From NCBI GenBank assembly GCA_021736215.1, contig JAIPGI010000006.1, forward strand, positions 1 to 64,000: DNA of 64,000 bases. The letters run 5' to 3'. The notes under the pieces were generated by a model. That model was not told the DNA's origin. It did no database searches and saw only the letters and a list, made by a program, of their open reading frames with translations. The DNA is from Candidatus Altimarinota bacterium (GTDB taxonomy: Bacteria > Patescibacteriota > Gracilibacteria > UBA4473). Shown in pieces: positions 1-64,000 of this stretch. The stretch's first letter is position 1. The number at the start of each line of letters is the position of its first letter. Both the position numbers and the translations under genes were made by a program.

Positions 1-130
1 AAAAAGTCATGCGAGAAATTCCGACTCTCCGACACGCTGTCTCAATAATCGGAGTTTTTCCCAAAATTTCACAAATCTTGTTTTTCATCTCTTTTCTTTG
101 TTTTGCCGTGAACCGTGGTTTTCTGCTCAT
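1..130 (-). CDS. Partial helix-turn-helix DNA-binding protein (cut by window edge)
   Basis: The reverse strand has an ATG at 130 and stays open to the left edge, giving 43 residues beginning MSRKPRF. The N-terminus is basic. Residues about 28-43 (ETACRRVGISRMTF) look like the recognition part of a helix-turn-helix, of the kind seen in small terminase subunits and other phage-type DNA-binding proteins. The ATG overlaps the TGA stop of the methyltransferase upstream (ATGA), so translation is probably coupled. The function is inferred from a short piece only; a resolvase or transposase helix-turn-helix cannot be excluded. Confidence 0.55.
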   Translation of the reverse strand, partial: MSRKPRFTAKQRKEMKNKICEILGKTPIIETACRRVGISRMTF

Positions 131-882
131 AATTTTTTAGATTTTTGATGTGTTAATTTTTCCCAACGATCGATGATCACTTGGCAGTAGTCAGGAGAGA
201 TTTCGACCATCAAACATTTTCGCTTGGTTTGCTGGCAAGCGATCAAGGTTGATCCACTTCCTCCAAACGGGTCGTAGACGAAGTCGTTGGTTTTGGAAGA
301 GTTCAAAATGAGTCGTCGCAGGATAGAGATCGGCTTCATGGTTGGATGCAGATCGTTTTTCTTCGTTTTTGGGCTGATGAGCACCGACTTGTCTTTGGAT
401 TTCAGAAATTCGTGTCGCCCTTTCCATCCGTAGGCGATCAATTCGTGTTGGGGGAGATAGTCGAGGCGACCGATGACCGCCCCTGTTTTGACCCAAACGA
501 GAATTTGAGAAAAGTTGAAGCCCTGCTCAAGCAGAGCTTCTCGCATGGGGAACATCATCTTGTCGGAATTGAAAATGTAGTAGGTATTTTTCGTTTCGAA
601 TCGGTCTTTGATTGGCGCAAGCCAACGGTTCGTAAAGCTCCGAAACTCTTCGTCTGACTGGATATGGTCGTTCTCGATGGGAGCGTGTTTTTGTTTCGAT
701 TTGGTAAATCCTTGTTTTCCTTCTACGAGAGCGACTCCGTATGGAACATCTGTCAGAAGGAGCTTGATCGAGTCTTTTTCGAGGAACTTCGAAATAATTT
801 TGGGATCAGTCGCATCACCGCAGAGAAGTCTGTGGTCGCCCAACTGAAAGATATCGCCGTAGTTAATTACATTTTTTGACAT
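127..882 (-). CDS. DNA methyltransferase, phage/mobile-element type (N4/N6 class)
   Basis: This is a 251-residue Rossmann-fold methylase of the D12/N6_N4 type. The SAM-binding motif FGGSGSTL lies near residue 208, followed by MVEISPDYCQVIIDRW. This permuted order, with the catalytic motif first and the SAM motif last, is typical of the beta class. The catalytic motif IV reads DVPY at residues 45-48 instead of DPPY. The target base and site cannot be read from sequence. The gene overlaps the ParB-methylase upstream by 20 bp and its stop overlaps the start of the next gene, so the three form one minus-strand operon. There is no restriction endonuclease in view, so an orphan phage or plasmid methylase is more likely than a complete restriction system. 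Confidence 0.85.
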   Translation of the reverse strand: MSKNVINYGDIFQLGDHRLLCGDATDPKIISKFLEKDSIKLLLTDVPYGVALVEGKQGFTKSKQKHAPIENDHIQSDEEFRSFTNRWLAPIKDRFETKNTYYIFNSDKMMFPMREALLEQGFNFSQILVWVKTGAVIGRLDYLPQHELIAYGWKGRHEFLKSKDKSVLISPKTKKNDLHPTMKPISILRRLILNSSKTNDFVYDPFGGSGSTLIACQQTKRKCLMVEISPDYCQVIIDRWEKLTHQKSKKL

Positions 883-2158
883 TGTTTTTTGAGTTAAGAG
901 CTAGGTATCGTTGGATGATGACATCGCAAAAACGGGGGTCTTTTTCGACCAAGAAAGCCGTCCGTCCGAGTTGTTCGCAGGCGACCAAGGTTGATCCTGA
1001 TCCTCCGAATAAGTCCAAAACCGTGTCGCCAACCTTGGTACAGCGTTTAAGAGGTTTTTCGTGGAGCGTAACGGGCTTTTGTGTGGGATGCAGGTATTCC
1101 GAGGTTGGCAGTCTTTTGATCATCCAAATATCGAGCAGGTCGAGAATGTCATCAATCGTTCGGTTACCCGTGTCTATCTCTGTGTTCAGGATTTCTGTAA
1201 AATTTAGCGATTTTGGGGAAAGGTACGGTTTCCCGATAGTCCCGTATACACAGGGTTCAAAGCATTTGTTGAAGGCTACCTGTGGGGTGACGTTTTGGTT
1301 GTTTTTTATCCAGAGACAGACTCGCTTGTTATCAATACCGTGTTTCCGATACAAATGTTGGAGCAGTCCAATGTACCGCTGGTCGCACCAGTAGAAGATG
1401 TGGGTATTGGGTTCGCAATGCTTCAGAGCATTGAGAAGGGTCGCTTCGAGAAATTTTCGGTATTCTGCCCGTGAAAGTTTGTCGTCGACCTTTTGGCATT
1501 TGTACTTATCTTTATCGCCCAACCCCTTTTGGTAGTCGTAGTCCAAATTATACGGAGGGTCGCAGTAGAGGGTATTTACCTTTTTCCCTCCAAGTAAGGT
1601 TCGTACCGTTTCCGAATCGGTCGAATCTCCACAGATCAAAAAATGGTTCCCGAGCTGAAACATCTCGCCATCTTTGGTTTTTGGATCTTCGATTTTTTTC
1701 AATTCCTTCCCTACATCAAACTCGTCTTCTTCGAGTCCGAGACTTTCGTCCCAGATAATCGAAAGGTCGGAGTCATCAAATCCAACGTCGAGCAAAAGAC
1801 TGATGTCCATCTCCTTCAGAAGTTCGTAATTCCACGATCCGGTATTTCTGTTGAGCCTGAGATTGAGCTCCTTTTCTTGTTCGATGTCGGGAATGTCGAG
1901 GTAAACGACAGGAACCGTTTTGAGACCAATTTCTTGAGCTACCTTCAGGCGAAAGTGCCCTCCGATAACGATATTCTTCCGTTTTGCTGATCCGTTCACG
2001 AGGATCGGGTCCACGAAGCCGAACCGCTCAATACTTTCTCGTAGATGTGCGGTCTGTTGTTCGTCCCACTTTCGTGGATTGTAGAGGGAGGGTTTCAGTT
2101 CTTTAATCGGAACTGAAACGATTTTTATGGTTGCCGATGCCGATGTGTCTTTAGACAT
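863..2158 (-). CDS. ParB-like domain / DNA methyltransferase fusion
   Basis: This 431-residue protein has two parts. Residues about 12-100 form a ParB/sulfiredoxin-type domain (LKPSLYNPRKWDEQQ, then VIGGHFRLKVAQEIG, the usual GxHR-like box). Residues about 165-425 form a beta-class DNA methylase with an intact DPPY (CDPPYNLDYDY, near residue 200) and FGGSGSTLVACEQ near the C-terminus. ParB-methylase fusions are common on phages, plasmids and integrative elements, where the ParB part probably aids DNA binding or nicking. It is the first gene of the left-edge operon and overlaps the next methylase. The base composition looks richer in GC than the neighbouring chromosomal genes, which fits recent transfer. 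Confidence 0.9.
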   Translation of the reverse strand: MSKDTSASATIKIVSVPIKELKPSLYNPRKWDEQQTAHLRESIERFGFVDPILVNGSAKRKNIVIGGHFRLKVAQEIGLKTVPVVYLDIPDIEQEKELNLRLNRNTGSWNYELLKEMDISLLLDVGFDDSDLSIIWDESLGLEEDEFDVGKELKKIEDPKTKDGEMFQLGNHFLICGDSTDSETVRTLLGGKKVNTLYCDPPYNLDYDYQKGLGDKDKYKCQKVDDKLSRAEYRKFLEATLLNALKHCEPNTHIFYWCDQRYIGLLQHLYRKHGIDNKRVCLWIKNNQNVTPQVAFNKCFEPCVYGTIGKPYLSPKSLNFTEILNTEIDTGNRTIDDILDLLDIWMIKRLPTSEYLHPTQKPVTLHEKPLKRCTKVGDTVLDLFGGSGSTLVACEQLGRTAFLVEKDPRFCDVIIQRYLALNSKNNVKKCN

Positions 2159-2217
2159 ACCAACATTCTAAAAATCCTAACTTTTAAAGATAAGACATTT
2201 AGGGACAAAAAAAGACA

Positions 2218-2748
2218 CTATTTTGTCAGAAATATAACCTCTTTTGAATACCTTACAGTATCGCCTTTTCGAGTTTGTTTTTCAAGTTTTTTATTAAATC
2301 TTCGAACGACTTTTTCAAAATTTTCTGATTTATATGAACTTGGTTCTCCCTCAGGGTAGAGAACTTTTTCAAGATCTTTCGTTTTAAAGATAGCGTTACT
2401 TTCTTCCGCAAAAAGAACTTTACATAATTTTAGCTCAGATATCGTTAGCCGTTTCAATTTTCTTCCTTTGTGATAAAGGCTCAAATCATGTTTATTAAAG
2501 TTAACGAAATCTGTTTCAACTAGATTTGTAATTTCTAAATTCTTTGTTGTGCTAGGGGTTGTATTCTGATTTTTTTGAATTTTCCAAGGATAAATTTTCT
2601 TTTCTAAATCTTTTGCAAACTCTAAAAGTGGCAAGTTGTAATTAGCAGCTTCTCGCCCCATTCGAACAAGCATATTTTGAGTTTCATTGAAACTATGGAT
2701 CATTTCCCCCAACCATTTTGAATTCATCTGCAACGCACAATCCATCAT
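2218..2748 (-). CDS. Hypothetical protein with winged-helix-like C-terminus
   Basis: I do not recognise this 176-residue protein as a named family. The N-terminal third is helical (EMIHSFNETQNMLVRMGREAANYNLPLLEFAKDLEKKIYPW). The middle is a polar linker rich in N and T. The C-terminal 90 residues (DLSLYHKGRKLKRLTISELKLCKVLF...VVRRFNKKL) have the pattern of a winged-helix domain of the trans_reg_C/OmpR type: strand, helix at the LTISELKL step, and a KSENFEKVVRRFNKKL recognition-helix-like segment. It is more AT-rich than the methylases and is separated from them by about 60 bp. It may regulate the adjacent mobile region. The start could also be the second ATG. Confidence 0.6.
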   Translation of the reverse strand: MMDCALQMNSKWLGEMIHSFNETQNMLVRMGREAANYNLPLLEFAKDLEKKIYPWKIQKNQNTTPSTTKNLEITNLVETDFVNFNKHDLSLYHKGRKLKRLTISELKLCKVLFAEESNAIFKTKDLEKVLYPEGEPSSYKSENFEKVVRRFNKKLEKQTRKGDTVRYSKEVIFLTK

Positions 2749-2923
2749 TTTTTATCTTAATTTCTACACCTAGAACATATCAAAAAATAGATAATGAGTA
2801 AAAGTATTTTTCTAAAGATCAACAAGACCATAAAGAAGTATTTCTACGGTGTAACATTTGTAACATTATGAATATTTGATAAAATTAAAATAAGCAAGTT
2901 AAAGGGTAGGAGTTCTACTGTCA

Positions 2924-2944
2924 CCGCCAGGAGAAGAGCCGTAT
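2924..2944 (+). repeat. 21-bp direct repeat of the tRNA-Ser 3' end and trailer, copy 1
   Basis: The sequence beginning CCGCCAGGAGAAG and ending GCCGTAT is identical to 3330-3350, where it covers the last bases of tRNA-Ser, its CCA and the start of the trailer. After it both copies continue with a related small hairpin (CACCCTTGTGGTG here, CCACCTTTTGTGGTGG after the tRNA). It could be a remnant of a lost tRNA copy, or one arm of an attachment-site pair. Confidence 0.85.
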
Positions 2945-3000
2945 GTCACCCTTGTGGTGGCAGGCGGTTCTTCTTTTGAAGAAAGGATTTGAACCTAGGT

Positions 3001-3049
3001 TCGATAATTTGTACTGAGGAGCTCTGCGACGAAGATACAAATACCTCGA
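3001..3049 (+). repeat. tRNA-linked palindromic element, Ser copy
   Basis: This 49-bp element is bounded by TCGA at both ends. Its arms are ATTTGTA and TACAAAT, with CTGAGGAG and CGACGAAG between them. Against the reverse complement of the copy at 56146-56194 I count 41 of 49 identical positions. The 48-bp versions beside tRNA-Asp share the same arms. It is preceded by AGGTTCGA, which resembles a tRNA T-arm. Confidence 0.8.
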
Positions 3050-3100
3050 TTTGTCCGCCTCAGGTGGACATGAGAGCATCCCTCTCTCCACCAAAAAATT

Positions 3101-3127
3101 GTAGGGGCGTGGCAATGCTACGCCCTC
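3101..3127 (+). repeat. REP-like palindrome (GTAG foot)
   Basis: GTAGGGGCGT is followed by GGCAATGCTACGCCCTC, an imperfect palindrome beginning with the GTAG foot that RAYT transposases recognise in known systems. Related palindromes occur at 5785, 20362 and 20712. Confidence 0.75.
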
Positions 3128-3136
3128 ATTTAATCC

Positions 3137-3164
3137 GTAGAGACACGATTAATCGCGTCTCTAG
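3137..3164 (+). repeat. REP-like palindrome (GTAGAGAC type)
   Basis: GTAGAGACACGATT is followed by AATCGCGTCTCTAG, a near-perfect 28-bp palindrome with a GTAG foot. It lies 9 bp from the previous palindrome, so the two form a small REP cluster upstream of tRNA-Ser. Confidence 0.75.
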
Positions 3165-3245
3165 CAATGGGAAGGAGAACTCTCCATTCCCTCCACCCGA
3201 AACATTTGAGTTTTGGTTTTTTTGGCGTATAAAAGCGACCGACAT

Positions 3246-3335
3246 GGAGGAGTGGCAGAGTGGTCGAATGCGGTGCTCTCGAAAAGCACTATGCCTTCAC
3301 AGGCATCGGAGGTTCAAATCCTCTCTCCTCCGCCA
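3246..3335 (+). tRNA. tRNA-Ser (anticodon CGA)
   Basis: The acceptor stem GGAGGAG pairs with CTCCTCC and the CCA end is encoded (3333-3335). The anticodon stem GTGCT/AGCAC encloses the loop CTCGAAA, giving anticodon CGA, which reads UCG. The long variable arm (ATGCCTTCACAGGCAT) marks it as class II. The T-arm is GGAGGTTCAAATCCTC. Confidence 0.97.
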
Positions 3336-3350
3336 GGAGAAGAGCCGTAT
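3330..3350 (+). repeat. 21-bp direct repeat of the tRNA-Ser 3' end and trailer, copy 2
   Basis: This covers the last bases of tRNA-Ser, its CCA and 15 nt of trailer, and is identical to 2924-2944, 406 bp upstream. It is followed by the hairpin ACCACCTTTTGTGGTGG. Confidence 0.85.
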
Positions 3351-3502
3351 ACCACCTTTTGTGGTGGCGGTAGAGCTTCCTTTGGGAAGTTGGGGTATTA
3401 TGGATTCTCTCATCAAGTGAGAGAATGACAAAAATGAAAGGAGGCGTATTTTTTCTATTCCCTGTTGTTTTTTTCCAAAAAATTCAGCATGATTTTGGGT
3501 AG

Positions 3503-4165
3503 ATGGAGAAAAAAAATAATAGAAAATTGACTTTACGCATCGCTCACAAACTACGAATGCGTTGTAGTGACTGTTTTTCCCCATGGTCTCCTTCTGAACG
3601 AGGATTCAAAAAACGATGGGAAAAAATTCAGAAGGTACTCTTTTTCCCTCTTCTGAAACTTTTTGTAAAACTTCATATTCGTCCCAATACTATTAGCTAT
3701 CTCAGTGCCCTCGTCGCTATCACGGGATCTATTTATATTGCATATGACCTACACACAGCAGGAATACTTATATTTATATCACTTATACTGGATGGACTCG
3801 ATGGCCCCCTCGCCCGATATACTGATGCCACCACTCCCAAAGGAGCTATTACTGATTGTTTTACCGATGAAATCAGTACCGCTAGCCTGACAATTGCCAT
3901 GATTTTGAATCAATTAGTGCACCCACTCATGGGGTCTTTATATCTCTTTTTGCACCCCATTGTAATTATGTTTACGGTCCTCAGGAATGTTCTCAATGTA
4001 CCCAACAAATTTGTATTTCGAGGAAGAATGATTATTACTTTCGTCTTTTTGTATTATGTTTTCGGTGGAATAAATTACCTTGACCTCGTCTTCCCTCCAA
4101 CAGTTGGAATACTTCTGGGGTACTCGCTGTGTGACTTTGTATATCTCCGAAAAATGATACGGTAG
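3503..4165 (+). CDS. CDP-alcohol phosphatidyltransferase family membrane protein
   Basis: This 220-residue integral membrane enzyme moves a phosphoalcohol from a CDP-linked donor to an acceptor alcohol, as in phospholipid synthesis. The family signature D-G-x2-A-R-x8-G-x3-D-x3-D is complete: DGPLAR, then G and two aspartates in KGAITDCFTDE (residues about 98-120). Several hydrophobic helices follow. A basic, soluble N-terminus of about 50 residues precedes the first membrane helix. The exact substrate (glycerol phosphate, inositol or serine) cannot be told from sequence. It is monocistronic, convergent with the sortase gene, and shares a bidirectional terminator with it. Confidence 0.88.
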   Translation: MEKKNNRKLTLRIAHKLRMRCSDCFSPWSPSERGFKKRWEKIQKVLFFPLLKLFVKLHIRPNTISYLSALVAITGSIYIAYDLHTAGILIFISLILDGLDGPLARYTDATTPKGAITDCFTDEISTASLTIAMILNQLVHPLMGSLYLFLHPIVIMFTVLRNVLNVPNKFVFRGRMIITFVFLYYVFGGINYLDLVFPPTVGILLGYSLCDFVYLRKMIR

Positions 4166-4171
4166 AAAAGT

Positions 4172-4203
4172 AAAAAAAATCCTACTTTTGTAGGATTTTT
4201 AAA
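4172..4203. terminator. Bidirectional rho-independent terminator
   Basis: The stem ATCCTAC / GTAGGAT with a TTTT loop is flanked by A-runs on the left and T-runs on the right. It can end both the phosphatidyltransferase gene (plus) and, read in reverse, protect against the convergent sortase transcript. Confidence 0.85.
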
Positions 4204-4227
4204 GATTTGATATGGAATAAGAAATGC

Positions 4228-5004
4228 TCACGATTCCTCTATCAATTCCCCTTTTAATATCAAGCGCTTTTTATTCGTTCCCACAGGCGTACAGGTCATA
4301 AGCGTGATGATTGATTTATCATTCGGTTGATTGAGAACTTCGGTATCCGTTGGCAATACCACTTCTTTGAGAGAGAGCTTGTATGTGTACTTTTTCCCTT
4401 CCCAATACACTTCAACAATGTCTCCTTCAGCTACTTCATGAAGGAGTGCAAATACGTCTTTGAATCGTCCCTGATCCCAAGCGTAATACGAAGAGTGTCC
4501 TGTGATGAAGAAATTTCCATAACTTCCCGGAGCACGAGAAATCGGATGAACAACGACTCCTTCTCGAAGTCCTTTTTGAATATTTGTTTCCAGTTGTTGC
4601 CAATTTTTGTGAGTAGGAACGGTAACTAAGGGAACATTTTTATCAATTCGTGGAATATACAAACGATTGTCTGATGGATACACGGGCATTTTTTCAAAAG
4701 TCTCTTTTGCTTGATTCTTTGGTTTCAATGTTTGGTTTTTAAATAAAGACTGTGTGGCTTTGGGTGTGACTTTTTCAAGTTTTGTCGGTTCAGTATTTTT
4801 AATTTCTTCTTCAAATGCATTCAGAACTGATGCTTGCAAACGGTTCATACGATATTTTGTAATCTGTGCAAATGCTTCATAATTGAGTGCTACATGCGTC
4901 ATTCCCCAAACACCTCCTACGGTGAGGACAAAGAGTAACATGTCTTTCCACAAAGGTCTGCGTGGCTTGAATCCAAAGTCGAATTGATTGCGATTTTCTT
5001 CCAT
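4228..5004 (-). CDS. Sortase family transpeptidase
   Basis: Sortases cleave a sorting motif on secreted proteins and join them to a cell-surface nucleophile. The catalytic residues are visible: His in FITGHSSYY, Cys in ITLMTCTPVG and Arg in TNKKRLILKG close to the C-terminus. One membrane segment (WKDMLLFVLTVGGVWGM) near the N-terminus anchors it with the catalytic domain outside. An earlier ATG at 5061 is open, but a near-consensus promoter (TTGAAA, 17 bp, TATAAT at 5055-5027) lies inside that extension, so I place the start at MEENRNQ, 258 residues. I saw no obvious LPxTG-type substrate in this window. Confidence 0.9.
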   Translation of the reverse strand: MEENRNQFDFGFKPRRPLWKDMLLFVLTVGGVWGMTHVALNYEAFAQITKYRMNRLQASVLNAFEEEIKNTEPTKLEKVTPKATQSLFKNQTLKPKNQAKETFEKMPVYPSDNRLYIPRIDKNVPLVTVPTHKNWQQLETNIQKGLREGVVVHPISRAPGSYGNFFITGHSSYYAWDQGRFKDVFALLHEVAEGDIVEVYWEGKKYTYKLSLKEVVLPTDTEVLNQPNDKSIITLMTCTPVGTNKKRLILKGELIEES

Positions 5005-5026
5005 AAAAATTGATATAAATCCCTCC

Positions 5027-5055
5027 ATTATATCAGAAAATAAGTCATTTTTCAA
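5027..5055 (-). promoter_or_regulatory. Sigma70-type promoter of the sortase gene
   Basis: Read on the minus strand: TTGAAA at 5055-5050, a 17-bp spacer, and TATAAT at 5032-5027. The spacer end TTATTTTCTGA closely matches that of the promoter at 9752-9780. Transcription would start about 15-20 nt before the ATG at 5004. Confidence 0.75.
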
Positions 5056-5172
5056 GTGCATGAGGTTCGTTTTTCCACAGAGGTATCAATAAAAATTGAC
5101 TTTTCAATGAAATTTAATATAAGTCAACATTGTTTGTTCTTTCAATTTTTTAAAACGAAAAAAGGAGGTTTT

Positions 5173-5610
5173 TTGAAAACAAGAAATATTTTATTTCTTC
5201 TTATTTTCCCGGTATTGATGACAATTGTAATGATTGTTCATCACTGGACCATAATTCCTGAATCCTGGTCAGCATTTGATTATCCCTATGTGACAATCAA
5301 AGCCGATACAACACGCCCTCATCAGGAAATATTTCCAGTTGCTGTTCGTCGAGCAACGAAGCTCGGTGAAGAAGATGATTGTGACTACGAGGCGGTCTTT
5401 ATCACGCCTTCCCAACAAGCTAATATTTTTGTCGAAGGGAAAAGTCCTGTTATGCGAATCGCCCTTCAGCACTATAACTATTCCCTCGCTTGTCGAATGG
5501 TAAAAGACAGTGTCTATCTTCTCTTGGGAGATAAATGTTTGGACGCCCTCCAATGGGATGTGCCAAACTTCCTCAAAAGAAAACTCTTTATTGCCATTCC
5601 GAAAGAATAA
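5173..5610 (+). CDS. Hypothetical membrane-anchored protein
   Basis: I choose the TTG start at 5173 because a strong ribosome-binding site (AAGGAGG) lies 4 nt upstream and no such site precedes the earlier in-frame ATG at 5056. The 145-residue product begins with a short basic stretch and one membrane helix (NILFLLIFPVLMTIVMIVHHW). The rest is outside or soluble, with four cysteines in the second half (DDCDYE, SLACRMV, GDKCLDA), possibly two disulfides. No family is recognised. The gene is divergent from the sortase and followed by a strong terminator. Confidence 0.75.
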   Translation: MKTRNILFLLIFPVLMTIVMIVHHWTIIPESWSAFDYPYVTIKADTTRPHQEIFPVAVRRATKLGEEDDCDYEAVFITPSQQANIFVEGKSPVMRIALQHYNYSLACRMVKDSVYLLLGDKCLDALQWDVPNFLKRKLFIAIPKE

Positions 5611-5611
5611 A

Positions 5612-5646
5612 CAGGAGAGGTCTCGTCACACAGATCTCTCCTTTTT
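5612..5646 (+). terminator. Rho-independent terminator
   Basis: A stem of GGAGAGGTCT with AGATCTCTCC is followed by a run of T. It directly follows the stop codon of the preceding gene. Confidence 0.8.
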
Positions 5647-5784
5647 CCTTATTTATACAAAAAGGATTTTATTTAAGTAAAAAATAATTTTCTTTGAAAC
5701 CGAAAAACTATTTCGAATATTCCCTACCTACCGGCAGGCAGGTTCGTCCCGCATTGGCGAAAATCAAAAAGACAATCGATAAAC

Positions 5785-5809
5785 AGGCGTATCAATGATA
5801 CGCCCCTAC
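5785..5809 (-). repeat. REP-like palindrome
   Basis: Read in reverse this is GTAGGGGCGTATCATTGATACGCC, with the GTAG foot on the minus strand. It lies just after the TrpRS stop. A CCTACCGGCAGGCAGG-type short palindrome sits nearby at about 5725-5745 and recurs at 42632. Confidence 0.7.
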
Positions 5810-5827
5810 AAAAATAACAATTCATAA

Positions 5828-6808
5828 CTATACTAAGTGCTTTCCGCTCAAGCCCATTTTTTCTCGAACTTGAGAAAGTTTTGCTTCAGCAATGACATTC
5901 GCTTTTTGAGCACCTTTTTCAAGAATTTCTTGAACAAATTTTTTGTTCAATAAAAGATTTTCACGCCTTTCTCGTGCTGATCGAAAGTAGTCCCAGACGA
6001 GTTCAAAAAGCATTTTTTTGCTATCTCCATAGCCAATTTTCCCGTTTTTGTATTTTGATTCCAAGTCCTTGAGATGTGGATTTCCAAAGAGTTTATGAAA
6101 AGCGAAAACAAGACATTTCTTCGGATCCATTGGCTGTCCCAAGGGAATCGAATCTGTCTTAATAGACATAATTTTTTTCTTAAGCTCTTTTTCTTCTGCA
6201 AAAATATCAATGGTATTCCCATAACTTTTGGACATTTTCTGACCATCAAGACCTGGGATTGTTTCTACGTTTTTGAGTATTTTTGGTTCTGGCAAAACAA
6301 AAGTCTCTCCGTAGTGGGCATTAAATTTCTGTGCGATATCCCGCGCCATTTCCACATGCTGTTTCTGATCCTTGCCAACAGGAATTATTTCTGCGCTATA
6401 AAGTAGAATATCTGATGCCATAAGCACTGGATAGGTAAAAAGCCCTGCATTGGCCTCTAATCCTTTAGCTTTTTTATCTTTAAATGAATGTGCTCGATCC
6501 AAAAGTCCCATAGAAGTCTGACACAGCAAAATCCATGTCAGCTCTGTATGAGCACGAATATCTGATTGCCGATAAAAAATAGATTTCTCAGGATCTACTC
6601 CCAAGGCCAACCAATCAATAACACAGCGTTCTTGATTGATACGAAATTCCTCAGAATTTTTTTGAGAGGTAAAAGAATGCAAGTCCGCAATAAAATAAAA
6701 ACAATCATTTTTCCCATCATTTTGGAGTTCAATAGTCTGTTTCATCATACCAAACCAATTCCCAATATGTGGGGCACCACTGGATTGCATACCGGTCAAG
6801 ACTCTCAT
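5828..6808 (-). CDS. trpS: Tryptophan--tRNA ligase
   Basis: This class I aminoacyl-tRNA synthetase charges tRNA-Trp. The 326-residue length is normal for the bacterial enzyme. The HIGH motif appears as PHIGN at residues 13-17 and the KMSKS motif is exact at 191-195. The Rossmann core (FYFIADLHSFT) and the tryptophan-pocket segment (TYPVLMASDILLY) are clear. It stands as a single gene between a terminator upstream and a REP palindrome downstream. Confidence 0.97.
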   Translation of the reverse strand: MRVLTGMQSSGAPHIGNWFGMMKQTIELQNDGKNDCFYFIADLHSFTSQKNSEEFRINQERCVIDWLALGVDPEKSIFYRQSDIRAHTELTWILLCQTSMGLLDRAHSFKDKKAKGLEANAGLFTYPVLMASDILLYSAEIIPVGKDQKQHVEMARDIAQKFNAHYGETFVLPEPKILKNVETIPGLDGQKMSKSYGNTIDIFAEEKELKKKIMSIKTDSIPLGQPMDPKKCLVFAFHKLFGNPHLKDLESKYKNGKIGYGDSKKMLFELVWDYFRSARERRENLLLNKKFVQEILEKGAQKANVIAEAKLSQVREKMGLSGKHLV

Positions 6809-6849
6809 GATTTTTAGATTACAAAAAGATTATAATCAATATCGTATAA

Positions 6850-6891
6850 GAAAAAAGCCCATCCATAATTAAATGAGCTTTTTTTCTTTGA
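6850..6891 (-). terminator. Rho-independent terminator after the hypothetical gene at 6895
   Basis: On the minus strand AAAAAGCTCAT pairs with ATGGGCTTTTT (one mismatch), followed by T-rich sequence. It separates the hypothetical gene from trpS. Confidence 0.75.
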
Positions 6892-6894
6892 TGC

Positions 6895-7404
6895 TTACTT
6901 TTTCTTTTTCTTCCTTTCCCATTTTTCAGTTTCAAAAATGCTTTTGATGGAACTTAATGTTTGAAAAGATAAGTGCTCCATGGTTACAAATGACCAGATA
7001 TTCTGTACTTTAACCTGTCCTTTTATATCCGTAACAACGATCAGAATCTTCTTCCAAAGATCATAATTAAACGCTGTTCCATAATCAGCGCCACTTGGAT
7101 AAATCTTCCCAATTAATTTCAATCGAATGATAAATACCGGCGAATTCGCTAAGGAAGAAACTATCTTTATCCCCTCCTCCCTACGAAGATATTCTTCGAT
7201 AAAAATACGATTTTTTTCTTCACATATTTTTCGAAGTCCATCCAAATTCTCGGGATGCTGGATGGCTTTTGTAGAAAGAACAATATCGTCAATTTTTACC
7301 TTTAGTTTTCGATACGGTGATAAAAATTTTCGATAAAAATTCTTTTTGAGCCACTTACAACCCAAAAAGAAAATCAAAGTAGTTACGACTCCCCACCAAA
7401 ACAT
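6895..7404 (-). CDS. Hypothetical membrane-anchored protein
   Basis: This 169-residue protein begins with one hydrophobic segment (FWWGVVTTLIFFLGCKWL) and then a basic region (KKNFYRKFLSPYRKLKVK). The rest is mixed alpha/beta and ends in a polylysine-like tail (KWERKKKKK). A good ribosome-binding site (AGGAGG, 6 nt before ATG) supports the start. I do not recognise a family. The orientation is probably a membrane anchor with a cytoplasmic or surface domain, but this cannot be decided. It has its own terminator. Confidence 0.75.
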   Translation of the reverse strand: MFWWGVVTTLIFFLGCKWLKKNFYRKFLSPYRKLKVKIDDIVLSTKAIQHPENLDGLRKICEEKNRIFIEEYLRREEGIKIVSSLANSPVFIIRLKLIGKIYPSGADYGTAFNYDLWKKILIVVTDIKGQVKVQNIWSFVTMEHLSFQTLSSIKSIFETEKWERKKKKK

Positions 7405-7589
7405 GGGTACCTCCTATCATTTAGTTATGAAATATGAATCCAAAAATCCTCTAACCACTAAAGAACTCATTGATTCATATTAAAATAACCATAGAGGAAA
7501 AGCATCAAAGAACAGGACTTATTCGTAACCATGAATGATTCGAATAAATCAGTATATAATTAAAACTAAGCAATGGCTTTGTCAAAATT

Positions 7590-8243
7590 TTATCTCAATC
7601 CGTATTTCCCGTACTTTTTAAACGTTTCTTTTCCTGTTTTTTTGTATCTATCATATGCATCAAAAATGATCTCCAAAGCCTCATGATTGTGTTTTACACA
7701 ATATACGCAATCAAGATCTTTTTGATCGATATATCCCCCATCTAACATGTCTTTGTGCACCCAATCCGTCAAATGGTGCCATTCTTCTCCATGAAGAATG
7801 ATTGGCATTTTGGGAACATGTTGTACTTGAATCAGTTGCCACGCATAAAAAAGCTCTAACGCAGTTCCAATTCCTCCTGGCATTACAACAAGAACATTTG
7901 ATAATTTCATAAAAGTGTCTAACCGCTCTGAGAATTTATGAAAATGTCGTTTGATATCTAAATGTTTATTCCCTTCAGACTCAAAAGGAAGTTCTATCGT
8001 CAATCCGATGGATTGAGATTCATCACTTGATCCAACTTTGTGTCCATAATTCGCTGCTTCCATCACCCCTGGTCCGCCACCTGTTACGATATCAATATCA
8101 CGTTTTCCAACTTCTCTCGCTAAATCAAAAACTCGCTGATAGATAGGCTCTCCAGGCTTAATTCGTGCTGAACCAAATATGGCGACACGAAATTCATCAG
8201 GTATTAATTCGGTTTCAATCGGAAAAGGTTTGTTTGGATTCAT
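7590..8243 (-). CDS. LOG family protein (Rossmann-fold, TIGR00730-like)
   Basis: The 217-residue sequence carries the LOG signatures: an N-terminal Rossmann strand (RVAIFGSARI), GGGPGVMEAAN, and PGGIGTALELFYAWQ, the PGGxGTxxE box of nucleoside-5'-monophosphate phosphoribohydrolases. Characterised members release the base from cytokinin or purine riboside monophosphates, so a nucleotide-salvage or cleaning role is likely. Bacterial genomes often label it lysine decarboxylase, which is an old misnomer. It stands alone with about 60 bp to the GlyRS stop. Confidence 0.88.
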   Translation of the reverse strand: MNPNKPFPIETELIPDEFRVAIFGSARIKPGEPIYQRVFDLAREVGKRDIDIVTGGGPGVMEAANYGHKVGSSDESQSIGLTIELPFESEGNKHLDIKRHFHKFSERLDTFMKLSNVLVVMPGGIGTALELFYAWQLIQVQHVPKMPIILHGEEWHHLTDWVHKDMLDGGYIDQKDLDCVYCVKHNHEALEIIFDAYDRYKKTGKETFKKYGKYGLR

Positions 8244-8301
8244 ATCTGCACGATTCTACGGAAAAATAAAAATTTTCATAGAAAAAAAGATCCTATTTTA
8301 C

Positions 8302-9675
8302 TCAAACAAAATACTTCTTTTTCAATACGGAAACTAATAATTCTATCTTTACTCGTTCCTGTTTCATGGTGTCTCTATCACGAATGGTCACGGAATCGTC
8401 CGTTAAACTGTCATGATCGACTGTCACACATACGGGTGTTCCAATTTCATCCTGTCTACGATATCGTTTTCCAATAGATCCAGATTCATCATATTCACAA
8501 TTTCCAAAAACCGTCACCCTATTAAAGACTTCTTGAGCCTTTTCGGGAAGTCCGTCTTTTTTGAGTAATGGCAAAACGGCTACTTTTACTGGAGCAAGTA
8601 CTGGAACTATCTGCATCACGACTCGATCCGTGTCATCTTCTAGTTTTTCTTCTCGATATCCATCGCAGAGTACTGCCAATACGGTTCTATCCACCCCCCA
8701 AGTCGGCTCTATAACGTGTGGAAGAATTTTTTCTCCTGAAGCCTCGTCATGAATACGTAATGTTTCTCCTGAAAATTTTTCATGCTGACTCAAATCAAAA
8801 TCCGTTCGGTAGGCCAATCCATAGAGCTCCTTACGTCCAAATGGAAAATCATACTCGATATCGACTGTTCGTTTGGAATAATGCGAAAGTTTTTCCTTAG
8901 GATGCTCATAGTTATGGCATTTAGCGCTACTCAGACCAATTAAAGTGAGCCAATTTTTCATAGACGTTTGCCATTGAATGAAAATCTTTTCCCAATCTTT
9001 TTCTTCGATAAAATACTCAATTTCCATTTGCTCAAATTCAAGTCGTCTAAAGATAAAATTTCCTGGAGTGATTTCATTGCGGAATGCTCGACCAATCTGT
9101 GCAATTCCAAAAGGAAGTTTTACTCTCATGGTATCGACAATGTTTTTGAATTCCAAAAACATAGCTTGAGCGGTTTCTGGACGCAAATAAGCAGTCCCCT
9201 CTTCTCCTGTTTTTGCCATTTGCGTTTGAAACATAAGATTAAATTTCCTGACATCAGTAAATTCCATGCTCCCGCACTTTGGACATTTAATTTTATTCTC
9301 CTTCATAAGCTTCGTAATATCTACATCAGCCAATCCTTCACACTCAATCTTGAGCTGTTCCTCTACTAAGTGATCCGCTCGAAGTCGCGCACGACATTTC
9401 TTACAATCAACCATCTGGTCATTAAATCCTGCTACATGCCCAGAAGCTTCCCACGTGCGGGGATGCAAAATAATATCACTATCAATCCCTACAATATCTC
9501 GTCTCTCCTGAACAAAAATACGCCACCAAAGATCTTTGATGTTTTTCTTGAGCTCTACTCCATAAGGTCCATATGTGTAGGAGTTAGCAAATCCCCCATA
9601 AATAGCACTCCCCGGATAAGCAAACCCTCTCCGCTTACAGAATGAAACAATCGTATCCATTGAAACTTTTTCCAT
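8302..9675 (-). CDS. glyS: Glycine--tRNA ligase (homodimeric class II type)
   Basis: This is the single-chain alpha2 type of GlyRS. Class II motifs are seen at FRNEITPGNFIFRRLEFEQMEIEYF (motif 2 region) and the C-terminal anticodon-binding domain starts near VPVLAPVKVAVLPLL. A zinc-finger-like insert (CKKCRAR and CPKCGSMEF) lies in the first third, as in many members. I start at ATG 9675 (MEKVSMDTIVSF, 457 residues) with AAAGGTG just upstream; the open extension to 9822 is hydrophobic, unlike GlyRS, and runs through the divergent promoter region. Confidence 0.95.
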   Translation of the reverse strand: MEKVSMDTIVSFCKRRGFAYPGSAIYGGFANSYTYGPYGVELKKNIKDLWWRIFVQERRDIVGIDSDIILHPRTWEASGHVAGFNDQMVDCKKCRARLRADHLVEEQLKIECEGLADVDITKLMKENKIKCPKCGSMEFTDVRKFNLMFQTQMAKTGEEGTAYLRPETAQAMFLEFKNIVDTMRVKLPFGIAQIGRAFRNEITPGNFIFRRLEFEQMEIEYFIEEKDWEKIFIQWQTSMKNWLTLIGLSSAKCHNYEHPKEKLSHYSKRTVDIEYDFPFGRKELYGLAYRTDFDLSQHEKFSGETLRIHDEASGEKILPHVIEPTWGVDRTVLAVLCDGYREEKLEDDTDRVVMQIVPVLAPVKVAVLPLLKKDGLPEKAQEVFNRVTVFGNCEYDESGSIGKRYRRQDEIGTPVCVTVDHDSLTDDSVTIRDRDTMKQERVKIELLVSVLKKKYFV

Positions 9676-9751
9676 GTACACCTTTATTATATATCGTCGA
9701 AATTCATTGTACCGACGAAGAACCAGAAAATCAAAATCAAGCAGAAAAGAC

Positions 9752-9780
9752 TTGAAAAACAGGCTTATTTCTGATATAAT
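9752..9780 (+). promoter_or_regulatory. Sigma70-type promoter for the gene at 9807
   Basis: TTGAAA (9752-9757), a 17-bp spacer and TATAAT (9775-9780). The expected start near 9787 leaves a leader of about 20 nt that is nearly all A and has no Shine-Dalgarno sequence. Confidence 0.8.
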
Positions 9781-9806
9781 GTACTGAAAAACAAAAATTA
9801 AAAAAC

Positions 9807-10361
9807 ATGAAAGATCCTGCAATCTTCCTCAAGCTCAACCAAGCTATTCAATCCGCAAAATCTTCTCTTGAGGCTGTCTCTAAGTGGACAGAACTCTTGG
9901 CTGAAAAAAACAAAATAGATATTCATCCTCTCAATGAAAAAACGAAAGAGTTGGAAGATCTTCAAGAAATAGAAGACGAAAAGATTCTTGAGGGAATATT
10001 CGACGGACAAAATATGATTGCCAAAGACGAAACCATTTATCCCGTGCCAACGAATTATGCTTCAAAATCTAAGCTCGTTGAGGGGGACAAACTAAAACTT
10101 ACCATCCGTCCAAATGGAGCATTCGTATATAAACAAATTGAACTCATCCCACGCAAACTAACAACAGGATATCTTATTATGGATGGAAGTCAGTACAAAG
10201 TCCTATGTGAAGACAAAACTTACAATGTTCTATACGCATCGGTAACATTTTTCCGCGCTAAAGTTGGGAACCAAGTAACAATTATTATCCCAGAAGGAGA
10301 AGATTCCGAATGGGGAGCTATTGAAAATGTTATTCCTGAAACAACGAAGAAAGGTGCATAA
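9807..10361 (+). CDS. Conserved-looking hypothetical protein with coiled-coil start
   Basis: The 184-residue product has a helical N-terminal part (residues 1-60, LKLNQAIQSAKSSLEAVSKWTELLAEK) and a beta-rich C-terminal part (VEGDKLKLTIRPNGAFVYKQIELIPRK and KVGNQVTIIIPEGEDSEWGAIENVIPE) that looks like a small barrel. No signal peptide or membrane segment is seen, so it is cytoplasmic. It has one of the best promoters in the window, which suggests steady expression. The function is unknown. It is followed within 40 bp by the SLH gene, which has its own promoter-like sequence. Confidence 0.75.
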   Translation: MKDPAIFLKLNQAIQSAKSSLEAVSKWTELLAEKNKIDIHPLNEKTKELEDLQEIEDEKILEGIFDGQNMIAKDETIYPVPTNYASKSKLVEGDKLKLTIRPNGAFVYKQIELIPRKLTTGYLIMDGSQYKVLCEDKTYNVLYASVTFFRAKVGNQVTIIIPEGEDSEWGAIENVIPETTKKGA

Positions 10362-10364
10362 AAT

Positions 10365-10392
10365 TTGAGTTTTTTTAGAATATTCCTAAAAT
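10365..10392 (+). promoter_or_regulatory. Likely promoter of the SLH gene at 10402
   Basis: TTGAGT (10365-10370), a 16-bp spacer and TAAAAT (10387-10392). Transcription would begin about 3 nt before the ATG, so the mRNA would be leaderless. Confidence 0.5.
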
Positions 10393-10401
10393 TGGCTCTA
10401 G

Positions 10402-11592
10402 ATGAAAAGATTATTTTTTGCATTTGGACTTGTTCTGTGGATTTTCACAGCTCCAGAAGCTTTCGCCGCCCTCGACTTCGAAGATACTGAAAGTATCCCC
10501 GAGTGGTCACAAAATGCCATTGCGACACTCGTTAGTAAACAAATCCTTTCTGGGAATACTGATGGAACGTTTGCTCCAGATCGGGAAATGAACCGAGCAG
10601 AATTCTGTAAGGTACTCGTTACCGCCACAGGAGTAGATAAATATATTCCTCTCAAGTCTGATTTTCCAGACGTGGAACGAGATGATTGGTTTTTTGAATA
10701 CGTAGAAACAGCAAAACATTTCGGTTGGGTATCTGGTTATCCCGATGGAACATTCCGCCCAGGAAATAAAATCAATCGAGCTGAAGCTGCCAAGATTTTA
10801 ACAAATGCTTTTGAACTCGGTGTCCCCACTGAACAAACTGATGAGGCTTGGTATGGGAAGTACTTTCGAGCATTGAGTGAAAACGATTTACTCGCTCATG
10901 GGACATCTTTTGAAGATATTGGATCTGATAAAAATCCCACTCGATCAGAAATTTCAGAACAGATTTTTCGACTCATGAAAAAAACTGGACGTCTCACCGC
11001 TCATGATATCGTTGTTATCATTCCTGAAAATGAAAGTGAAAAGGGTTCTGCAACTGATGATATATCATCATCGTCTTTATCTTCTCAAGAGGCAGATAAC
11101 CCTCCCTCTTTTGATTACAAATCTGATTCTATCCAATCAATGAAAATTGACGCTGATGCTGGCAGTTTGTACGTTGAAAAAAGCGAGGCATTAGTACAGC
11201 GTGTCAATGTCAAGAAAAATCAAGTTGCAGTCTCGGCACACGAACTAAAACTTCAAGGGAAAAATGGAGTAGTAGAAATCAAGGCTCTGCAATTTCGAAG
11301 AGTCGGAAATGGTATTTATTCTGATTTTGATGATCTCTGGCTCGAGGAAGGTGGACGTATGATTTCTAATCGTATTAAACCAACTAAAGAAGTGGTCAAT
11401 ATCCCTCTCAAAACAACACTTATTGTTGGATCAAGCCTCAAAAAAATAGTTCTCAAAATTGATATGTCTCAAACCGCTAAATCTGGTCATAATTCTCGTT
11501 GGGTACTCTATCTCCCCGAATGGATTGATGCCAATACCTCTAAGCGTATTGGATTTTTCCCTTTTGGTGGAGCAGATATCGTGGTTGAATAA
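10402..11592 (+). CDS. Secreted SLH-domain surface protein
   Basis: This 396-residue protein starts with a clear signal peptide (MKRLFFAFGLVLWIFTAPEAFA, cut before ALDFED). Three S-layer homology repeats follow at about residues 25-200; the first two carry the usual FxPxxxxNRAE-type box (TFAPDREMNRAE and TFRPGNKINRAE) and the third is degenerate (DKNPTRSEISEQIF). A serine- and acid-rich linker leads to a C-terminal beta domain of about 170 residues (ALQFRRVGNGIYSDFDDLWLEEGG...). SLH domains bind pyruvylated wall polymers, so it is probably wall-attached. The C-terminal domain is not assigned. Confidence 0.88.
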   Translation: MKRLFFAFGLVLWIFTAPEAFAALDFEDTESIPEWSQNAIATLVSKQILSGNTDGTFAPDREMNRAEFCKVLVTATGVDKYIPLKSDFPDVERDDWFFEYVETAKHFGWVSGYPDGTFRPGNKINRAEAAKILTNAFELGVPTEQTDEAWYGKYFRALSENDLLAHGTSFEDIGSDKNPTRSEISEQIFRLMKKTGRLTAHDIVVIIPENESEKGSATDDISSSSLSSQEADNPPSFDYKSDSIQSMKIDADAGSLYVEKSEALVQRVNVKKNQVAVSAHELKLQGKNGVVEIKALQFRRVGNGIYSDFDDLWLEEGGRMISNRIKPTKEVVNIPLKTTLIVGSSLKKIVLKIDMSQTAKSGHNSRWVLYLPEWIDANTSKRIGFFPFGGADIVVE

Positions 11593-11765
11593 ATAACCCG
11601 TCATTGTAAATCTACCGAAGGTAGATACAGCAATCTCTTTTTTTTATTAAGCACAAGGATGAGTTGATTCTTTTTGTTACGCTCCTCTTTTCTTCTCTCA
11701 TAATAAAAAGTCATTTACTTAGAACTTTTTCACTTGAATACCCCTTAAGTTCGGACCGACGGGAC

Positions 11766-11813
11766 TCGATAATTTGTACCGAAGAACGAAGTGACGAGAA
11801 TACAAATTCCTCT
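11766..11813 (+). repeat. tRNA-linked palindromic element, Asp copy 1
   Basis: TCGAT then AATTTGTA, 22 bp, TACAAATT and CCTC. It joins directly to the duplicated tRNA-Asp 3' end at the T-loop TCGA. The second copy is at 11954-12001. Confidence 0.8.
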
Positions 11814-11953
11814 ACTGTTTCGAGACGAAGGCGAGAAACAAGGACGAGTACCCGCGAGCGGGTTTGAAAGCCTACATACATAAAAAACGAGCCTTATACT
11901 CGTTCTTCTTTATTCATTCCCGCCAGAAATTATTCTGGCGGGACCGACGGGAC

Positions 11954-12001
11954 TCGATAATTTGTACCGAAGAACGAAGTGACGAGAATACAAATTCCTC
12001 T
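11954..12001 (+). repeat. tRNA-linked palindromic element, Asp copy 2
   Basis: Identical to 11766-11813 in the second 188-bp unit. The AATTTGTA and TACAAATT arms could form an 8-bp stem. Confidence 0.8.
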
Positions 12002-12069
12002 ACTGTTTCAAGACGAAGGCGAGAAACAAGGACGAGTACCCGCGAGCGGGTTTGAAAGCCTACATACAT

Positions 12070-12093
12070 AAAAAACGAGCCTTATACTCGTTC
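12070..12093 (-). terminator. Rho-independent terminator of tRNA-Asp
   Basis: On the minus strand GAACGAG, a TATAAGG loop and CTCGTT are followed by a T-run. It is repeated at 11882-11905 in the other 188-bp unit. Confidence 0.85.
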
Positions 12094-12123
12094 TTCTTTA
12101 TTCATTCCCGCCAGAAATTATTC

Positions 12124-12200
12124 TGGCGGGACCGACGGGACTCGAACCCGCGACCTCCGCCGTGACAGGGCGGCGCTCTAACCAGCTGAGCTACGATCCC
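12124..12200 (-). tRNA. tRNA-Asp (anticodon GTC)
   Basis: Acceptor GGGATCG pairs with CGGTCCC, the discriminator is G and CCA is encoded (12126-12124). The anticodon stem CCGCC/GGCGG encloses CTGTCAC, giving GTC. The T-arm is GCGGGTTCGAGTCCCGT. The encoded 3' end CCCGCCA also forms one side of a downstream palindrome CCCGCCAGAA/TTCTGGCGGG. Confidence 0.97.
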
Positions 12201-12286
12201 TTGAGAACGAGCAGATTGTAAGAAGAATTACAGAATCGTCAACAAATTTATTGCGCTCAAAAGAAAAATATCCACAATGAAGTCCC

Positions 12287-13231
12287 ATGTTTCATTTAGT
12301 CACACTTTGGCTTTCAGAAATCCTTTCCCTCACCCCAGAAACACATTTGTACGAGGCGGTAATATTTTTTGTCGAAGATATTCTTAAAATATTTTCACTA
12401 CTCTTCATCATGATGGGAATCATGACTTTTTTAAGGTTGCATTTGCCCATCGAGAAAATGAAACGGTTCATGACCCATACTCCCTTCGGAGTAACTCATT
12501 TTATGGCAGCTATTTTGGGAGCTGTCACCCCGTTTTGTTCCTGTTCATCATTGCCACTCTTTTTCACTTTTTTGAGAAGTGGAATTTCCTTGGGAGCAAC
12601 GTTTTCTTTTCTTGCCACCTCACCCCTCGTCAATGAAGTAGCACTAGTCCTGCTGTGGGGAATTTTTGGAACAAAATTCATGCTCTTTTGGCTTATTTCC
12701 GCCATCACTCTTGGAACAGTAATAGGAATGGTTTTTGAGCTTCTTCACTTAGAGAGATTTATTACCCCTGATTTTTCTGCATCCGCAAATACTTCTCATC
12801 AAGAAATACAAAAAGGGTTGTTTGCAAAAATCAGATACTCCATAGAACAAAGTTTTCATTTAACCCGAAAAGTTGCTCTTTTTATTATCGTAGGAATAGG
12901 CATCGGCGCTGTAATTCACGGTTTCGTTCCACAAGAGTTTTTCTTGGAAAAAATGTCTATTACCAGTCCTCTTGCCATCCCTATTACGGTTCTTTTGGCA
13001 GTTCCCTTCTATTCAAATGCTTCTGGAATAATTCCAGTTATTCAATCTCTCATCGTCAAAGGAGTCCCGTTGGGAACTGCTCTCGCCTTCATGATGGCGA
13101 TTGTCGGACTCTCGCTCCCCGAAGCAATGATCTTGAAAAAAGCGATGCAGTGGAAATTACTTGCCCTCTTCTTCGGAAGTGTCGCCATTGCAATTATGAT
13201 TATTGGTTTCTTGGGAAACCGAATCTTCTAA
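12287..13231 (+). CDS. Predicted permease, ArsP/DUF318 family
   Basis: This 314-residue membrane protein matches the PF03773 permease family. The signature is TPFCSCSSLPLFFTFLRSGISLGATFSFLATSPLVNEVA (residues about 85-123), with the family's cysteine pair FCSC. About eight hydrophobic helices are visible, with a basic cytoplasmic loop in the middle (HQEIQKGLFAKIRYSIEQSFHL). Characterised relatives export trivalent organoarsenicals, but many members have unknown substrates, and no arsenic regulator or reductase is nearby. The gene is alone, convergent with the epimerase. Confidence 0.85.
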   Translation: MFHLVTLWLSEILSLTPETHLYEAVIFFVEDILKIFSLLFIMMGIMTFLRLHLPIEKMKRFMTHTPFGVTHFMAAILGAVTPFCSCSSLPLFFTFLRSGISLGATFSFLATSPLVNEVALVLLWGIFGTKFMLFWLISAITLGTVIGMVFELLHLERFITPDFSASANTSHQEIQKGLFAKIRYSIEQSFHLTRKVALFIIVGIGIGAVIHGFVPQEFFLEKMSITSPLAIPITVLLAVPFYSNASGIIPVIQSLIVKGVPLGTALAFMMAIVGLSLPEAMILKKAMQWKLLALFFGSVAIAIMIIGFLGNRIF

Positions 13232-13252
13232 GCTCTTAAACTTGTTGGCTCA

Positions 13253-14335
13253 TTAACTTGTAAACTTCCCTCGTATCAAATCGGAACTCGTTTCTCTTAT
13301 TTTAGAAATATCCAAATTCTTTACCTGATGAGCAATTCCCGTCTTCAAATCAATTGTTGGCTTATACCCCAGTTCTGAAACGATTTTGGAAATGTCTGCA
13401 TGCTGTCCACGCACGTATCCCTCTTTCACGGGATTAGAAATATAAATTGGTCGAATGTTTTTTTTCATCGCTGCGTTAATCTCTTTGAGAATTTCATTAA
13501 AAGAGCAACACTGTCCCGTTCCAATATTATAGACCTTATTTCCCAGTTTCTTATCGGTTTCAATTGCCCTTGTAATCCCCTGAACAACATCAGCAACGTT
13601 GGTAAAATCTCGAAACTGATCGCCATCCCCATAAATCACTGGTGACAAATCCCTTGCTGCATCCCAAATAAATTGAGAAATCATATTGGCATATCGTCCC
13701 TTAGCCTCTTCGTGTGGTCCATACACTGACATAAATCGAAACCCGACAATCTCAATCTCTGGATATACCTTATTGTAAATCTCGGCACAATGCTCATAAC
13801 AAAATTTAGTTACTGAATAGTGATTAAGTGGTTTTATATTTTGTGTCTCGACCAAGGGCATAGGATTATTGCCGTAGAGAGATGATGTCGAAGCATAGAG
13901 AAATTTTTTGGCACCGCACCCGCGTGCATATTCAAGTGTTTGACAAAAACTCTGAATAGAATTCACATATCCTTGCACAAAATTACTTTCTCTTCTTTCT
14001 TCTCTCTTCTCTGTTTTCTGATCTTTGATCTTTGATCTTTGATCTTTGTCATCTAAATCCATAAACATTGGAGCGGATGATGTCCCAGCGAAATGTACCA
14101 CATAGTCGAAATTCGAACCCGAAGCCCCTGCGCTTATCGAATGAGCACATTTCACCAAGTCCGACTTATTGCACGCATCTCCCCGTACAAACTTCACTCC
14201 TTTTTCTAAATTTGATGCATCACCTAAAAACAAGTTGTCCAAAGCCACAATGTCATATTTATATTTATTGAAATTACAGAAATTTGATCCGATAAATCCC
14301 GCACCACCAGTAACCAATATTTTCTTTTTCATCAT
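13253..14335 (-). CDS. NAD-dependent sugar-nucleotide epimerase/dehydratase with repeat-derived insert
   Basis: The short-chain dehydrogenase fold of GalE-like enzymes is clear: GGAGFIGSN at residues 9-17, the TSSLYG strand, and YSVTK (Tyr and Lys catalytic pair) near residue 172. It probably interconverts UDP-sugars for surface polysaccharide. Residues about 96-118 (DKDQRSKIKDQKTEKREERRES) are a charged insert absent from typical relatives. It is encoded by a heptanucleotide repeat (13985-14056). The start ATG overlaps the TGA stop of the membrane-protein gene upstream, so the two are coupled. Whether the enzyme is active with the insert is not known. Confidence 0.88.
   Translation of the reverse strand: MMKKKILVTGGAGFIGSNFCNFNKYKYDIVALDNLFLGDASNLEKGVKFVRGDACNKSDLVKCAHSISAGASGSNFDYVVHFAGTSSAPMFMDLDDKDQRSKIKDQKTEKREERRESNFVQGYVNSIQSFCQTLEYARGCGAKKFLYASTSSLYGNNPMPLVETQNIKPLNHYSVTKFCYEHCAEIYNKVYPEIEIVGFRFMSVYGPHEEAKGRYANMISQFIWDAARDLSPVIYGDGDQFRDFTNVADVVQGITRAIETDKKLGNKVYNIGTGQCCSFNEILKEINAAMKKNIRPIYISNPVKEGYVRGQHADISKIVSELGYKPTIDLKTGIAHQVKNLDISKIRETSSDLIRGKFTS
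13985..14056. repeat. Degenerate heptanucleotide repeat inside the epimerase gene
   Basis: TCTTCTC-type units pass into four copies of GATCTTT (14019-14047). Its length in this frame is compatible with translation and it encodes a K/R/E/D/Q-rich insert. Closely related sequences lie at 43508-43640 and 46681-46738. Confidence 0.85.
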
Positions 14336-16068
14336 GGAGTTTGAGTATCAGCAGGAGGGGTTGTGTTATCCACCGTCGACCCCGAACCGGTATATGGTTC
14401 TTCCCCTACAGGAGGCACTATCACCTCTGTATTCTCCTCTATTGGAGTTGGCACAACCACCTCCATCTCATCATAAAAAGACTGTAAACTTTCCCCGAAG
14501 CTTTCCCAGCTTTGACTTTTTGTAAGAGCCGTAGTGATATTCTCGAAGTATTTTTCATCATTTCGCCCTTCGTACAAATACTTACTATCATTCCAGTACG
14601 AATTCATTTGTCGGGCTTTTTGATTAAAATGCTGAATAAGTAACTGACTCACATATTTTCTATTCGCATCTGTATTTATCTGTGAAGACTTGGTAAGCTT
14701 CACCAAAGCTTCATCCCGTATAGCCCCAAAATCAGGACCAGCTATTACTTGTTTTTCATTCAGTCGTGTAACGATCACAGAAGCATCCTCTGCCCCCTGA
14801 AAAATTTTTACTAAATTACAAGAAAAATCCTTTTCCCCTTGTCCGTCTGCCAAATAATTTTTCACATTGAGGGCTTCCCATGCATTTGGAAAATCTGCTT
14901 TCATTCGACGGGAGATTTCACGTACAAGCTCTAATCGAACAGTTGAATCCTTCCCCTTCGTCCGTTCATAACCACATAGATTAGTTGTTTGCCCAAAAAT
15001 ATCTGCACGAAAATCCAAAAATTTAGTATCAAAAAAACCTTCTAATTCTTGGACTATTTCCTCGGTAACCTGCTGTTGCTGTTCTGTCTCTTCCGAGGTC
15101 AATTTTGGCTTTGTAACGGGAGGAAGTGATGGTTTCTCCGTAGGATTCGCAAGAGCTACTTGTTTTTCTTCTATTTTCTTCTGGACAGCTTCCAATAATT
15201 GCGGAGCAACTTCGGGAGCTTGTTGTTCCAAAAAATCTGACACCATTTGTGTTTGATCACTATCCTTTCCAGCCTTAGCGATAACTGATGCCGCAATTTC
15301 AATATCATCCCGAGTCAAAAGACTAGGAGGTTCATACAAATTCATAGTAAAACTTACAATATCTTTTGTATTTATGATAAGCGGTTTCGCTTGAAAATCT
15401 TTTGTGTCTTTCGTTGCAATATCTCCGATGTTTCCACCCGCCGCCCTCAAATTTTTTGCTAGATTCGAAGTAGAACTCAGATAGAGCTCCTTCGTAAGAA
15501 TCAAAAATAGCCGATCCTTGCTCTGATCCAAAATCAATACATTCGCACCAATCGCCAGATTACTTTGCCCAGGAGCCACTTCAAAAGGAAGCTTATCTGG
15601 TTGTAAATTGGTTTCATAGGCAATCAATTCATTTATTCTCTGGATTTCCTCAGGACTTCCAATCAAACGAGCCTCAATTGGAGCCGCTCCTCCCAATCCT
15701 GAAGGAATTTCCGGAAGAATATATCGAGCGTAAGTATACATCCAAGGAATCAAAATCACTAAAACGGTGATTTCTAATCGATTCCAAAAAAGTGCTGATT
15801 CGCGTTTTGTTGGTTTTTTAACCTTACGCACAAGTGGAAAAGAAAGTCTCCAAAACAAAAACACAAAACCAAAAAAAATTGCTGTAAAAAACACAAAAAC
15901 AATTCCGATGAACATGTATCTTAATTGAATAAGATTAAATTCATAAATACCGAGTAATCTCAAATAAACATTAAAAAGTGCTGTTCCAATAATATACAAG
16001 ATGGTTCCCATTCCCACCACGTACTTTAAACCGATTCTCTCAAAATATTGTTCTGCTTTATTAACCAT
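14332..16068 (-). CDS. Large hypothetical membrane protein
   Basis: This 578-residue protein has three hydrophobic helices in the first 115 residues (YVVGMGTILYIIGTALFNVYL, YMFIGIVFVFFTAIFFGFVFLF, ITVLVILIPWMYTYARYIL). A long, mostly helical domain of about 400 residues probably lies on one side of the membrane. It includes a proline/glutamate-rich stretch and a C-terminal tail rich in P, T and V (VVVPTPIEENTEVIVPPVGEEPYTGSGS). I do not recognise a family. It is followed, with coupled translation, by the epimerase, and preceded at 12 bp by the YtxH-like gene. Confidence 0.75.
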   Translation of the reverse strand: MVNKAEQYFERIGLKYVVGMGTILYIIGTALFNVYLRLLGIYEFNLIQLRYMFIGIVFVFFTAIFFGFVFLFWRLSFPLVRKVKKPTKRESALFWNRLEITVLVILIPWMYTYARYILPEIPSGLGGAAPIEARLIGSPEEIQRINELIAYETNLQPDKLPFEVAPGQSNLAIGANVLILDQSKDRLFLILTKELYLSSTSNLAKNLRAAGGNIGDIATKDTKDFQAKPLIINTKDIVSFTMNLYEPPSLLTRDDIEIAASVIAKAGKDSDQTQMVSDFLEQQAPEVAPQLLEAVQKKIEEKQVALANPTEKPSLPPVTKPKLTSEETEQQQQVTEEIVQELEGFFDTKFLDFRADIFGQTTNLCGYERTKGKDSTVRLELVREISRRMKADFPNAWEALNVKNYLADGQGEKDFSCNLVKIFQGAEDASVIVTRLNEKQVIAGPDFGAIRDEALVKLTKSSQINTDANRKYVSQLLIQHFNQKARQMNSYWNDSKYLYEGRNDEKYFENITTALTKSQSWESFGESLQSFYDEMEVVVPTPIEENTEVIVPPVGEEPYTGSGSTVDNTTPPADTQTP

Positions 16069-16080
16069 GGATACAAGAAA

Positions 16081-16563
16081 TTATTTCGTTTTTTTAGGTT
16101 TCAAAGAAGCAGATTTTGCCACTTTCTTTACTTCTTTTTTGAGATTATTTTTAAACTGTTTTACTTTTGGTACTATCTCCTTTTTTAGAGTTTTCCCTTT
16201 CTTTTGAGCTTCCTTTTTTAATTTTTCAGCAGCTCCCTTCGCATTGTTTGATAAACTTTGTAATTCTTTTTCTGCTTCCTCTGCAAATTCTCCTTCAAGG
16301 GACTTTACTGCTTCTACAAAAGCATCAAATTGCTTTTTTCCACTTTGAAGCACTTCCTGAAGTTCTTTTGAATTTCTCACCCACTCCACAAATGAATCCC
16401 GAGTATCCACATCTACTTTTTTCAATTCTTCAAGAAATGTTTTCGTTGGATGAATAGATTTTTTCAATTCTTCACGAAGTTTTTTCCCCGGTTTTTGTGC
16501 AAACAGAAGACCATAAAAAAGTCCCACTGTTGCTGAAGCCAAAAACTTGAAAAATCCCTTCAT
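16081..16563 (-). CDS. YtxH-like small protein with one membrane segment and basic helices
   Basis: The 160-residue product starts with a short hydrophobic segment (FKFLASATVGLFYGLLFA) followed by QKPGKKLREELKK, the pattern of YtxH/gas-vesicle-like proteins. The remainder is a lysine-rich coiled-coil (AEKELQSLSNNAKGAAEKLKKEAQKKGK) ending in KPKKTK. Such proteins are often stress-linked but poorly characterised. It is first in a minus-strand group with the large membrane protein and the epimerase. Confidence 0.75.
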   Translation of the reverse strand: MKGFFKFLASATVGLFYGLLFAQKPGKKLREELKKSIHPTKTFLEELKKVDVDTRDSFVEWVRNSKELQEVLQSGKKQFDAFVEAVKSLEGEFAEEAEKELQSLSNNAKGAAEKLKKEAQKKGKTLKKEIVPKVKQFKNNLKKEVKKVAKSASLKPKKTK

Positions 16564-16786
16564 TGTGCCAAAAGAATACTATCACTTATTTTGTACACGA
16601 GAAAATTGTTTTTGTACAGGGATTTTTATACAAATTATTTTCAATGAGATACAAAAGGAAATCGGATTCAAAATTGAACACATTTTTTGTTCAAGAAAAA
16701 AGAACAATCCATTTCTCCAAACTATTGCTTTTATCCCTTTTTTGATGTATAGAAAAAAGGCTTTTTATTGATTTCACATACATTTC

Positions 16787-17182
16787 ATGACCAATGTTGT
16801 TATCATTTGCGGCTCAGAGAAAGACTTCCCTTTTGCTGAGGAAATAAAAAAACCATTAACTGAAAAAGGATATTCCGTAGAATTAATGGCCGCCTCCGCT
16901 CATAAAGAAGCGAAAAAAGGATTAGCCATTCTTGAAAAACATAGCACCAATCCAAAGGTTATTTTCGTAACTATTGCGGGAAGATCGAATGCCCTTTCTG
17001 GATTTGTTGCTGGAAACTCAAAGAACATCACTATCGCCTGTCCTCCTCTCAAAAACTTAGAAGAGTATATGGTAGATATCCATTCAACACTCCGTATGCC
17101 ATCACAAACGCCCGTTTTAACGATTCTTGATCCAAAAAATTGCGCCCTAGCAATTGAGCGGATTCTCAATTCTCAGCAGTGA
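16787..17182 (+). CDS. PurE-like (AIR carboxylase) domain protein, short form
   Basis: The 131-residue protein shows the PurE fold: IICGSEKDFPFAEEI (usually GSxSD), AASAHKEAKKG (usually SAHR), and a glycine-rich loop AGRSNALSGFVAGN (usually AGGAAHLPGM). Typical N5-CAIR mutase PurE is about 160 residues, so this is shorter and the active-site loops are changed. No other purine-biosynthesis gene is near. It may act on another nucleotide or be a divergent PurE. It lies 37 bp before hisS on the same strand, separated by an ATTCATT-type repeat. Confidence 0.75.
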   Translation: MTNVVIICGSEKDFPFAEEIKKPLTEKGYSVELMAASAHKEAKKGLAILEKHSTNPKVIFVTIAGRSNALSGFVAGNSKNITIACPPLKNLEEYMVDIHSTLRMPSQTPVLTILDPKNCALAIERILNSQQ

Positions 17183-17219
17183 TTATTCATTAATCATTCT
17201 TCATTATTCATTGTAAGAA
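17183..17219. repeat. ATTATTCATTAATCATTC-type short repeat
   Basis: The gap between the PurE-like gene and hisS consists of degenerate 7-bp units (TCATTAA, TTCATTA). Similar sequence lies at 18637-18664 and 42507-42546. Confidence 0.6.
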
Positions 17220-18533
17220 ATGCCAAAACAATTCAAAGCTCCCGCTGGTACCAAGGATCTCCTTCCTGCTGATCATGACTTTATTACTTTTGTAAAGAAA
17301 GTTATTCGTCACCGATTTCGTCAGGCAGGATTTCGGAGAATTTCTGTTCCTATTTTCGAGGAATCCGATCTCTTCAAAACAACTTTAGGAGCTTCCTCTG
17401 AGATTATTCAGAAGGAGATGTATTCGTTCCATGATCGCCATGGACGAGAATTTTCCCTCCGACCAGAGATTACATCTGGAGTCGCCCGTGCGTTTATAGA
17501 AAACAAAATGTATGACCACGCGCTTCCCGTGGAACTTTATTATCTTGGAAAATGTTTCCGTTTTGAACGACCAAAGTCCCGAACCCAAAGGTCTTTTTGG
17601 CAATTTGGAGTAGAAGTTCTCGGTGAATCAGACCCTTCAATTGATGCTCAAATCATGTATTTGGGTCATCGAATTTTAATGGATTTAAAAATACGAGACT
17701 ATTGCGAATTAAAGATCAATACTATCGGATCAATTGAGGATAGAAAAAAATATATTGATGCTCTTGCTAATTTTTACAGTGGAAAAGAACGAAGTCTGAG
17801 TCCCACTTCTCGCGAAAAATTTGAACAAAAAAAATATCTCGCACTTCTCACTCCCCAGAACGAAGATGAGGAGATTTTGGTAAAAATGGCTCCCAAAATC
17901 ATGGACTTTCTTTCTCCTGAATCACGAGAATTTTTCGATGAAACACTCGCCTATCTCAATTCATTTGGTATTCACTATTCAATTGATCCAACACTTGTGC
18001 GCCCAGTAGAATATTATTCACATACTGTTTTTGAATTTATAGAGAAAAAAACGACTCACAAAATTTTGGTAGGAGGTCGATATGATGGACTCTTACAAAA
18101 ACTAAATGGTCCCAATCTTGGAGCTTCTGGGTTTGCGGCAGGACTAGAACGAGTCATAGAGCTCATAAAACGAGGGAAACTCGATGTACCTCATAAGGAT
18201 TATCTTCAAATTTTCGTTGCGGCCACCGGTCCCGTTGCCAAAAAATACGCTCTTCCTATTCTCATTAAATTACGAGAACATGGCTTTCATGCCGTGGGCG
18301 TTTTGGGGAAAACATCCATGCAGGAACAATTACTCCGTGCTGAAAAATTTGGTGTTCCCTATTGTATTCTCATCGGCGATTTAGAAATCAAGAAAAATAA
18401 ATTCCTTCTTCGTGATATGAAAACGGGAAAGACTCTTGATGTTCCTATGGAAAAAATGCTCGACCACATGGATGGACTTCTAGGCGCTCCGAAAGCACTT
18501 GATACGACTATTGATTTCTTAGGACACGAATAA
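17220..18533 (+). CDS. hisS: Histidine--tRNA ligase
   Basis: This class II synthetase of 437 residues is of normal length. Motif 2 is at FRFERPKSRTQRSFWQFGVEVLG (Arg-rich), the histidine-specific box is at LVRPVEYYSHTVFEF, and motif 3 is at GASGFAAGLERVIELI. The C-terminal anticodon-binding domain begins near DYLQIFVAATGP. The start ATG follows the PurE-like gene directly. No terminator is seen before recR. Confidence 0.97.
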   Translation: MPKQFKAPAGTKDLLPADHDFITFVKKVIRHRFRQAGFRRISVPIFEESDLFKTTLGASSEIIQKEMYSFHDRHGREFSLRPEITSGVARAFIENKMYDHALPVELYYLGKCFRFERPKSRTQRSFWQFGVEVLGESDPSIDAQIMYLGHRILMDLKIRDYCELKINTIGSIEDRKKYIDALANFYSGKERSLSPTSREKFEQKKYLALLTPQNEDEEILVKMAPKIMDFLSPESREFFDETLAYLNSFGIHYSIDPTLVRPVEYYSHTVFEFIEKKTTHKILVGGRYDGLLQKLNGPNLGASGFAAGLERVIELIKRGKLDVPHKDYLQIFVAATGPVAKKYALPILIKLREHGFHAVGVLGKTSMQEQLLRAEKFGVPYCILIGDLEIKKNKFLLRDMKTGKTLDVPMEKMLDHMDGLLGAPKALDTTIDFLGHE

Positions 18534-18664
18534 AAAATAGTAAACGAGCTTACAAGCAAACAAGCAGTTTTTACTAAGTCTAGATTCAATGGATTCTTTC
18601 GTTGGTTTTTCGTTTCATCACTAAAGTATTGATAATTGCTTATTGTTCATTGATAATTAAAAAG

Positions 18665-19276
18665 ATGGAAGTCCTTCCCAAAGCTATTGTCCAAGCCATA
18701 GAAGCTCTCTCAGATCTCCCCGGGATTGGATCTCGAAGTGCCGAAAGGCTTGTTCTGAATCTTATGCGAAGTAGTTCTGGTTTAGATCAGCGCATTGCTT
18801 CCTCTCTCTCTAATCTCAAAAAGAATGTTCATGAATGTAAAACCTGTTTCCATTTTTGTGAAATCGAAAAGGAAGAATGCGCCATTTGCACAAACCAAAG
18901 TCGTGATAAAAAGGTTTTGTGTGTCATCGAAACTCCTTTAGATCTCATTGCCCTTGAAAAAACTCATGAATACAAAGGTCTCTATCATGTCCTACATGGT
19001 GTTATTTCACCACTGAATAAAATTGGTCCAGATGATTTACGCATACACGAGCTCGTTTCTCGCATAAAGACCCATTCAGAAATTCAGGAACTTATTCTTG
19101 CCACATCTGGTAGTACCGAAAGCGACGCTACGGCCATGTATATCGCGCAAAACATAAAACCATTTTTCACAGGAAAAATATCTCGTCTCTCGCGGGGAAT
19201 CCCTTCTGGTGGAGATTTGGATTATCTCGATATCGGGACCTTAAGCCGCGCTATCAGTGAACGAAGAGATTTCTAA
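18665..19276 (+). CDS. recR: Recombination mediator protein RecR
   Basis: RecR works with RecO to load RecA on gapped DNA. The 203-residue product (starting MEVLPKAIVQAIEALS) has the helix-hairpin-helix LPGIGSRSAERL, a zinc finger CKTCFHFC...CAIC, and a Toprim domain (VLCVIETPLDLIALEKT... with ATSGSTESDATAMYI). The start at 18665 matches the family; the earlier open frame is made of ATTGATAATT-type repeat. It ends by overlapping the convergent glycosyltransferase stop. Confidence 0.96.
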   Translation: MEVLPKAIVQAIEALSDLPGIGSRSAERLVLNLMRSSSGLDQRIASSLSNLKKNVHECKTCFHFCEIEKEECAICTNQSRDKKVLCVIETPLDLIALEKTHEYKGLYHVLHGVISPLNKIGPDDLRIHELVSRIKTHSEIQELILATSGSTESDATAMYIAQNIKPFFTGKISRLSRGIPSGGDLDYLDIGTLSRAISERRDF

Positions 19277-20127
19277 AAATCCCCTATCCATGCCCGTTTC
19301 CAAGCTGTCCACCACGCTAAATCCGGTTTGAGGGGGATTAAAAATTCCAAAACCCAAATAACTCCTCTAAGTGCTAGTAGTTTCATCCCTCGGGGAAGAA
19401 TGCTTAATTCTGGATGTAGAGCTTCAAATCGTTCAGCATTGTGACGAGCATTTTTGGTATTGGCGACAATGGAGGCTAATGTTTGCGGATGATCGTGAAA
19501 AACCTCACATTCACTATCATAGATTATCTTCATTCCTCGCTTCGAAAGACGATAAGCAAGTTCGGTATCTTCGAATCCCCAACCGACAAAATCTTCATCA
19601 AATCGTTCTGAGATAATTAAACTCCGTTTCACGGAAACGTTCGAAGTATAGAAATGTTGCCATGTTGCTCCACGCTTCTGAATATTTTCAAAATCAAACT
19701 GTGCATGATTCTGGAGCCATTGATGAAAAGGATCCGCACCTAATTCCCGTACCCAAGAAATACGTCCCAATAACGCTATTTTTTGACTGGGGAATCGCAC
19801 ATGGAAATCTCTGACTTTTCGCAACCACTCTTTTTCAGGAATAGTATCGTCTCCCAAAAAGGCAATTATTTCGCCTGTTGATTTATCCATTCCCAGATTG
19901 CGAGCAGTCGATACACCATGTTTTTCAGATCGGAATACTTTGAAATGTGTTGTATCGACTTCTGATTCGAATTTCAAAAATCCAACATTTGTGTCAGAAG
20001 CATCTGAATTAAAAACCACGATTACTTCTGGCTGAATTTCATCGTACCCATCACAACGTTCAATCCCCTGTAACACTTTTTCAAGTGTTGGACGTCCAAT
20101 GGTGGGGATGATAATGGAGAGTTTCAT
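19273..20127 (-). CDS. Glycosyltransferase family 2
   Basis: The 284-residue protein has a GT-A fold: SIIIPTIGRPTLEKVL at the N-terminus, SEKHGVSTARNLGMDKSTGEIIAFLGDDT (nucleotide-sugar binding with the DD metal box) and GWGFEDTELAYRLSKRG (the ED catalytic box). It would transfer a sugar for surface polysaccharide or glycoprotein. The C-terminus is amphipathic and may touch the membrane. Its ATG overlaps the TGA of the RAYT gene (ATGA), so at present its translation is coupled to a transposase gene. The last codons overlap recR tail-to-tail by 4 bp. Confidence 0.9.
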   Translation of the reverse strand: MKLSIIIPTIGRPTLEKVLQGIERCDGYDEIQPEVIVVFNSDASDTNVGFLKFESEVDTTHFKVFRSEKHGVSTARNLGMDKSTGEIIAFLGDDTIPEKEWLRKVRDFHVRFPSQKIALLGRISWVRELGADPFHQWLQNHAQFDFENIQKRGATWQHFYTSNVSVKRSLIISERFDEDFVGWGFEDTELAYRLSKRGMKIIYDSECEVFHDHPQTLASIVANTKNARHNAERFEALHPELSILPRGMKLLALRGVIWVLEFLIPLKPDLAWWTAWKRAWIGDF

Positions 20128-20711
20128 ACGAAATTTTTTGGATGCTCGTCGTCATCTTCCCATTTTTCCGCATTAAAGTGAATATAATTTTGTATTTTTT
20201 CTAAAGATTCTTGATTCCGGATGATATGATCATGAAATCTAAATTGCCATTGGAATTCAGGCGAAAATTTTCGAATTTCACGAGTACACGCCGATTTAAA
20301 TGAACGAATAATCACAGATAATGATTGCGACTTCGGCGAAATATTGGAAAATTCATTTTTCGTAGGGACGTTGCATGCAACGTCCCTACATGTGTTGTCA
20401 TTATTACGTTCATCATGCCTAAATATAATCCCACATTCATTCGCCCTATCAATCACAATGATTCCATGTATATGATTTGGCATCACAACAAATTCATCCA
20501 ATCGCACATCTTTGAAATGCTGTGGAATTTCTTTCCAAAATTGACCAACTCTTTTTCCAATTGCATTCAAAATACACTTTCCGTTAAAGATCTCTCCGAA
20601 AATACATCTGTGATTTTTGACAACTATCGTTACAAAATACCATCCATCATTTCGATAGTCCCATTTCTGAAATCGAATATTTTTGCGCCTTGGTAATATT
20701 TTTTTACACAT
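20124..20711 (-). CDS. REP-associated tyrosine transposase (RAYT, Y1/IS200-like)
   Basis: RAYTs are HUH single-strand transposases that act on REP palindromes. The HUH motif is at MPNHIHGIIV, the N-terminal fold at WYFVTIVVKNHRCIFGEI, and the catalytic Tyr in KIQNYIHFNAEKW. I start at ATG 20711 (MCKKILPRRKN, 195 residues); an ATG five codons earlier lies within a REP palindrome that ends exactly at this start. A second perfect 28-bp REP (20362-20389) lies inside the gene in frame and encodes CRDVACNVPTK in a region between core motifs. The reading frame is open, so the protein could be active. Confidence 0.93.
   Translation of the reverse strand: MCKKILPRRKNIRFQKWDYRNDGWYFVTIVVKNHRCIFGEIFNGKCILNAIGKRVGQFWKEIPQHFKDVRLDEFVVMPNHIHGIIVIDRANECGIIFRHDERNNDNTCRDVACNVPTKNEFSNISPKSQSLSVIIRSFKSACTREIRKFSPEFQWQFRFHDHIIRNQESLEKIQNYIHFNAEKWEDDDEHPKNFV
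20362..20389. repeat. REP palindrome inside the RAYT gene
   Basis: GTAGGGACGTTGCA and TGCAACGTCCCTAC form a perfect 28-bp palindrome with GTAG feet. The RAYT frame stays open through it. Confidence 0.92.
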
Positions 20712-20739
20712 GTAGGGGCGTAACATGTTACGCCCCTAC
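20712..20739. repeat. REP palindrome abutting the RAYT start codon
   Basis: GTAGGGGCGTAACA and TGTTACGCCCCTAC form a perfect 28-bp palindrome. It ends one base before the chosen ATG at 20711. Confidence 0.92.
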
Positions 20740-20791
20740 CATAAATCACATTTATACTTCACCACAAACCCTTCCTTCATCGAAACTTAAC

Positions 20792-23221
20792 TTATTTCAC
20801 CACAAACCCAACAATTTTTCCAAGAACAACTATTTCTTTAATAATTTTCCCTTCACTTAAATATTTCGCAACTTTTTCGATTGTTTTTGCAGCGGCGATA
20901 GCTTCTTCTTTCGTTGCCTCTTTGGAGATTTCAAAATCCCCTCTGAGCTTCCCATTGACCTGGACTGCATAATGCACAGTCGTGGTTTCCAAAAATTTTA
21001 AATCGTATTCTGGCCACTTTTCATACGAAAGGGTGTCTTTCCCTCCCAAAACCTCATGCCAGATTTCTTCAGCTAAGTGCGGTGCAAATGGTGCAAGTAT
21101 CAAGCAAATTTTTCGCAAAGATTTTCCTGAAAACTCTTTCCCATCCTCAACAGCATTCATCAAAATCATAAGTTGAGCCACTGCGGTGTTAAATTTGAAA
21201 TTATCGATATCTTCTCCCACCTTTTTGATGGTTTGGTTGAGTACTCGTCTGAAATCATCTGATGGACACTCATCAACAATTTTCCGAGACGAAAAGGTTT
21301 TCCAGATTTTGTCCAAAAATCTTTTTACTCCCGCTAGCGCTCCAGAGTCCCAAGAAATTGCCTGATCAAAAGGCCCCATAAACATCTCATACACGCGCAG
21401 AACATCGGCACCGTACTTTTTGATAATGTCGTCAGGATTGATGACATTACCGAGAGATTTCGACATTTTTTTGCCGTCTTCCGCCAAAATCATTCCGTGA
21501 GAAATTCGTTTCGCGTAAGGTTCTGCTGTCGGCACATACCCACAGTCGTAGAGAAATTTATGCCAGAATCGTGAGTAGAGTAGGTGCAATGTCGTATGCT
21601 CCATTCCCCCGTTATAGAGATTCACAGGCGTCCAATACTTGAGCTTCTTGAGGTCAGCAAAAGCCTTATCATTGTGTGCATCCGTGTAACGCAAGAAATA
21701 CCACGAACTCCCCGCCCAATTGGGCATGGTATCAGTTTCTCGCTTTGCCGCGCCTTGGCATTTGGGGCACTTGGTATTGACCCAACTCTCCATACGCGCC
21801 AAGGGAGATTCTCCATTGTCGGTCGGTTCGTATTCGGCTGTGTCAGGAAGTTTAAGTGGTAGTTCTGTTTCGGGCAGTGGCACTGTTCCGCACTTCGCGC
21901 AGTGAACGACCGGAATCGGCTCTCCCCAGTAGCGTTGTCGGGAAAAGACCCAGTCCCGAAGATTGTATCTCATGGTTCGTTTTCCCCATCCTTTTTTTTC
22001 GAGGTAATCCATAACAGCAGAAATCGCTTCCTTGATTTCCATACCATTGAGGAACTCTGAATTAATCATTGTTCCCTCATCTTCTTGCACCTGTTCGGCA
22101 CGAGTAATCGGAGACCTGTCTCCATCTTTCCCGACCACTACTCGAATGATGGGAATATCACAAGCCTGTGCGAATTCAAAGTCTCTCAAGTCATGTCCTG
22201 GAACACCAACCACAGCTCCCGTTCCTACCGTTCCCAATACAAAATCCCCCACCCATAATGGCATCCTTTTATTATTCAATTGATTCACACAATACAGTCC
22301 CGTGAAGACTCCTGTTTTTTTTCGTCCTTCAGAAACTCGGTCCAAATCACTTTTTTTCTGAGATTGTTTGATATATTTCTCCACCTCCTTTCGATGTGAC
22401 AATGGAATAAGTTCCGAAGAAAGTAACGGATGTTCAGGAGCGAGTACCACAAAGGTAGCTCCAAAATTCGTATCCGGACGCGTCGTCGAAACCACAACCG
22501 TCTCGCCTGTCCCATCAATGGGATAAGTAATATCAATCCACTGTTTGCGTCCAATCCAATTTATCTGCTGAGCCTTTATTTTTTCCAAGAAATCCACCGT
22601 TGCCAAATCATCAATCAATCGATCGGCATATTTGGTGATGGCGAGCATCCATTGTTCTTTGTCTCGTTTCTCGACCGCTCCTCCACATCGCTCACAGACA
22701 CCATTGACGACTTCTTCATTCGCCAATCCAATCTTACAACTGAGACACCAATTAATCGGCATTTTTTTCTTGTAGGCGAGACCTTTTTCCAAAAGCTTCA
22801 AAAATATCCACTGCGTCCATTTATAGTACTCAGGGTCAGTGGTATCCACCTCTCTGTCCCAGTCATAGGAAAGTCCAAGCGCCTGAAGCTGACGACGAAA
22901 TGTTTTGATATTGGCATCCGTCGCAACTCGAGGGTGAATTTTATTTTTGATAGCGTAATTCTCGGTGGGTAACCCAAAGGCATCCCATCCAATCGGATAG
23001 AGCACATTGTAGCCTTCCATTCTTTTTTTTCGAGAAAGGGTGTCCAATGCCGCATACGACCGCACATGCCCCACATGAAGTCCCGCTCCCGAAGGATACG
23101 GAAATTCTACAAGAGTAAACCATTTTTCTTTTTTCGAAAAATCCTCCGCAGCAAAAGTTTTGTTCTCTACCCAAAACTTCTGCCATTTCGCTTCCACCGA
23201 CGTGTGATTGTACTCTTTCAT
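20792..23221 (-). CDS. leuS: Leucine--tRNA ligase
   Basis: This class I synthetase of 809 residues has the HIGH box in PYPSGAGLHVGHVRSYAALD, KMSKS in DGKKMSKSLGN, the CP1 editing domain (VVVSTTRPDTNFGATFVVLAPEHPL, with the T-rich editing pocket), and Zn-binding cysteines (CLSCKIG and CERCGG). The C-terminal domain ends near VVLGKIVGFVVK. I start at ATG 23221 (MKEYNHTSVEAKWQKFW); the 13 residues upstream are not typical. Two tRNA-Leu genes are present later in the window. Confidence 0.97.
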   Translation of the reverse strand: MKEYNHTSVEAKWQKFWVENKTFAAEDFSKKEKWFTLVEFPYPSGAGLHVGHVRSYAALDTLSRKKRMEGYNVLYPIGWDAFGLPTENYAIKNKIHPRVATDANIKTFRRQLQALGLSYDWDREVDTTDPEYYKWTQWIFLKLLEKGLAYKKKMPINWCLSCKIGLANEEVVNGVCERCGGAVEKRDKEQWMLAITKYADRLIDDLATVDFLEKIKAQQINWIGRKQWIDITYPIDGTGETVVVSTTRPDTNFGATFVVLAPEHPLLSSELIPLSHRKEVEKYIKQSQKKSDLDRVSEGRKKTGVFTGLYCVNQLNNKRMPLWVGDFVLGTVGTGAVVGVPGHDLRDFEFAQACDIPIIRVVVGKDGDRSPITRAEQVQEDEGTMINSEFLNGMEIKEAISAVMDYLEKKGWGKRTMRYNLRDWVFSRQRYWGEPIPVVHCAKCGTVPLPETELPLKLPDTAEYEPTDNGESPLARMESWVNTKCPKCQGAAKRETDTMPNWAGSSWYFLRYTDAHNDKAFADLKKLKYWTPVNLYNGGMEHTTLHLLYSRFWHKFLYDCGYVPTAEPYAKRISHGMILAEDGKKMSKSLGNVINPDDIIKKYGADVLRVYEMFMGPFDQAISWDSGALAGVKRFLDKIWKTFSSRKIVDECPSDDFRRVLNQTIKKVGEDIDNFKFNTAVAQLMILMNAVEDGKEFSGKSLRKICLILAPFAPHLAEEIWHEVLGGKDTLSYEKWPEYDLKFLETTTVHYAVQVNGKLRGDFEISKEATKEEAIAAAKTIEKVAKYLSEGKIIKEIVVLGKIVGFVVK

Positions 23222-23338
23222 CGGACAGAATTGTAACGACAGAGACTTAAAAAGCAACATTGAAGAAACGGATTGGGCATGCCTGATTCCTATAAAAAAA
23301 CTCTCTCTAAACTATAAACTCTTCACTAAAAACTATTT

Positions 23339-24730
23339 TCAGAACTTCTTTACTGTTTCCTCAATACTCCTCATCACATCACGGAATTTCTTGAGTCCAG
23401 TGAAACGGAAGTATGAATCTGATGATCGAGGAAATTCAATAACCACCTGCGTATTATTAGATTTTTCGCTCCGAATAGTTGGAGGAGTATCCGATTGGAC
23501 AATCTCCAACCAAAACTTTGATCCCGTACTATCAGTAAACTCTTGATCGGAAAACCCAATACGAGTCAGGATTCCTTCCGCAGGACCAAAATTTCGGAAC
23601 CAATATCCCCATGGCACTTTCATACGAAGTCCATAATAAGAACTCTCATAATCAAATGATTTCTCATCAACCAAATTTTGATAATCCTCCTGTGCTACAG
23701 GTTCAAATTGAGAAACGTCGTTTTTGATTTCTGCCGGTTGCTGCAAATTCTCTTCTTTTTCTGTTTTTGGAAGAGATGCCTGCTCTGCTTGGGTATCCTT
23801 TTCTGAACTTGCTTCTTCGGTGGTTTCTCCTTCTGGCGATTTCGAGCCAAAAATCTTTTCCAAGAAAGACTCTCCTTCTTTTGCTTCAGGAGTCGTTTCT
23901 GGTGTTTCTTGTGCGGCTATTGTCTTGACCTCTTCCTTTATTTTTTCTGCTTCAAGTTCTGCCAAACGTCTCTGGTAGGCTTCTTCCGACACACGAACAT
24001 TATCTTCTCCCTCAACAAAGCTATTGAGCAATTTAAAGAAGTCCTTCTTTTTTTCAAATTCTTCAAACATACTCGTAAAGGAAAATCGATACTTCTGCTC
24101 ATACACATTTGAAAACAGCACGACCTCCTGTCTTTCTCGATCCAATTCATCCGTTGTAATCTTTTTCACCCCAGCAAGATTTGATATCAAAACATTTGGA
24201 TCTGTTTTTTTATCTTCATTTTCTAACTCCTCTACGGAGAAAACCAAAAACACTCGTCTGGCTGGATCGTCTTTTTGGATAAAATGAGCCATCCCAGAAG
24301 GCGAAAGTGAGTACTCCCACGTGGTTGGATAAATAAATGCAAATCGTTTCGTAGAAAAAAGTTTATCTTCCAATTCTTCTTTATGAACTTCTTGGACATC
24401 CAATAAACGAATCGACTCTACCCAAAAAATTTCACGCATTTTTTCAGTGCGCTTTACTCCATCTACTTCTACATTTCGTCCAACAAAATCGTCCAACCTC
24501 ACAACATCCGAGGCGAGATATGCCACAAGTTTCCCTTCTTTCTCCAAACGATGTGTCGCACGAGTTGCCACAGAAACCGAAAACGGAAAAATCTCTCCTT
24601 CCAAAGTTTCTGTCTGCTCAGAGGGGAGTCTTGAAAAAGGATCGTCTTTCTCAGGAAAGACACAAGCGGAAATCACAATTGCCGCCGCAAACAAACCGAT
24701 AAGAATTTTGTGCCTGTTCTGTAATTTCAT
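23339..24730 (-). CDS. Hypothetical lipoprotein
   Basis: This 463-residue protein has a type II signal (KILIGLFAAAIVISAC, lipobox ISAC), so it should be lipid-anchored after Cys 23. A domain of about 200 residues (EGEIFPFSVSVATRATHRLEKEGKLVAYLASDVVRLDDFVGRNVEVDG) looks like a small beta-barrel. Next comes a low-complexity acidic linker rich in E, T and S, then a C-terminal domain (FDYESSYYGLRMKVPWGYWFRNFGP). I do not recognise a family. The gene ends about 120 bp before leuS and starts 80 bp after the MFS gene. Confidence 0.8.
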   Translation of the reverse strand: MKLQNRHKILIGLFAAAIVISACVFPEKDDPFSRLPSEQTETLEGEIFPFSVSVATRATHRLEKEGKLVAYLASDVVRLDDFVGRNVEVDGVKRTEKMREIFWVESIRLLDVQEVHKEELEDKLFSTKRFAFIYPTTWEYSLSPSGMAHFIQKDDPARRVFLVFSVEELENEDKKTDPNVLISNLAGVKKITTDELDRERQEVVLFSNVYEQKYRFSFTSMFEEFEKKKDFFKLLNSFVEGEDNVRVSEEAYQRRLAELEAEKIKEEVKTIAAQETPETTPEAKEGESFLEKIFGSKSPEGETTEEASSEKDTQAEQASLPKTEKEENLQQPAEIKNDVSQFEPVAQEDYQNLVDEKSFDYESSYYGLRMKVPWGYWFRNFGPAEGILTRIGFSDQEFTDSTGSKFWLEIVQSDTPPTIRSEKSNNTQVVIEFPRSSDSYFRFTGLKKFRDVMRSIEETVKKF

Positions 24731-24810
24731 GGTCGACTGGCAGATTATTAAACTTTATAAAAAAAAATCAATTAAATCCACACATTGATTTTCCAAAACG
24801 AGACAATCTC

Positions 24811-26025
24811 TTATTCTCTTGAGTTGGAAATAGCTTGTATTCCCAAGTTTGCCAAAGATCCCACACAAAAAATAATAATGAAAATGATCTGCGTTGATTC
24901 TTGAAAAAGAATAAACAAAATCGTGAAAAAGGCCACTGCCAACATATATATATTCTCCACAATCATCCATCGGATATGCGCTCTTTCAAATGTATTTCGT
25001 CTCCGAAGCCATCTCTGCATCTGGACATCGTAGGATACCTTGAGGGTATCAAAATTGATTTTGTGAAGAACATCCACAATCGCAAGCAAAAAAGGATCCC
25101 AAAGGATTCCTCTTAAAAAATTCAGTACCGTCGATCGATACGAACCAAATCGAAGCGTTTTTTCACTCACTCCACCCTGATCAATTCGACGACCAATGCA
25201 ATAAATGAGCATCATAGAAATCCCCGAAGAAATTCCTACTAAAATTCCCATTGTAACAATGTTTTTTAGTATCAATATCAAAAAAATGGGCCAAACAAGC
25301 CACAAAATAGCATCAAAAAACACTCTCCCCCCTTCCGCCACGAAAACTGATCTCGAATCTCTTTTAAAGGTATCTCTGAGAAGTTCTTTGGGAGTATAGG
25401 GAACATGAAACTTCTCATCGGGAGTAAATAGAAGCACAATTCCTGAAATCAGAAATGCCACGAAAGCGACAACTGCCGTCCACTCAAATCCTATAAAATA
25501 GGTAATAAGCCCTCCCAAAAAAGGAGCCATTATAACCGTCGCCATAATTGCAATTTGTATCCATGCAATTGTTTTTCCTCGAGAAGCATCATCCATGTGA
25601 TGAGTCAAGAAAATATCATAGGAAACTTCTGATACTCCAACCGCCGATGCCCTCAATAAAAAGAAAGGGGCCATGCGAAGCAAATCCATCCACAACTCAC
25701 CCTGAACAAGGAATGGTAAAACAATCCAAAACAAAGCCGTCGCAAAACTTTGAAATCCCATGGAATGCTTGAGCCCGAAACGCTCTATAAATGTTCCGAC
25801 AAATGGAATAATCAGCACAAATGCTGTTTGCCATGCGAGAAAAAATACACAGATTTGCCACACCTGATATTCTAAATTTTGGTAGAGATAAAAGGGCAAT
25901 GACAAGGCAATGAGGTTCGTTCCCAAATTGCAAAAAAACTGAAAAAGCGTGATTTCCAAAAGAGACCTGTCTACATGAAATCGAAAAAGGTGATGAAATC
26001 CGGAATTAATAGATTTTGTTATCAT
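24811..26025 (-). CDS. Major facilitator superfamily transporter
   Basis: This 404-residue polytopic protein has roughly ten to twelve hydrophobic helices and MFS-like loops (GTFIERFGLKHSMG between helices 2 and 3, and DDASRGKTIAW). A central cytoplasmic loop (EKFHVPYTPKELLRDTFKRDSRSVF) separates two halves. The substrate cannot be predicted; drug or metabolite efflux is common for this type. It starts 8 bp after the stop of the peptidoglycan-binding gene, so they are likely one operon. Confidence 0.85.
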   Translation of the reverse strand: MITKSINSGFHHLFRFHVDRSLLEITLFQFFCNLGTNLIALSLPFYLYQNLEYQVWQICVFFLAWQTAFVLIIPFVGTFIERFGLKHSMGFQSFATALFWIVLPFLVQGELWMDLLRMAPFFLLRASAVGVSEVSYDIFLTHHMDDASRGKTIAWIQIAIMATVIMAPFLGGLITYFIGFEWTAVVAFVAFLISGIVLLFTPDEKFHVPYTPKELLRDTFKRDSRSVFVAEGGRVFFDAILWLVWPIFLILILKNIVTMGILVGISSGISMMLIYCIGRRIDQGGVSEKTLRFGSYRSTVLNFLRGILWDPFLLAIVDVLHKINFDTLKVSYDVQMQRWLRRRNTFERAHIRWMIVENIYMLAVAFFTILFILFQESTQIIFIIIFCVGSLANLGIQAISNSRE

Positions 26026-26033
26026 GTACTGTT

Positions 26034-27197
26034 TTACTTGACCGATGCAGAATATCTCTGGACCTTATCGGTTTCAGCAGCCAAGACAGCTAATCGATCA
26101 TGGATTTTTTGGTATGCCAGAATTTCTTTGCGTTCAGAAGCAATAAAATCCTTTTCTTCCTGAATAATTCCATTAAGTTTCTCGCGGGTTGAAGGACCAA
26201 CTTTTCCAGCACCAGCAGAACTAACATTGGCAATAACCCCATGTTTTATTTGGAACTGCGTTAAGGACTCCTCCGTTTTGGGACCAAAAAACCCCGTTGG
26301 CTGAACATCCATGAGTTCCTCTTGAATCAGAATTTGTTGTAATTTCAAAACTGCTTGATTTCTAGAACCTCGTTGTAAATCCTCATCAAAGTGAAAATTT
26401 TCCCATGCTTCTCGAATTTTTTGTTGTACTTCAAAGTGATACAAAACCATAGCTAACTTATCACGAGTTTGTGGACCAAATACTCCTGCACCAGCATCTT
26501 CTTCTTTTTCAATGAGAAAGTTTTTTCTTTGAAACTCTAAGATAGCAATACGGGTCTGTTCTCCAAATATCCCCGTTAATGCTCCTTCAAACATTCCTAA
26601 TTCTTTCAAAACTTCCTGCAACTCCCTCACCGCTCCACCACCTGATCCATAAGAAAGATTTTGGGTGAACATACGTTTTTGAGGCAGATTCAAAATCTGA
26701 TACAACAGAGGAGGAACTTCAAAATTCATCCCCACATGGATAGGAGAATCCTCGCCATAAAGATCACATTCCAAATGTTGTACCCCCCAAGAAAGTGCTC
26801 GACGTAAACCTTCGTCCCCATATCCCATCCAAACATCTAATCGATCGTGACGAGCCAAATCTCTCTGTCCTTGTTCTACGATAGCACCCCCTCGGTCATT
26901 TACCATCCCACATCCAAGACTCGGAATACAAATTTTTATTCCAAAATCATACGACACTGGAGCCGCAATCATTCCTGGATATACAGGAGTCCCATCCGCC
27001 CCAGCAACCCCAGATCCATTCAGTCGGATTTCTGACTCATAATCTCCTGTAATATAGAACTGTTGTCCTGGAAGAGGCGAATAATATCCCGTAATGGTAA
27101 ATATCTTTTTCTCACCATCAGGACGCGCGGCATTGACATCAGGCATTCCTCCCAAAATCAACCCCAAGAGAATGATTGTGCTTATAAATTTATTCAT
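26034..27197 (-). CDS. Secreted 3D-domain protein with two peptidoglycan-binding domains
   Basis: A signal peptide (MNKFISTIILLGLILGGMPDVNA) precedes a 3D/double-psi-barrel domain (FTITGYYSPLPGQ...GCGMVNDRGGAIV...DRLDVWMG, residues about 33-150) of the kind found in lytic transglycosylase-like wall proteins. Two PG_binding_1 repeats follow (GGAVRELQEVLKELGMFEGALTGIFGEQTRIAILEFQ and NQAVLKLQQILIQEELMDVQPTGFFGPKTEESLTQFQ). The family acts on or binds peptidoglycan. It is divergent from the SLH gene at 27354, whose promoter lies in the shared gap. Confidence 0.9.
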   Translation of the reverse strand: MNKFISTIILLGLILGGMPDVNAARPDGEKKIFTITGYYSPLPGQQFYITGDYESEIRLNGSGVAGADGTPVYPGMIAAPVSYDFGIKICIPSLGCGMVNDRGGAIVEQGQRDLARHDRLDVWMGYGDEGLRRALSWGVQHLECDLYGEDSPIHVGMNFEVPPLLYQILNLPQKRMFTQNLSYGSGGGAVRELQEVLKELGMFEGALTGIFGEQTRIAILEFQRKNFLIEKEEDAGAGVFGPQTRDKLAMVLYHFEVQQKIREAWENFHFDEDLQRGSRNQAVLKLQQILIQEELMDVQPTGFFGPKTEESLTQFQIKHGVIANVSSAGAGKVGPSTREKLNGIIQEEKDFIASERKEILAYQKIHDRLAVLAAETDKVQRYSASVK

Positions 27198-27316
27198 AAA
27201 TCTTATTATTATAGCCTAAAACAAGCGAAAAAACAAGTTCTCACAGAAGAAATATTAAAGCGATCAACGTCGAAAAATCTTTTGTATTTTCGTCAACGAA
27301 TTTTTGTACAAAAAAT

Positions 27317-27345
27317 TTGACCAACATGTGAACAATAAATATATT
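27317..27345 (+). promoter_or_regulatory. Promoter of the SLH gene at 27354, leaderless arrangement
   Basis: TTGACC (27317-27322), a 17-bp spacer and TATATT (27340-27345). The expected start (near 27352) is at or just before the ATG, leaving no room for a ribosome-binding site. Confidence 0.7.
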
Positions 27346-27353
27346 CAGGCTTG

Positions 27354-28352
27354 ATGATGAAATGGTTATTTGTGACCGCCGTATTTCTTCCGTCAATGGC
27401 GGTTTATGCGTTTGGAGATATAGCTTCAGACGATCCACAACTCCCCATGCTTCAACATCTCAATGATGTGAAAATTATGACCGCCTATCCAGACGGGAAT
27501 TTCCATCCTGAAAAAATCGTGACTCGTGCTGAAGCCCTTGCCATTTCTCTGCGAGCTGGAGGTATACAAATTCCTGCAGAAAGTGTTGGAAAGACGTACT
27601 TCACAGATGTCGATCCCAATGAATGGTATGCACCATTCACTGTTCGAGGAGTAGACACGCAAGTTGTCGCTGGTCCAGAACAAAACCCAAACTTTCGCCC
27701 GAACGAAGCCATCACTAAGGCTGAATTTTTGGCATTTCTTTTCAGGGCAACAGGAGTAAAGTTCGGGAATTATATGCACAAAACGAGAGACATCTCTCTT
27801 GATGTTTCTGAAAGTGATTGGTTTGCTCCATACTTTGCCTATGCCAAGAGATTTCAGATTGCCCATCTTCCTCCAGATGGATTCTATCGTCCGAATAAGC
27901 TCCTTTCCCGTCAAGAAGTAGGCGTCATGACCTATCGTCAACTACGAATTTTTTATGGAGATAATACAACCAAATTGTTTGTAGAACTTCAGGCAGAAAT
28001 TGAGCAGTTCATCACTCTTCTTCGTGCAGGAGAACCAGAACAAGCAGAAATGCACTTGCAACGTATTGTCGAGCTCAATGATGCACTCGCCCATACCAAT
28101 AACAATCAAGATGCCATAGCCGCTTCTGCGATTTCCAAAGCACTGGAACACTTCTCCGACAGTCTACGAGCATTTAAATTTGGGCAAAATCTGACGGCAC
28201 TTGAAAATCTCCACCTCGCTGCAAAACAGACCAGTCGCGCCATGGAGAAATCCGAAAAACTCGCCCCCTTTGCTCGTGATTTAGGGACACTCATTGATGA
28301 AACCCTGATGAGCTTTGTTCACCCACAATTTGATCGATTTTCACAGAAATAA
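27354..28352 (+). CDS. Secreted SLH-domain protein with helical C-terminus
   Basis: The signal peptide (MMKWLFVTAVFLPSMAVYA) is followed by three SLH repeats (DIASDDPQLPMLQHLNDVKIMTAYPDGNFHPEKIVTRAEA; YFTDVDPNEWYAPFTVRGVDTQVV...FRPNEAITKAEF; SESDWFAPYFAYAKRFQIA...YRPNKLLSRQEV) and then about 120 residues of helix (EIEQFITLLRAGEPEQAEMHLQRIVELNDALAH). It is likely bound to the cell wall through the SLH part. I count 332 residues from ATG 27354; a TTG just before is also in frame. The promoter position suggests a leaderless mRNA. Confidence 0.88.
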   Translation: MMKWLFVTAVFLPSMAVYAFGDIASDDPQLPMLQHLNDVKIMTAYPDGNFHPEKIVTRAEALAISLRAGGIQIPAESVGKTYFTDVDPNEWYAPFTVRGVDTQVVAGPEQNPNFRPNEAITKAEFLAFLFRATGVKFGNYMHKTRDISLDVSESDWFAPYFAYAKRFQIAHLPPDGFYRPNKLLSRQEVGVMTYRQLRIFYGDNTTKLFVELQAEIEQFITLLRAGEPEQAEMHLQRIVELNDALAHTNNNQDAIAASAISKALEHFSDSLRAFKFGQNLTALENLHLAAKQTSRAMEKSEKLAPFARDLGTLIDETLMSFVHPQFDRFSQK

Positions 28353-28389
28353 AACTATGTTATGGTGTGTTTAGATCTAAAACAAAATA

Positions 28390-28418
28390 TTGACTTTGTC
28401 TATTTGTTATGTTATAAT
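28390..28418 (+). promoter_or_regulatory. Strong sigma70-type promoter of the DHH gene
   Basis: TTGACT (28390-28395), a 17-bp spacer and TATAAT (28413-28418). Transcription would start near 28425, about 16 nt before ATG 28441. Confidence 0.85.
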
Positions 28419-28440
28419 ATACACTAATATTTATTCACGA

Positions 28441-29424
28441 ATGACTCACGAAACCCCACTCATAGACTCTGAAAATCTCAAGAAATTACAAAAATATCTT
28501 GAATCAAAACCTCGCATAGTATTGATTACTCATGCCAACCCAGATGGCGACGCACTTGGGTCGATATTGGGAATGTATGCTGGACTCAAAAGTATTGGTG
28601 TTGATGTTCATGCTTCTTGTATTGATGGAGCTCCAGAATTTTTAAAGTTCTGCCCATTTTCGGAAGAGTTGACAATTGATTTCGATGAAAATGCTTTTGA
28701 CGCAGTATTTTTCTTGGACTGCGGAGATAAAAATATGACCAAATATCAGGACTATAAACCACGAATTTTATCGGACAAGATGGTCAAACTCGACCTTGAT
28801 CATCATCCTACGAATGATTTTTGGGGGGAGATAAACTTCGTCGCAACAAACGCGGCTTCGAGTACTCAAATTGTTTTTGAGTTGCTCAAAAAACTTGGTG
28901 TTCATATCACCCCCAAAATTGCAACCTGCCTCCTCGCAGGACTCTATACTGATACCGGTGCTTTTATGCATCAAAACACAACTCCTGCCGCTTACACTGC
29001 TGCTGGAGAACTCGTAAAGCTCGGAGGGAACATTCAGGTCATCGCTAAAAATATTTTTCACGCTCACGAATTCAAAAAACTCAAGCTCTGGGGAAAGGTC
29101 CTTCAAGATTTATATGTGACGAAAGACGGCGCCGCCATCGTTGGTGTCCCCAGAAAAGAATATGAATCCCTTGGTGCTAAAAGAGAAGACCTGTCAGGAG
29201 TGATTGATTACATCAATTCTATGGACGAGGCTCGGTACTCGGTACTCCTTTCTGAAGACGAAAAAGGCAATGTCAAAGCCTCTCTCAGAACCCGCAAGCC
29301 TGATGTCGATGTCAAAGCTCTCGCTGAGAAATTCGGTGGAGGAGGACATGTCAAAGCTGCAGGATTTACCGTCAAAGGATCAAAGTTGGAAAAAGAAGTG
29401 AAGTGGAAGATTATGCAGGATTAA
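28441..29424 (+). CDS. nrnA: DHH/DHHA1 phosphoesterase (NrnA-like nanoRNase/pAp phosphatase)
   Basis: The family degrades short RNA oligomers, cyclic dinucleotide products and pAp. Metal-binding boxes are visible: THANPDGDALGS, FFLDCGDK, LDLDHHPTND (the DHH motif), and the DHHA1 substrate box GGGGHVKAAGF near the C-terminus. The 327-residue length is normal. I start at 28441 because the promoter elements lie inside the longer open frame from 28390. It is monocistronic and followed by a repeat-rich gap. Confidence 0.92.
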   Translation: MTHETPLIDSENLKKLQKYLESKPRIVLITHANPDGDALGSILGMYAGLKSIGVDVHASCIDGAPEFLKFCPFSEELTIDFDENAFDAVFFLDCGDKNMTKYQDYKPRILSDKMVKLDLDHHPTNDFWGEINFVATNAASSTQIVFELLKKLGVHITPKIATCLLAGLYTDTGAFMHQNTTPAAYTAAGELVKLGGNIQVIAKNIFHAHEFKKLKLWGKVLQDLYVTKDGAAIVGVPRKEYESLGAKREDLSGVIDYINSMDEARYSVLLSEDEKGNVKASLRTRKPDVDVKALAEKFGGGGHVKAAGFTVKGSKLEKEVKWKIMQD

Positions 29425-29490
29425 TTACCTCCCCCGTTGGTCATTCTCGCTCTCGCCACTGAGTAGCTATGGCGTAGCAGGGTGTCGGGA

Positions 29491-29560
29491 ATCCCATAAG
29501 TACAAAAATGCAATGCTGAGTAACTTGCCAAAGGCAAGAACGAATTATCTTATATTCGTA
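29491..29560 (+). repeat. 70-bp interspersed repeat, copy A
   Basis: It aligns without gaps to 61730-61799 (53 of 70 positions the same by eye). It contains the hairpin TTGCC-AAA-GGCAA, which in copy B reads CTGCC-GAA-GGCAG, so the end pair of the stem has changed on both sides. Confidence 0.8.
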
Positions 29561-29572
29561 TTTGAGATTATT

Positions 29573-29669
29573 TTGTCGGAGCCAGTGTGGCATAGCCCAC
29601 TGGTTCGGTGATGTTATTTCTCCGTAGAAGTTGTGGACCGAGTGTCCTACGGAACACCCGCTCCGACAA
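29573..29669. other. Three-stem, cloverleaf-like structured element
   Basis: A closing stem TTGTCGGAG/CTCCGACAA (29573-29581 with 29661-29669) encloses two hairpins: CCAGTG...CACTGG (29582-29603, extended by GGC-ATA-GCC) and CCGTAG...CTACGG (29622-29652). It could be a structured RNA, a folded mobile repeat or an overlapping terminator. No known family was recognised. Confidence 0.6.
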
Positions 29670-29787
29670 GAGGATATTTAGACTTTTAAAAAAGATATTT
29701 AAACCGTCTTCCTGAGTGAAACGAAGGACCTTCCTATTTTTGTTTCGAAGGTTCTTCTTCCGCCAAGGCGGACTCAGAAAGACTTTT

Positions 29788-31362
29788 TTATATCAAAAGT
29801 AGTCCCATCCCTCCCGCAATCACTGCATACCAAAAAAGCGGTTTTATCGTTTGGAGCAGTATTTCTCCCTCTCTGCGAACGAGTCCCAAGACCGAACATC
29901 CCGCCACGATATTTTGGAGACTCACCATGTTCCCCATGGCTCCCCCAACATTTTGAAGCGCAAGAATAGTAATTTTGGGAAGTGCCAAACTTTGAGCCGC
30001 TGCCATCTGCACTCCTCCGAAGGTAAGATTGGAAACGGTATTGGATCCTGAAAAAAATGCCCCCAATGCCCCAAGCAGTGGTGCCACCGCTGTCCAAGAT
30101 TTCCCAGATATCTCTGCCAAAAAATTCCCCAAAATCATCGCGGGACTCCCCGCTCCTCCGACCATCATTAATTTTACAAAAATCATGATCCCAATGAGAG
30201 CAAAAATTGGTTTTTTCATACGTTCAAAACTTGTGGAAATAATTTTCCATTGAATACATTTTTTGATCGACAAAACCCAGAAACTCAGCACCCCAACAAA
30301 GGCGAACGGTAAAATTGATGGGACATAAAGCAACGCATGAGACCAGTGCAAATCTGTTCCAAAAATTCCATTCCATCCGACAACCAAACTCCGAGAAATC
30401 CAAAGTTGTCCCCAACTCCCCCACTCGAATTCTGAGAGAATTTGAGTGCCATTCAGGAGGGATTTTACTCCTAACGCATCGACTCGCGTGAGAATTAAGC
30501 AAACGATAGTCGCTCCAATCGGAAAAAAAGCCTTCCAGAGTTTTTTCCCTGAAATAGGAAGTACTGGTTTTTTGGCAGAATGAACTACTCCAATATTGAA
30601 CCGTGCAAAAAAAGCTGTGAGCAAGAGTCCTACCGCCCCTCCGATAAGAGACGGGAATTCTACATTCCATTGTGCCAAAAGCAAATAAGGTACCGTACAA
30701 CTCAAAATAGAAAGCAAAATAAATCCTTTATTGGCACGAATTTCGTTCCATTCAAAAAGGACCCGAAGAGCAATAAACGGGATCACCAATCCTGCAATAA
30801 AATGAATCATCGCTGTCTGTTGTCCAATTGCTAAAATTTCATCACCTCCAAGTTCTAAATTTCCGAGTCCAAACCACGTCGGTGTTCCTACCGCACCAAA
30901 AGAAACCGGGACGCTATTCAGAATAAGACACAAAATTACCGCTCTCAATGGGGCAAACCCAAACCCGACAAGGAGGGGCGCCGCTAGCGCCACTGGAGTT
31001 CCAAACCCACTCGCCCCCTCTACCAAGAAGGCAAATGCCCATCCAACAATCATGACTTGTTCGATTTTGTTTTCAGCAATAGAAGAGAGCCAATCACGGA
31101 TCGTCTTCATCGCCCCAGAAAGTTCCATAAGTCGAAACAAAAATACTGCTCCCCAGATAACGAGTATCGGAGTAAGAGCTGTCAGAATCCCCTGCACTAT
31201 TCCCGCATTGAGTAAAAGTGTTTCTGTTCCAAAGTAGGTGAAACGAAAAAAATACATCACCACGGCCGCTAAAGGCAAGGCTATGAAAGATGGAACATTC
31301 TTTCGTCCTGTCATCAAAGCAATTACGAATCCAATCGGAAGAAACGAAAAGAAAGCATCCAT
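29788..31362 (-). CDS. lctP: L-lactate permease family transporter
   Basis: This 524-residue, roughly twelve-helix protein matches the LctP/GlcA family of lactate/glycolate permeases. The conserved segment FLVEGASGFGTPVALAAPLLVGFGF (residues about 108-132) is diagnostic, as is NSVPVSFGAVGTPTWFG. It would import or export lactate with protons, fitting a fermentative lifestyle that trades organic acids with a host or neighbours. It stands alone after the SIMPL-gene terminator. Confidence 0.92.
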   Translation of the reverse strand: MDAFFSFLPIGFVIALMTGRKNVPSFIALPLAAVVMYFFRFTYFGTETLLLNAGIVQGILTALTPILVIWGAVFLFRLMELSGAMKTIRDWLSSIAENKIEQVMIVGWAFAFLVEGASGFGTPVALAAPLLVGFGFAPLRAVILCLILNSVPVSFGAVGTPTWFGLGNLELGGDEILAIGQQTAMIHFIAGLVIPFIALRVLFEWNEIRANKGFILLSILSCTVPYLLLAQWNVEFPSLIGGAVGLLLTAFFARFNIGVVHSAKKPVLPISGKKLWKAFFPIGATIVCLILTRVDALGVKSLLNGTQILSEFEWGSWGQLWISRSLVVGWNGIFGTDLHWSHALLYVPSILPFAFVGVLSFWVLSIKKCIQWKIISTSFERMKKPIFALIGIMIFVKLMMVGGAGSPAMILGNFLAEISGKSWTAVAPLLGALGAFFSGSNTVSNLTFGGVQMAAAQSLALPKITILALQNVGGAMGNMVSLQNIVAGCSVLGLVRREGEILLQTIKPLFWYAVIAGGMGLLLI

Positions 31363-31388
31363 ATTTGTTTTTTCTTATTGTAATATCT

Positions 31389-31421
31389 AAAAGGGCGTTC
31401 TGTCGAACACCCTTTTTTGGT
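31389..31421 (-). terminator. Rho-independent terminator after the SIMPL gene
   Basis: On the minus strand AAAAAAGGGTGTTC, GACA loop, GAACGCCCTTTT. It lies between the SIMPL gene and the lactate permease gene. Confidence 0.8.
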
Positions 31422-31447
31422 AAGCTTGTTAACCCGTTCGCTTGTCC

Positions 31448-32218
31448 CTACTCTATTCCAAACACTACATTTACATTGGCTGTCACTTCTAATTCTCCAC
31501 TGGGAAGTTCTGATCCTCCTCCCATAGCGTCAGAAGCCATTTCCATTTTAGCGAAATTTCGGTACATAGGAGGATTATAATTGATACTTGATTCCGAAAT
31601 AGTAATTGGTTTGAGCAAAACAACCCCCCCCAACTTTGCCAATTCTTTCGCTTTTTGCTCGGCTTTATCAAAAGCTTGTTGTCGAGCTTGTGTAAAGAGA
31701 GCTTCTTTTTCTTCTATATCAAAATTCACAGAATTCATTTCCAAACCATCTACTGATCCCAAAGCATCCAAAATATCTGTTACTCTTTCCGATTTTTTAT
31801 CAATATCTGTGATTTTTATATTCAATGTTTGACGAACTCGTTGTCCCACAAGTTTCTGTCCTGTTTTTTCCAACCATTGATATTCGGGATAAAATGATAA
31901 GTCTGTTGTTTGGACATTTTTCTCAGCGATATTGTTTTCTCTGAGAATATCCAAAATCTGTGCTAACTTTTCATTGGCGGCGATTTGGGCTTCCTTGGTT
32001 GTCTTACGAAGTTCAGAAACTCCTGCCTGAACGCGAACAATGTCTGGACGAGACATTACTTTTCCCTCACCAGAGACGGTAATGGAATTTTGTATGGATC
32101 CAGAGGCTGTTCCGGTATTACGAATCGAAATACCCGTTTTCCGGAAGTTATAAGAAACTCCTAATATAGTAGCGCAAATGAGCACTACCGCTAAAATGGT
32201 TATTGTTTCTTTTTTCAT
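31448..32218 (-). CDS. SIMPL (DUF541) domain protein, first copy
   Basis: The 256-residue product has one N-terminal membrane helix (ITILAVVLICATILGVSYNF) and a SIMPL domain outside the cytoplasm (SITVSGEGKVMSRPDIVRVQAGVSELRKTTKEAQ...VGQRVRQTLNIKITD...). In other bacteria such proteins are periplasmic or surface proteins of unclear role, linked to stress. A second, more distant SIMPL protein is at 49107. It has its own terminator. Confidence 0.88.
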   Translation of the reverse strand: MKKETITILAVVLICATILGVSYNFRKTGISIRNTGTASGSIQNSITVSGEGKVMSRPDIVRVQAGVSELRKTTKEAQIAANEKLAQILDILRENNIAEKNVQTTDLSFYPEYQWLEKTGQKLVGQRVRQTLNIKITDIDKKSERVTDILDALGSVDGLEMNSVNFDIEEKEALFTQARQQAFDKAEQKAKELAKLGGVVLLKPITISESSINYNPPMYRNFAKMEMASDAMGGGSELPSGELEVTANVNVVFGIE

Positions 32219-32479
32219 TTATGTATGGGTTAGGAAGTACAAAATGAAGATATGCTTTGAAAAAAAATTTTTCAATTCTTTTTCAGTATTTATATACGAA
32301 AAAAAAGAAAAAAAGTAACAATGAATTGTTTTTAGTCCCTCTCCTTTACTTCCTCTCCCTAAGGGAGAGGATTGAGGTGAGGGAAGATTTTTTCTTCGCT
32401 AAAGCTTCGATGAGACAAGCACTTCGCTTAACTACTCGTACTTGGCTGGCTTGCCAGCCGTAGATCGTAGAGCAAAGGC
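32219..32479. other. Gene-free region after tRNA-Leu(CAG)
   Basis: It contains AT-rich sequence, a CCTCTCCCTAAGGGAGAGG palindrome (about 32345-32375) of a widespread type that recurs at 42557, and a GGCTGGC-TT-GCCAGCC hairpin (32444-32459) just after the tRNA. No gene is seen. Confidence 0.65.
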
Positions 32480-32566
32480 TGGTGCCGAAGAGAGGACTCG
32501 AACCTCCACGAGATTGCTCTCACTACGACCTGAACGTAGCGCGTCTACCAGTTTCGCCACTCCGGC
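32480..32566 (-). tRNA. tRNA-Leu (anticodon CAG)
   Basis: Acceptor GCCGGAG pairs with CTTCGGC (one G-T), the discriminator is A and CCA is encoded. The anticodon stem CTACG/CGTAG encloses TTCAGGT, giving CAG. A long variable arm (TGAGAGCAATCTCG) and T-arm GGAGGTTCGAGTCCTC confirm class II Leu. Confidence 0.97.
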
Positions 32567-32704
32567 ATTAAAACAAAGACCAAAAATCAGAGAACAAAGA
32601 ACATATAGAAAAGGATTTGTTCGTCTCAAACACCGAGAATAATTGTAAGAAAAGAACATTCTCTCTATTCCGAATCCCGCACACGCGGGATGCGGAAAAA
32701 GGAG

Positions 32705-32764
32705 TTGATGACGAAGTGACAGCGAGCTTTGATTTTACCGAAGCGAGCTCTAACGAGTCATCAA
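32705..32764. repeat. 60-bp inverted-repeat element behind tRNA-Leu(CAA)
   Basis: TTGATGAC (32705-32712) and GTCATCAA (32757-32764) are inverted arms. The inside has GACGAAGTGAC and two AGCGAGCT copies, resembling parts of the tRNA-Asp 188-bp unit (GAACGAAGTGACGAG). It ends 5 nt from the tRNA CCA. Confidence 0.65.
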
Positions 32765-32769
32765 GGACG

Positions 32770-32854
32770 TGGTGCCGAGGGAGGGAATCGAACCCTCACT
32801 CCTTGCGGAACACGATTTTGAGTCGTGCGCGTCTACCAATTCCGCCACCCCGGC
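32770..32854 (-). tRNA. tRNA-Leu (anticodon CAA)
   Basis: Acceptor GCCGGGG pairs with CCTCGGC, the discriminator is A and CCA is encoded. Anticodon stem CACGA/TCGTG encloses CTCAAAA, giving CAA, which reads UUG. It has the long variable arm of class II. Confidence 0.97.
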
Positions 32855-33017
32855 TTATCGTCATCAACGATTTCATATATTTCATCCGCCTTAGGCGGAC
32901 TTTATTTGTTTCATCGTTTCCTCCTCTCCCCATAAAATCTCAGATTTTTTGAGGACCCCTGAAATAGCTCCGAGAGTTTAAGAAAAGAGAAAATAAAATC
33001 AACTTATTTTCAATTCA

Positions 33018-33977
33018 TTACTTCGTATCAGAGACAATAGTTGATGTAGTATCAGTTCCTTCAAATGGCTTTCTTTGTTTTGCTGTAACATTGAACGCTT
33101 GCAATATATTGCGGTCATATGAATCCAAAGTAAGCGTTCTGATAGGGAATGGAATTGTAACACCAGCTTTATCAAAATCACTTTTGAGCTGTTGCATAAT
33201 ACGAGATCTGACAGAAGGCCATGGAGCTGGAGATTCAATCCAGAATCGAACCTCTAGCGTAATTGCGGAATCCCCAAATTCCTGAATCAATACCTGTGTT
33301 GCAGGATTTGGTACTACTTCTTCATGTCCAGCTACAGATTTGAGAGTTAACTGACACACCTTGTCCAACGGGGTGTCGTAATGAACTCCAACTTGAAATG
33401 CAATTCGTCGAAATGCATTTCGTGTATAATTTTGAACCGTTGATGTCATCATTTTGGCATTTGGAATAATGTGGAGTGTCCCATCAAAATCCTGAATCTG
33501 GGTCACTCGTGTATCGATTTCAATAATCTTTCCCGAAATACCATCAACGTTAATGGTATCGTTAATCATAAACTTTTTTTGCGTAAGTATAATCACTCCT
33601 GCAATCCAGTTTGATAAAATATCCTTGAGAGCAAAACCAATTCCAAGTCCCATAAATCCAAGGAATGTGGCAATGTCGATTCCAACAATTGTGAATGCCA
33701 CGAGAAAACCCATGATCATAACTCCTGAATAGACCGATCTTCCAATCAAAATAACAACTTGGTCATTGAGATTATGTCCTGCACGAGAAGTCACACGGTA
33801 GACAACAATACTTTTCAAAAACTTTGCCAAAACCAATGTCACAATAACAATTACCCCTGCAGCAATCCAAAAAGGAATAGCTGTGAAAAAGTTTGAAAAA
33901 AGCGTTGTAAGCCCTCCTACTGACTCATTTTTAGCAGTAGAGACCATCTGTACGGCAGCATAAGCGGTATTGAACAT
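33018..33977 (-). CDS. mscS: Small-conductance mechanosensitive channel, MscS family
   Basis: This channel opens under membrane tension and releases solutes in osmotic downshock. Starting at ATG 33977 (MFNTAYAAVQ) it has 319 residues. Three membrane helices are seen, the last being the pore helix with its glycine/alanine pattern (GFMGLGIGFALKDILSNWIAGVIIL). The beta domain follows (GKIIEIDTRVTQIQDFDGTLHIIPNAKMMTSTVQNYTR), as in MscS. The upstream extension in frame is made of hydrophobic residues and is less likely. It is 5 bp from the CarB-like gene. Confidence 0.9.
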   Translation of the reverse strand: MFNTAYAAVQMVSTAKNESVGGLTTLFSNFFTAIPFWIAAGVIVIVTLVLAKFLKSIVVYRVTSRAGHNLNDQVVILIGRSVYSGVMIMGFLVAFTIVGIDIATFLGFMGLGIGFALKDILSNWIAGVIILTQKKFMINDTINVDGISGKIIEIDTRVTQIQDFDGTLHIIPNAKMMTSTVQNYTRNAFRRIAFQVGVHYDTPLDKVCQLTLKSVAGHEEVVPNPATQVLIQEFGDSAITLEVRFWIESPAPWPSVRSRIMQQLKSDFDKAGVTIPFPIRTLTLDSYDRNILQAFNVTAKQRKPFEGTDTTSTIVSDTK

Positions 33978-34039
33978 AAGAAGGAAAGATAAAAATCTTC
34001 TCCTTATTGTAACATAAATTATGAGTAAAAACAATACCT

Positions 34040-35623
34040 TTACATTCGATTTAACCGTTCCTCATAGTCAAAAACTGGCAGTGCATCTTCTGTTGGAAAT
34101 TGTGCCAAACTTCGAGCAAGTAGTTTTGCCATTTGAAGGTTAGAAATAAGTGGAATATTCCGATCTATCGCTTTCCGACGGATAAGATACCCATCTGATA
34201 CCTCTTCATGTGAAAATTTATTGGAAGTATTAATTACAAGGGACACTTCTTTCTTTTCAATGATATCCGCAACATTGGGATGTTTTCCTGAGGAGATCTT
34301 GTATACCTTCTTACAGGAAATCTTATTTTCATTGAGAAAATCCGATGTTCCCGCCGTTCCAAAAAAAGAAAATCCCAAATCTGCTAAACGCTGAGCTACT
34401 GGCAAAAAAACAACTTTATCTTTTAATTTCCCAATAGTAACAAGAATTTTAGATTTTGGTTTAGGAATAATAAACCCAACAGAAACCAAGCTCTTCAAAA
34501 AAGCTTCTTCAACTGTATCCCCAAAACAAGCCACCTCTCCTGTGGAACTCATTTCTACACCAAGGACCGGATCTGCTCCCTTGAGTCGTGAGAAAGAAAA
34601 CTGAGCCGCCTTGACTCCCACCGAACGAATTTCAAGGGGATTAATTTCCTGAGGACGAAGTTTTTCTCCCACCCAAATACGCGTTGCAATTTCAATAAAG
34701 TTTTGCCCCAATACCTTGGAGGAAAAAGGAAAACTTCGAGATGCTCTCAAATTACATTCGATAACCTTAATCTCGTTTTCTCGGGCTAGAAACTGTATAT
34801 TAAATGGTCCAGAAATACGGAGTTTCTGAGCTAATTTTTGAGCAATGCGTCTTACTCGACGAACTGTTTCCAAACGTAAATCCTGAGCTGGTAAAACAAT
34901 TGTTGCATCTCCCGAATGAACCCCAGCATTTTCAATATGTTCAGAAATGGCACTGCAGATAATTTCTCCATTTTGCGCAACAGCATCGCATTCAATTTCT
35001 TTAGCATTTTCCTCGAATTTAGAAATCACTACCGAAGCCCGTGATGTTCCAACCGCCGTATCGAGATAATCTGATAAATCTTTCTCATTTGTTGCCACGG
35101 CCATAGCTGCACCAGAAAGTACAAAACTCGGACGAACCAAAACAGGAAATCCTTCTTTTTTAGCAAACTGCAGGGCTCCCATTTTTGTTTTAAAACTTTC
35201 CCATTTCGGTTGATCAATTCCTAACTCATCGCAAAGCGTAGAAAATTTCCCTCGATCCTCACAATCATCAATAGATTGTACTGGTGTTCCTAGAAGCGGA
35301 AGCCCCTCATTCGCAAGTTCCATTGCCATATTTTGAGCAATCTGCCCGCCTGTAGAAAAAATAACCCCACTTGGCTTTTCTTTATCACAGATATCTAAAA
35401 TCCTTTCGACTGTCAGTTCTTCAAAGTATAACCGATCACACTCATCATAATCAGTAGAAACCGTTTCTGGATTGGAATTAATAAAAATAGTCTCATACCC
35501 TAGTTTGCGCAATGTTCTTAGAACCTGCACGCCGCACCAATCAAACTCTACCGAACTCCCAATAGAATACGGCCCTGATCCGATAATTAATATTTTCTTT
35601 TTTTTCTGATTCTCTTTTTTCAT
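34040..35623 (-). CDS. carB: Stand-alone C-terminal half of carbamoyl-phosphate synthase large subunit
   Basis: Full CarB is about 1070 residues; this protein is 527. It starts with GSGPYSIGSSVEFDWCGVQ, the beginning of the second (carbamoyl-phosphate) synthetase domain, continues with its ATP-grasp (FPVLVRPSFVLSGAAMAV, IQFLARENEIKVIECNLRASRSFPF), and ends with the MGS-like allosteric domain (SKILVTIGKLKDKVVFLPVAQRLADLGFSFFGTAGTSDFL). The N-terminal carboxy-phosphate half and CarA are not in the window. Split CarB genes are known in some archaea. The alternative is that the partner half lies elsewhere, or that this half works alone. It is 5 bp from mscS. Confidence 0.9.
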   Translation of the reverse strand: MKKENQKKKKILIIGSGPYSIGSSVEFDWCGVQVLRTLRKLGYETIFINSNPETVSTDYDECDRLYFEELTVERILDICDKEKPSGVIFSTGGQIAQNMAMELANEGLPLLGTPVQSIDDCEDRGKFSTLCDELGIDQPKWESFKTKMGALQFAKKEGFPVLVRPSFVLSGAAMAVATNEKDLSDYLDTAVGTSRASVVISKFEENAKEIECDAVAQNGEIICSAISEHIENAGVHSGDATIVLPAQDLRLETVRRVRRIAQKLAQKLRISGPFNIQFLARENEIKVIECNLRASRSFPFSSKVLGQNFIEIATRIWVGEKLRPQEINPLEIRSVGVKAAQFSFSRLKGADPVLGVEMSSTGEVACFGDTVEEAFLKSLVSVGFIIPKPKSKILVTIGKLKDKVVFLPVAQRLADLGFSFFGTAGTSDFLNENKISCKKVYKISSGKHPNVADIIEKKEVSLVINTSNKFSHEEVSDGYLIRRKAIDRNIPLISNLQMAKLLARSLAQFPTEDALPVFDYEERLNRM

Positions 35624-35704
35624 GCTTCCGCGAGATGGTAGCAAAAAAAAAACTCCAAGGAAATATAAATTTTTAATTCTTTGCTTAAAATTCGTAATTA
35701 TTCA

Positions 35705-36091
35705 TTACATCCGTTTCCCTGTTTCCCGCTCTACTGAGGAGATACGTTTTTGATATTCTCTCCGAATTTTCACAAAGGTCCAAATACCAATCCCCACTGT
35801 CAAAAGAAGGGTGAGATAAAGCCATAATCGCATGGAAAAAACAGGGATCCCCGAGAATCTCGATGCCACTAAAAAAATACCAATTACTCCTAACGCAACA
35901 AATCGTCCGAATTTTTTTCGAAGAGATTTCCGTAAATATTTATCATCGGAAACAAATTTCATCACAATGGATTTGGTAAAGAGAATAAGCACAAAAAAGA
36001 CAAGAAGAGCATATCCCCAAAGGAATTCTCCTCCTGGAGCACGATCAAAAAAATAATATCCCGTTAATAACTGAGAAAGATCGAATTGCAT
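35705..36091 (-). CDS. Small hypothetical membrane protein
   Basis: The 128-residue protein has three hydrophobic helices (FLWGYALLVFFVLILFTKSI, FVALGVIGIFLVASRF, LWLYLTLLLTVGIGIWTFV) and a basic cytoplasmic end (KIRREYQKRISSVERETGKRM). It lies between the CarB-like and Lgt-like genes on the same strand. No family is recognised. Confidence 0.7.
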   Translation of the reverse strand: MQFDLSQLLTGYYFFDRAPGGEFLWGYALLVFFVLILFTKSIVMKFVSDDKYLRKSLRKKFGRFVALGVIGIFLVASRFSGIPVFSMRLWLYLTLLLTVGIGIWTFVKIRREYQKRISSVERETGKRM

Positions 36092-36165
36092 TTTTAAGAT
36101 TTAATTATGAACTACGAATAGTAAAATACGAATTTTTGGATATTTCGCAACTGCTTCTAAATGAA

Positions 36166-36924
36166 CTACGTATCCGACATAACACGTTTTTTATTCCACC
36201 AGAATAAGATGCTCAAAAGAAGTACATCTAATACCTGCTCCACGCGAAATACTTGAAATATTATAATAGTTTCATCCCCCCTAAAAAATTGAAGCACGAA
36301 ATCGCTAAGGAAAAGAAACATAATCGCACGAACGGTAAGCCGCCCCGTAAATCGTTCCCATGTATTTTCCCTTTTTTTGAACCACCACCACATCCATAAA
36401 TGTATAAAAAAAGCATAAATTGTTACTGGATGCACTGGAGTGAGGACATCCACTCCAAATGTTTCATACTGAACTCCCCATGGTAAAATTGTTTCTTTTC
36501 CATAGATAGCCCCAGTAAAGAATCCTCCCAAATCGGCAATCATTAACCCTAAAATCATTGGAAGAATCCCCACATCCGTCCATTTGAAAAATGATTTTCC
36601 CGATTTTTTCATATCCCACCAAAGAACAAACGAAAAACCAATCAACATGCCAAGCGAATGGAATTCGCCATCCCAAAAAGCAAAAAATGAAAAAAGACCG
36701 TTTCGTACAAAAATAGTAGGTTCTAAAATCAAAGCAATAATTCTCCCACCGAAGAATGCCCCCATTAACCAACGCCAAAAATGATGTAGGAAAAAATCGA
36801 TAGGCAATTGCTTTTTCTTGAGACTTTTGTAGTAATGCCAAGCAGAAATCATAAAAGCAATCGACAAGATTGTCCCATATAATTTTATCGCGAAAAAACC
36901 AAAGGAAAGCTGTGAAAAATTCAT
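36166..36924 (-). CDS. Lgt-like prolipoprotein diacylglyceryl transferase homologue, divergent
   Basis: Lgt adds diacylglycerol to the lipobox cysteine of lipoproteins, and this genome has lipobox proteins. The 252-residue, seven-helix layout and the segments GGRIIAL, FHSLGMLIGF and HPVTIYAFFIH follow the Lgt order. The signature that normally reads GRxGNFxNGExxG is here ADLGGFFTGAIYG, so the conserved arginine and asparagine are lost. It may be a divergent Lgt or a paralogue with another substrate. I cannot tell whether a standard lgt exists elsewhere in the genome. Confidence 0.7.
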   Translation of the reverse strand: MNFSQLSFGFFAIKLYGTILSIAFMISAWHYYKSLKKKQLPIDFFLHHFWRWLMGAFFGGRIIALILEPTIFVRNGLFSFFAFWDGEFHSLGMLIGFSFVLWWDMKKSGKSFFKWTDVGILPMILGLMIADLGGFFTGAIYGKETILPWGVQYETFGVDVLTPVHPVTIYAFFIHLWMWWWFKKRENTWERFTGRLTVRAIMFLFLSDFVLQFFRGDETIIIFQVFRVEQVLDVLLLSILFWWNKKRVMSDT

Positions 36925-36976
36925 CGGCTCTCATTATGTACAAGCGGAACACTTCGTCAACCCGTCCAGTTTTTCC

Positions 36977-38134
36977 TTAAAACCAATAAAAAATAACCGG
37001 GAATTCCAACACAAAAAGAAAAAGTATGATACTCGTTACCGTGTATAAAATGCTTTTTTTTACCCATCCAAATGACTGATTCCGAAACATTTCTACGGAC
37101 AATAACAGAGTTATAATTCCCGTTACCCCAGTAGCAAACCAAAATAAATTAGAAGTGAAGTAAAAGGAAGCTTTTTCCGCACCAATTCCAACAAAAAGCT
37201 TCAGCACGTTTAACATCCAAAAAGAAAGAAGCATCCCAAAAAGGAAGGTACAACTCCAATACAGAGTATTGCCTATTTTTTGGAATAAATGAAGTTCTTT
37301 TACCGTATTTTTGATAGCTTCTGAGTTGAGAGTCCCAATGTTAATTTTTGCCAATCCCTTATCCAAACGATCCTGCAACGTTTTTGCTAAAATCTGAAAA
37401 TCAAGCTTTCGCTTTTCAAAATCAGGAATACTTTCATGAATTGGAAGAAAGATATTTTCATCTCCCAATTTCAAAAATATTTTTCTCATAATACTATCCA
37501 AGTGTTGTGTCGAATTGGATTGACGCAATCTTGCAAGAGTATTCATACCATCCTGAATATCTCTTCGGTGAGAAGGATCAATAAATTTTTCATTATTCTG
37601 TAGTATCACCTGTACGCTATCAATTAAAAAATCTATTTCTTTTCGAAAAAACTCCATCTGAACCTTCCTATCCAAAATCATGTCTTGCACCTTATCCTGT
37701 TTTTCATCTCCTTTTGATTTTTTAGCCACATGTTTTTTTTGAACTTGTTGGTCTTCTTGAAAAATTTCTTCCAATTGTGGATCAAGCCCCTGTTTTTTCA
37801 TTTCTTCTTTTTGTTCATAGGGCAAATCTTGAGGAAGAAGATATACCAATTTGAAATCATAATCAGTTCTTAATTTTTTATAAGCCGCATAAAGTGTTTT
37901 TGCTTCAATATTTCCACGAATTTCCTCCCCCTTCGCCCCAAGTCCTTTGAATTCAAATTCTGATAATCCTGGTGTTTTTATTTCTTGCTGTATATAGGGA
38001 TCCAAACTCAAAACAGCTAATCCTTGTTCTGTTAGTTTCGCTCGTGCAGTATCTTTATTTTCAGAGAACAAAAAACCTGACAGGATTTTCCCATCTTTTG
38101 CAATTCCCTCAAATTGAAACTTTTTTACAGTCAT
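36977..38134 (-). CDS. Membrane protein with two PilC/GspF N-terminal-like domains
   Basis: The first 100 residues contain two copies of a GspF/PilC N-terminal-type unit: FQFEGIAKDGKILSGFLFSENKDTARAKLTEQGLAVLSLDP (about 6-46) and FEFKGLGAKGEEIRGNIEAKTLYAAYKKLRTDYDFKLVYL (about 60-99). A charged, helical middle follows (EDQQVQKKHVAKKSKGDEKQDK). Three hydrophobic helices lie at the C-terminus. The catalytic-type platform domains of PilC are absent, so this is not a pilus platform protein itself. It may be an adaptor or scaffold related to type IV pilus machinery; no other pilus gene is in the window. Confidence 0.7.
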   Translation of the reverse strand: MTVKKFQFEGIAKDGKILSGFLFSENKDTARAKLTEQGLAVLSLDPYIQQEIKTPGLSEFEFKGLGAKGEEIRGNIEAKTLYAAYKKLRTDYDFKLVYLLPQDLPYEQKEEMKKQGLDPQLEEIFQEDQQVQKKHVAKKSKGDEKQDKVQDMILDRKVQMEFFRKEIDFLIDSVQVILQNNEKFIDPSHRRDIQDGMNTLARLRQSNSTQHLDSIMRKIFLKLGDENIFLPIHESIPDFEKRKLDFQILAKTLQDRLDKGLAKINIGTLNSEAIKNTVKELHLFQKIGNTLYWSCTFLFGMLLSFWMLNVLKLFVGIGAEKASFYFTSNLFWFATGVTGIITLLLSVEMFRNQSFGWVKKSILYTVTSIILFLFVLEFPVIFYWF

Positions 38135-38191
38135 TTCTTCTCTTCATTATACCTTAAATTGAAGAACTTTTCAAGGATGAACTCGGCTTTG

Positions 38192-38310
38192 AACTCTGAT
38201 ATTCAGTATTCAGTATTTTGTATAAGGTATTTAAAAGGAGATACGCCCCCAAAACAAATAAAAAGTATTTAAGATTCTCAATACTAAATACTTGATACTG
38301 AATACTATTC
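38192..38310. repeat. TATTCAG-type heptanucleotide repeat before pyrG
   Basis: The gap between pyrG and the PilC-like gene is filled with degenerate 7-bp units (TATTCAG, TATTTAA, ATACTGA). A related block lies at 43449-43505. Confidence 0.7.
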
Positions 38311-39924
38311 TCCTCTCTGCACAATAGCTTTTACAAAATCACGGAAAAGCGGATGTGGTCGAAATGGTCGACTTTTGAATTCCGGATGAAATTGAGACCC
38401 AACCATGTAGGGATGATCTGCTATTTCAACAATCTCAACCAAACTCTTGTCTGGAGAAACTCCAGAAATCATAAATCCATTTTTCTCAAATTTTTCACGA
38501 TATTTATTGTTGAATTCATATCGATGTCTATGCCGTTCTGAAATCGTTGTGGCTTTATATACCTGATAGGCCAATGTATCTTTTTTGATAACGCATGGAT
38601 AAGCCCCCAGCCTCATTGTTCCGCCTTTTTTACGAATAGTTCGTTGTTCTGGAATAAAATGAATAACATGATTTTTTGATTTCTTTTCTTCATCAAACTC
38701 TTCACTGGTAGCATCTTTTATTTTGAGAATATTTCGTGCAAATTCTATAGCCATAATTTGAGATCCGAGACAAAGTCCTAAATAGGGTTTTTTTTGTTCC
38801 CGGCAATGCTGTGCTACAATAATTTTTCCTTCAATTCCTCGATTTCCAAACCCTCCAGGAACAATTACCCCATCGACGCTTTCCAAACGTGCCAATTCGT
38901 CCACATCTTTTTGCTCTATTTTTTCGGTATCAATCCACTCAATTTTCACTTTTCGATCATGGAAGAATCCAGCAGATTTAGCCGCTTCAATGACTGATAA
39001 ATATGCATCATCTAGCTCGTTATATTTCCCAGCAAGACCAATAAATATTTCTTGCTTTACATTTTTCATTTTCTCAACCCCCTTCTCCCAAGTCTCAAAT
39101 TTAACTTTCGGCTTTCTCAATCCCAATTTTTTGGCAATGATAGCTGCCAACCCAAAAGAGTTAAATCTGACGGGCACTTCATAAATCGAAGAAACAGTTT
39201 CTGCGGGAATAACCGCCTCCTCATCTACATCACAAAAATAGCCAACTTTTTTTAAAAGTTTCTTTGGAATTTTTTGGTCTGCTCTCAAGAAAATAATGTC
39301 TGGAGCGACTCCCTGCCGTCGCAACTCTCGCACAGACAACTGTGTGGGTTTAGTTTTGAGCTCATTGGATGCCGCAAGAAATGGGAGGAGTGTCGCATGC
39401 ATTGACAACACTCTTTCCGTACCACATTTACTTCTCATTTGACGAACAACTTCAATAAACGGCTCCCCTTCTATATCTCCGACCGTTCCTCCAATTTCAC
39501 ATACCAAAATATCCACCTTCATCTGCCTTGCGGCAGATTCGATCTTTTCCATAATCTTTCCCGTGATATGAGGCACTACTTGAATTGTTCCTCCGAGATA
39601 TTTCCCCTCGCGTTCTTCAGATAATACCTCAGAATAGATTCTTCCTGTTGTTATCGAACAAAGTCCCGAAAGAGGAACATCCGTAAACCGTTCATAGTGT
39701 CCCAAGTCTAAATCTGTTTCTGTTCCATCGTCCAAAACAAAAACTTCTCCATGCTGAAAAGGACTCATTGTTCCTGGATCAACATTGAGATAGGGATCGA
39801 GTTTCATGGTTGCCACTTTGAGACCAGAAGATCTCAAAAGCGCCGCGGTAGACGCAGCAATGATTCCTTTGCCCAAACTAGAACAAACACCACCCGTAAC
39901 GAAAATGTATTTTGATGTACTCAT
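38305..39924 (-). CDS. pyrG: CTP synthase
   Basis: CTP synthase converts UTP to CTP using glutamine. I start at ATG 39924 (MSTSKYIFVTGGVCSSLGKG, 539 residues). The amidoligase domain has the SLGKG P-loop-like box and DPYLNVDPGTMSPFQHGEVFVLDDG. The C-terminal class I glutaminase domain has the nucleophile in YLGLCLGSQIMAIE and the His-Glu pair in VGSQFHPEF. The length is normal. It is separated from its downstream neighbour by a TATTCAG-type repeat. With the stand-alone CarB half 2.7 kb away, pyrimidine metabolism is represented, but no other pyr gene is seen here. Confidence 0.97.
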   Translation of the reverse strand: MSTSKYIFVTGGVCSSLGKGIIAASTAALLRSSGLKVATMKLDPYLNVDPGTMSPFQHGEVFVLDDGTETDLDLGHYERFTDVPLSGLCSITTGRIYSEVLSEEREGKYLGGTIQVVPHITGKIMEKIESAARQMKVDILVCEIGGTVGDIEGEPFIEVVRQMRSKCGTERVLSMHATLLPFLAASNELKTKPTQLSVRELRRQGVAPDIIFLRADQKIPKKLLKKVGYFCDVDEEAVIPAETVSSIYEVPVRFNSFGLAAIIAKKLGLRKPKVKFETWEKGVEKMKNVKQEIFIGLAGKYNELDDAYLSVIEAAKSAGFFHDRKVKIEWIDTEKIEQKDVDELARLESVDGVIVPGGFGNRGIEGKIIVAQHCREQKKPYLGLCLGSQIMAIEFARNILKIKDATSEEFDEEKKSKNHVIHFIPEQRTIRKKGGTMRLGAYPCVIKKDTLAYQVYKATTISERHRHRYEFNNKYREKFEKNGFMISGVSPDKSLVEIVEIADHPYMVGSQFHPEFKSRPFRPHPLFRDFVKAIVQRGE

Positions 39925-40091
39925 TACGGAACTTAATTTTATACACAAAATTCCGAAATGCAAAAAAAATAAAAAAAATAGAGGTTGCGTTTATCGATAG
40001 GATGTTTTGATGCGATAGTACTGTTTTTAGAAACTCTAAACTTGACACTTTCGTTAAAATAATTACTTTTTACTTAACTCGAAATCCAAAA

Positions 40092-41450
40092 ATGATAGAA
40101 AACAACGAAACTGTTCAATCCCTAAAAGAGAGAGAATTATTCCAACTTTCTGAGGATGCACAAAAAGAATGGGGACAAATTGAATCCGAGTTATTTGCTC
40201 CCAAGTTTCAAAGTGACGAAGAAAAAGAATTATTTCTCAAAGAATGTTTCGAGGGAAAGCGAAAATTCCCATGGCACGCTCAAGGGCAATCTATTAAAGT
40301 AACCGACACGAAATTGGTAAATGCAGTAATTCCTGCTGGAGGTATTGGTATTCTTGGTGGAACAGGAACTGGGCGCCCTGACTACGAAACGGAGATGAAT
40401 GTAACGGAATCTGGAGACAAAATTCCATCCAAAACAGTACGAATTGAAATCGGACAAAATCGAAATAAAGAAGCTATTCTGAAAGAAATAGAAGCTGTTC
40501 GAAAAGAACATCCATATGCCATTTTGGGAGTGAATGTGTTATATGCCATTGGAGACTTTGAAGAGATTGTAAGGGCAATCGGAGATCAAGGAATGGTGGA
40601 TGTTTTGTATGTAGGTGCAGGCGCCCCCTACGATTTGTCCAAAATAATGGAGAAGTATCCCCAGATGCGATATATGGCAATTGTGAGTAGCGCACAAGCG
40701 GTAAGACTTCTCGAAGACACAGGGGAAAGATGTAAAAGCAAAGGGACTCGACGTCCAGATGGATATGTATACGAGGACAAAATAGCAGCTGGCCATAATG
40801 CAATAATTAACCCCCGAAAAGATAAATCTGCCGCCGATCATATTCGAGAAATGCAAGCAGAAACCTCTAAGCCGATTATTTTTGCAGGAGGTGTTAAATA
40901 TCAAGAAGATGTTCAAAAGGCACTTTTGCCGAAGGAGTATGGAGGATTGGGAGTGAACGGCGTGGGGTTAGGAACCCGCGTAACCATTACTGATGAATGC
41001 CCGATCCCTAATGAAACGCTTAAAGATATTCATCTGAACTCAGCGATTCCCGTTGTGAGACGAGAAAAATTCAGTCCAACAGGACTCCCTTCCACGGGAA
41101 AAATTAATGAAAAGGAATTCTGGGACAAAGTAGAAGAACTAAAAAATTCTACCAAACGAAGATGCAATGATTGCCTTATAAAACCCGAAGCAAGAAAAAA
41201 CTATCCAGAACTTGCTCACTGTAAATTTATAAGTGTAAAACCAGAAGATGCCGATTATCAATTTTGTATCGGACCATTTCTGGATGCTGCGATTCGTGGA
41301 GAACCGTGGGCTATTTACTTTATGAGTGTTATTAATGAAAAAGATCCCATCTATCTTGATAAAAACGGAGAAGCTCGTGTTCCGACCGTAAGTGAGATGG
41401 TGGGATATATCATTCGAAATGAAGTGCCAGAATGGGCTGATAAAGAATAA
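40092..41450 (+). CDS. Nitronate monooxygenase / 2-nitropropane dioxygenase family flavoprotein
   Basis: The 452-residue protein matches the FMN TIM-barrel NMO family, which also includes the FabK- and PfaD-type enzymes. Seen are NAVIPAGGIGILGG (flavin-binding start), a central RPDGYVYEDKIAAGHNAII region and KPIIFAGGVKYQEDVQKAL...GVNGVGLGTRVTITDECP (phosphate-binding). A 55-residue N-terminal extension and a C-terminal part of about 130 residues with a Cys pair (RRCNDCLIKP) lie outside the typical core. The substrate is unknown; a role as a flavin oxidoreductase is safer than a specific name. It lies between pyrG (divergent) and ruvB (convergent). Confidence 0.8.
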   Translation: MIENNETVQSLKERELFQLSEDAQKEWGQIESELFAPKFQSDEEKELFLKECFEGKRKFPWHAQGQSIKVTDTKLVNAVIPAGGIGILGGTGTGRPDYETEMNVTESGDKIPSKTVRIEIGQNRNKEAILKEIEAVRKEHPYAILGVNVLYAIGDFEEIVRAIGDQGMVDVLYVGAGAPYDLSKIMEKYPQMRYMAIVSSAQAVRLLEDTGERCKSKGTRRPDGYVYEDKIAAGHNAIINPRKDKSAADHIREMQAETSKPIIFAGGVKYQEDVQKALLPKEYGGLGVNGVGLGTRVTITDECPIPNETLKDIHLNSAIPVVRREKFSPTGLPSTGKINEKEFWDKVEELKNSTKRRCNDCLIKPEARKNYPELAHCKFISVKPEDADYQFCIGPFLDAAIRGEPWAIYFMSVINEKDPIYLDKNGEARVPTVSEMVGYIIRNEVPEWADKE

Positions 41451-41478
41451 ATAATTGAACATATTATTCGTTCAATAG

Positions 41479-42507
41479 CTATATCAACTTGCCCATCTTC
41501 CCTGCTTTTCCAAAACTTTCCCCTGCCGCCATTCGTCCTCGTGGGGTCTTTTGCAAGAGTCCTTCTCGAATAAGGAATGGCTCGATCATGTCTTCAATTG
41601 TGTTTTCATCTTCACTCATCGCTGCCGCCATTGTAGAGAGTCCCACGGGGCCTCCACGAAACTTTTCATGAAGAATCTGCAAGTACATCTGATCTGCATG
41701 ATCAAGTCCCCTACCGTCAATAGAGAGACTCTTAAGACCCTCACGCACGACCTTCTCTGTAATAATCCCTTGATGGCGTATTTCTGCAAAATCACGCATA
41801 CGCCGGAGCAATCTATTAGCAATTCGTGGTGTACGACGAGAAGATTTTGATAATTGTGCCGCAGCAAGAGAATCTATTTCTATATTTAAAAGGTTTGCAG
41901 AACGCTCAATAATACTCTGAATCTCATCCGATTCATAAAAACGTAATCGCTCCACATGACCAAACCGATCACGCAGGGGTCCAGCGAGCATTGATGCTTT
42001 GGTGGTTGCCCCAACGAGTGTAAATTTAGGAACATTGAGTCGCATAGTACGAGCCGACGGTCCTTTGCCTACGACAATATCAATAGCGAAGTCTTCCATT
42101 GCGGTATAGAGGATTTCCTCTACCGTCGAACGGAGTCTATGTATCTCATCAATAAAAAGTAAATCATTGGGTTGTAAATTCGTCAAAATCGCCGCGATAT
42201 CTCCAGGTTTTTCGAGCGCCGGTCCAGAAGTAATACGAAGATTTGTTCCGAGTTCATTGGCCAAAATCATCGCTAAGGTGGTCTTCCCCAATCCTGGCGG
42301 TCCATAGAACAAAATATGATCAAGCGGTTCCTTTCTTTTTTTCGCTGCCTGACAAAACACTCGCAAGTTCCCTTTCACTTCAGCCTGTCCTATGTAATTT
42401 TCAAAATCCTTCGGACGAAGTTTATTTTCAAATACCTCATTCTCTTCTGTGGCATGAGCAGACACAACCGATTTCTTTTTTTTGGCTTTGAATTCCTCTT
42501 CTATCAT
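41479..42507 (-). CDS. ruvB: Holliday junction DNA helicase RuvB
   Basis: RuvB is the AAA+ motor of branch migration. The 342-residue form (starting MIEEEFKAKKKK) has Walker A GPPGLGKTT, Walker B LLFIDEIHRL, sensor GATTKASMLAGPLRDRFG, the arginine-finger region and the C-terminal winged helix (GLSTMAAAMSEDENTIEDMIEPFLIREGLLQKTPRGR). I start at 42507; the preceding bases are an ATTATTAATG-type repeat. No ruvA or ruvC is adjacent, so the complex genes are dispersed. Confidence 0.97.
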   Translation of the reverse strand: MIEEEFKAKKKKSVVSAHATEENEVFENKLRPKDFENYIGQAEVKGNLRVFCQAAKKRKEPLDHILFYGPPGLGKTTLAMILANELGTNLRITSGPALEKPGDIAAILTNLQPNDLLFIDEIHRLRSTVEEILYTAMEDFAIDIVVGKGPSARTMRLNVPKFTLVGATTKASMLAGPLRDRFGHVERLRFYESDEIQSIIERSANLLNIEIDSLAAAQLSKSSRRTPRIANRLLRRMRDFAEIRHQGIITEKVVREGLKSLSIDGRGLDHADQMYLQILHEKFRGGPVGLSTMAAAMSEDENTIEDMIEPFLIREGLLQKTPRGRMAAGESFGKAGKMGKLI

Positions 42508-42631
42508 CTTCTTAATTATTAATGATTCATGAATAATGAGCAATGAGAAATAAATTTCTCCTCCCCTAGCGGGAGGAGATTAAGAGGAGGGGGAAAAACT
42601 TTCTTGAGCATCCTTCACCCTCTCCCCAACC

Positions 42632-42673
42632 CCTGCCTACCGGACAAGCAGGACTGCCCTGCCGGTAGGCAGG
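42632..42673. repeat. CCTGCCTACCGG palindrome
   Basis: CCTGCCTACCGG (42632) is matched by CCGGTAGGCAGG (to 42673) with a short middle containing another GCAGG copy. A shorter relative lies at 5725-5745. Confidence 0.7.
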
Positions 42674-42759
42674 CTCTCTTATAAAGGACGAGGGCGTATA
42701 TTGTTGTATACAATTTTTATACTTTAAAATATTCCATAGTCATGCGCAATATATTTTTT

Positions 42760-42788
42760 TTGACATATTTCATTTCGAAGAGTAGAGT
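42760..42788 (+). promoter_or_regulatory. Promoter-like sequence before the structured region
   Basis: TTGACA (42760-42765), a 17-bp spacer and TAGAGT (42783-42788, four of six consensus bases). It directly precedes the GGCCTG...CAGGCC structure. Confidence 0.45.
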
Positions 42789-42899
42789 GGCCTGAACACT
42801 TCGCTTAGGACAAGAAAACAAAATTCCAAGTTCCTCAATGCAAGCGTTCACAAGAAAGCGGAAAACTAAGTTCTTTTACAGGCCGACCGAAAAACAAGT
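42789..42899 (+). ncRNA. Candidate structured RNA (plus strand)
   Basis: GGCCTG (42789-42794) can pair with CAGGCC about 100 nt later. Inside it GAAC pairs with GTTC and CTTAG with CTAAG, making a long interrupted stem. A promoter-like sequence lies immediately upstream. I could not match it to RNase P RNA, tmRNA, 6S or SRP RNA, and its 3' end is unclear. Confidence 0.35.
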
Positions 42900-43171
42900 G
42901 GGGAGAATCGAGAAAGTAAGCTCGCTGACCAAGTTATATTTAACTTAAAAAAATTTTTTAAAATCTTTAATTTTTACAGCAATCAGTTTGCTTTCTCTAC
43001 CCTCTCCGCTTTGCGATGACGTTTTAGACGCCTACAGACTACGTCTAGAATGCACCACAAGACGCGAGAGAGCGATTTTCTCTGGACGACTCTTCGACCA
43101 ATATCGAAAAGCTGCCCTCTCGAAAACCGTTTTGTGATTTCGAACCTTATTTCTTCATTATTCTTCGGAAT

Positions 43172-43204
43172 AAAAAGAAAAAGACGAATGCTTGCATTCG
43201 TCTT
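43172..43204 (-). terminator. Rho-independent terminator in the gene-free region
   Basis: On the minus strand AAGACGAATGC, AA, GCATTCGTCTT, then TTTCTTTTT. The stem is a perfect 11 bp. Its presence in a gene-free region supports transcription of the sequence upstream on the minus strand. Confidence 0.85.
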
Positions 43205-43450
43205 CGTTCAAAACCAACTTACTCGTATGATACATGCCTTTGTCCATACCAGTCAAACTTGTTTCGTACAAAAAGAGTCCCGTCAGGTAGCACGGGTCTG
43301 CCTCAGGCAGAAAGCAAAAGATTACCAGAGCAAGGCTATGAGAGGTTTTTCGGTCACTAGTCATGACCTGAAAAACCGGCAGGAAGTTCCACTCGATATT
43401 CTTGAGTTCTGAAGCTTCCATCGCCGGTTTTTCGTTATGTAAATGAATAG
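43172..43450 (-). ncRNA. Candidate structured RNA (minus strand) ending in a terminator
   Basis: On the minus strand a TATACT box (43454-43449) is followed by a long hairpin (GAAAAACCGGC at 43433-43423 with GCCGGTTTTTC at 43380-43370, with GGAAG/CTTCC inside). Then come GGTTTTTC...GAAAAACC, the hairpins CTGCCTGAGGCAG and CCCGT...ACGGG, and finally a perfect terminator. The first two hairpins share 43370-43377 and exclude each other. There is no coding gene at its end, so it may be a stand-alone RNA of about 270 nt. The family is unknown. Confidence 0.5.
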
Positions 43451-43505
43451 TATAGAGTATATCGTATATCGTATACTGTATTCAGTATTCAGTATTCAGT
43501 ATTTA
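43449..43505. repeat. TATTCAG-type heptanucleotide repeat
   Basis: GTATATC-type units pass into three exact TATTCAG copies. It lies between the YlxR stop and the candidate minus-strand RNA. Confidence 0.7.
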
Positions 43506-43507
43506 CC

Positions 43508-43640
43508 TTTTTGTTATTTCTTCTCTATTCTCTCTTCTCTCTTCTCTGACATCGCTTCTCGGATCTCTGTTCTCTGTTCTTTGCTCTCTCTTCTCTGATC
43601 CCTGATCTTTGATATCTGATATCTGATCTCTAATTCTCGT
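43508..43640. repeat. TCTCTTC/GATATCT-type heptanucleotide repeat in ylxR 3' end
   Basis: Degenerate 7-bp units (TCTCTTC, TGATCTT, TGATATC) form the 3' part of ylxR and encode its K/R/E-rich tail. The block resembles those at 13985 and 46681. Confidence 0.8.
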
Positions 43641-43852
43641 ATTTCAAAATCTTTTACCTTCAAAAAATGACTTATTTTTCCCTTTATTTTTGGAAGTTTC
43701 TCAAGTGCTTCTAAAGATTTAGAAACATATCCGCCACGACCAAAAGCAGGTTTCTTTTCATCAAAATGCAGTTTTCCTTCGCAAATAATAAAGCGGAACA
43801 ATTCCGATTGTTCCTTTTTTTCTCCAGTAACAAAACATGTACGGATGGGCAT
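43514..43852 (-). CDS. ylxR: YlxR family (DUF448) RNA-binding-like protein with repeat-encoded tail
   Basis: The 112-residue product begins MPIRTCFVTGEKKEQSELFRFIICEGKL and contains FGRGGYVSKSLEALEKL, the YlxR pattern (RTC, LLRF, GRGaY). The usual protein has about 90 residues and ends soon after. Here the last 45 residues (EIRELEIRYQISKIRDQRRESKEQRTEIREAMSEKREERIEKK) are charged repeats encoded by heptanucleotide DNA. YlxR is usually next to nusA and infB and linked to rnpB regulation, but here it follows rpsA. I start at 43852 on family grounds. Confidence 0.88.
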   Translation of the reverse strand: MPIRTCFVTGEKKEQSELFRFIICEGKLHFDEKKPAFGRGGYVSKSLEALEKLPKIKGKISHFLKVKDFEIRELEIRYQISKIRDQRRESKEQRTEIREAMSEKREERIEKK

Positions 43853-43868
43853 GGGAAAGAATTGCAAA

Positions 43869-43896
43869 GAAGGCGAGGTCACCTGACCTCGCCTTC
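43869..43896. terminator. Perfect palindrome between rpsA and ylxR, probable terminator
   Basis: GAAGGCGAGGTCA and TGACCTCGCCTTC form a 13-bp stem with a two-base loop. The T-run after it on the minus strand is short, so termination may be partial. Confidence 0.55.
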
Positions 43897-43909
43897 TCGG
43901 ACAAAATAT

Positions 43910-44965
43910 TTAAGCTTTTTTTAATTCCAATCGATGTGAATCATAATTAATAGATTCAACGGTTCCTTTGATTGCCTCCCCTTCTTTCACCTTGAGTTCA
44001 GTATAATCAGTAACTCCAAAATCCTCGAGGCTAAAAAGTCCTTGAACATCTGGTTCTATCTCAATAAATACACCTTGAGCATTCCATCTCAGGACTTTTC
44101 CCGTCACTTTTTTTCCCTCTTTGTATCCAGAAACCTTTTCTTTCCATGGATCATCTGTCAAACGTTTGATTGAAAACGATAATTTATCTCCATCGATACC
44201 GATAACCACCACTTCAACCTTATCTCCAAGCTCGTAATGCTTGGAAGGATCTGAAACATGTCCCCAATCCATTTCTGACAAATGCACCAATCCTTCAATC
44301 CCACTATATGCCACAAAGATACCATATTTCAAAACTCCCGATACTTCTCCTTTGATGACATCTCCTACCTGAAGCTTCTTTAGGGTTTGTTTGGTTTGGT
44401 CTTCGTGTGCCGCTTTTTCGGAAATAATAACTTTTCCATTTTCACGATCCACATTGATAACCCGAACCGCGAACTCCTTGCTAATGTGCTCCTGAAGTTT
44501 TCGTAAAATTTGTGCGGTATCTGCACCATCAACACGTGGATAATTAAGCGGTGTAAGTTGTGAAACTGGCAAAAATGCTCGGAGGCCTTTGTAGGTGGCC
44601 ATAAGTCCCCCCTTATTGGCTTCAGAGATTTTCACTTTGACAATACGTCCCTCCTGCATGACAGCAGACAATTCTGCCCATACCATATCTTGGGATGCAC
44701 GACGAAGCGAAAGCACTACTAACCCTTGGTCATTTTCAGGATCCAATACCACTGCTTCCAAATTTGTTCCTTCTTCAATCTCACCTTCAGAATAAAAGCC
44801 TGTCGCTTCTTTCTTCGTGATAATTCCCGTTAATCCTCCATCCAATTCCAAAAGAATTCGAGAAGGAGTAACGTCCAAAACCGTACCTTTGAGAGTATCT
44901 CCAGCACGAAAAGTAATAACACCCGCATCGCGAGCAATGAGGTCTTGCATAGTTTGATCAACCAT
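43910..44965 (-). CDS. rpsA: 30S ribosomal protein S1 homologue (four S1 domains)
   Basis: The 351-residue protein has four S1/OB domains: GDTLKGTVLDVTPSRILLELDGGLTGII (about 20), GRIVKVKISEANKGGLMATYKGLRAFLPVSQL (about 105), GDVIKGEVSGVLKYGIFVAYSGIEGLVHLSEM (about 200, the best match) and GKKVTGKVLRWNAQGVFIEIEPDVQGLFSLED (about 285). Four-domain forms are common in Gram-positive-like lineages; E. coli S1 has six. It helps mRNA binding on the 30S subunit, which may matter where leaders are short. Confidence 0.93.
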   Translation of the reverse strand: MVDQTMQDLIARDAGVITFRAGDTLKGTVLDVTPSRILLELDGGLTGIITKKEATGFYSEGEIEEGTNLEAVVLDPENDQGLVVLSLRRASQDMVWAELSAVMQEGRIVKVKISEANKGGLMATYKGLRAFLPVSQLTPLNYPRVDGADTAQILRKLQEHISKEFAVRVINVDRENGKVIISEKAAHEDQTKQTLKKLQVGDVIKGEVSGVLKYGIFVAYSGIEGLVHLSEMDWGHVSDPSKHYELGDKVEVVVIGIDGDKLSFSIKRLTDDPWKEKVSGYKEGKKVTGKVLRWNAQGVFIEIEPDVQGLFSLEDFGVTDYTELKVKEGEAIKGTVESINYDSHRLELKKA

Positions 44966-45229
44966 TACGATTTGTCCGACGCGAAATTATTAAGTTTTTT
45001 ACAGCCTTTTTCTCCTTTTCTCTCGTCGCGTCGACATTTCGAAATCGAGGAGTAAAAGCAGGCGGATTCTAGACAAGAATTTAGGATTGTCAATTGCCAA
45101 TTGTCAATTGGAAATAGAAAATAACAGATTCCTTTGACAAACCCTTTTGATTTTGCCAAAAAGAGAATAAACAAACCCCCACAAATTTTTATTTAAAATT
45201 GTTTCTTGTTTATTTAATCGTTTATTGAT

Positions 45230-46618
45230 ATGGCTGACTCTCAAGATTTCAAAAGTGTTCGTTTTCCAAACATAGATATTTCTAAGAGACTCCCTCCCAC
45301 GGCTCCTGAAGCTGAAAGATCAGTACTAGGATGCCTTCTTTTGGATAAGGAAGCCATTCTTAAAATTGCCGACTTCATAGATCCAAATGATTTTTACCAT
45401 GATCATCATCGCTTTATCTACCAGGCTATTCTGGATCTTTTTCATCGATCAGAACCCATTGATCTCGTAACCGTTTCTACCAAATTACAATCTCAAAAGC
45501 ACCTAGAAATAATAGGAGGCCCTGAGTACTTAGCAGAACTTCAAAACGAAGTTCCTGTCTCCACTCATGTTTTCCAATATGCTCAAATCGTAAAACACCG
45601 TGCGACACTTCGGAAACTTATCAGTGCTGGGAACGAAATCACTGCTCTTGGATATGAAAGCGAAAGAAGTGTAGAAGAACTACTTGATGACGCTGAAAAA
45701 CGAGTTTTTTCCATCTCCCAAACATTTCTCAAAAATCGATTTATTCCAATTAAAGATATTTTAAATGCCAGCTATGAACGATTTTCTGAAATCCATGAAA
45801 ACCCCGAATTGGCAAACAAAAATAGGATTTCCACAAATTTTGTTGATTTAGACAATCGTCTCAATGGAGGATTTAATCCTTCTGACCTTATTATCATTGC
45901 TGCTCGTCCCTCCATGGGAAAAACTGCTTTTGCCCTTGTCATCGCAATGAAAGCCGCTATCGACCAAAAAAAGAAGGTGGGGATTATTTCTCTCGAAATG
46001 TCCAAAGAGCAGCTCGTTGAACGTATGTTCTGCTCGCTGCTTGAAGTTGATTCTTGGAAACTGCACAAGGGAAAACTTGATGATCGAGATTTTGAACGCA
46101 TGGGTCCAGTTATGGATCAATTATCAACTGCTCCAATATTTATTGATGATGCTATGGGGAATTCTATTGCCGAACTCCGATCCAAAGCTCGCCGACTTCA
46201 AATGGAAAACGGATTAGATATGTTAATGGTTGATTATTTGCAGTTAATGAGTGGAAAAAATCCCCTCAACCGCGTACAAGAAATTTCAGAAATCTCACGA
46301 AGTCTCAAAGAATTAGCACGCGAATTGCATATACCAATTATTGCCATCTCTCAACTTTCGCGAAGTGTGGAAGGAAGACCAGACAAGCGTCCCGTTCTCT
46401 CTGATTTACGGGATTCGGGATCTATTGAACAGGATGCTGATATAGTAATGATGCTCTATCGAGACGACTATTACAACGAAGATTCTGAGGTAAAAAACGA
46501 ACTCGAGATAAATGTTATTAAACATCGAAATGGAGGAATTGGACGCGTTAACTTATTTTTCGACAGGACAAAAATGAAGTTTACTCGTTTGGAAAAACAT
46601 CAACAAGCTGGGTTCTAG
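45230..46618 (+). CDS. dnaB: Replicative DNA helicase DnaB
   Basis: The hexameric helicase opens the replication fork. The 462-residue product has the N-terminal DnaB domain (PPTAPEAERSVLGCLLLD) and the RecA-like C-terminal domain with Walker A ARPSMGKTAFAL, VGIISLEMSKEQLVERM, Walker B LDMLMVDYLQLM and the DnaB box LRDSGSIEQDADIVMMLYRDDYY. Its length is normal and no intein is seen. It has a free-standing position, with about 260 bp of non-coding DNA upstream. Confidence 0.97.
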   Translation: MADSQDFKSVRFPNIDISKRLPPTAPEAERSVLGCLLLDKEAILKIADFIDPNDFYHDHHRFIYQAILDLFHRSEPIDLVTVSTKLQSQKHLEIIGGPEYLAELQNEVPVSTHVFQYAQIVKHRATLRKLISAGNEITALGYESERSVEELLDDAEKRVFSISQTFLKNRFIPIKDILNASYERFSEIHENPELANKNRISTNFVDLDNRLNGGFNPSDLIIIAARPSMGKTAFALVIAMKAAIDQKKKVGIISLEMSKEQLVERMFCSLLEVDSWKLHKGKLDDRDFERMGPVMDQLSTAPIFIDDAMGNSIAELRSKARRLQMENGLDMLMVDYLQLMSGKNPLNRVQEISEISRSLKELARELHIPIIAISQLSRSVEGRPDKRPVLSDLRDSGSIEQDADIVMMLYRDDYYNEDSEVKNELEINVIKHRNGGIGRVNLFFDRTKMKFTRLEKHQQAGF

Positions 46619-46680
46619 AAAAAACCAGTCCACAAGATTACAAGTTCACAAGCAACACCTTTTGTGAACACAAAATTTGT

Positions 46681-46738
46681 TCATTCTCTCTTCTCTCTTC
46701 TCTGAATATCTGATCTCTGATCTTTGATATCTGATTAT
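46681..46738. repeat. TCTCTTC/GATCTTT-type heptanucleotide repeat
   Basis: This block lies between dnaB and the convergent lipoprotein gene and reaches the lipoprotein stop codon. It matches the blocks in the epimerase and ylxR genes in unit and order. Confidence 0.75.
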
Positions 46739-47148
46739 TGGCAGTTTCCTTTGGAAACCATACCATCTTCTCCGTACAAAGGGCCAACTCGTTTTACCGC
46801 AAAAACTCCTGTATTTGTGTTCAGAAGATAGGTTTCAATATATCCCGCCTCCTTGTTCCTATACCGAAGCCCCAAAAGCCCCATGTCGTCATAAAGTTTT
46901 TGTAACGGGAAAAACTCTTTTTGTGCTGACCAAAGAATTTGGGGAGCTTCTGTTTGAAGATTTACAAAATTTATCTGAGTGCCAACAATATCATTTCCTG
47001 TCGAGGTAAGAAATGTACAAGTGATATTTGGAGAAACAGAAAAAGCCTGTTCACCTTTGATAACCGCTAGATCATCAACTGGCTTTTTTCCACAACCCGA
47101 TATAAAAAAGGTCAATCCGAACACCAAAAGCAAAGTGTATTTTTTCAT
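46735..47148 (-). CDS. Hypothetical lipoprotein
   Basis: Starting at ATG 47148, MKKYTLLLVFGLTFFISGCGKKPVDD gives a clear type II signal with lipobox ISGC. The mature part of about 120 residues is beta-rich (FSVSPNITCTFLTSTGNDIVGTQINFVNLQTEAPQILWS) with a Cys in the first strand and one at the C-terminus (SKGNCQ), perhaps a disulfide. No family is recognised. It is transcribed towards dnaB and divergent from the thioredoxin-like lipoprotein gene. Confidence 0.8.
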   Translation of the reverse strand: MKKYTLLLVFGLTFFISGCGKKPVDDLAVIKGEQAFSVSPNITCTFLTSTGNDIVGTQINFVNLQTEAPQILWSAQKEFFPLQKLYDDMGLLGLRYRNKEAGYIETYLLNTNTGVFAVKRVGPLYGEDGMVSKGNCQ

Positions 47149-47287
47149 TTTTTTTATTGTGGTATGAACTAATGAAAGAGGCAAATTTTTTTCATTTTGT
47201 AGTTCTTACTACAACATAAAATTTGACGCATAAAAGAAACTTCCATACAGTTCGCTTTGACAGTTTTTTTAATCCCACAAAATCTGT

Positions 47288-48265
47288 ATGAAAAAACATT
47301 TTCTTATCGGTTTCGTTTTAGCAAGTACCGTTCTTTTGAGTGGTTGTGAAAATATGCCTCTATCAACACTCCCTCTTCCTGAAGCGCAAAAGAAAATTGA
47401 AGAATTTATTAATGCCAATCTTCTTTCTGGTGGTGCCAAAGTAACCATTAAAGAGTTCAAAGAGGAAGGTGATCTTTTCAAAATAATTGCTGACCCAGGA
47501 AATGGACAAAGTATTACTTCTTATTTAACTCGTGATGCAAAATTATTTTTCCCTCAGGCAATCGATATCGATGGGTTTGCCGACCAGAAGAAAGCTCAAT
47601 TAGAGGCCCAGGCTGCACAACAAGCTGCTCAATTATCAGATATTGTAAAAAAGGAAAAATCAGAAGTTGAACTGTTTGTCATGAGTCATTGCCCATTTGG
47701 AACACAAATCGAAAAAGGATTTTTGCCGGTACTCAATACATTAGGGGATAAAATCGATTTCCAATTAAAATTTGTAAATTATGCCATGCACGACAAAAAA
47801 GAGTTGGATGAAGAAATGTCTCAATACTGCATACAAAAAAACTTCCCCGAAAAGCTCGTTTCTTACTTAGGGTGTTTCCTCAAGGAAGGGAAAGGTGCTG
47901 AATGTATCGATGAAGTAAATTTGGATAAAGAAGCTATTGATTCTTGTGTAGCCTCTACAGATGAAGAATACGGAATCACCAAGAGCTATGAAGAAAAGAC
48001 CAATTGGAAAGGAAACTTTCCTCCGTTTGCTATTTATGAAAAAGAAAATCAAACTTATGGCGTACAAGGATCTCCGACATTGGTAATCAACGGAAAACAG
48101 GTTCAAACTGGACGAGATTCTCAGAGTTTGCTCAAAGCCGTCTGTGCTGGATTCGAAGAAGCTCCTGAAGAGTGTAAGACCGAACTTCCAACAGATAATC
48201 CTTCTTCAGGATTTGGATTTGGAACAAGCGGAAGTGATACTGCTGCCGCAGAATGCGGAAGCTAG
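47288..48265 (+). CDS. Lipoprotein with thioredoxin-like (DsbA/GILT-like) domain
   Basis: MKKHFLIGFVLASTVLLSGC is a type II signal (lipobox LSGC), so the 325-residue protein is lipid-anchored. An N-terminal domain of about 90 residues (EAQKKIEEFINANLLSGGAKVTIKEFKEEGDLFKIIADPGNG) is followed by a thioredoxin fold with ELFVMSHCPFGTQIEKGFLPVL and the cis-proline loop QGSPTLVINGKQV. The active site is CPFG, with only one cysteine in the CxxC position. Many other cysteines (about nine) occur in the C-terminal half. It may be an isomerase-like or disulfide-linked surface protein. Confidence 0.85.
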   Translation: MKKHFLIGFVLASTVLLSGCENMPLSTLPLPEAQKKIEEFINANLLSGGAKVTIKEFKEEGDLFKIIADPGNGQSITSYLTRDAKLFFPQAIDIDGFADQKKAQLEAQAAQQAAQLSDIVKKEKSEVELFVMSHCPFGTQIEKGFLPVLNTLGDKIDFQLKFVNYAMHDKKELDEEMSQYCIQKNFPEKLVSYLGCFLKEGKGAECIDEVNLDKEAIDSCVASTDEEYGITKSYEEKTNWKGNFPPFAIYEKENQTYGVQGSPTLVINGKQVQTGRDSQSLLKAVCAGFEEAPEECKTELPTDNPSSGFGFGTSGSDTAAAECGS

Positions 48266-48290
48266 CTCCAACTTTCTACTTTAAGATCTA

Positions 48291-48322
48291 ACAAAACCCT
48301 ACTTAATGGTGGGGTTTTTTAA
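48291..48322. terminator. Rho-independent terminator between convergent genes
   Basis: AAAACCCTAC, TTAAT loop, GTGGGGTTTTTT. It ends the thioredoxin-like gene and overlaps the last bases of the SprT-like gene on the other strand. Confidence 0.85.
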
Positions 48323-48780
48323 TTCTTAATAAATCGGAGAGAAAATTTTGGAGAATATTTTCCGGAATTAAATCGTTGGCAACAATCACCACAAGCGACA
48401 CGGAAACGTTTTTTGGCGACCTGATATTCCTTTTGGCAATGATCACATCGAACAGTATATTTTCGTTTGGGCAGAACGACCTCCTTTGATTGAAAGCATC
48501 TCTTCGGACAGGCGCCTATCTCAAAAGACTTCTCTTTCCAGATCTTCCCATGCCCACATGTTTTTCCAACTAGAGCATGTGCAATTTCATGAAGGATAGT
48601 ATCACGCACCTTAGATTCAGTATTAAGTTCGGTCAAAATGCGAGATATACTGATAATTTTTTTTGTATAATTACAATATCCAAAACGGTATTTTGCTCTG
48701 TCAAAACGGAATTCCCAGTCCAAAAGTCCATGTGTTCGCAATAACTCTTGCGCGATGTTTTGGGCGATCAAAATATCCAT
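48319..48780 (-). CDS. SprT-like zinc metalloprotease-type protein
   Basis: The 153-residue protein has the SprT fold: an HExxH metal site at RDTILHEIAHALVG with a later His in CGHGKIWK, and a C-terminal zinc ribbon (VRCDHCQKEY...VACGDC). The family includes DNA-protein crosslink proteases and YpaA-like proteins, but the bacterial role is not settled. It is last in a minus-strand group starting at the TPM gene, 3 bp from the small membrane protein gene. Confidence 0.88.
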   Translation of the reverse strand: MDILIAQNIAQELLRTHGLLDWEFRFDRAKYRFGYCNYTKKIISISRILTELNTESKVRDTILHEIAHALVGKTCGHGKIWKEKSFEIGACPKRCFQSKEVVLPKRKYTVRCDHCQKEYQVAKKRFRVACGDCCQRFNSGKYSPKFSLRFIKN

Positions 48781-48783
48781 ACT

Positions 48784-49098
48784 CTACTGTTTGATGATTT
48801 TTACAAGTCCCGACAAAAGAATAACCAGAAGCGTCATGGGAAAAAGGAAAAGCGTCATCAGAAGAGAAAACCAAAACGGAACAAAATACGCCTTTTGGGA
48901 GTAAAGAGTTTGTAGTAGGTACTCGAAACTCCGAGAGAATAAATTGGTATAAAGTCCTATCAGAAAAAGAAACAAAAGCAAAAACCAAAAGAAAAGACCA
49001 ACAATAAACAGAATTGCGCTTACGAATACATTCCCTTGAGATTGGAATTCCGGAAATTTAGGTCTTCGAATAACTTGCGTATGTGAAGAAAAAAACAT
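48784..49098 (-). CDS. Small hypothetical membrane protein
   Basis: The 104-residue protein has two hydrophobic helices (NVFVSAILFIVGLFFWFLLLFLFLIGLY and FWFSLLMTLFLFPMTLLVILLSGLV). The order of helices and its short loop do not match a family that I know. It lies between SIMPL and SprT-like genes with gaps of 8 and 3 bp, so it is probably cotranscribed. Confidence 0.7.
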   Translation of the reverse strand: MFFSSHTQVIRRPKFPEFQSQGNVFVSAILFIVGLFFWFLLLFLFLIGLYTNLFSRSFEYLLQTLYSQKAYFVPFWFSLLMTLFLFPMTLLVILLSGLVKIIKQ

Positions 49099-49106
49099 TT
49101 AGCAAT

Positions 49107-49886
49107 TTATTTGAGAGTAAATGCAGCTCGAACAACGCTCACGATTTTCTTTTCAAGAGTAGATGTATCATACCGTCCATAATCTTCGAAGTCTGTAGAA
49201 TTAGGAGCGGTAATCTGAAATACTCCAACACTCGCCGACTGAAGATATCCCACAGAAGATCCCGTACTTTCCGCAATTCTTTGTGCGCGATCTTTGGCAT
49301 TTTTAGTTGCCTGTTCTAACATTTCCAATTTAAGATCATCCAATTTGCTGTAATAGTATTCAAGTGATTTGGTAGTCATAAAAATATCTTCAAACAAAAA
49401 ATGTTCTGACGCGCTTTTGGCCAAAGCGGTAACATCCTGAACCTTATCGGACTCTACCATAATTTGCTGACTAAACGTATATCCAGTAATATTTCCCTCG
49501 GTACACTTCTGTCCGTCTGGTCCCCATATAATATTATTTGAGTTATTACAGTTTTCTGAAATCTGAACAGGAGCAATCGTCACCTGTGAAGCCTCAACTC
49601 CCTTTTCTGAAAAAAATTCTTGAACTACCTCTGCATTCTTGCGGAGTTGTTCACTCGCTTTTGCAAGTTCTTCCGTACCAGTTGTCAAAGACAACGTGCT
49701 GGACCACTTCACAGTATCTGAGGTAATGAGCTTTTCTGCAGAACCAACGACTGAAACTGTATTATTGAGGGCTTTTACTCGGTAAAAAGAATAAGCAATC
49801 ACACTCGCGGTAAGAATGAGCGATGCGCCCAAAATCCAAGCCATGACCGCAAGCGGAGAGTTGAAAATATTTTCTTTTGTTCCCAT
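49107..49886 (-). CDS. SIMPL (DUF541) domain protein, second copy
   Basis: The 259-residue protein has an N-terminal membrane helix (AVMAWILGASLILTASVIAYSF) and a SIMPL domain (NTVSVVGSAEKLITSDTVKWSSTLSLTTGTEELAKASEQL). A Cys pair (SENCNN and GQKCTEG) in the middle may form a disulfide loop. It is distantly related to the SIMPL protein at 31448. It is upstream of the small membrane protein and 90 bp downstream of lemA. Confidence 0.87.
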   Translation of the reverse strand: MGTKENIFNSPLAVMAWILGASLILTASVIAYSFYRVKALNNTVSVVGSAEKLITSDTVKWSSTLSLTTGTEELAKASEQLRKNAEVVQEFFSEKGVEASQVTIAPVQISENCNNSNNIIWGPDGQKCTEGNITGYTFSQQIMVESDKVQDVTALAKSASEHFLFEDIFMTTKSLEYYYSKLDDLKLEMLEQATKNAKDRAQRIAESTGSSVGYLQSASVGVFQITAPNSTDFEDYGRYDTSTLEKKIVSVVRAAFTLK

Positions 49887-49973
49887 TTTTTTGAAATATT
49901 ATGTAGAGCAGTAATACCGAAATGTAGAAAAATATCAATCTATTTTTATTGAACAAATAATGTGTTCAATAAA

Positions 49974-50558
49974 TTAGAACTGTACCTGTGGAACAGTTTC
50001 TGCTCCTTCAGTCATTTGAAATAACTCTGCGGTCGTAAACCCAAAAAATCCAGCAAAGAGATTATTCGGGAATTGCCGAACATAGATATTGTAGTCTTTG
50101 ACTGTGTCATTGTAACGCATTCGTTCGGTAGCAATTCTATTTTCGGTTCCCTCAAGCTGCGTTTGCAATCCCAAAAAATTTTGATTGGCTTTGAGATCTG
50201 GATAGTTTTCTACCACAACCATTAATCGACTCAAAGCAGAACTCAAACCCGCTTGAGCGGACTGGAATTCAGCAAATTGTTCTGCGTTATGAACATCTAC
50301 ATTCATCTGTCCAACTTTAGCGCGAGCTTCGGTAATAGCTTGAAATGTCGATTGTTCGTGTGTGGCATATCCTTTGACTGTTTCGACAAGGTTAGGAATC
50401 AGATCGTATCGTCGTTGATATTGGTTTTCTACTTGTCCCCAAGCAGCCTGGACTGATTCATCTTTGACAATGAAGTTATTGTATTTGCCTTTGACGAGAG
50501 AATAACCTCCCAAAACAAGGGCAACAACGAGAATGAGAATAACGGTGGTTTTTTTCAT
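49974..50558 (-). CDS. lemA: LemA family protein
   Basis: The 194-residue protein has one N-terminal helix (VILILVVALVLGGYSLV) and the LemA four-helix bundle (ESVQAAWGQVENQYQRRYDLIPNLVETVKGYATHEQSTFQAITEARAKVG, a very conserved stretch). The C-terminus ends QFPNNLFAGFFGFTTAELFQMTEGAETVPQVQF, also typical. LemA proteins pair with TPM-domain proteins, as here, and are membrane-anchored with unknown exact function. Confidence 0.94.
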   Translation of the reverse strand: MKKTTVILILVVALVLGGYSLVKGKYNNFIVKDESVQAAWGQVENQYQRRYDLIPNLVETVKGYATHEQSTFQAITEARAKVGQMNVDVHNAEQFAEFQSAQAGLSSALSRLMVVVENYPDLKANQNFLGLQTQLEGTENRIATERMRYNDTVKDYNIYVRQFPNNLFAGFFGFTTAELFQMTEGAETVPQVQF

Positions 50559-50607
50559 AGCAAAAAAGATAAAGAAGACCGCTCAATCATAACGAAAAAA
50601 AAACTTT

Positions 50608-51501
50608 TTACCAGCGACCTCCAGCTCCTCCTCCGCCGAATCCTCCGCCGCCAAATCCTCCGAAACCACCACCACTAGAGTCACCGAATCCCCCTCCTCT
50701 AAAGCCACCACCAGAAAATCCAGAACCTTTTTCCCCAAGTAAAATAATTAAAGCAAAAAGAAATGCCCCCAGTCCTACAAAAATTCCCCAAACCAAAAGC
50801 CCCAAGAGTATCCATCCCAGAACACCAAAAACAAAAGCCAATATCCCTGCCAAACGAAGGCTCCGTTTCACTTTTTTACCCTTTTCTTTTTGAACCCATC
50901 GACGCCCAAACCCAAAGAGAATGATGAGGGCAAAAATAAATGGGGCAATAAACCCCAGCTTTTCCTCTCCTGTTTGGTTTTTTTGATTGTAGGAAGAAAC
51001 GATAGATTCATCCTGAACCAAGAATCCCTGTATATCATCGAGAGCAGCAGAAACCCCAGCGAAGTAATTCCCTGCACGAAAATTATCAGGAAAACTATAC
51101 TCCCCAATTTGTTTGGCACGAATATCTGGTAAAATACCCTCCACTCCATATCCTGTAGCAATAAACCACGCCCTGTCCTCTATTGCCAAAACAATAAGGA
51201 CTCCATTGTCTATGTCCGACTTCCCTACTCCCCAGCCGTGAGCAACTTCTGTAGCGTACTGAGAGATATCTATTCCTTCCGTCGAATCAAGAGTCAATAT
51301 GGCAATTTCTGCTGTTGTTTGGGTTTGGATATTTTGAATTTTTTGTGTCAGAGTCGTTTCTTCAGAAGAAGAAAAAACATCAGCTTTATCCGTTATAAAT
51401 CCTGCATAGTCAGGAACAGAAAAGGAAAAAACAATTCCTATTCCGATAAAAAAAGTAAAAAATGCTAAAACAATTTTCGCTTGGTAACTCATTTTCTTCA
51501 T
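50608..51501 (-). CDS. TPM-domain (YgcG-like) membrane protein with Gly-rich tail
   Basis: The 297-residue product starts with a signal or anchor helix (IVLAFFTFFIGIGIVFSFS), then a TPM domain (YAGFITDKADVFSSSEETTLTQKIQNIQTQTTAEIAILTL...WGVGKSDIDNGVLIVLAIEDRAWFIATGYGVEGILPD), then two membrane helices and a tail of glycine and phenylalanine (SGGGFRGGGFGDSSGGGFGGFGGGGFGG). This order and the lemA gene next to it are typical. The tail may aid multimer or surface contacts. Confidence 0.92.
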   Translation of the reverse strand: MKKMSYQAKIVLAFFTFFIGIGIVFSFSVPDYAGFITDKADVFSSSEETTLTQKIQNIQTQTTAEIAILTLDSTEGIDISQYATEVAHGWGVGKSDIDNGVLIVLAIEDRAWFIATGYGVEGILPDIRAKQIGEYSFPDNFRAGNYFAGVSAALDDIQGFLVQDESIVSSYNQKNQTGEEKLGFIAPFIFALIILFGFGRRWVQKEKGKKVKRSLRLAGILAFVFGVLGWILLGLLVWGIFVGLGAFLFALIILLGEKGSGFSGGGFRGGGFGDSSGGGFGGFGGGGFGGGGAGGRW

Positions 51502-51532
51502 TCTAATATATGCACGATTTTTATAAAAGATT

Positions 51533-52087
51533 ATGTCGATAAAACCACCTGAGAATTCACGCCGTGAAAAAGAATTTCATGTCGGAGATATAGTTCGTGT
51601 ATGTGATTCAATGCAATCGAAATATGAATATATTTTGAACGAGCCCATCGGAAAAAACTTCGATTCTCACTTCAGACCGGAACTTACTCCTCTCCAAATG
51701 CTTAAATTGGGAGTTTTTGAAGGAAAATATATCAATGATTGCCAAAAAGAATTTCCAAAAGAATGGTTTCACAAGGCAAAACTTTCCCCCACTCCCGATA
51801 TAGAAAAAAACTACTTTCGCATAAAATCCCGACAACCACTTTCTGAATGGATTCGAAAAGGATGGATTACTCCTGATGACCCCGATCCGAGAGGCTGGTT
51901 TCATTGGTATTGTCGGTATTATCTCGGACGCAGAATCCCCGAAGTTGATACTCGACAAATCAAACGATGGCGTGCCTTTTCTCGTCATCGTGCGCAAATC
52001 ATCAAAAACTGTGAGTCAGGGAATCTTCATTGCCGTCCACGACAAAGACAAGCACTATTGCAATGGGCGTATGACCCTTTTGTATAA
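51533..52087 (+). CDS. Conserved hypothetical protein
   Basis: This 184-residue protein belongs to an unnamed family that I recognise only by its conserved strings: FRPELTPLQMLKLGVFEGKYINDCQKEFPKEWF (residues about 47-79) and WIRKGWITPDDPDPRGWFHWYCRYYLGRR followed by RQIKRWRAFSRHRAQI and CRPRQRQALLQWAYD. It is rich in W, R and Y, with no signal or membrane segment. A nucleic-acid-linked role would fit the basic charge but is not proven. The gene begins 31 bp from the divergent TPM gene. Confidence 0.8.
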   Translation: MSIKPPENSRREKEFHVGDIVRVCDSMQSKYEYILNEPIGKNFDSHFRPELTPLQMLKLGVFEGKYINDCQKEFPKEWFHKAKLSPTPDIEKNYFRIKSRQPLSEWIRKGWITPDDPDPRGWFHWYCRYYLGRRIPEVDTRQIKRWRAFSRHRAQIIKNCESGNLHCRPRQRQALLQWAYDPFV

Positions 52088-52145
52088 AATTTTCTCTCCT
52101 TTAGAATTTAATCTTCTTTTAATATTTCTTCTCTCTTCTTTCCCC

Positions 52146-53192
52146 CTACAGCCAATCTTTTCTTTTGAAAAATCGATAAATCGTTATAGCTATGCCAAAC
52201 ATTACTATTATTAAAGTTGGATAAGCCCAATGTGACTCAAGTTCCGGCATATATTTAAAATTCATACCGTAAATTCCTGCCAAAAGCGTCAGTGGCATCA
52301 AAATAACAGTAATCACCGTCAATACCTGCATGACCTGATTGGTTTTATCTGCGGTAATAGAAAAGTAAAGCGAAGAGAGTCCCTCCAGCGTTTCCCCATA
52401 GGTGCGGGCAAAATCTTGTGTGTGGAGAATATGATCTCGTAAATCCTGAAGGTAGACGACAATATTATCTTTCCCTTCGATATATCTCGGATTTTTGAGC
52501 AATCTATCTGCCATTTCTGCCAAAGGCAAAATCGCACGACGAAATGCCAACAGATTCATACGAAGCGTATAAAGCCGATCTTTTACATCCTGAGAAGATT
52601 TTTGATGACGGTGAATATCTTCAGAAAGTTTCGCTATTTTTTCCTCAAAATGCTCCTGAACAAAAAAGTATTGGTCAATAATGAAATCTATGAGCGCATA
52701 TGCCAAGTAATATGATCCATGCCGAGAAAGTCTCCCATACCGACGTTTCGCAAATCGTCCTTCCAAATCGCAAAAAATATCATCTTCCGTGTGTTGGAAT
52801 GAAATAATTGTTTGTGGGGCAATCAAAAGACTTATCTGATCAGAATTAACTTTCCCTTTCGTGAGAAAATAGCGTCGTAAGGTTAGAAAATCATAATCAT
52901 CAAATGATTCTATTTTGGGTCGTTGATAGTGATTAAGTACATCTTCCAAAACTAATGTATTGATATTGAAAAATTCTCCTAACTGTTGAATTTTCTGTAT
53001 ATCCCCCAACCCACAAACCTGAACCCAATGGATCATCTTGGATTTAAGGAGCTTCGGAAGTTCTTGAAGATCTTTAACCTCTTGTTCAAACTTTTCTTTG
53101 TCAGAATAAGAGAGCACCCGGACACGTGTTTTTTTACTTTCCCCTTCGTAGAGAAGAGTGCCTGGAGCAAGTCCAACTGTGGATTTTTTCAT
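52146..53192 (-). CDS. corA: CorA-type magnesium/cobalt transporter
   Basis: CorA forms a pentameric Mg2+ channel. The 348-residue protein has the cytoplasmic helical funnel (DVLNHYQRPKIESFDDYDFLTLRRYF) and two C-terminal membrane helices with the signature YGMNF (LLAGIYGMNFKYMPELESHWAYP). The start ATG at 53192 fits the family. It lies between the conserved hypothetical gene (convergent) and the TauE gene. Confidence 0.95.
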   Translation of the reverse strand: MKKSTVGLAPGTLLYEGESKKTRVRVLSYSDKEKFEQEVKDLQELPKLLKSKMIHWVQVCGLGDIQKIQQLGEFFNINTLVLEDVLNHYQRPKIESFDDYDFLTLRRYFLTKGKVNSDQISLLIAPQTIISFQHTEDDIFCDLEGRFAKRRYGRLSRHGSYYLAYALIDFIIDQYFFVQEHFEEKIAKLSEDIHRHQKSSQDVKDRLYTLRMNLLAFRRAILPLAEMADRLLKNPRYIEGKDNIVVYLQDLRDHILHTQDFARTYGETLEGLSSLYFSITADKTNQVMQVLTVITVILMPLTLLAGIYGMNFKYMPELESHWAYPTLIIVMFGIAITIYRFFKRKDWL

Positions 53193-53237
53193 GATTAATA
53201 AAGATTATTTTTCTTTCTTCTTCAAAAGACTGCTTTT

Positions 53238-54146
53238 CTATTCTATCACTTGTTCCATGGAATAAAACACTTTTGTTCCAATATTCAGAATATCTAATGA
53301 GTTATAGAGAATCCAAATACTTAAACTAATAATCAAAAAACCCACTACCAACATCAAAAAACGAGGAAGAATGCGTCGACAGGCATAAGAAGAAATCGGA
53401 GCCCCCAGTCCCCCACCAATCAAAAGTCCCACAATCGGTTGCCAACCAACGAGCATTCCCAGAGAGAAGAGGAAAGTAAAAGCCATAGAAAAGGTGAGAA
53501 AAAACTCAGCGGCATTGACCGATCCGATGCTATATCTGGGGCTATGATCTTTGGCAATGAGTGTTGAAGTAACTACCGGTCCCCATCCCCCACCTCCAAT
53601 AGCATCAAGAATCCCTCCCACAAATCCCAGAATTCGTGCAAAAAGAGAAGAAATAAATTCTCCCTTGGGTTGAAAAAGAGAGATCACTTTTGACATTCCG
53701 TTTCCGATAAGCCGCAGCGGAAAAGGATGATATTCTATGTCTTTTTCATAAATGCGAGAAATGGCTTTTTTGAGCACGCTCACTCCTAATATCAAAAGGT
53801 ACAAAGCAATAAAAGGTTTTATGTAGTCTCCATTGACCCAACTTAAAAATAATGCCCCCAAAATACCTCCTATCACTCCCGTGATAACCAAATTCAAAAA
53901 AAGTGATTTTTCCACATTTTCTTGTTTCCAATGAAAAAATCCAGAAACACCCGTCGTAAATATTTGCACTGTATGAATACTCGCACTCGATACAGCAGGA
54001 GGTATTCCCAAACTCATAAAGATAGAATTCGAAATAATGCCAAATCCCATACCAATACCTCCATCAATTAACTGTGCAATAAACCCAATCCCAACGAAAG
54101 GGAGGAGAGCAAGGAATTCAGGATTGGTGAAAAAGTTTTCAATCAT
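53238..54146 (-). CDS. TauE/SafE family permease (sulfite-exporter type)
   Basis: This family moves anions such as sulfite or sulfoacetate. Starting at ATG 54146 (MIENFFTNPEFLALL) it has 302 residues and eight or so helices. The conserved GFIAQLIDGGIGMGFGIISNS and GFVGGILDAIGGGGWGPVVTSTLI repeats are seen (two homologous halves). The open extension to 54197 overlaps a terminator, so is rejected. No sulfur-metabolism gene is adjacent. Confidence 0.9.
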   Translation of the reverse strand: MIENFFTNPEFLALLPFVGIGFIAQLIDGGIGMGFGIISNSIFMSLGIPPAVSSASIHTVQIFTTGVSGFFHWKQENVEKSLFLNLVITGVIGGILGALFLSWVNGDYIKPFIALYLLILGVSVLKKAISRIYEKDIEYHPFPLRLIGNGMSKVISLFQPKGEFISSLFARILGFVGGILDAIGGGGWGPVVTSTLIAKDHSPRYSIGSVNAAEFFLTFSMAFTFLFSLGMLVGWQPIVGLLIGGGLGAPISSYACRRILPRFLMLVVGFLIISLSIWILYNSLDILNIGTKVFYSMEQVIE

Positions 54147-54184
54147 CGATGAAGATGTTCTGATGGGAAGTATAAAGGAAAAGC

Positions 54185-54217
54185 AAAAAGCCTCCAAGAT
54201 TTCTCTCGGAGGCTTTC
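54185..54217 (-). terminator. Rho-independent terminator of pepD
   Basis: On the minus strand AAAGCCTCCGAGAG, AAATC, TTGGAGGCTTTTT. It lies between pepD and the TauE gene. Confidence 0.9.
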
Positions 54218-54244
54218 TGTTCTTATTAAAAGTGAAATAAATTA

Positions 54245-55720
54245 TTAATTTTCTTTTGCTGGGATAGCGACAAGTACGGCCTTCAGATATTCTGAAAACT
54301 TTTCAACCGTTGCGATGTTCAATCTTTCGTCTGGTGAATGTGGATGCTGAATAGTTGGCCCAAAAGAAATCATATCCAAATTCGGATAAATTCCACCGAT
54401 AAGACCACATTCTAAACCAGCATGAATTGCCTTAACCTGAGGTTCAGCGCCAAATAAGTCTTTGTGTACTTTTTTCATTACTTCAAGAATTTCAGAATTC
54501 GTATTTGGTTTCCAACCAGGATATTCTCCATCGAATTTAATTTTTACTCCTGGCTGCTGAAATACCGCTAGAAACATATTTTTTAAATTTTTCTGTGCGG
54601 AATTGACTGAACTTCTGAGTAAACACTGAACATAAATTTTCCCGCCTGCAGACTTAATATTCGAAAGATTTGTAGAAGTTTCTACTAATCCCTTCATGTC
54701 ATTGCTAAAACGAATAACATCATTGGGACAAACATATAGAGCGTTGAGAAGTCGGTTTTGAAATCTTGGTTTCATCACAAATGCCGTATATTTCGCATTT
54801 TCGATTGAAAGAGTTACGCCAGCATCAACGGTAGCATATTCCTTTTGAAAATTTTGATTCATTTCCGCGGCCAAAGAATTTATTGCCTTAATGTTTTTTT
54901 TGGGCAGAGAGAATGATGCATATGCTTCTCTAGGAATTGCGTTTCTCAACGCACATCCTTCAATAGTAGATAAACGCAACCCATAATCTCTGCTAGCTTG
55001 CCAGAGAAAGCGAACTATAAGCTTTATTGCATTTGCTCTATAGAGGTCTATATCACAACCTGAATGACCTCCTTTTAGTCCAGTCAAAGAAACAACAAAA
55101 GAGGCATGATTGTTAGGGACGGCTTCTTCGCGGTAATTGAAAATTATATTAGCATTTGTTCCACCAGCGCAGCCAATAAATACTTCTCCCCAGTCTTCTG
55201 AATCTAGATTAAGAAGAATGTCGCCATTGAGGAATGTTTTTGTTAAGCCAAAGGCCCCGACCATTCCTGATTCTTCATTATGAGTAAAGAGCGCTTCTAG
55301 TGGTCCATGCTGTATATTTGTAGATGCCAAGATAAACATCGCAGCAGCTACTCCAATACCGTTATCGGCACCCAAAGTAGTACCTTGAGCTTTTACCCAC
55401 ATACCGTCATCCACAATGTAAGGATGAATAGGATCCGTGAGGAAATCATGAGTTACATCGTTATTTTTTTCTGGAACCATATCCAAGTGACATTGAAGAG
55501 TGGTTATTTTCCTCTTCTCCATGCCAATTGTAGCGGGCTTACGAATAAGTATGTTATTGGCTTCATCTTTGATGGTTTCAAGACCAAGTTTTTTGCCAAA
55601 ATTCATAACAAATTCTTCTATGGCCTCTTCGTGTTTCGAAGGTCTTGGGATTTGAGTAATAGAAAAAAAATAATCCCATAATTCTGCGGGTTTAAGTCCT
55701 AAAAATGGATTTTTTTGCAT
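54245..55720 (-). CDS. pepD: Cytosol non-specific dipeptidase (aminoacyl-histidine dipeptidase, M20)
   Basis: PepD cleaves dipeptides with two zinc ions. From ATG 55720 (AAGGGAG 6 nt upstream; MQKNPFLGLKPAELWDYFF) the product is 491 residues. The metal-site region is LQCHLDMVPEKNNDVTHDF (His, Asp), GADNGIGVAAAM (Asp) and THNEESGMVGAFG (Glu), with the C-terminal His in IQHPHSPDERL. The length is normal for PepD. It implies peptide uptake and use, reasonable for an organism with little amino-acid synthesis. Confidence 0.95.
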   Translation of the reverse strand: MQKNPFLGLKPAELWDYFFSITQIPRPSKHEEAIEEFVMNFGKKLGLETIKDEANNILIRKPATIGMEKRKITTLQCHLDMVPEKNNDVTHDFLTDPIHPYIVDDGMWVKAQGTTLGADNGIGVAAAMFILASTNIQHGPLEALFTHNEESGMVGAFGLTKTFLNGDILLNLDSEDWGEVFIGCAGGTNANIIFNYREEAVPNNHASFVVSLTGLKGGHSGCDIDLYRANAIKLIVRFLWQASRDYGLRLSTIEGCALRNAIPREAYASFSLPKKNIKAINSLAAEMNQNFQKEYATVDAGVTLSIENAKYTAFVMKPRFQNRLLNALYVCPNDVIRFSNDMKGLVETSTNLSNIKSAGGKIYVQCLLRSSVNSAQKNLKNMFLAVFQQPGVKIKFDGEYPGWKPNTNSEILEVMKKVHKDLFGAEPQVKAIHAGLECGLIGGIYPNLDMISFGPTIQHPHSPDERLNIATVEKFSEYLKAVLVAIPAKEN

Positions 55721-55939
55721 ATAAACTCCCTTATTTAAGGATTGATAATAGTTAATTAGTGAGATGAACTTTTTGGGATTAGCCGTAACTAAACACAAAA
55801 AGCTCACCTCACAGATTTATTTCACTTTGTCAAAGAACGCTTGAACAAACGAAAAACGATTGTTTTCTTTTGTTACTAAATCTCTTTAATATAAAAATTA
55901 AAAAATGGCAAGTATTATTGGTTCACACAACGGGATTCC

Positions 55940-55985
55940 CATCCTGTCATTCGCCGTGGCGAATAAGAAAAAATCCACGCCCCCT
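55940..55985. repeat. 46-bp direct repeat, copy 1
   Basis: Identical to 56206-56251, 266 bp away. It contains CATTCGCCGTGGCGAAT, a hairpin, and one half of the tRNA-Arg terminator (AAAAAATCCACGCCCCC). Confidence 0.95.
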
Positions 55986-56096
55986 CCTTCTTATCATTCC
56001 CTAGCTTGACTAGGGAATCCAGTATTTTTGTATGGTACCACCGCTAAAGCGGGGTACTCATATTTCTAATCAGTTCTCTTCGTTCACTGGGAAATA

Positions 56097-56115
56097 TGGT
56101 ACACGCGACAGGATT
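56097..56115 (-). repeat. Duplicated tRNA-Arg 3' end
   Basis: Read on the minus strand this gives AATCCTGTCGCGTGTACCA, the last 19 nt of tRNA-Arg including CCA. The real tRNA end is at 56277-56295, 180 bp away. Confidence 0.95.
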
Positions 56116-56145
56116 CTCTCCTTACGCCTCGCTCTGCTCGTCTAC

Positions 56146-56194
56146 TCGAGGGATTTGCATCTTCGTCGTTTCACTCCTCAGTACAAATTCTCGA
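56146..56194 (-). repeat. tRNA-linked palindromic element, Arg copy
   Basis: On the minus strand TCGAGAATTTGTACTGAGG starts a 49-bp element ending CCTCGA. It is 41/49 identical to the copy upstream of tRNA-Ser. It is preceded by AAGGTTCGA, like a T-arm, and lies between the tRNA and the duplicated 3' end. Confidence 0.8.
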
Positions 56195-56205
56195 ACCTTG
56201 GTTCT

Positions 56206-56251
56206 CATCCTGTCATTCGCCGTGGCGAATAAGAAAAAATCCACGCCCCCT
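56206..56251. repeat. 46-bp direct repeat, copy 2
   Basis: Identical to 55940-55985. This copy retains the full terminator of tRNA-Arg to its right. Confidence 0.95.
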
Positions 56252-56273
56252 TTGGGGGTATGGATTTTTTCTT
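56231..56273 (-). terminator. Strong rho-independent terminator of tRNA-Arg
   Basis: On the minus strand AAAAAATCCATACCCCC, AAA, GGGGGCGTGGATTTTTT. It starts 3 nt after the tRNA CCA. Confidence 0.9.
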
Positions 56274-56276
56274 GTG

Positions 56277-56353
56277 TGGTACACGCGACAGGATTCGAAC
56301 CTGTGACCCTCGGTTCCGAAGACCGATGCTCTATCCAGCTGAGCTACGCGTGC
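56277..56353 (-). tRNA. tRNA-Arg (anticodon TCG)
   Basis: Acceptor GCACGCG pairs with CGCGTGT (G-T at the first pair), the discriminator is A and CCA is encoded. The anticodon stem TCGGT/ACCGA encloses CTTCGGA, giving TCG. The T-arm is CAGGTTCGAATCCTG. Confidence 0.96.
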
Positions 56354-56433
56354 ATGAAGAACAAACGAAGAGAAGTGATGAATGCCGTAGTAGCTACAGC
56401 CCCGCTTGAGCGGATTCCGATTTGTCGGAAGTG

Positions 56434-56449
56434 GCTGAGCTACGCGTGC
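56434..56449 (-). repeat. Duplicated tRNA-Arg 5' end
   Basis: On the minus strand GCACGCGTAGCTCAGC, the first 16 nt of tRNA-Arg, is repeated 96 bp upstream of the gene and then diverges into CCGACAAATCGG and CCGCTCAAGCGG hairpins. It appears to be a broken second tRNA copy. Confidence 0.9.
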
Positions 56450-56542
56450 GCAAAAGAACGGACGGATTGTATAAAAAAGAAAGAGTTCCGCAACTCTTTT
56501 CTGATATATCGATTCTTTTTGTGTCTGTAAAGCTCAAGAGAC

Positions 56543-56571
56543 TTGTAATGACCTCCTTTTTGTGATACAAT
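56543..56571 (+). promoter_or_regulatory. Promoter of the M23/SLH gene
   Basis: TTGTAA (56543-56548), 17-bp spacer and TACAAT (56566-56571). Transcription would begin about 12 nt before ATG 56590. Confidence 0.7.
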
Positions 56572-56589
56572 ATCAGGATTTATTGAACC

Positions 56590-58659
56590 ATGAAAAAACT
56601 TCTCCATGTACTCATATTTTTGGCTGGTCTTGGACTAGCGGGGAAACTCATTACTGATAACACAAGGAAACGTTGCTCTAGAATATGTTTTTTAAAACGA
56701 AATATTTCAGATCAACTTCCACACACTATCGAAATACCTCAATTTAAAAGTAGAAAAATAGAGTTTCGATACAAATGGAAACGATTTTGGAAAGAACGCC
56801 CTGTTGCAATCGGTATTGTTGCATTAATCATCGTATCACTATGGACTGCCCCATTCTTGGGACGGTATTCCTATTTATTTCGTGCTAGTTTGGTTGGAAT
56901 GAAACAGGTGGAATTCACGGGAACTGTACCCCCTATCGAAATGGTTCCTGACTGGGTAAGCCTGTCTGATACAGAAAGAACTATGACTTATGATCAACTT
57001 CCAAAATCAAAATTAATCCCCATTCCAAAATACGATCTTGAAAAAATAAAGGCAGGACTAACCTACACACGTGGACACGATGAAGAACGCAATGCCTATA
57101 TCACCTATCCTGTTCCGTTTATGGGAAATTATAAATTAGATGGAACTGAAAAAAGTGGATCTCATACTGGAACAGACATCAAGGTTCCTATTGGAACACC
57201 CGTCCGTACTATTGCTAATGGAATCGTTTACAAGGTTGCCAATGATCCAAGTGGATTTGGACGGCATATCGTCATCGCTCATGTCGGAGTCCCCGACCCA
57301 GAAAATTCTAGCCAAAAGACAACTCTTATGTCTGCCTATGCGCATTTGTCCCAAACATTGGTGAGAGAAGGACAAGAGGTAAGAAAAGGTGATGTCATTG
57401 CTAAAAGTGGTGATAGTGGGATGGCAACAGCTCCACACCTCCATTTTCAGCTCGATAAAGATGATGCTCCGTTTTTTCCATACTGGCCGTTCAGTTGGAC
57501 CGACGTACAAAAAGCTGGACTCAACTCTTATTTTGATGCCGTTAAATACGGAGTCGGAAAAGCTAATGGGTTTCGTTACACTATTAATCCAATTAATTAC
57601 GTCGTAGCAGAACAAAATTACATAGGGTCTCAACGATTGGTCGCTTCATCCATAAATACGCCTGAAATACTTGAAGAAATAACTACAAATCATTCCTCCG
57701 CACCCGTAGAAGAAACTCCGATTCCCGAAACACAAAAGGTTGTCCAGGAGGAAGTCAAAACTCCCGTTATCCAAACAGCAAATGTTGTGTCAACGCCAAG
57801 TCGGACAACTACAACTTCAAAAACATCTCAAAAAGCAGTATCTGATAATACCGTTGAATTTCAAACTGACAGGATTTTTATCCCAGGAAAAGAAAAAGTT
57901 GTCCAACTTAAAATTAATTCCAATATGCTAGTTGCTACAAATGGAATAGAAATTGATTCAACTCTTAACGGAATGGCTGTTATTGAACCCGAATACCTGA
58001 CTTCAAAAAACTTTCAGGATGGAGTCGCTCAGATCAAGGTGCGCACATCCAGTAACGAGACATTTAAACTCATTGCCCGTGGAGACTTCGGAGAAGTGAA
58101 GTCCAAAAGCCTACAAGCACAGATATTCACTGATGTTCCCGTCACACACAAGTACGCAAGTTCCATAAAATATCTTGAAGAAGAGGGCATCATTAAGGGA
58201 TATTCTGATGGAAGCTTTAAACCAGAAGGAACAGTGAATCGTGCCGAAGCAGTAAAAATGCTATTGGAAGGAAACAACATTTCTTTAGAAAAAAATGTAT
58301 TACCCAATTTCTTTTCTGATGTTCCCTCTGATGTATGGTATGCGGATTATGTTGGAACTGCTGTCAAAAAAAACATTGTTACTGGATATGCTGATGGACT
58401 TTTTCGTCCAGGAAGTACAATCTCTCGTGCAGAATTTCTAAAAGTTGCTATTTTGACAGCTGGAATTGAAATAAAATCCGAACTCTCCTCTGATCCATAT
58501 AGTGACGTGAAGCGTGATCAATGGTTCGCTCCCTATTTCGATTTTGCCAAGACAAACACACTCCTTCAACCTCAACGGGGATCATATATGGTTCCTGCAC
58601 AACCTATTACGCGTGCTGAAGCGGCCGACATAATCTATCGATTATCACTATTGAAATAA
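56590..58659 (+). CDS. Cell-wall M23 peptidase with C-terminal SLH domains
   Basis: This 689-residue protein combines a membrane-anchored N-terminus (two hydrophobic segments, MKKLLHVLIFLAGLGLAG and VAIGIVALIIVSLWTAPFLG), an M23 metallopeptidase domain at about residues 160-300 (SGSHTGTDIKV; SAYAHLSQTLVREGQEVRKGDVIAKSGDSGMATAPHLHFQL; HxxxD and HxH zinc motifs complete), a Pro/Thr/Ser-rich linker, an Ig-like beta domain (FQTDRIFIPGKEKVVQLKINSNMLVATNG), and three SLH repeats (DVPVTHKYASSIKYLEEEGIIKGYSDGSFKPEGTVNRAEA onwards). It likely cuts peptidoglycan at the surface where the SLH part holds it. A good promoter lies just upstream. Confidence 0.9.
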   Translation: MKKLLHVLIFLAGLGLAGKLITDNTRKRCSRICFLKRNISDQLPHTIEIPQFKSRKIEFRYKWKRFWKERPVAIGIVALIIVSLWTAPFLGRYSYLFRASLVGMKQVEFTGTVPPIEMVPDWVSLSDTERTMTYDQLPKSKLIPIPKYDLEKIKAGLTYTRGHDEERNAYITYPVPFMGNYKLDGTEKSGSHTGTDIKVPIGTPVRTIANGIVYKVANDPSGFGRHIVIAHVGVPDPENSSQKTTLMSAYAHLSQTLVREGQEVRKGDVIAKSGDSGMATAPHLHFQLDKDDAPFFPYWPFSWTDVQKAGLNSYFDAVKYGVGKANGFRYTINPINYVVAEQNYIGSQRLVASSINTPEILEEITTNHSSAPVEETPIPETQKVVQEEVKTPVIQTANVVSTPSRTTTTSKTSQKAVSDNTVEFQTDRIFIPGKEKVVQLKINSNMLVATNGIEIDSTLNGMAVIEPEYLTSKNFQDGVAQIKVRTSSNETFKLIARGDFGEVKSKSLQAQIFTDVPVTHKYASSIKYLEEEGIIKGYSDGSFKPEGTVNRAEAVKMLLEGNNISLEKNVLPNFFSDVPSDVWYADYVGTAVKKNIVTGYADGLFRPGSTISRAEFLKVAILTAGIEIKSELSSDPYSDVKRDQWFAPYFDFAKTNTLLQPQRGSYMVPAQPITRAEAADIIYRLSLLK

Positions 58660-58660
58660 C

Positions 58661-58689
58661 TTGACATTTTTGACAAAACAGACTAGATA
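58661..58689 (+). promoter_or_regulatory. Possible promoter of the gene at 58698
   Basis: TTGACA (58661-58666), 17-bp spacer and TAGATA (58684-58689, a weak -10). The start site would fall at the ATG, again a leaderless layout. A second TTGACA follows at 58670. Confidence 0.4.
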
Positions 58690-58697
58690 TACAGGCG

Positions 58698-59621
58698 ATG
58701 AAGCGCTTCATTTTTGGTTTCTTTGGAGGTTTGATTCTCTCAAGTACGGTATTCGCACAGAATTTCGAATTGGAAACGGTGCGCACACCAGAAGTTCCAG
58801 GGTTTTTTATGATCCGAATCTTTGCGGGAGAAAACAACACTCCACTCCCAATTCAGAATGTTTTTGTTCAAAATTATAGTGAAGAAGAAGCCTCTAAATA
58901 TGAAGAACTCATTCCGTTTATTGAAGAATTTGGAGGAAAAATAGTTGGCATACAATCTCTCAGTGAATACGCAATAAGCCAATACAATCGTATTGTTTTT
59001 TTGGGAGAAGATCCTACTCACGAATTTTTATCTTTTCTCGCTCCCGTCAATGATCAGATATTAGAAGAATTTGAAAAATTTTCACGCGAAAATCTTGGTC
59101 CTATTTTTATAGAAAATATCACGCTTTCTCTTGGAGGGAACGCAAGCGAAATATTCCCTACCAATCCACAAACATTGGGAAATGATCCTGTTTATTTCGT
59201 GGGAAAATTTGAAAAACCTATGAAAACACGAATGGAAATCAAAGGGAATTGGTCTGAAGGTGATTTTTTTGCAGAAGCTCCAGTCAATCTCAATGACGAG
59301 GATCTTTCTCATGGTCCCATTGCCAAAGAACTTCCTTATATTTGGGAAGAGCTCTGGAAATTAGAAAATGCTCCTCAAGAAATCGAAAAACCAGCAACTC
59401 CATGGAACTTTTCTATGATAGATGCTTTTCCCTTCATTCTTTTGTTATTAGGATGTGTTGTTTTTTATCGTATTATTGTCGAAGTAAAACGTCGTAGAAA
59501 ACAAGATAATATCTTTGAGGAATCCATAAAACTCAATCAAAATCCTCAGAACTGGGAAAAGTCCCTCCAACCCCCAGTTTCCGACGAAGATTTGCCTTTT
59601 ACCGTAGAAAAGAAACAATAA
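58698..59621 (+). CDS. Secreted, C-terminally membrane-anchored hypothetical protein
   Basis: The 307-residue protein has a signal peptide (MKRFIFGFFGGLILSSTVFAQNF), an outside domain of about 220 residues, one membrane helix (FILLLLGCVVFYRIIVEV) and a short basic/acidic inside tail. The outside part contains IVFLGEDPTHEF and NPQTLGNDPVYFVGKFEKPMKTRMEIKGNW, a stretch reminiscent of VIT/VWA-type proteins, though weak. The function is not assigned. It starts 38 bp after the M23/SLH gene, and the next small gene follows by 27 bp. Confidence 0.75.
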   Translation: MKRFIFGFFGGLILSSTVFAQNFELETVRTPEVPGFFMIRIFAGENNTPLPIQNVFVQNYSEEEASKYEELIPFIEEFGGKIVGIQSLSEYAISQYNRIVFLGEDPTHEFLSFLAPVNDQILEEFEKFSRENLGPIFIENITLSLGGNASEIFPTNPQTLGNDPVYFVGKFEKPMKTRMEIKGNWSEGDFFAEAPVNLNDEDLSHGPIAKELPYIWEELWKLENAPQEIEKPATPWNFSMIDAFPFILLLLGCVVFYRIIVEVKRRRKQDNIFEESIKLNQNPQNWEKSLQPPVSDEDLPFTVEKKQ

Positions 59622-59648
59622 TTTTGTAATTCTTAATATCTTTAGAAA

Positions 59649-59831
59649 ATGGGATATGATTTAGAACGAAAAGATGGATTTCCAGGAGTAGGTATTGTTG
59701 AGGGAAGCAATGATGAAACAACTCTCGATATGCAGGGGAATGGTAATACGCCTGTCACTACTAATGATTTGGAAATCCTCAAAAATATTATGACAATCAA
59801 TGTAAACAAGCTTCTAAAAGAAGGGAAATAG
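59649..59831 (+). CDS. Small hypothetical protein (60 residues)
   Basis: MGYDLERKDGFPGVGIVEGSNDETTLDMQGNGNTPVTTNDLEILKNIMTINVNKLLKEGK is a soluble, acidic, low-complexity-ended small protein. It follows the membrane-anchored protein gene by 27 bp with the same strand and composition, which supports it, but there is no family and no clear ribosome-binding site. Confidence 0.45.
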   Translation: MGYDLERKDGFPGVGIVEGSNDETTLDMQGNGNTPVTTNDLEILKNIMTINVNKLLKEGK

Positions 59832-59988
59832 TCTCATAGCTTGTTTGTTCTTTTCAATTTCATCTATCAAAGCCTTACCCTTGTCGTCTTTGTGCTGAGC
59901 ATTGAGAAAATATTTCTCATCTTGTCAGAGACGAGAAGTTTCAGGCTTTGAATCAATCATTTTTTTCACACAAACAAGAGGTGTTGTT

Positions 59989-60339
59989 ATGGCCAAAAAA
60001 CAAATAATTCCTTTAGGGAATGAAGAACTGTTATCGCTCCTCCAATCTGGAGGAAGTCTCACTTTCAGACGAAAAGGAAGAGCCCACCGATGTATTCAAA
60101 CGGGGGATGTAACAAAAAACTCCAAGAAATATCGCATTGCAAAAAGCAATGAAATTCTTGGAAGAGCAAGAAATAATTATTCATCCTCTCGAATATTGAA
60201 CAATAGTAAAACCGCCTATCGTGATCGTGTCGATGACGTTCGATGTCCTCACTGTGGTGAATGGAATTTTAAGGTAGCTCTGGGGATGAGAAGCTGTACA
60301 CGTTGTAAAGAAATGTTCAATGTAAAATGCTATTTCTAA
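59989..60339 (+). CDS. Small zinc-ribbon protein
   Basis: From ATG 59989 (AAGAGG upstream) the 116-residue protein begins MAKKQIIPLGNEELLSLLQSGGSL and is basic in the middle (RARNNYSSSRILNNSKTAYRDR). The C-terminal end is a zinc ribbon, CPHCGEWNFKVALGMRSCTRCKEMFNVKC. It may bind nucleic acid. The open frame is longer at 59902, but the start at MAKK fits composition better. A strong terminator follows. Confidence 0.7.
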   Translation: MAKKQIIPLGNEELLSLLQSGGSLTFRRKGRAHRCIQTGDVTKNSKKYRIAKSNEILGRARNNYSSSRILNNSKTAYRDRVDDVRCPHCGEWNFKVALGMRSCTRCKEMFNVKCYF

Positions 60340-60365
60340 ACAATTATTCTGAAACTTTCCTTTCC

Positions 60366-60402
60366 AAAAAGCAGGAGTGATCCCCTCACTTCTGCTTTTT
60401 CC
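60366..60402 (+). terminator. Rho-independent terminator
   Basis: AAAAAGCAGGAGTG, ATCCCC, TCACTTCTGCTTTTT (one mismatch). It lies after the zinc-ribbon gene and before the convergent nuclease gene. Confidence 0.9.
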
Positions 60403-60441
60403 CAATTTAAATTTTTCTTTTTGGAAATTGAAAATCAACAA

Positions 60442-61074
60442 TCACTTCTCCCATCTTCCAACCTTTGCTTCCTTGGCCTGCGCTTCATACACATGAAACT
60501 CCTCTTTCCGTTCAAAGGGGAAATAATAGTATCCTTTTGCAAACCCCCTCTTCAAGAGTTCTGCATTGGCATCTACTCCTTCTTCGCTAAATACATACGC
60601 AAGCGTTCTTCCATATTTATCGATTTGGTCTCCGACAGAATCCGAAATTAAACAAACCTTTGAAGAATCTTTCAAAATATCACGAAGCGCATCCGCCGCT
60701 TCCAGTGCAAATGGCTGAAGAGGTTTTCGGGGATCTTTGTCTTCGGGAGTATCAATGCCAATAAATCGAACTTTCGCATCTTCATCGACCACAATCGTAT
60801 CCCCATCAATAATCCGTGAGAGCTCCGCCCAACGACAATTCTGGGGGTAGTTTTCTTGCGCAAAGTTACAATTCGTTGAGCAAATTATTTGTTCAACAAT
60901 TTTTTCTTGAGGAATAAATTCTGATAGATCTCTGTCTTTATCTGGCAAAACAGCCGAACAAGATGTTAAAAGAAGTCCCCCCAGTATTGTCATTCCCGAC
61001 CTGATCGGGAATCTAGCTATAAGAATTTTTATTTTTTTAACAGAGCGAAGCGAAGTAACTACAAAATGTTTCAT
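60442..61074 (-). CDS. Staphylococcal-type nuclease (SNase), probable lipoprotein
   Basis: Thermonuclease-family proteins cut DNA and RNA with Ca2+. The conserved residues are present: DGDTIVVDEDAKVRFIGIDTPE and KYGRTLAYVF, with EAQAKEAKVGRWEK at the C-terminus. From ATG 61074 (MKHFVVTSLRSVKKIKILI) it has 210 residues and a likely lipobox LLTSC after a hydrophobic stretch. The codons for FPIRSGMT are those of a CCCGATCAGGTCGGG palindrome, so a repeat forms part of the signal peptide. Two further in-frame ATGs upstream are in another repeat and are less likely. Confidence 0.85.
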   Translation of the reverse strand: MKHFVVTSLRSVKKIKILIARFPIRSGMTILGGLLLTSCSAVLPDKDRDLSEFIPQEKIVEQIICSTNCNFAQENYPQNCRWAELSRIIDGDTIVVDEDAKVRFIGIDTPEDKDPRKPLQPFALEAADALRDILKDSSKVCLISDSVGDQIDKYGRTLAYVFSEEGVDANAELLKRGFAKGYYYFPFERKEEFHVYEAQAKEAKVGRWEK

Positions 61075-61125
61075 CGCCTTACATTCTATTTCAGGATCCT
61101 CGACAAGCGAGGATGACATTAATGT

Positions 61126-61692
61126 TTATTTAAGGAAATATTCATGTATGCGTTTCTCTCCAGCAATCTCTGGATGAAATGCCAAAGCAAGAAAATTTCC
61201 CTGCTCCACCATCACTGGCTCACCCTTATACATGGCAAGAACCTTGATCCCTCCCCCCTTGAAAAGGGGGGGTGAGGGGGGGTTATTTTGGGGATGAGAT
61301 TTTATTTTGAACCTCGGTGCCCGAATGAAAACACCTCGCAAATTCGGAAATTGTTTGGACTCAAGTTCTGCAGAAAATGATTCTTGTTGGGCTCCATATC
61401 CATTCCGATCAACGTCGATATCCATCCCCAAATACGAGCACAATATCGCTCCGGCACACGTTCCAAGAATTCTTAATTCTTCTTTCTTCATTCTTCTTTC
61501 CAAAAGTTCCCACATATGGAAACTTTTGAGTAACTTCACCATCGTCGTACTCTCTCCTCCAGGGATAATGAGATGTGTAATATCCTGTAAATCCTCCAAA
61601 GAACGAACCAATACAAAGTCCCGCCCCATACCTCGAAGCAATGACGCATGCTCTGCGAATGATCCCTGAAGTGCCAAAATCCCTACTTTCAT
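61126..61692 (-). CDS. pdxT: Pyridoxal 5'-phosphate synthase glutaminase subunit PdxT, with repeat-derived insert
   Basis: PdxT releases ammonia from glutamine for PdxS. The class I glutaminase triad is complete: Cys in ILGTCAGAILC, and His/Glu in LAFHPEIAGEKR; the GGESTTM loop is also present. The 188-residue protein has an extra loop NNPPSPPLFKGGG (residues about 143-155) between RAPRF and VLAMYKGEP. This is encoded by a CCCCCCTT/AAGGGGGG palindromic repeat (about 61250-61300). Typical PdxT has a short loop at this place. The gene is next to pdxS with a 174-bp repeat-holding gap. Confidence 0.93.
   Translation of the reverse strand: MKVGILALQGSFAEHASLLRGMGRDFVLVRSLEDLQDITHLIIPGGESTTMVKLLKSFHMWELLERRMKKEELRILGTCAGAILCSYLGMDIDVDRNGYGAQQESFSAELESKQFPNLRGVFIRAPRFKIKSHPQNNPPSPPLFKGGGIKVLAMYKGEPVMVEQGNFLALAFHPEIAGEKRIHEYFLK
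61250..61300. repeat. CCCCCCTT-GAA-AAGGGGGG palindromic repeat inside pdxT
   Basis: The repeat is in frame and encodes NNPPSPPLFKGGG, the usual translation of a repeat type seen widely in bacterial genomes. Confidence 0.85.
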
Positions 61693-61729
61693 GAGTAAAA
61701 AATACAAAAGTCATCCTGGCTTGTCCAGG

Positions 61730-61799
61730 ATCCTATAAGCACGGAAATTCCATGCTGAGCGACCTGCCGAAGGCAGGAGTGAATTATTTTATCTTCATG
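61730..61799 (+). repeat. 70-bp interspersed repeat, copy B
   Basis: It aligns without gaps to 29491-29560 and holds the hairpin CTGCC-GAA-GGCAG. Flanking it are CCTGG-CTTGT-CCAGG (near 61715) and ATTCCGG-ACAAG-CCGGAAT (near 61843) hairpins of a common GTCATTCC type. Confidence 0.8.
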
Positions 61800-61866
61800 T
61801 TTTGAAGTATTTATCATAAACTTTCTAAACGCTCAAGATTCCGGACAAGCCGGAATGACAAAGGAG

Positions 61867-62730
61867 TTACCGTCCTGCAAACTTGGTATCAAGCTTATCG
61901 ATTTCCAAACTTTTCATCGGAGAACCGAGACCCTCTGATACTTTGGCCAATACTTCTGGTTTATCGTAATTCATAGTTGCCTGCACGATAGCTTTTGCCA
62001 TTTGAGATGGATTCTCTGAAGCAAAAATTCCCGATCCCACAAAGACCCCTTCTGCTCCCATTTGCATCATCAGTGCCGCATCGGCGGGGGTTGCAATTCC
62101 TCCCGCAACAAATGTCACCACGGGAAGTCTTTTTGTTTTGAACACTTCCATAACGAGATTCAAATTAACTCTGTATTCAAGAGCTTTTTCCTTAAGATTC
62201 TCTTTGGTAAGGTCAGCAATTTCTCGCTGAATCTGCTTCCAGTGTCGAACTGCTTCGACGATATTTCCCGTTCCTGCTTCTCCCTTCGTTCGGATCATAG
62301 CGGCTCCCTCATCAATACGGCGAAGCGCTTCTCCCAAATTACGAGCTCCACAAACAAAAGGCAATTTGAATTTTGATTTTTCGATATGGGCTTCGTCATC
62401 TGCAGGAGTCAATACTTCTGATTCATCAATAAAATCTATTTTCAACGCTTCTAAGATTTGCGCTTCGACAAAATGTCCAATTCGCACCTTGGCCATGACG
62501 GGAATAGTCACTGCCGCCTGAATTTCTTTGAGAAGGCGAGGATCACTCATACGAGCAACTCCCCCATCACGACGAATAATAGAGGGAATCCTCTCCAGAG
62601 CCATCACTGCTACCGCTCCTGCACTCTCCGCGATACAAGCCTGTTCGGCCGTCATCACATCCATAATAACCCCTCCTTTGAGCATTCGAGCCAAGCCCGA
62701 TTTGAGTTCGAAAGTGTTTTTCTGAACCAT
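61867..62730 (-). CDS. pdxS: Pyridoxal 5'-phosphate synthase lyase subunit PdxS
   Basis: PdxS makes PLP from ribose 5-phosphate, glyceraldehyde 3-phosphate and ammonia. The 287-residue TIM barrel is close to the family throughout: [47 protein letters not shown] (Lys in KVRIGHF), [10 protein letters not shown] and [30 protein letters not shown]. The length is normal. Together with pdxT it shows de novo vitamin B6 synthesis, which is notable for a genome with so little other biosynthesis here. Confidence 0.97.
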
Positions 62731-62795
62731 TTTCTAAAAACTATGCGTTCGCATTGTACAAATTGAGAAAAAAATGGCGAGAAGAATTTTTCGAG

Positions 62796-63644
62796 TTAGG
62801 CTACGTTCTTGATAGGTTCTATCGTGTTTTCCAACATTTTCAATGTATCTGACGACCAAAGCCTCTCTACACGTATGTGTAATTCTTGAATTTTTTTAAG
62901 AACCTTGTTTTCTAAACGATTTTTCTTTTTTTTCAGTTCTTGTTGTTGATTTATGATCTTTTGAAGCGATTCATTTCTTATTCCCCTATCCGCCTGCTGC
63001 AATAATTCCCCCATCAGAGTGATCCCATTATTTATGTTAAAAGTCATTCCTGATGTTTCTTGGAAAAAAATACCATCTCCATAAACATCCTTCAATCGAT
63101 GTTCTCCACTTTTTAAATCGGTTTCCAAAAATGCACTTTCAATATTTTTTAGCATTATTTCGTATTCATTTTTTACTTGAACAAATTCTTCATAATAATG
63201 CACGAGCTCATCCACTGGCATATCAGAAATCTCTCCATGAGATTGTCGCATAGTGTAAAAATAATCTTCCTTATCAGTAATTTTCTGTTCGAATTGTTTA
63301 CTTTGTTCATCAAAATCATTCCCTTGCTTTTGAAATAAAACATCTATCGATTCTATTTCTTCCTCCAAATAAGCAACTAACTCCTGTTTCACCACTTCAT
63401 CACGAACCAACCCAGCCACTTTCCCATCCTCAAAACGAAGTTCCTTCTCCGCGTAACATGGTTTTATAGCTCCTAAAACCAATTGTTGCGTTTCGCTTAT
63501 AACATTTTTTATAAGCTCATCTAAATGAGAAAGATTGTCCCTCGTCTCTCCTCCTTTCATTTTCATACGTACCTGTTCAACAATAAATCGAACCATCGAT
63601 TGCTCTTGCTGTAGGTGTTCTGGAAGTTCTTTTTTAATAGACAT
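62796..63644 (-). CDS. Hypothetical coiled-coil protein
   Basis: The 282-residue protein is almost wholly helical and charged, with heptad-like runs (EEEIESIDVLFQKQGNDFDEQSKQFEQKITDKEDYF and KIINQQQELKKKKNRLENKVLKKIQELHIRVERL). There is no signal peptide or membrane segment. No family is recognised. The start ATG (MSIKKELPEHLQQEQS) is followed by a polar helix. It is on the same strand as pdxS. Confidence 0.7.
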   Translation of the reverse strand: MSIKKELPEHLQQEQSMVRFIVEQVRMKMKGGETRDNLSHLDELIKNVISETQQLVLGAIKPCYAEKELRFEDGKVAGLVRDEVVKQELVAYLEEEIESIDVLFQKQGNDFDEQSKQFEQKITDKEDYFYTMRQSHGEISDMPVDELVHYYEEFVQVKNEYEIMLKNIESAFLETDLKSGEHRLKDVYGDGIFFQETSGMTFNINNGITLMGELLQQADRGIRNESLQKIINQQQELKKKKNRLENKVLKKIQELHIRVERLWSSDTLKMLENTIEPIKNVA

Positions 63645-63722
63645 CTTTTGTATTTTATATCAAATACATATTTTGTCAACTCACTTCTAAATATAACAAA
63701 ATCAATAAAAAAACACAATTTT

Positions 63723-64000
63723 TTACATATCTAATTTTTTTTCACTGGGAATGGGGGGTTGTGCAGAAATGTCTTCAATAATTTCGTTTTCTTGAACGAG
63801 TAATTTTCTCTCTCTAAAACAAAACATGATAACCACAAAAGGAATAACAAATCCCATGACGACCTTGGACCACATCAACCAACCCAACGCATCATAGTTC
63901 TGAGGAACTAAAATATTCCCCGCGCTGTCCTGCACTTCCCGCGTCACAACGAAAATTTGATTTAAATACTTACTGATAAGCTGTCCTCCATTGAGTGCCA
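63723..64000 (-). CDS. Partial membrane protein (N-terminus beyond window)
   Basis: The reverse frame is open from the right edge to the stop at 63723, giving at least 91 residues: ALNGGQLISKYLNQIFV... then VTREVQDSAGNILVPQNYDALGWLMW, one membrane helix (VVMGFVIPFVVIMFCF) and a cytoplasmic-like tail (RERKLLVQENEIIEDISAQPPIPSEKKLDM). A GTG at 63947 exists but there is no reason to start there, as the frame is open upstream. The family is unknown. Confidence 0.65.
   Translation of the reverse strand, partial: ALNGGQLISKYLNQIFVVTREVQDSAGNILVPQNYDALGWLMWSKVVMGFVIPFVVIMFCFRERKLLVQENEIIEDISAQPPIPSEKKLDM

Follow-up and report, generated by a model that had tools for sequence, protein, structure and literature searches.

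The 3′ side of a tRNA-Asp gene in the 64-kb stretch of DNA analyzed here (the window) is occupied by a tandem array of 188-bp units, which raises the question of whether the array is a local oddity of one tRNA end or one site of an element family. The intact tRNA-Asp (GTC), with its CCA encoded, lies at 12124–12200 on the minus strand (ARAGORN; Rfam), and TRF reported a period of 188 bp, 2.1 copies and a 99% match at 11753–12145. In the tandem-repeat register the proximal unit spans 11941–12128 and the distal unit 11753–11940 (both minus strand; TRF and sequence), the former being shifted by 5 bases relative to the CCA-to-CCA unit at 11936–12123. As an earlier note on this DNA had claimed, the two units are nearly identical, with a single mismatch in 188 bases (position 11822, G versus A). 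The note had also placed a copy of the tRNA 3′ end in each unit. Both copies are present, but only the proximal one is complete: it is a 22-nt displaced copy of tRNA positions 55–76, TCGAGTCCCGTCGGTCCCGCCA, at 11936–11957 (minus strand), whereas the outermost copy (11753–11769, minus strand) is truncated and has lost the terminal CGCCA. The full terminator said to occur in each unit corresponds to hairpins at 12074–12092 (proximal) and 11886–11904 (distal), both assigned to the minus strand; the terminator scan scored the plus strand, and visual reading of the tRNA strand gave the T-run (AACGAG-TATAAGG-CTCGTT, then TTTT). The inverted repeat of the CCCGCCA end was likewise found, as a perfect 10-bp hairpin, CCCGCCAGAA/TTCTGGCGGG, at 12107–12130, where it takes in the CCA of the tRNA, and again at 11919–11942 (both minus strand). 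In this hairpin the CCA end of tRNA-Asp is paired to the trailer, a fold that could form in competition with the acceptor stem; a hairpin like it was not noticed at other tRNAs.

The copying of a tRNA's own 3′ end is common in these bacteria. We searched up to 450 bp downstream of each tRNA gene in the genome that contains the window (G000, 93% complete) and in a congener, a Candidatus Gracilibacteria MAG (G001); the compared genomes were metagenome assemblies or of unstated origin. Such copies follow 13 of 40 tRNA genes in G000 and 16 of 40 in G001, against 0.45 and 0.43 expected from the tails of swapped tRNAs of other types, and the observed 13 in G000 is too far above 0.45 for chance. These counts include a few cases of a GIY-YIG class that is taken up below, and after their removal 25 T-loop-type copies were left, of which 13 have T-loop position 59 as their exact start and 21 have position 76 (CCA76) as their last base. 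A sample of 50 tRNA genes at about 30 loci, mostly from other classes of the phylum, yielded one weak match. About one third of the tRNA genes in the two genomes carry T-loop units with a common anatomy. In the direction of the tRNA, the order is the CCA end, usually a terminator hairpin (often joined by a small GCGAAGC-type hairpin), an inverted T-arm, a T-stem 5′ strand carrying GGTTCG(A), a two-hairpin cassette that we call E, and positions 59–76, so that E lies inside the T-loop of a displaced T-arm. Units measure 118–301 bp, mostly 163–194 bp, and have no protein-coding capacity, with no plausible gene in any of them. On one side a unit adjoins the T-loop of a functional tRNA, and on the other a second, displaced copy of the same tRNA's 3′ end; because the unit's tRNA-adjacent end contributes positions 59–76 and a terminator, the tRNA keeps its function. 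The Asp array is not a local oddity but one site of a genome-wide element family.

To find E elsewhere, we used a covariance model, R1. Because a first MAFFT alignment of 12 mixed units had misaligned the hairpins, R1 was built from 11 units of one E subfamily, with Asp excluded; these 11 units are poorly aligned toward their 3′ ends. R1 matched both Asp units on the strand opposite to the tRNA, at 11936–12046 (plus strand, 49.4 bits) and at 11744–11858 (plus strand, 48.7 bits), placing the E cores at 11958–12037 in the proximal and 11770–11849 in the distal unit and indicating that both run opposite to the tRNA. The T-loop palindrome TCGA borders the inverted segment. On the far side of the inverted E are the T-stem 5′ strand copies (GCGGGT), at 12038–12043 and 11850–11855; the former makes a hairpin, P2, with its inverted partner (12038–12060, minus strand), and the distal unit has the equivalent at 11850–11872 (minus strand).

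In a matching test of the inverted T-arm (P1) on 31 units, some rows of which were placed by hand, the arm fitted its own tRNA better than others (permutation p<5e-5; outer four positions, p=0.0004). Of the cells in E and the hairpin next to it, 95.5% pair and 17 show double changes, compared with 6.4 in shuffled data (none of 500 shuffles reached 17); pairing was destroyed when the pattern was slid. Folded as a single strand, a unit would make the displaced T-arm double-stranded again, with E branching at the T-loop, as judged from the predicted pairing.

The earlier note had proposed repeated insertion at the tRNA end, and both the like anatomy at about one third of the tRNA genes in two genomes and the comparisons that follow support it. 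At tRNA-Glu(ttc), G000 is empty, while G001 carries two different units of 182 and 192 bp (374 bp), and the flank of the empty G000 gene aligns after the third 3′-end copy in G001 (83% over 162 nt); this is one aligned site in two species, not strains. tRNA-Asp itself has two units in one species of the genus and none in the other of the two compared. Arrays hold up to three units, and those at tRNA-Gln, Gly, Glu, Asn and Met are made of different units; near-identical pairs occur at tRNA-Lys and tRNA-Pro in G001. Whole units are common to Gln-ctg and Gln-ttg (94% over 177 nt, G001) and to Gly-gcc and Gly-tcc (91% over 175 nt in G000, 82% over 213 nt in G001). E is shared more widely, between Gly-tcc and Lys-ttt (52/52 nt), Arg and Thr (97% over 58 nt), and Gln and Glu (91% over 69 nt), with unrelated flanks in each pair, and at the orthologous Gln-ctg genes the terminator is conserved (91% over 78 nt) and E is different. 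At the level of sequence comparison, these results show that units insert, stack and spread between tRNAs with a common 3′ end, and that E passes between unrelated tRNAs.

The window contains two further sites. A tRNA-Arg (TCG) gene at 56277–56353 (minus strand; ARAGORN) is followed by a 180-bp unit at 56097–56276 (minus strand; R1, 91.5 bits), which has E in the normal orientation and terminates in the tRNA-Arg 3′ end (56097–56116); an older, decayed tRNA-Arg 3′ copy with 4 mismatches, belonging to the second unit of the array, lies at 55919–55938 (minus strand). At 2930–3094 (plus strand; R1, 96.9 bits), a unit without an attached intact tRNA is flanked by tRNA-Ser 3′-end remnants (CCGCCA before 2930 and ATCCCTCTCTCCACCA at 3079–3094), and an orthologous remnant is present in G001 (L153). 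Next to this relic, window positions 2800–2929 and the start of L153 share about 110 bp of non-coding sequence that is nearly identical in the two species, with no tRNA body left. Elsewhere in the window, 7-bp tandem repeats (GTATTCA, TCTTCTC and TCTCTGA) occupy 43449–43631, and a neighbouring permease had no relatives among the genome contigs searched. Copies of tRNA 5′ ends were also seen upstream of tRNA genes, at window positions 56434–56449 and at loci L011, L031, L042, L090 and L094; some come with a palindrome, such as CTGCCTGCCGGCAGGCAG, followed by 50–80 nt and then the intact tRNA. Upstream 5′-end copies were counted at 6 of 40 tRNAs in G000 and 8 of 40 in G001, with about 1.2 and 1.1 expected.

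In a wider survey, R1 gave 56 matches in 13 of 99 relatives, mainly of the same family, and with a stricter cut-off and filters it matched 10 of 353 genomes of the class; because R1 was built from one subfamily, other E subfamilies are under-counted in these figures. An intact tRNA or tmRNA adjoins the match at 23 of 30 fetched loci (22 tRNA, 1 tmRNA). Inspected by eye, most of the remaining seven are flanked by tRNA 3′-end remnants, L156 being too decayed for certainty. In the tmRNA case (L144 in G003, match 1501–1625), the element follows the tmRNA on its downstream side and terminates in a duplicate of the tmRNA 3′ end, indicating that tmRNA is also a target. A strict E-hairpin pattern had matched G000 alone in 60 relatives; it was too strict and was replaced by the covariance model. 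The exact E pattern was absent from the viral contigs searched, and the open-access literature searched gave no direct published description of a T-loop unit or a tRNA 3′-end duplication in CPR or Gracilibacteria. In G018, a stretch of 5 kb separating tRNA-Gln from a distant unit might be taken for an 'island', but it more probably marks where a second tRNA-Gln gene once stood, as two such genes lie 6.4 kb apart in G001. In G000, several contigs end (C17, C6, C5, C10) or start (C1, C13) at tRNA units or GIY-YIG elements, which points to multi-copy arrays as a likely cause of assembly breaks.

Taken together, the Asp array is probably one site of a family of miniature integrative elements that are non-coding, non-autonomous and targeted to the T-loops of tRNA and tmRNA genes. 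A unit would enter by recombination at the T-loop (TTCGA^A), its attachment site being E with the folded inverted T-arm, perhaps in the form of folded single-stranded DNA. The enzyme would be encoded elsewhere and act in trans; candidates are a Xer-type tyrosine recombinase, a Y1/RAYT-like transposase and a GIY-YIG nuclease, and G000 encodes two Xer-type recombinases and has three Y1 (PF01797) and twelve GIY-YIG matches. T-loop recombination, any part played by single-stranded DNA and the trans-acting enzyme are all inferred. Two parts of each unit speak against this reading, since the T-stem 5′ copy and the inverted T-arm require a mechanism foreign to standard integrase islands, and no circle, excision product or transcript was seen. 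Further units could stack by re-insertion at the regenerated T-loop, and unequal crossing over between 3′-end copies could add identical units, which may be how the second Asp unit arose. It is also possible, though doubtful, that the units represent a novel kind of miniature mobile DNA whose moving form is a folded single strand. The inverted T-arm would then be a double-stranded replica of the target T-arm with E branching at the crossover, so that each element would carry its own target-specific guide and could be re-addressed to any tRNA gene by a swap of E or of the arm.

Other explanations account for parts of these data. The units could be ordinary tRNA genomic islands (phage, plasmid or IME) shrunken by cargo deletion, since a restored gene with a displaced fragment is the layout of such islands (PMC4383910), for which T-loop insertion and tandem stacking are also known (PMC3146451, PMC1762012). 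Deletion would have had to produce the same internal anatomy at many tRNAs in several genomes, mostly within 163–194 bp, together with a conserved and covarying E, and no remnant of intermediate size of the T-loop unit type was seen at a T-loop; we therefore consider this origin unlikely. A further alternative is target-duplicating transposition, casposon-like or other, in which the unit would comprise only the terminator to E and the 3′-end copies would be 18-bp target-site duplications. Casposons target tRNA 3′ ends, and exact 18-nt copies of positions 59–76 are what such a process would leave. However, a tRNA-matched T-stem strand and an inverted T-arm inside the unit are unexplained by it, and no terminal inverted repeats were obvious by eye; the units do not combine such repeats with a duplication that explains all of the tRNA-derived sequence, and we regard this route as quite unlikely.

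A process confined to the 3′ end of tRNA-Asp could also be imagined, in which unequal crossing over or slippage duplicated the unit in tandem with no mobile element involved. The difference of 1 in 188 bases between the Asp units and the near-identical tandem pairs at tRNA-Lys and tRNA-Pro in G001 fit such a process, which leaves unexplained the presence of the same E at different tRNAs, the mixed-unit arrays and the tRNA-Glu insertion. We hold it to be very unlikely, and as a full account it is already contradicted. Even less probable is a vertically inherited RNA or regulatory structure that acts downstream of tRNAs (in processing, as a decoy or in attenuation) and does not move. The strong conserved structure with its covariation and the location adjoining a terminator would suit such a role, but orthologous tRNAs within the genus differ in the presence, number and type of units, the units lie after terminator hairpins and persist where no intact tRNA is left, and Rfam returned no family above cut-off except tRNA. 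Finally, copying through RNA, with reverse transcription from the CCA end stopping at modified A58 to leave 18-nt tails as in retroviral primer sites, is scarcely credible and was rejected for G000: the span of 59–76 does equal the length of a primer-binding site, but this 93% complete genome has no reverse transcriptase domain (PF00078; three other unit-bearing genomes have one), and the inverted T-arm and internal terminator are not explained by copying of a tRNA.

If miniature T-loop elements are indeed the explanation, a tRNA-targeted integrative element has been stripped to about 120–200 bp and, in a reduced genome, occupies about one third of the tRNA genes. The units would form a natural archive of insertions that followed one another at many sites in one genome, and the minimal DNA needed by a T-loop recombination system would become directly testable. 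They may also explain fragmented assemblies and tRNA pseudo-tails in Gracilibacteria.

Among the closest known systems are tRNA genomic islands, in which the tRNA gene is split on insertion and made whole by the incoming DNA, and the far end is marked by the displaced 3′ fragment (PMC4383910). Like the tRNA/tmRNA islands catalogued by Islander (sublocation II, the T-loop), the units restore the gene, displace the 3′ fragment and form tandem arrays (PMC4383910). An intact tRNA is accompanied by a displaced piece of itself that points the same way, and at tRNA-Glu(ttc), one site in two species, the inserted DNA accounts exactly for the difference between the filled and the empty site. By contrast, the units contain neither an integrase nor any other gene, fall short of multigene size (at least 2 kb in Islander), being 10–100 times smaller than islands at about 120–200 bp, and are found at about one third of all tRNA genes. 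Islander discards candidates below 2 kb, so at least this standard island finder is blind to units of this size class. The ssrA islands of Dehalococcoides also insert at the T-loop and stack in tandem, but are kilobase-scale, many with a serine recombinase module, and use one gene only (PMC3146451). Mycobacteriophage Ms6 has an attB core made of a tRNA T-loop and 3′ end containing TTCGAA, and an altered T-loop in attP retargets it to another tRNA-Ala gene (PMC1762012); it is a full phage with its own integrase and is limited to one tRNA type. Short non-coding hairpin elements are also found in the REPIN/RAYT system (PMC3116915), in which REPINs are moved in trans by a Y1 transposase, and the three PF01797 matches in G000 are a candidate link to the units; REPINs differ in being scattered between genes without a target gene fragment. 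The crossover target reads GTTCGAA or a close variant rather than the GTTRRRY core of integron cassettes (attC), and the T-loop units have no endonuclease reading frame of the kind expected of homing elements. Such frames do occur in the second class of element in the same genomes, in which tRNAs are broken in the D/anticodon region and the 5′ or 3′ half is restored, with a GIY-YIG gene or only a palindrome. GIY-YIG frames, flanked by the intact tRNA and by a displaced half of it (5′ or 3′) with a palindrome in place of the anticodon region, were found at L008 (tRNA-Ile), L032 (tRNA-Val, decayed), L016 (tRNA-Met) and L023 (tRNA-Pro), at L068, L096 and L098 in G001, and at L134 in G004; the element at L068 is in tandem. 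These apparent gene-half-restoring homing elements differ from the T-loop units in breaking the D/anticodon region, in often restoring the 5′ half and in carrying a GIY-YIG reading frame. They resemble them in restoring one tRNA half and leaving the displaced half with a palindrome (tRNA-Ile, Pro, Met and Leu), and the GIY-YIG class is in this logic a relative of the T-loop units.
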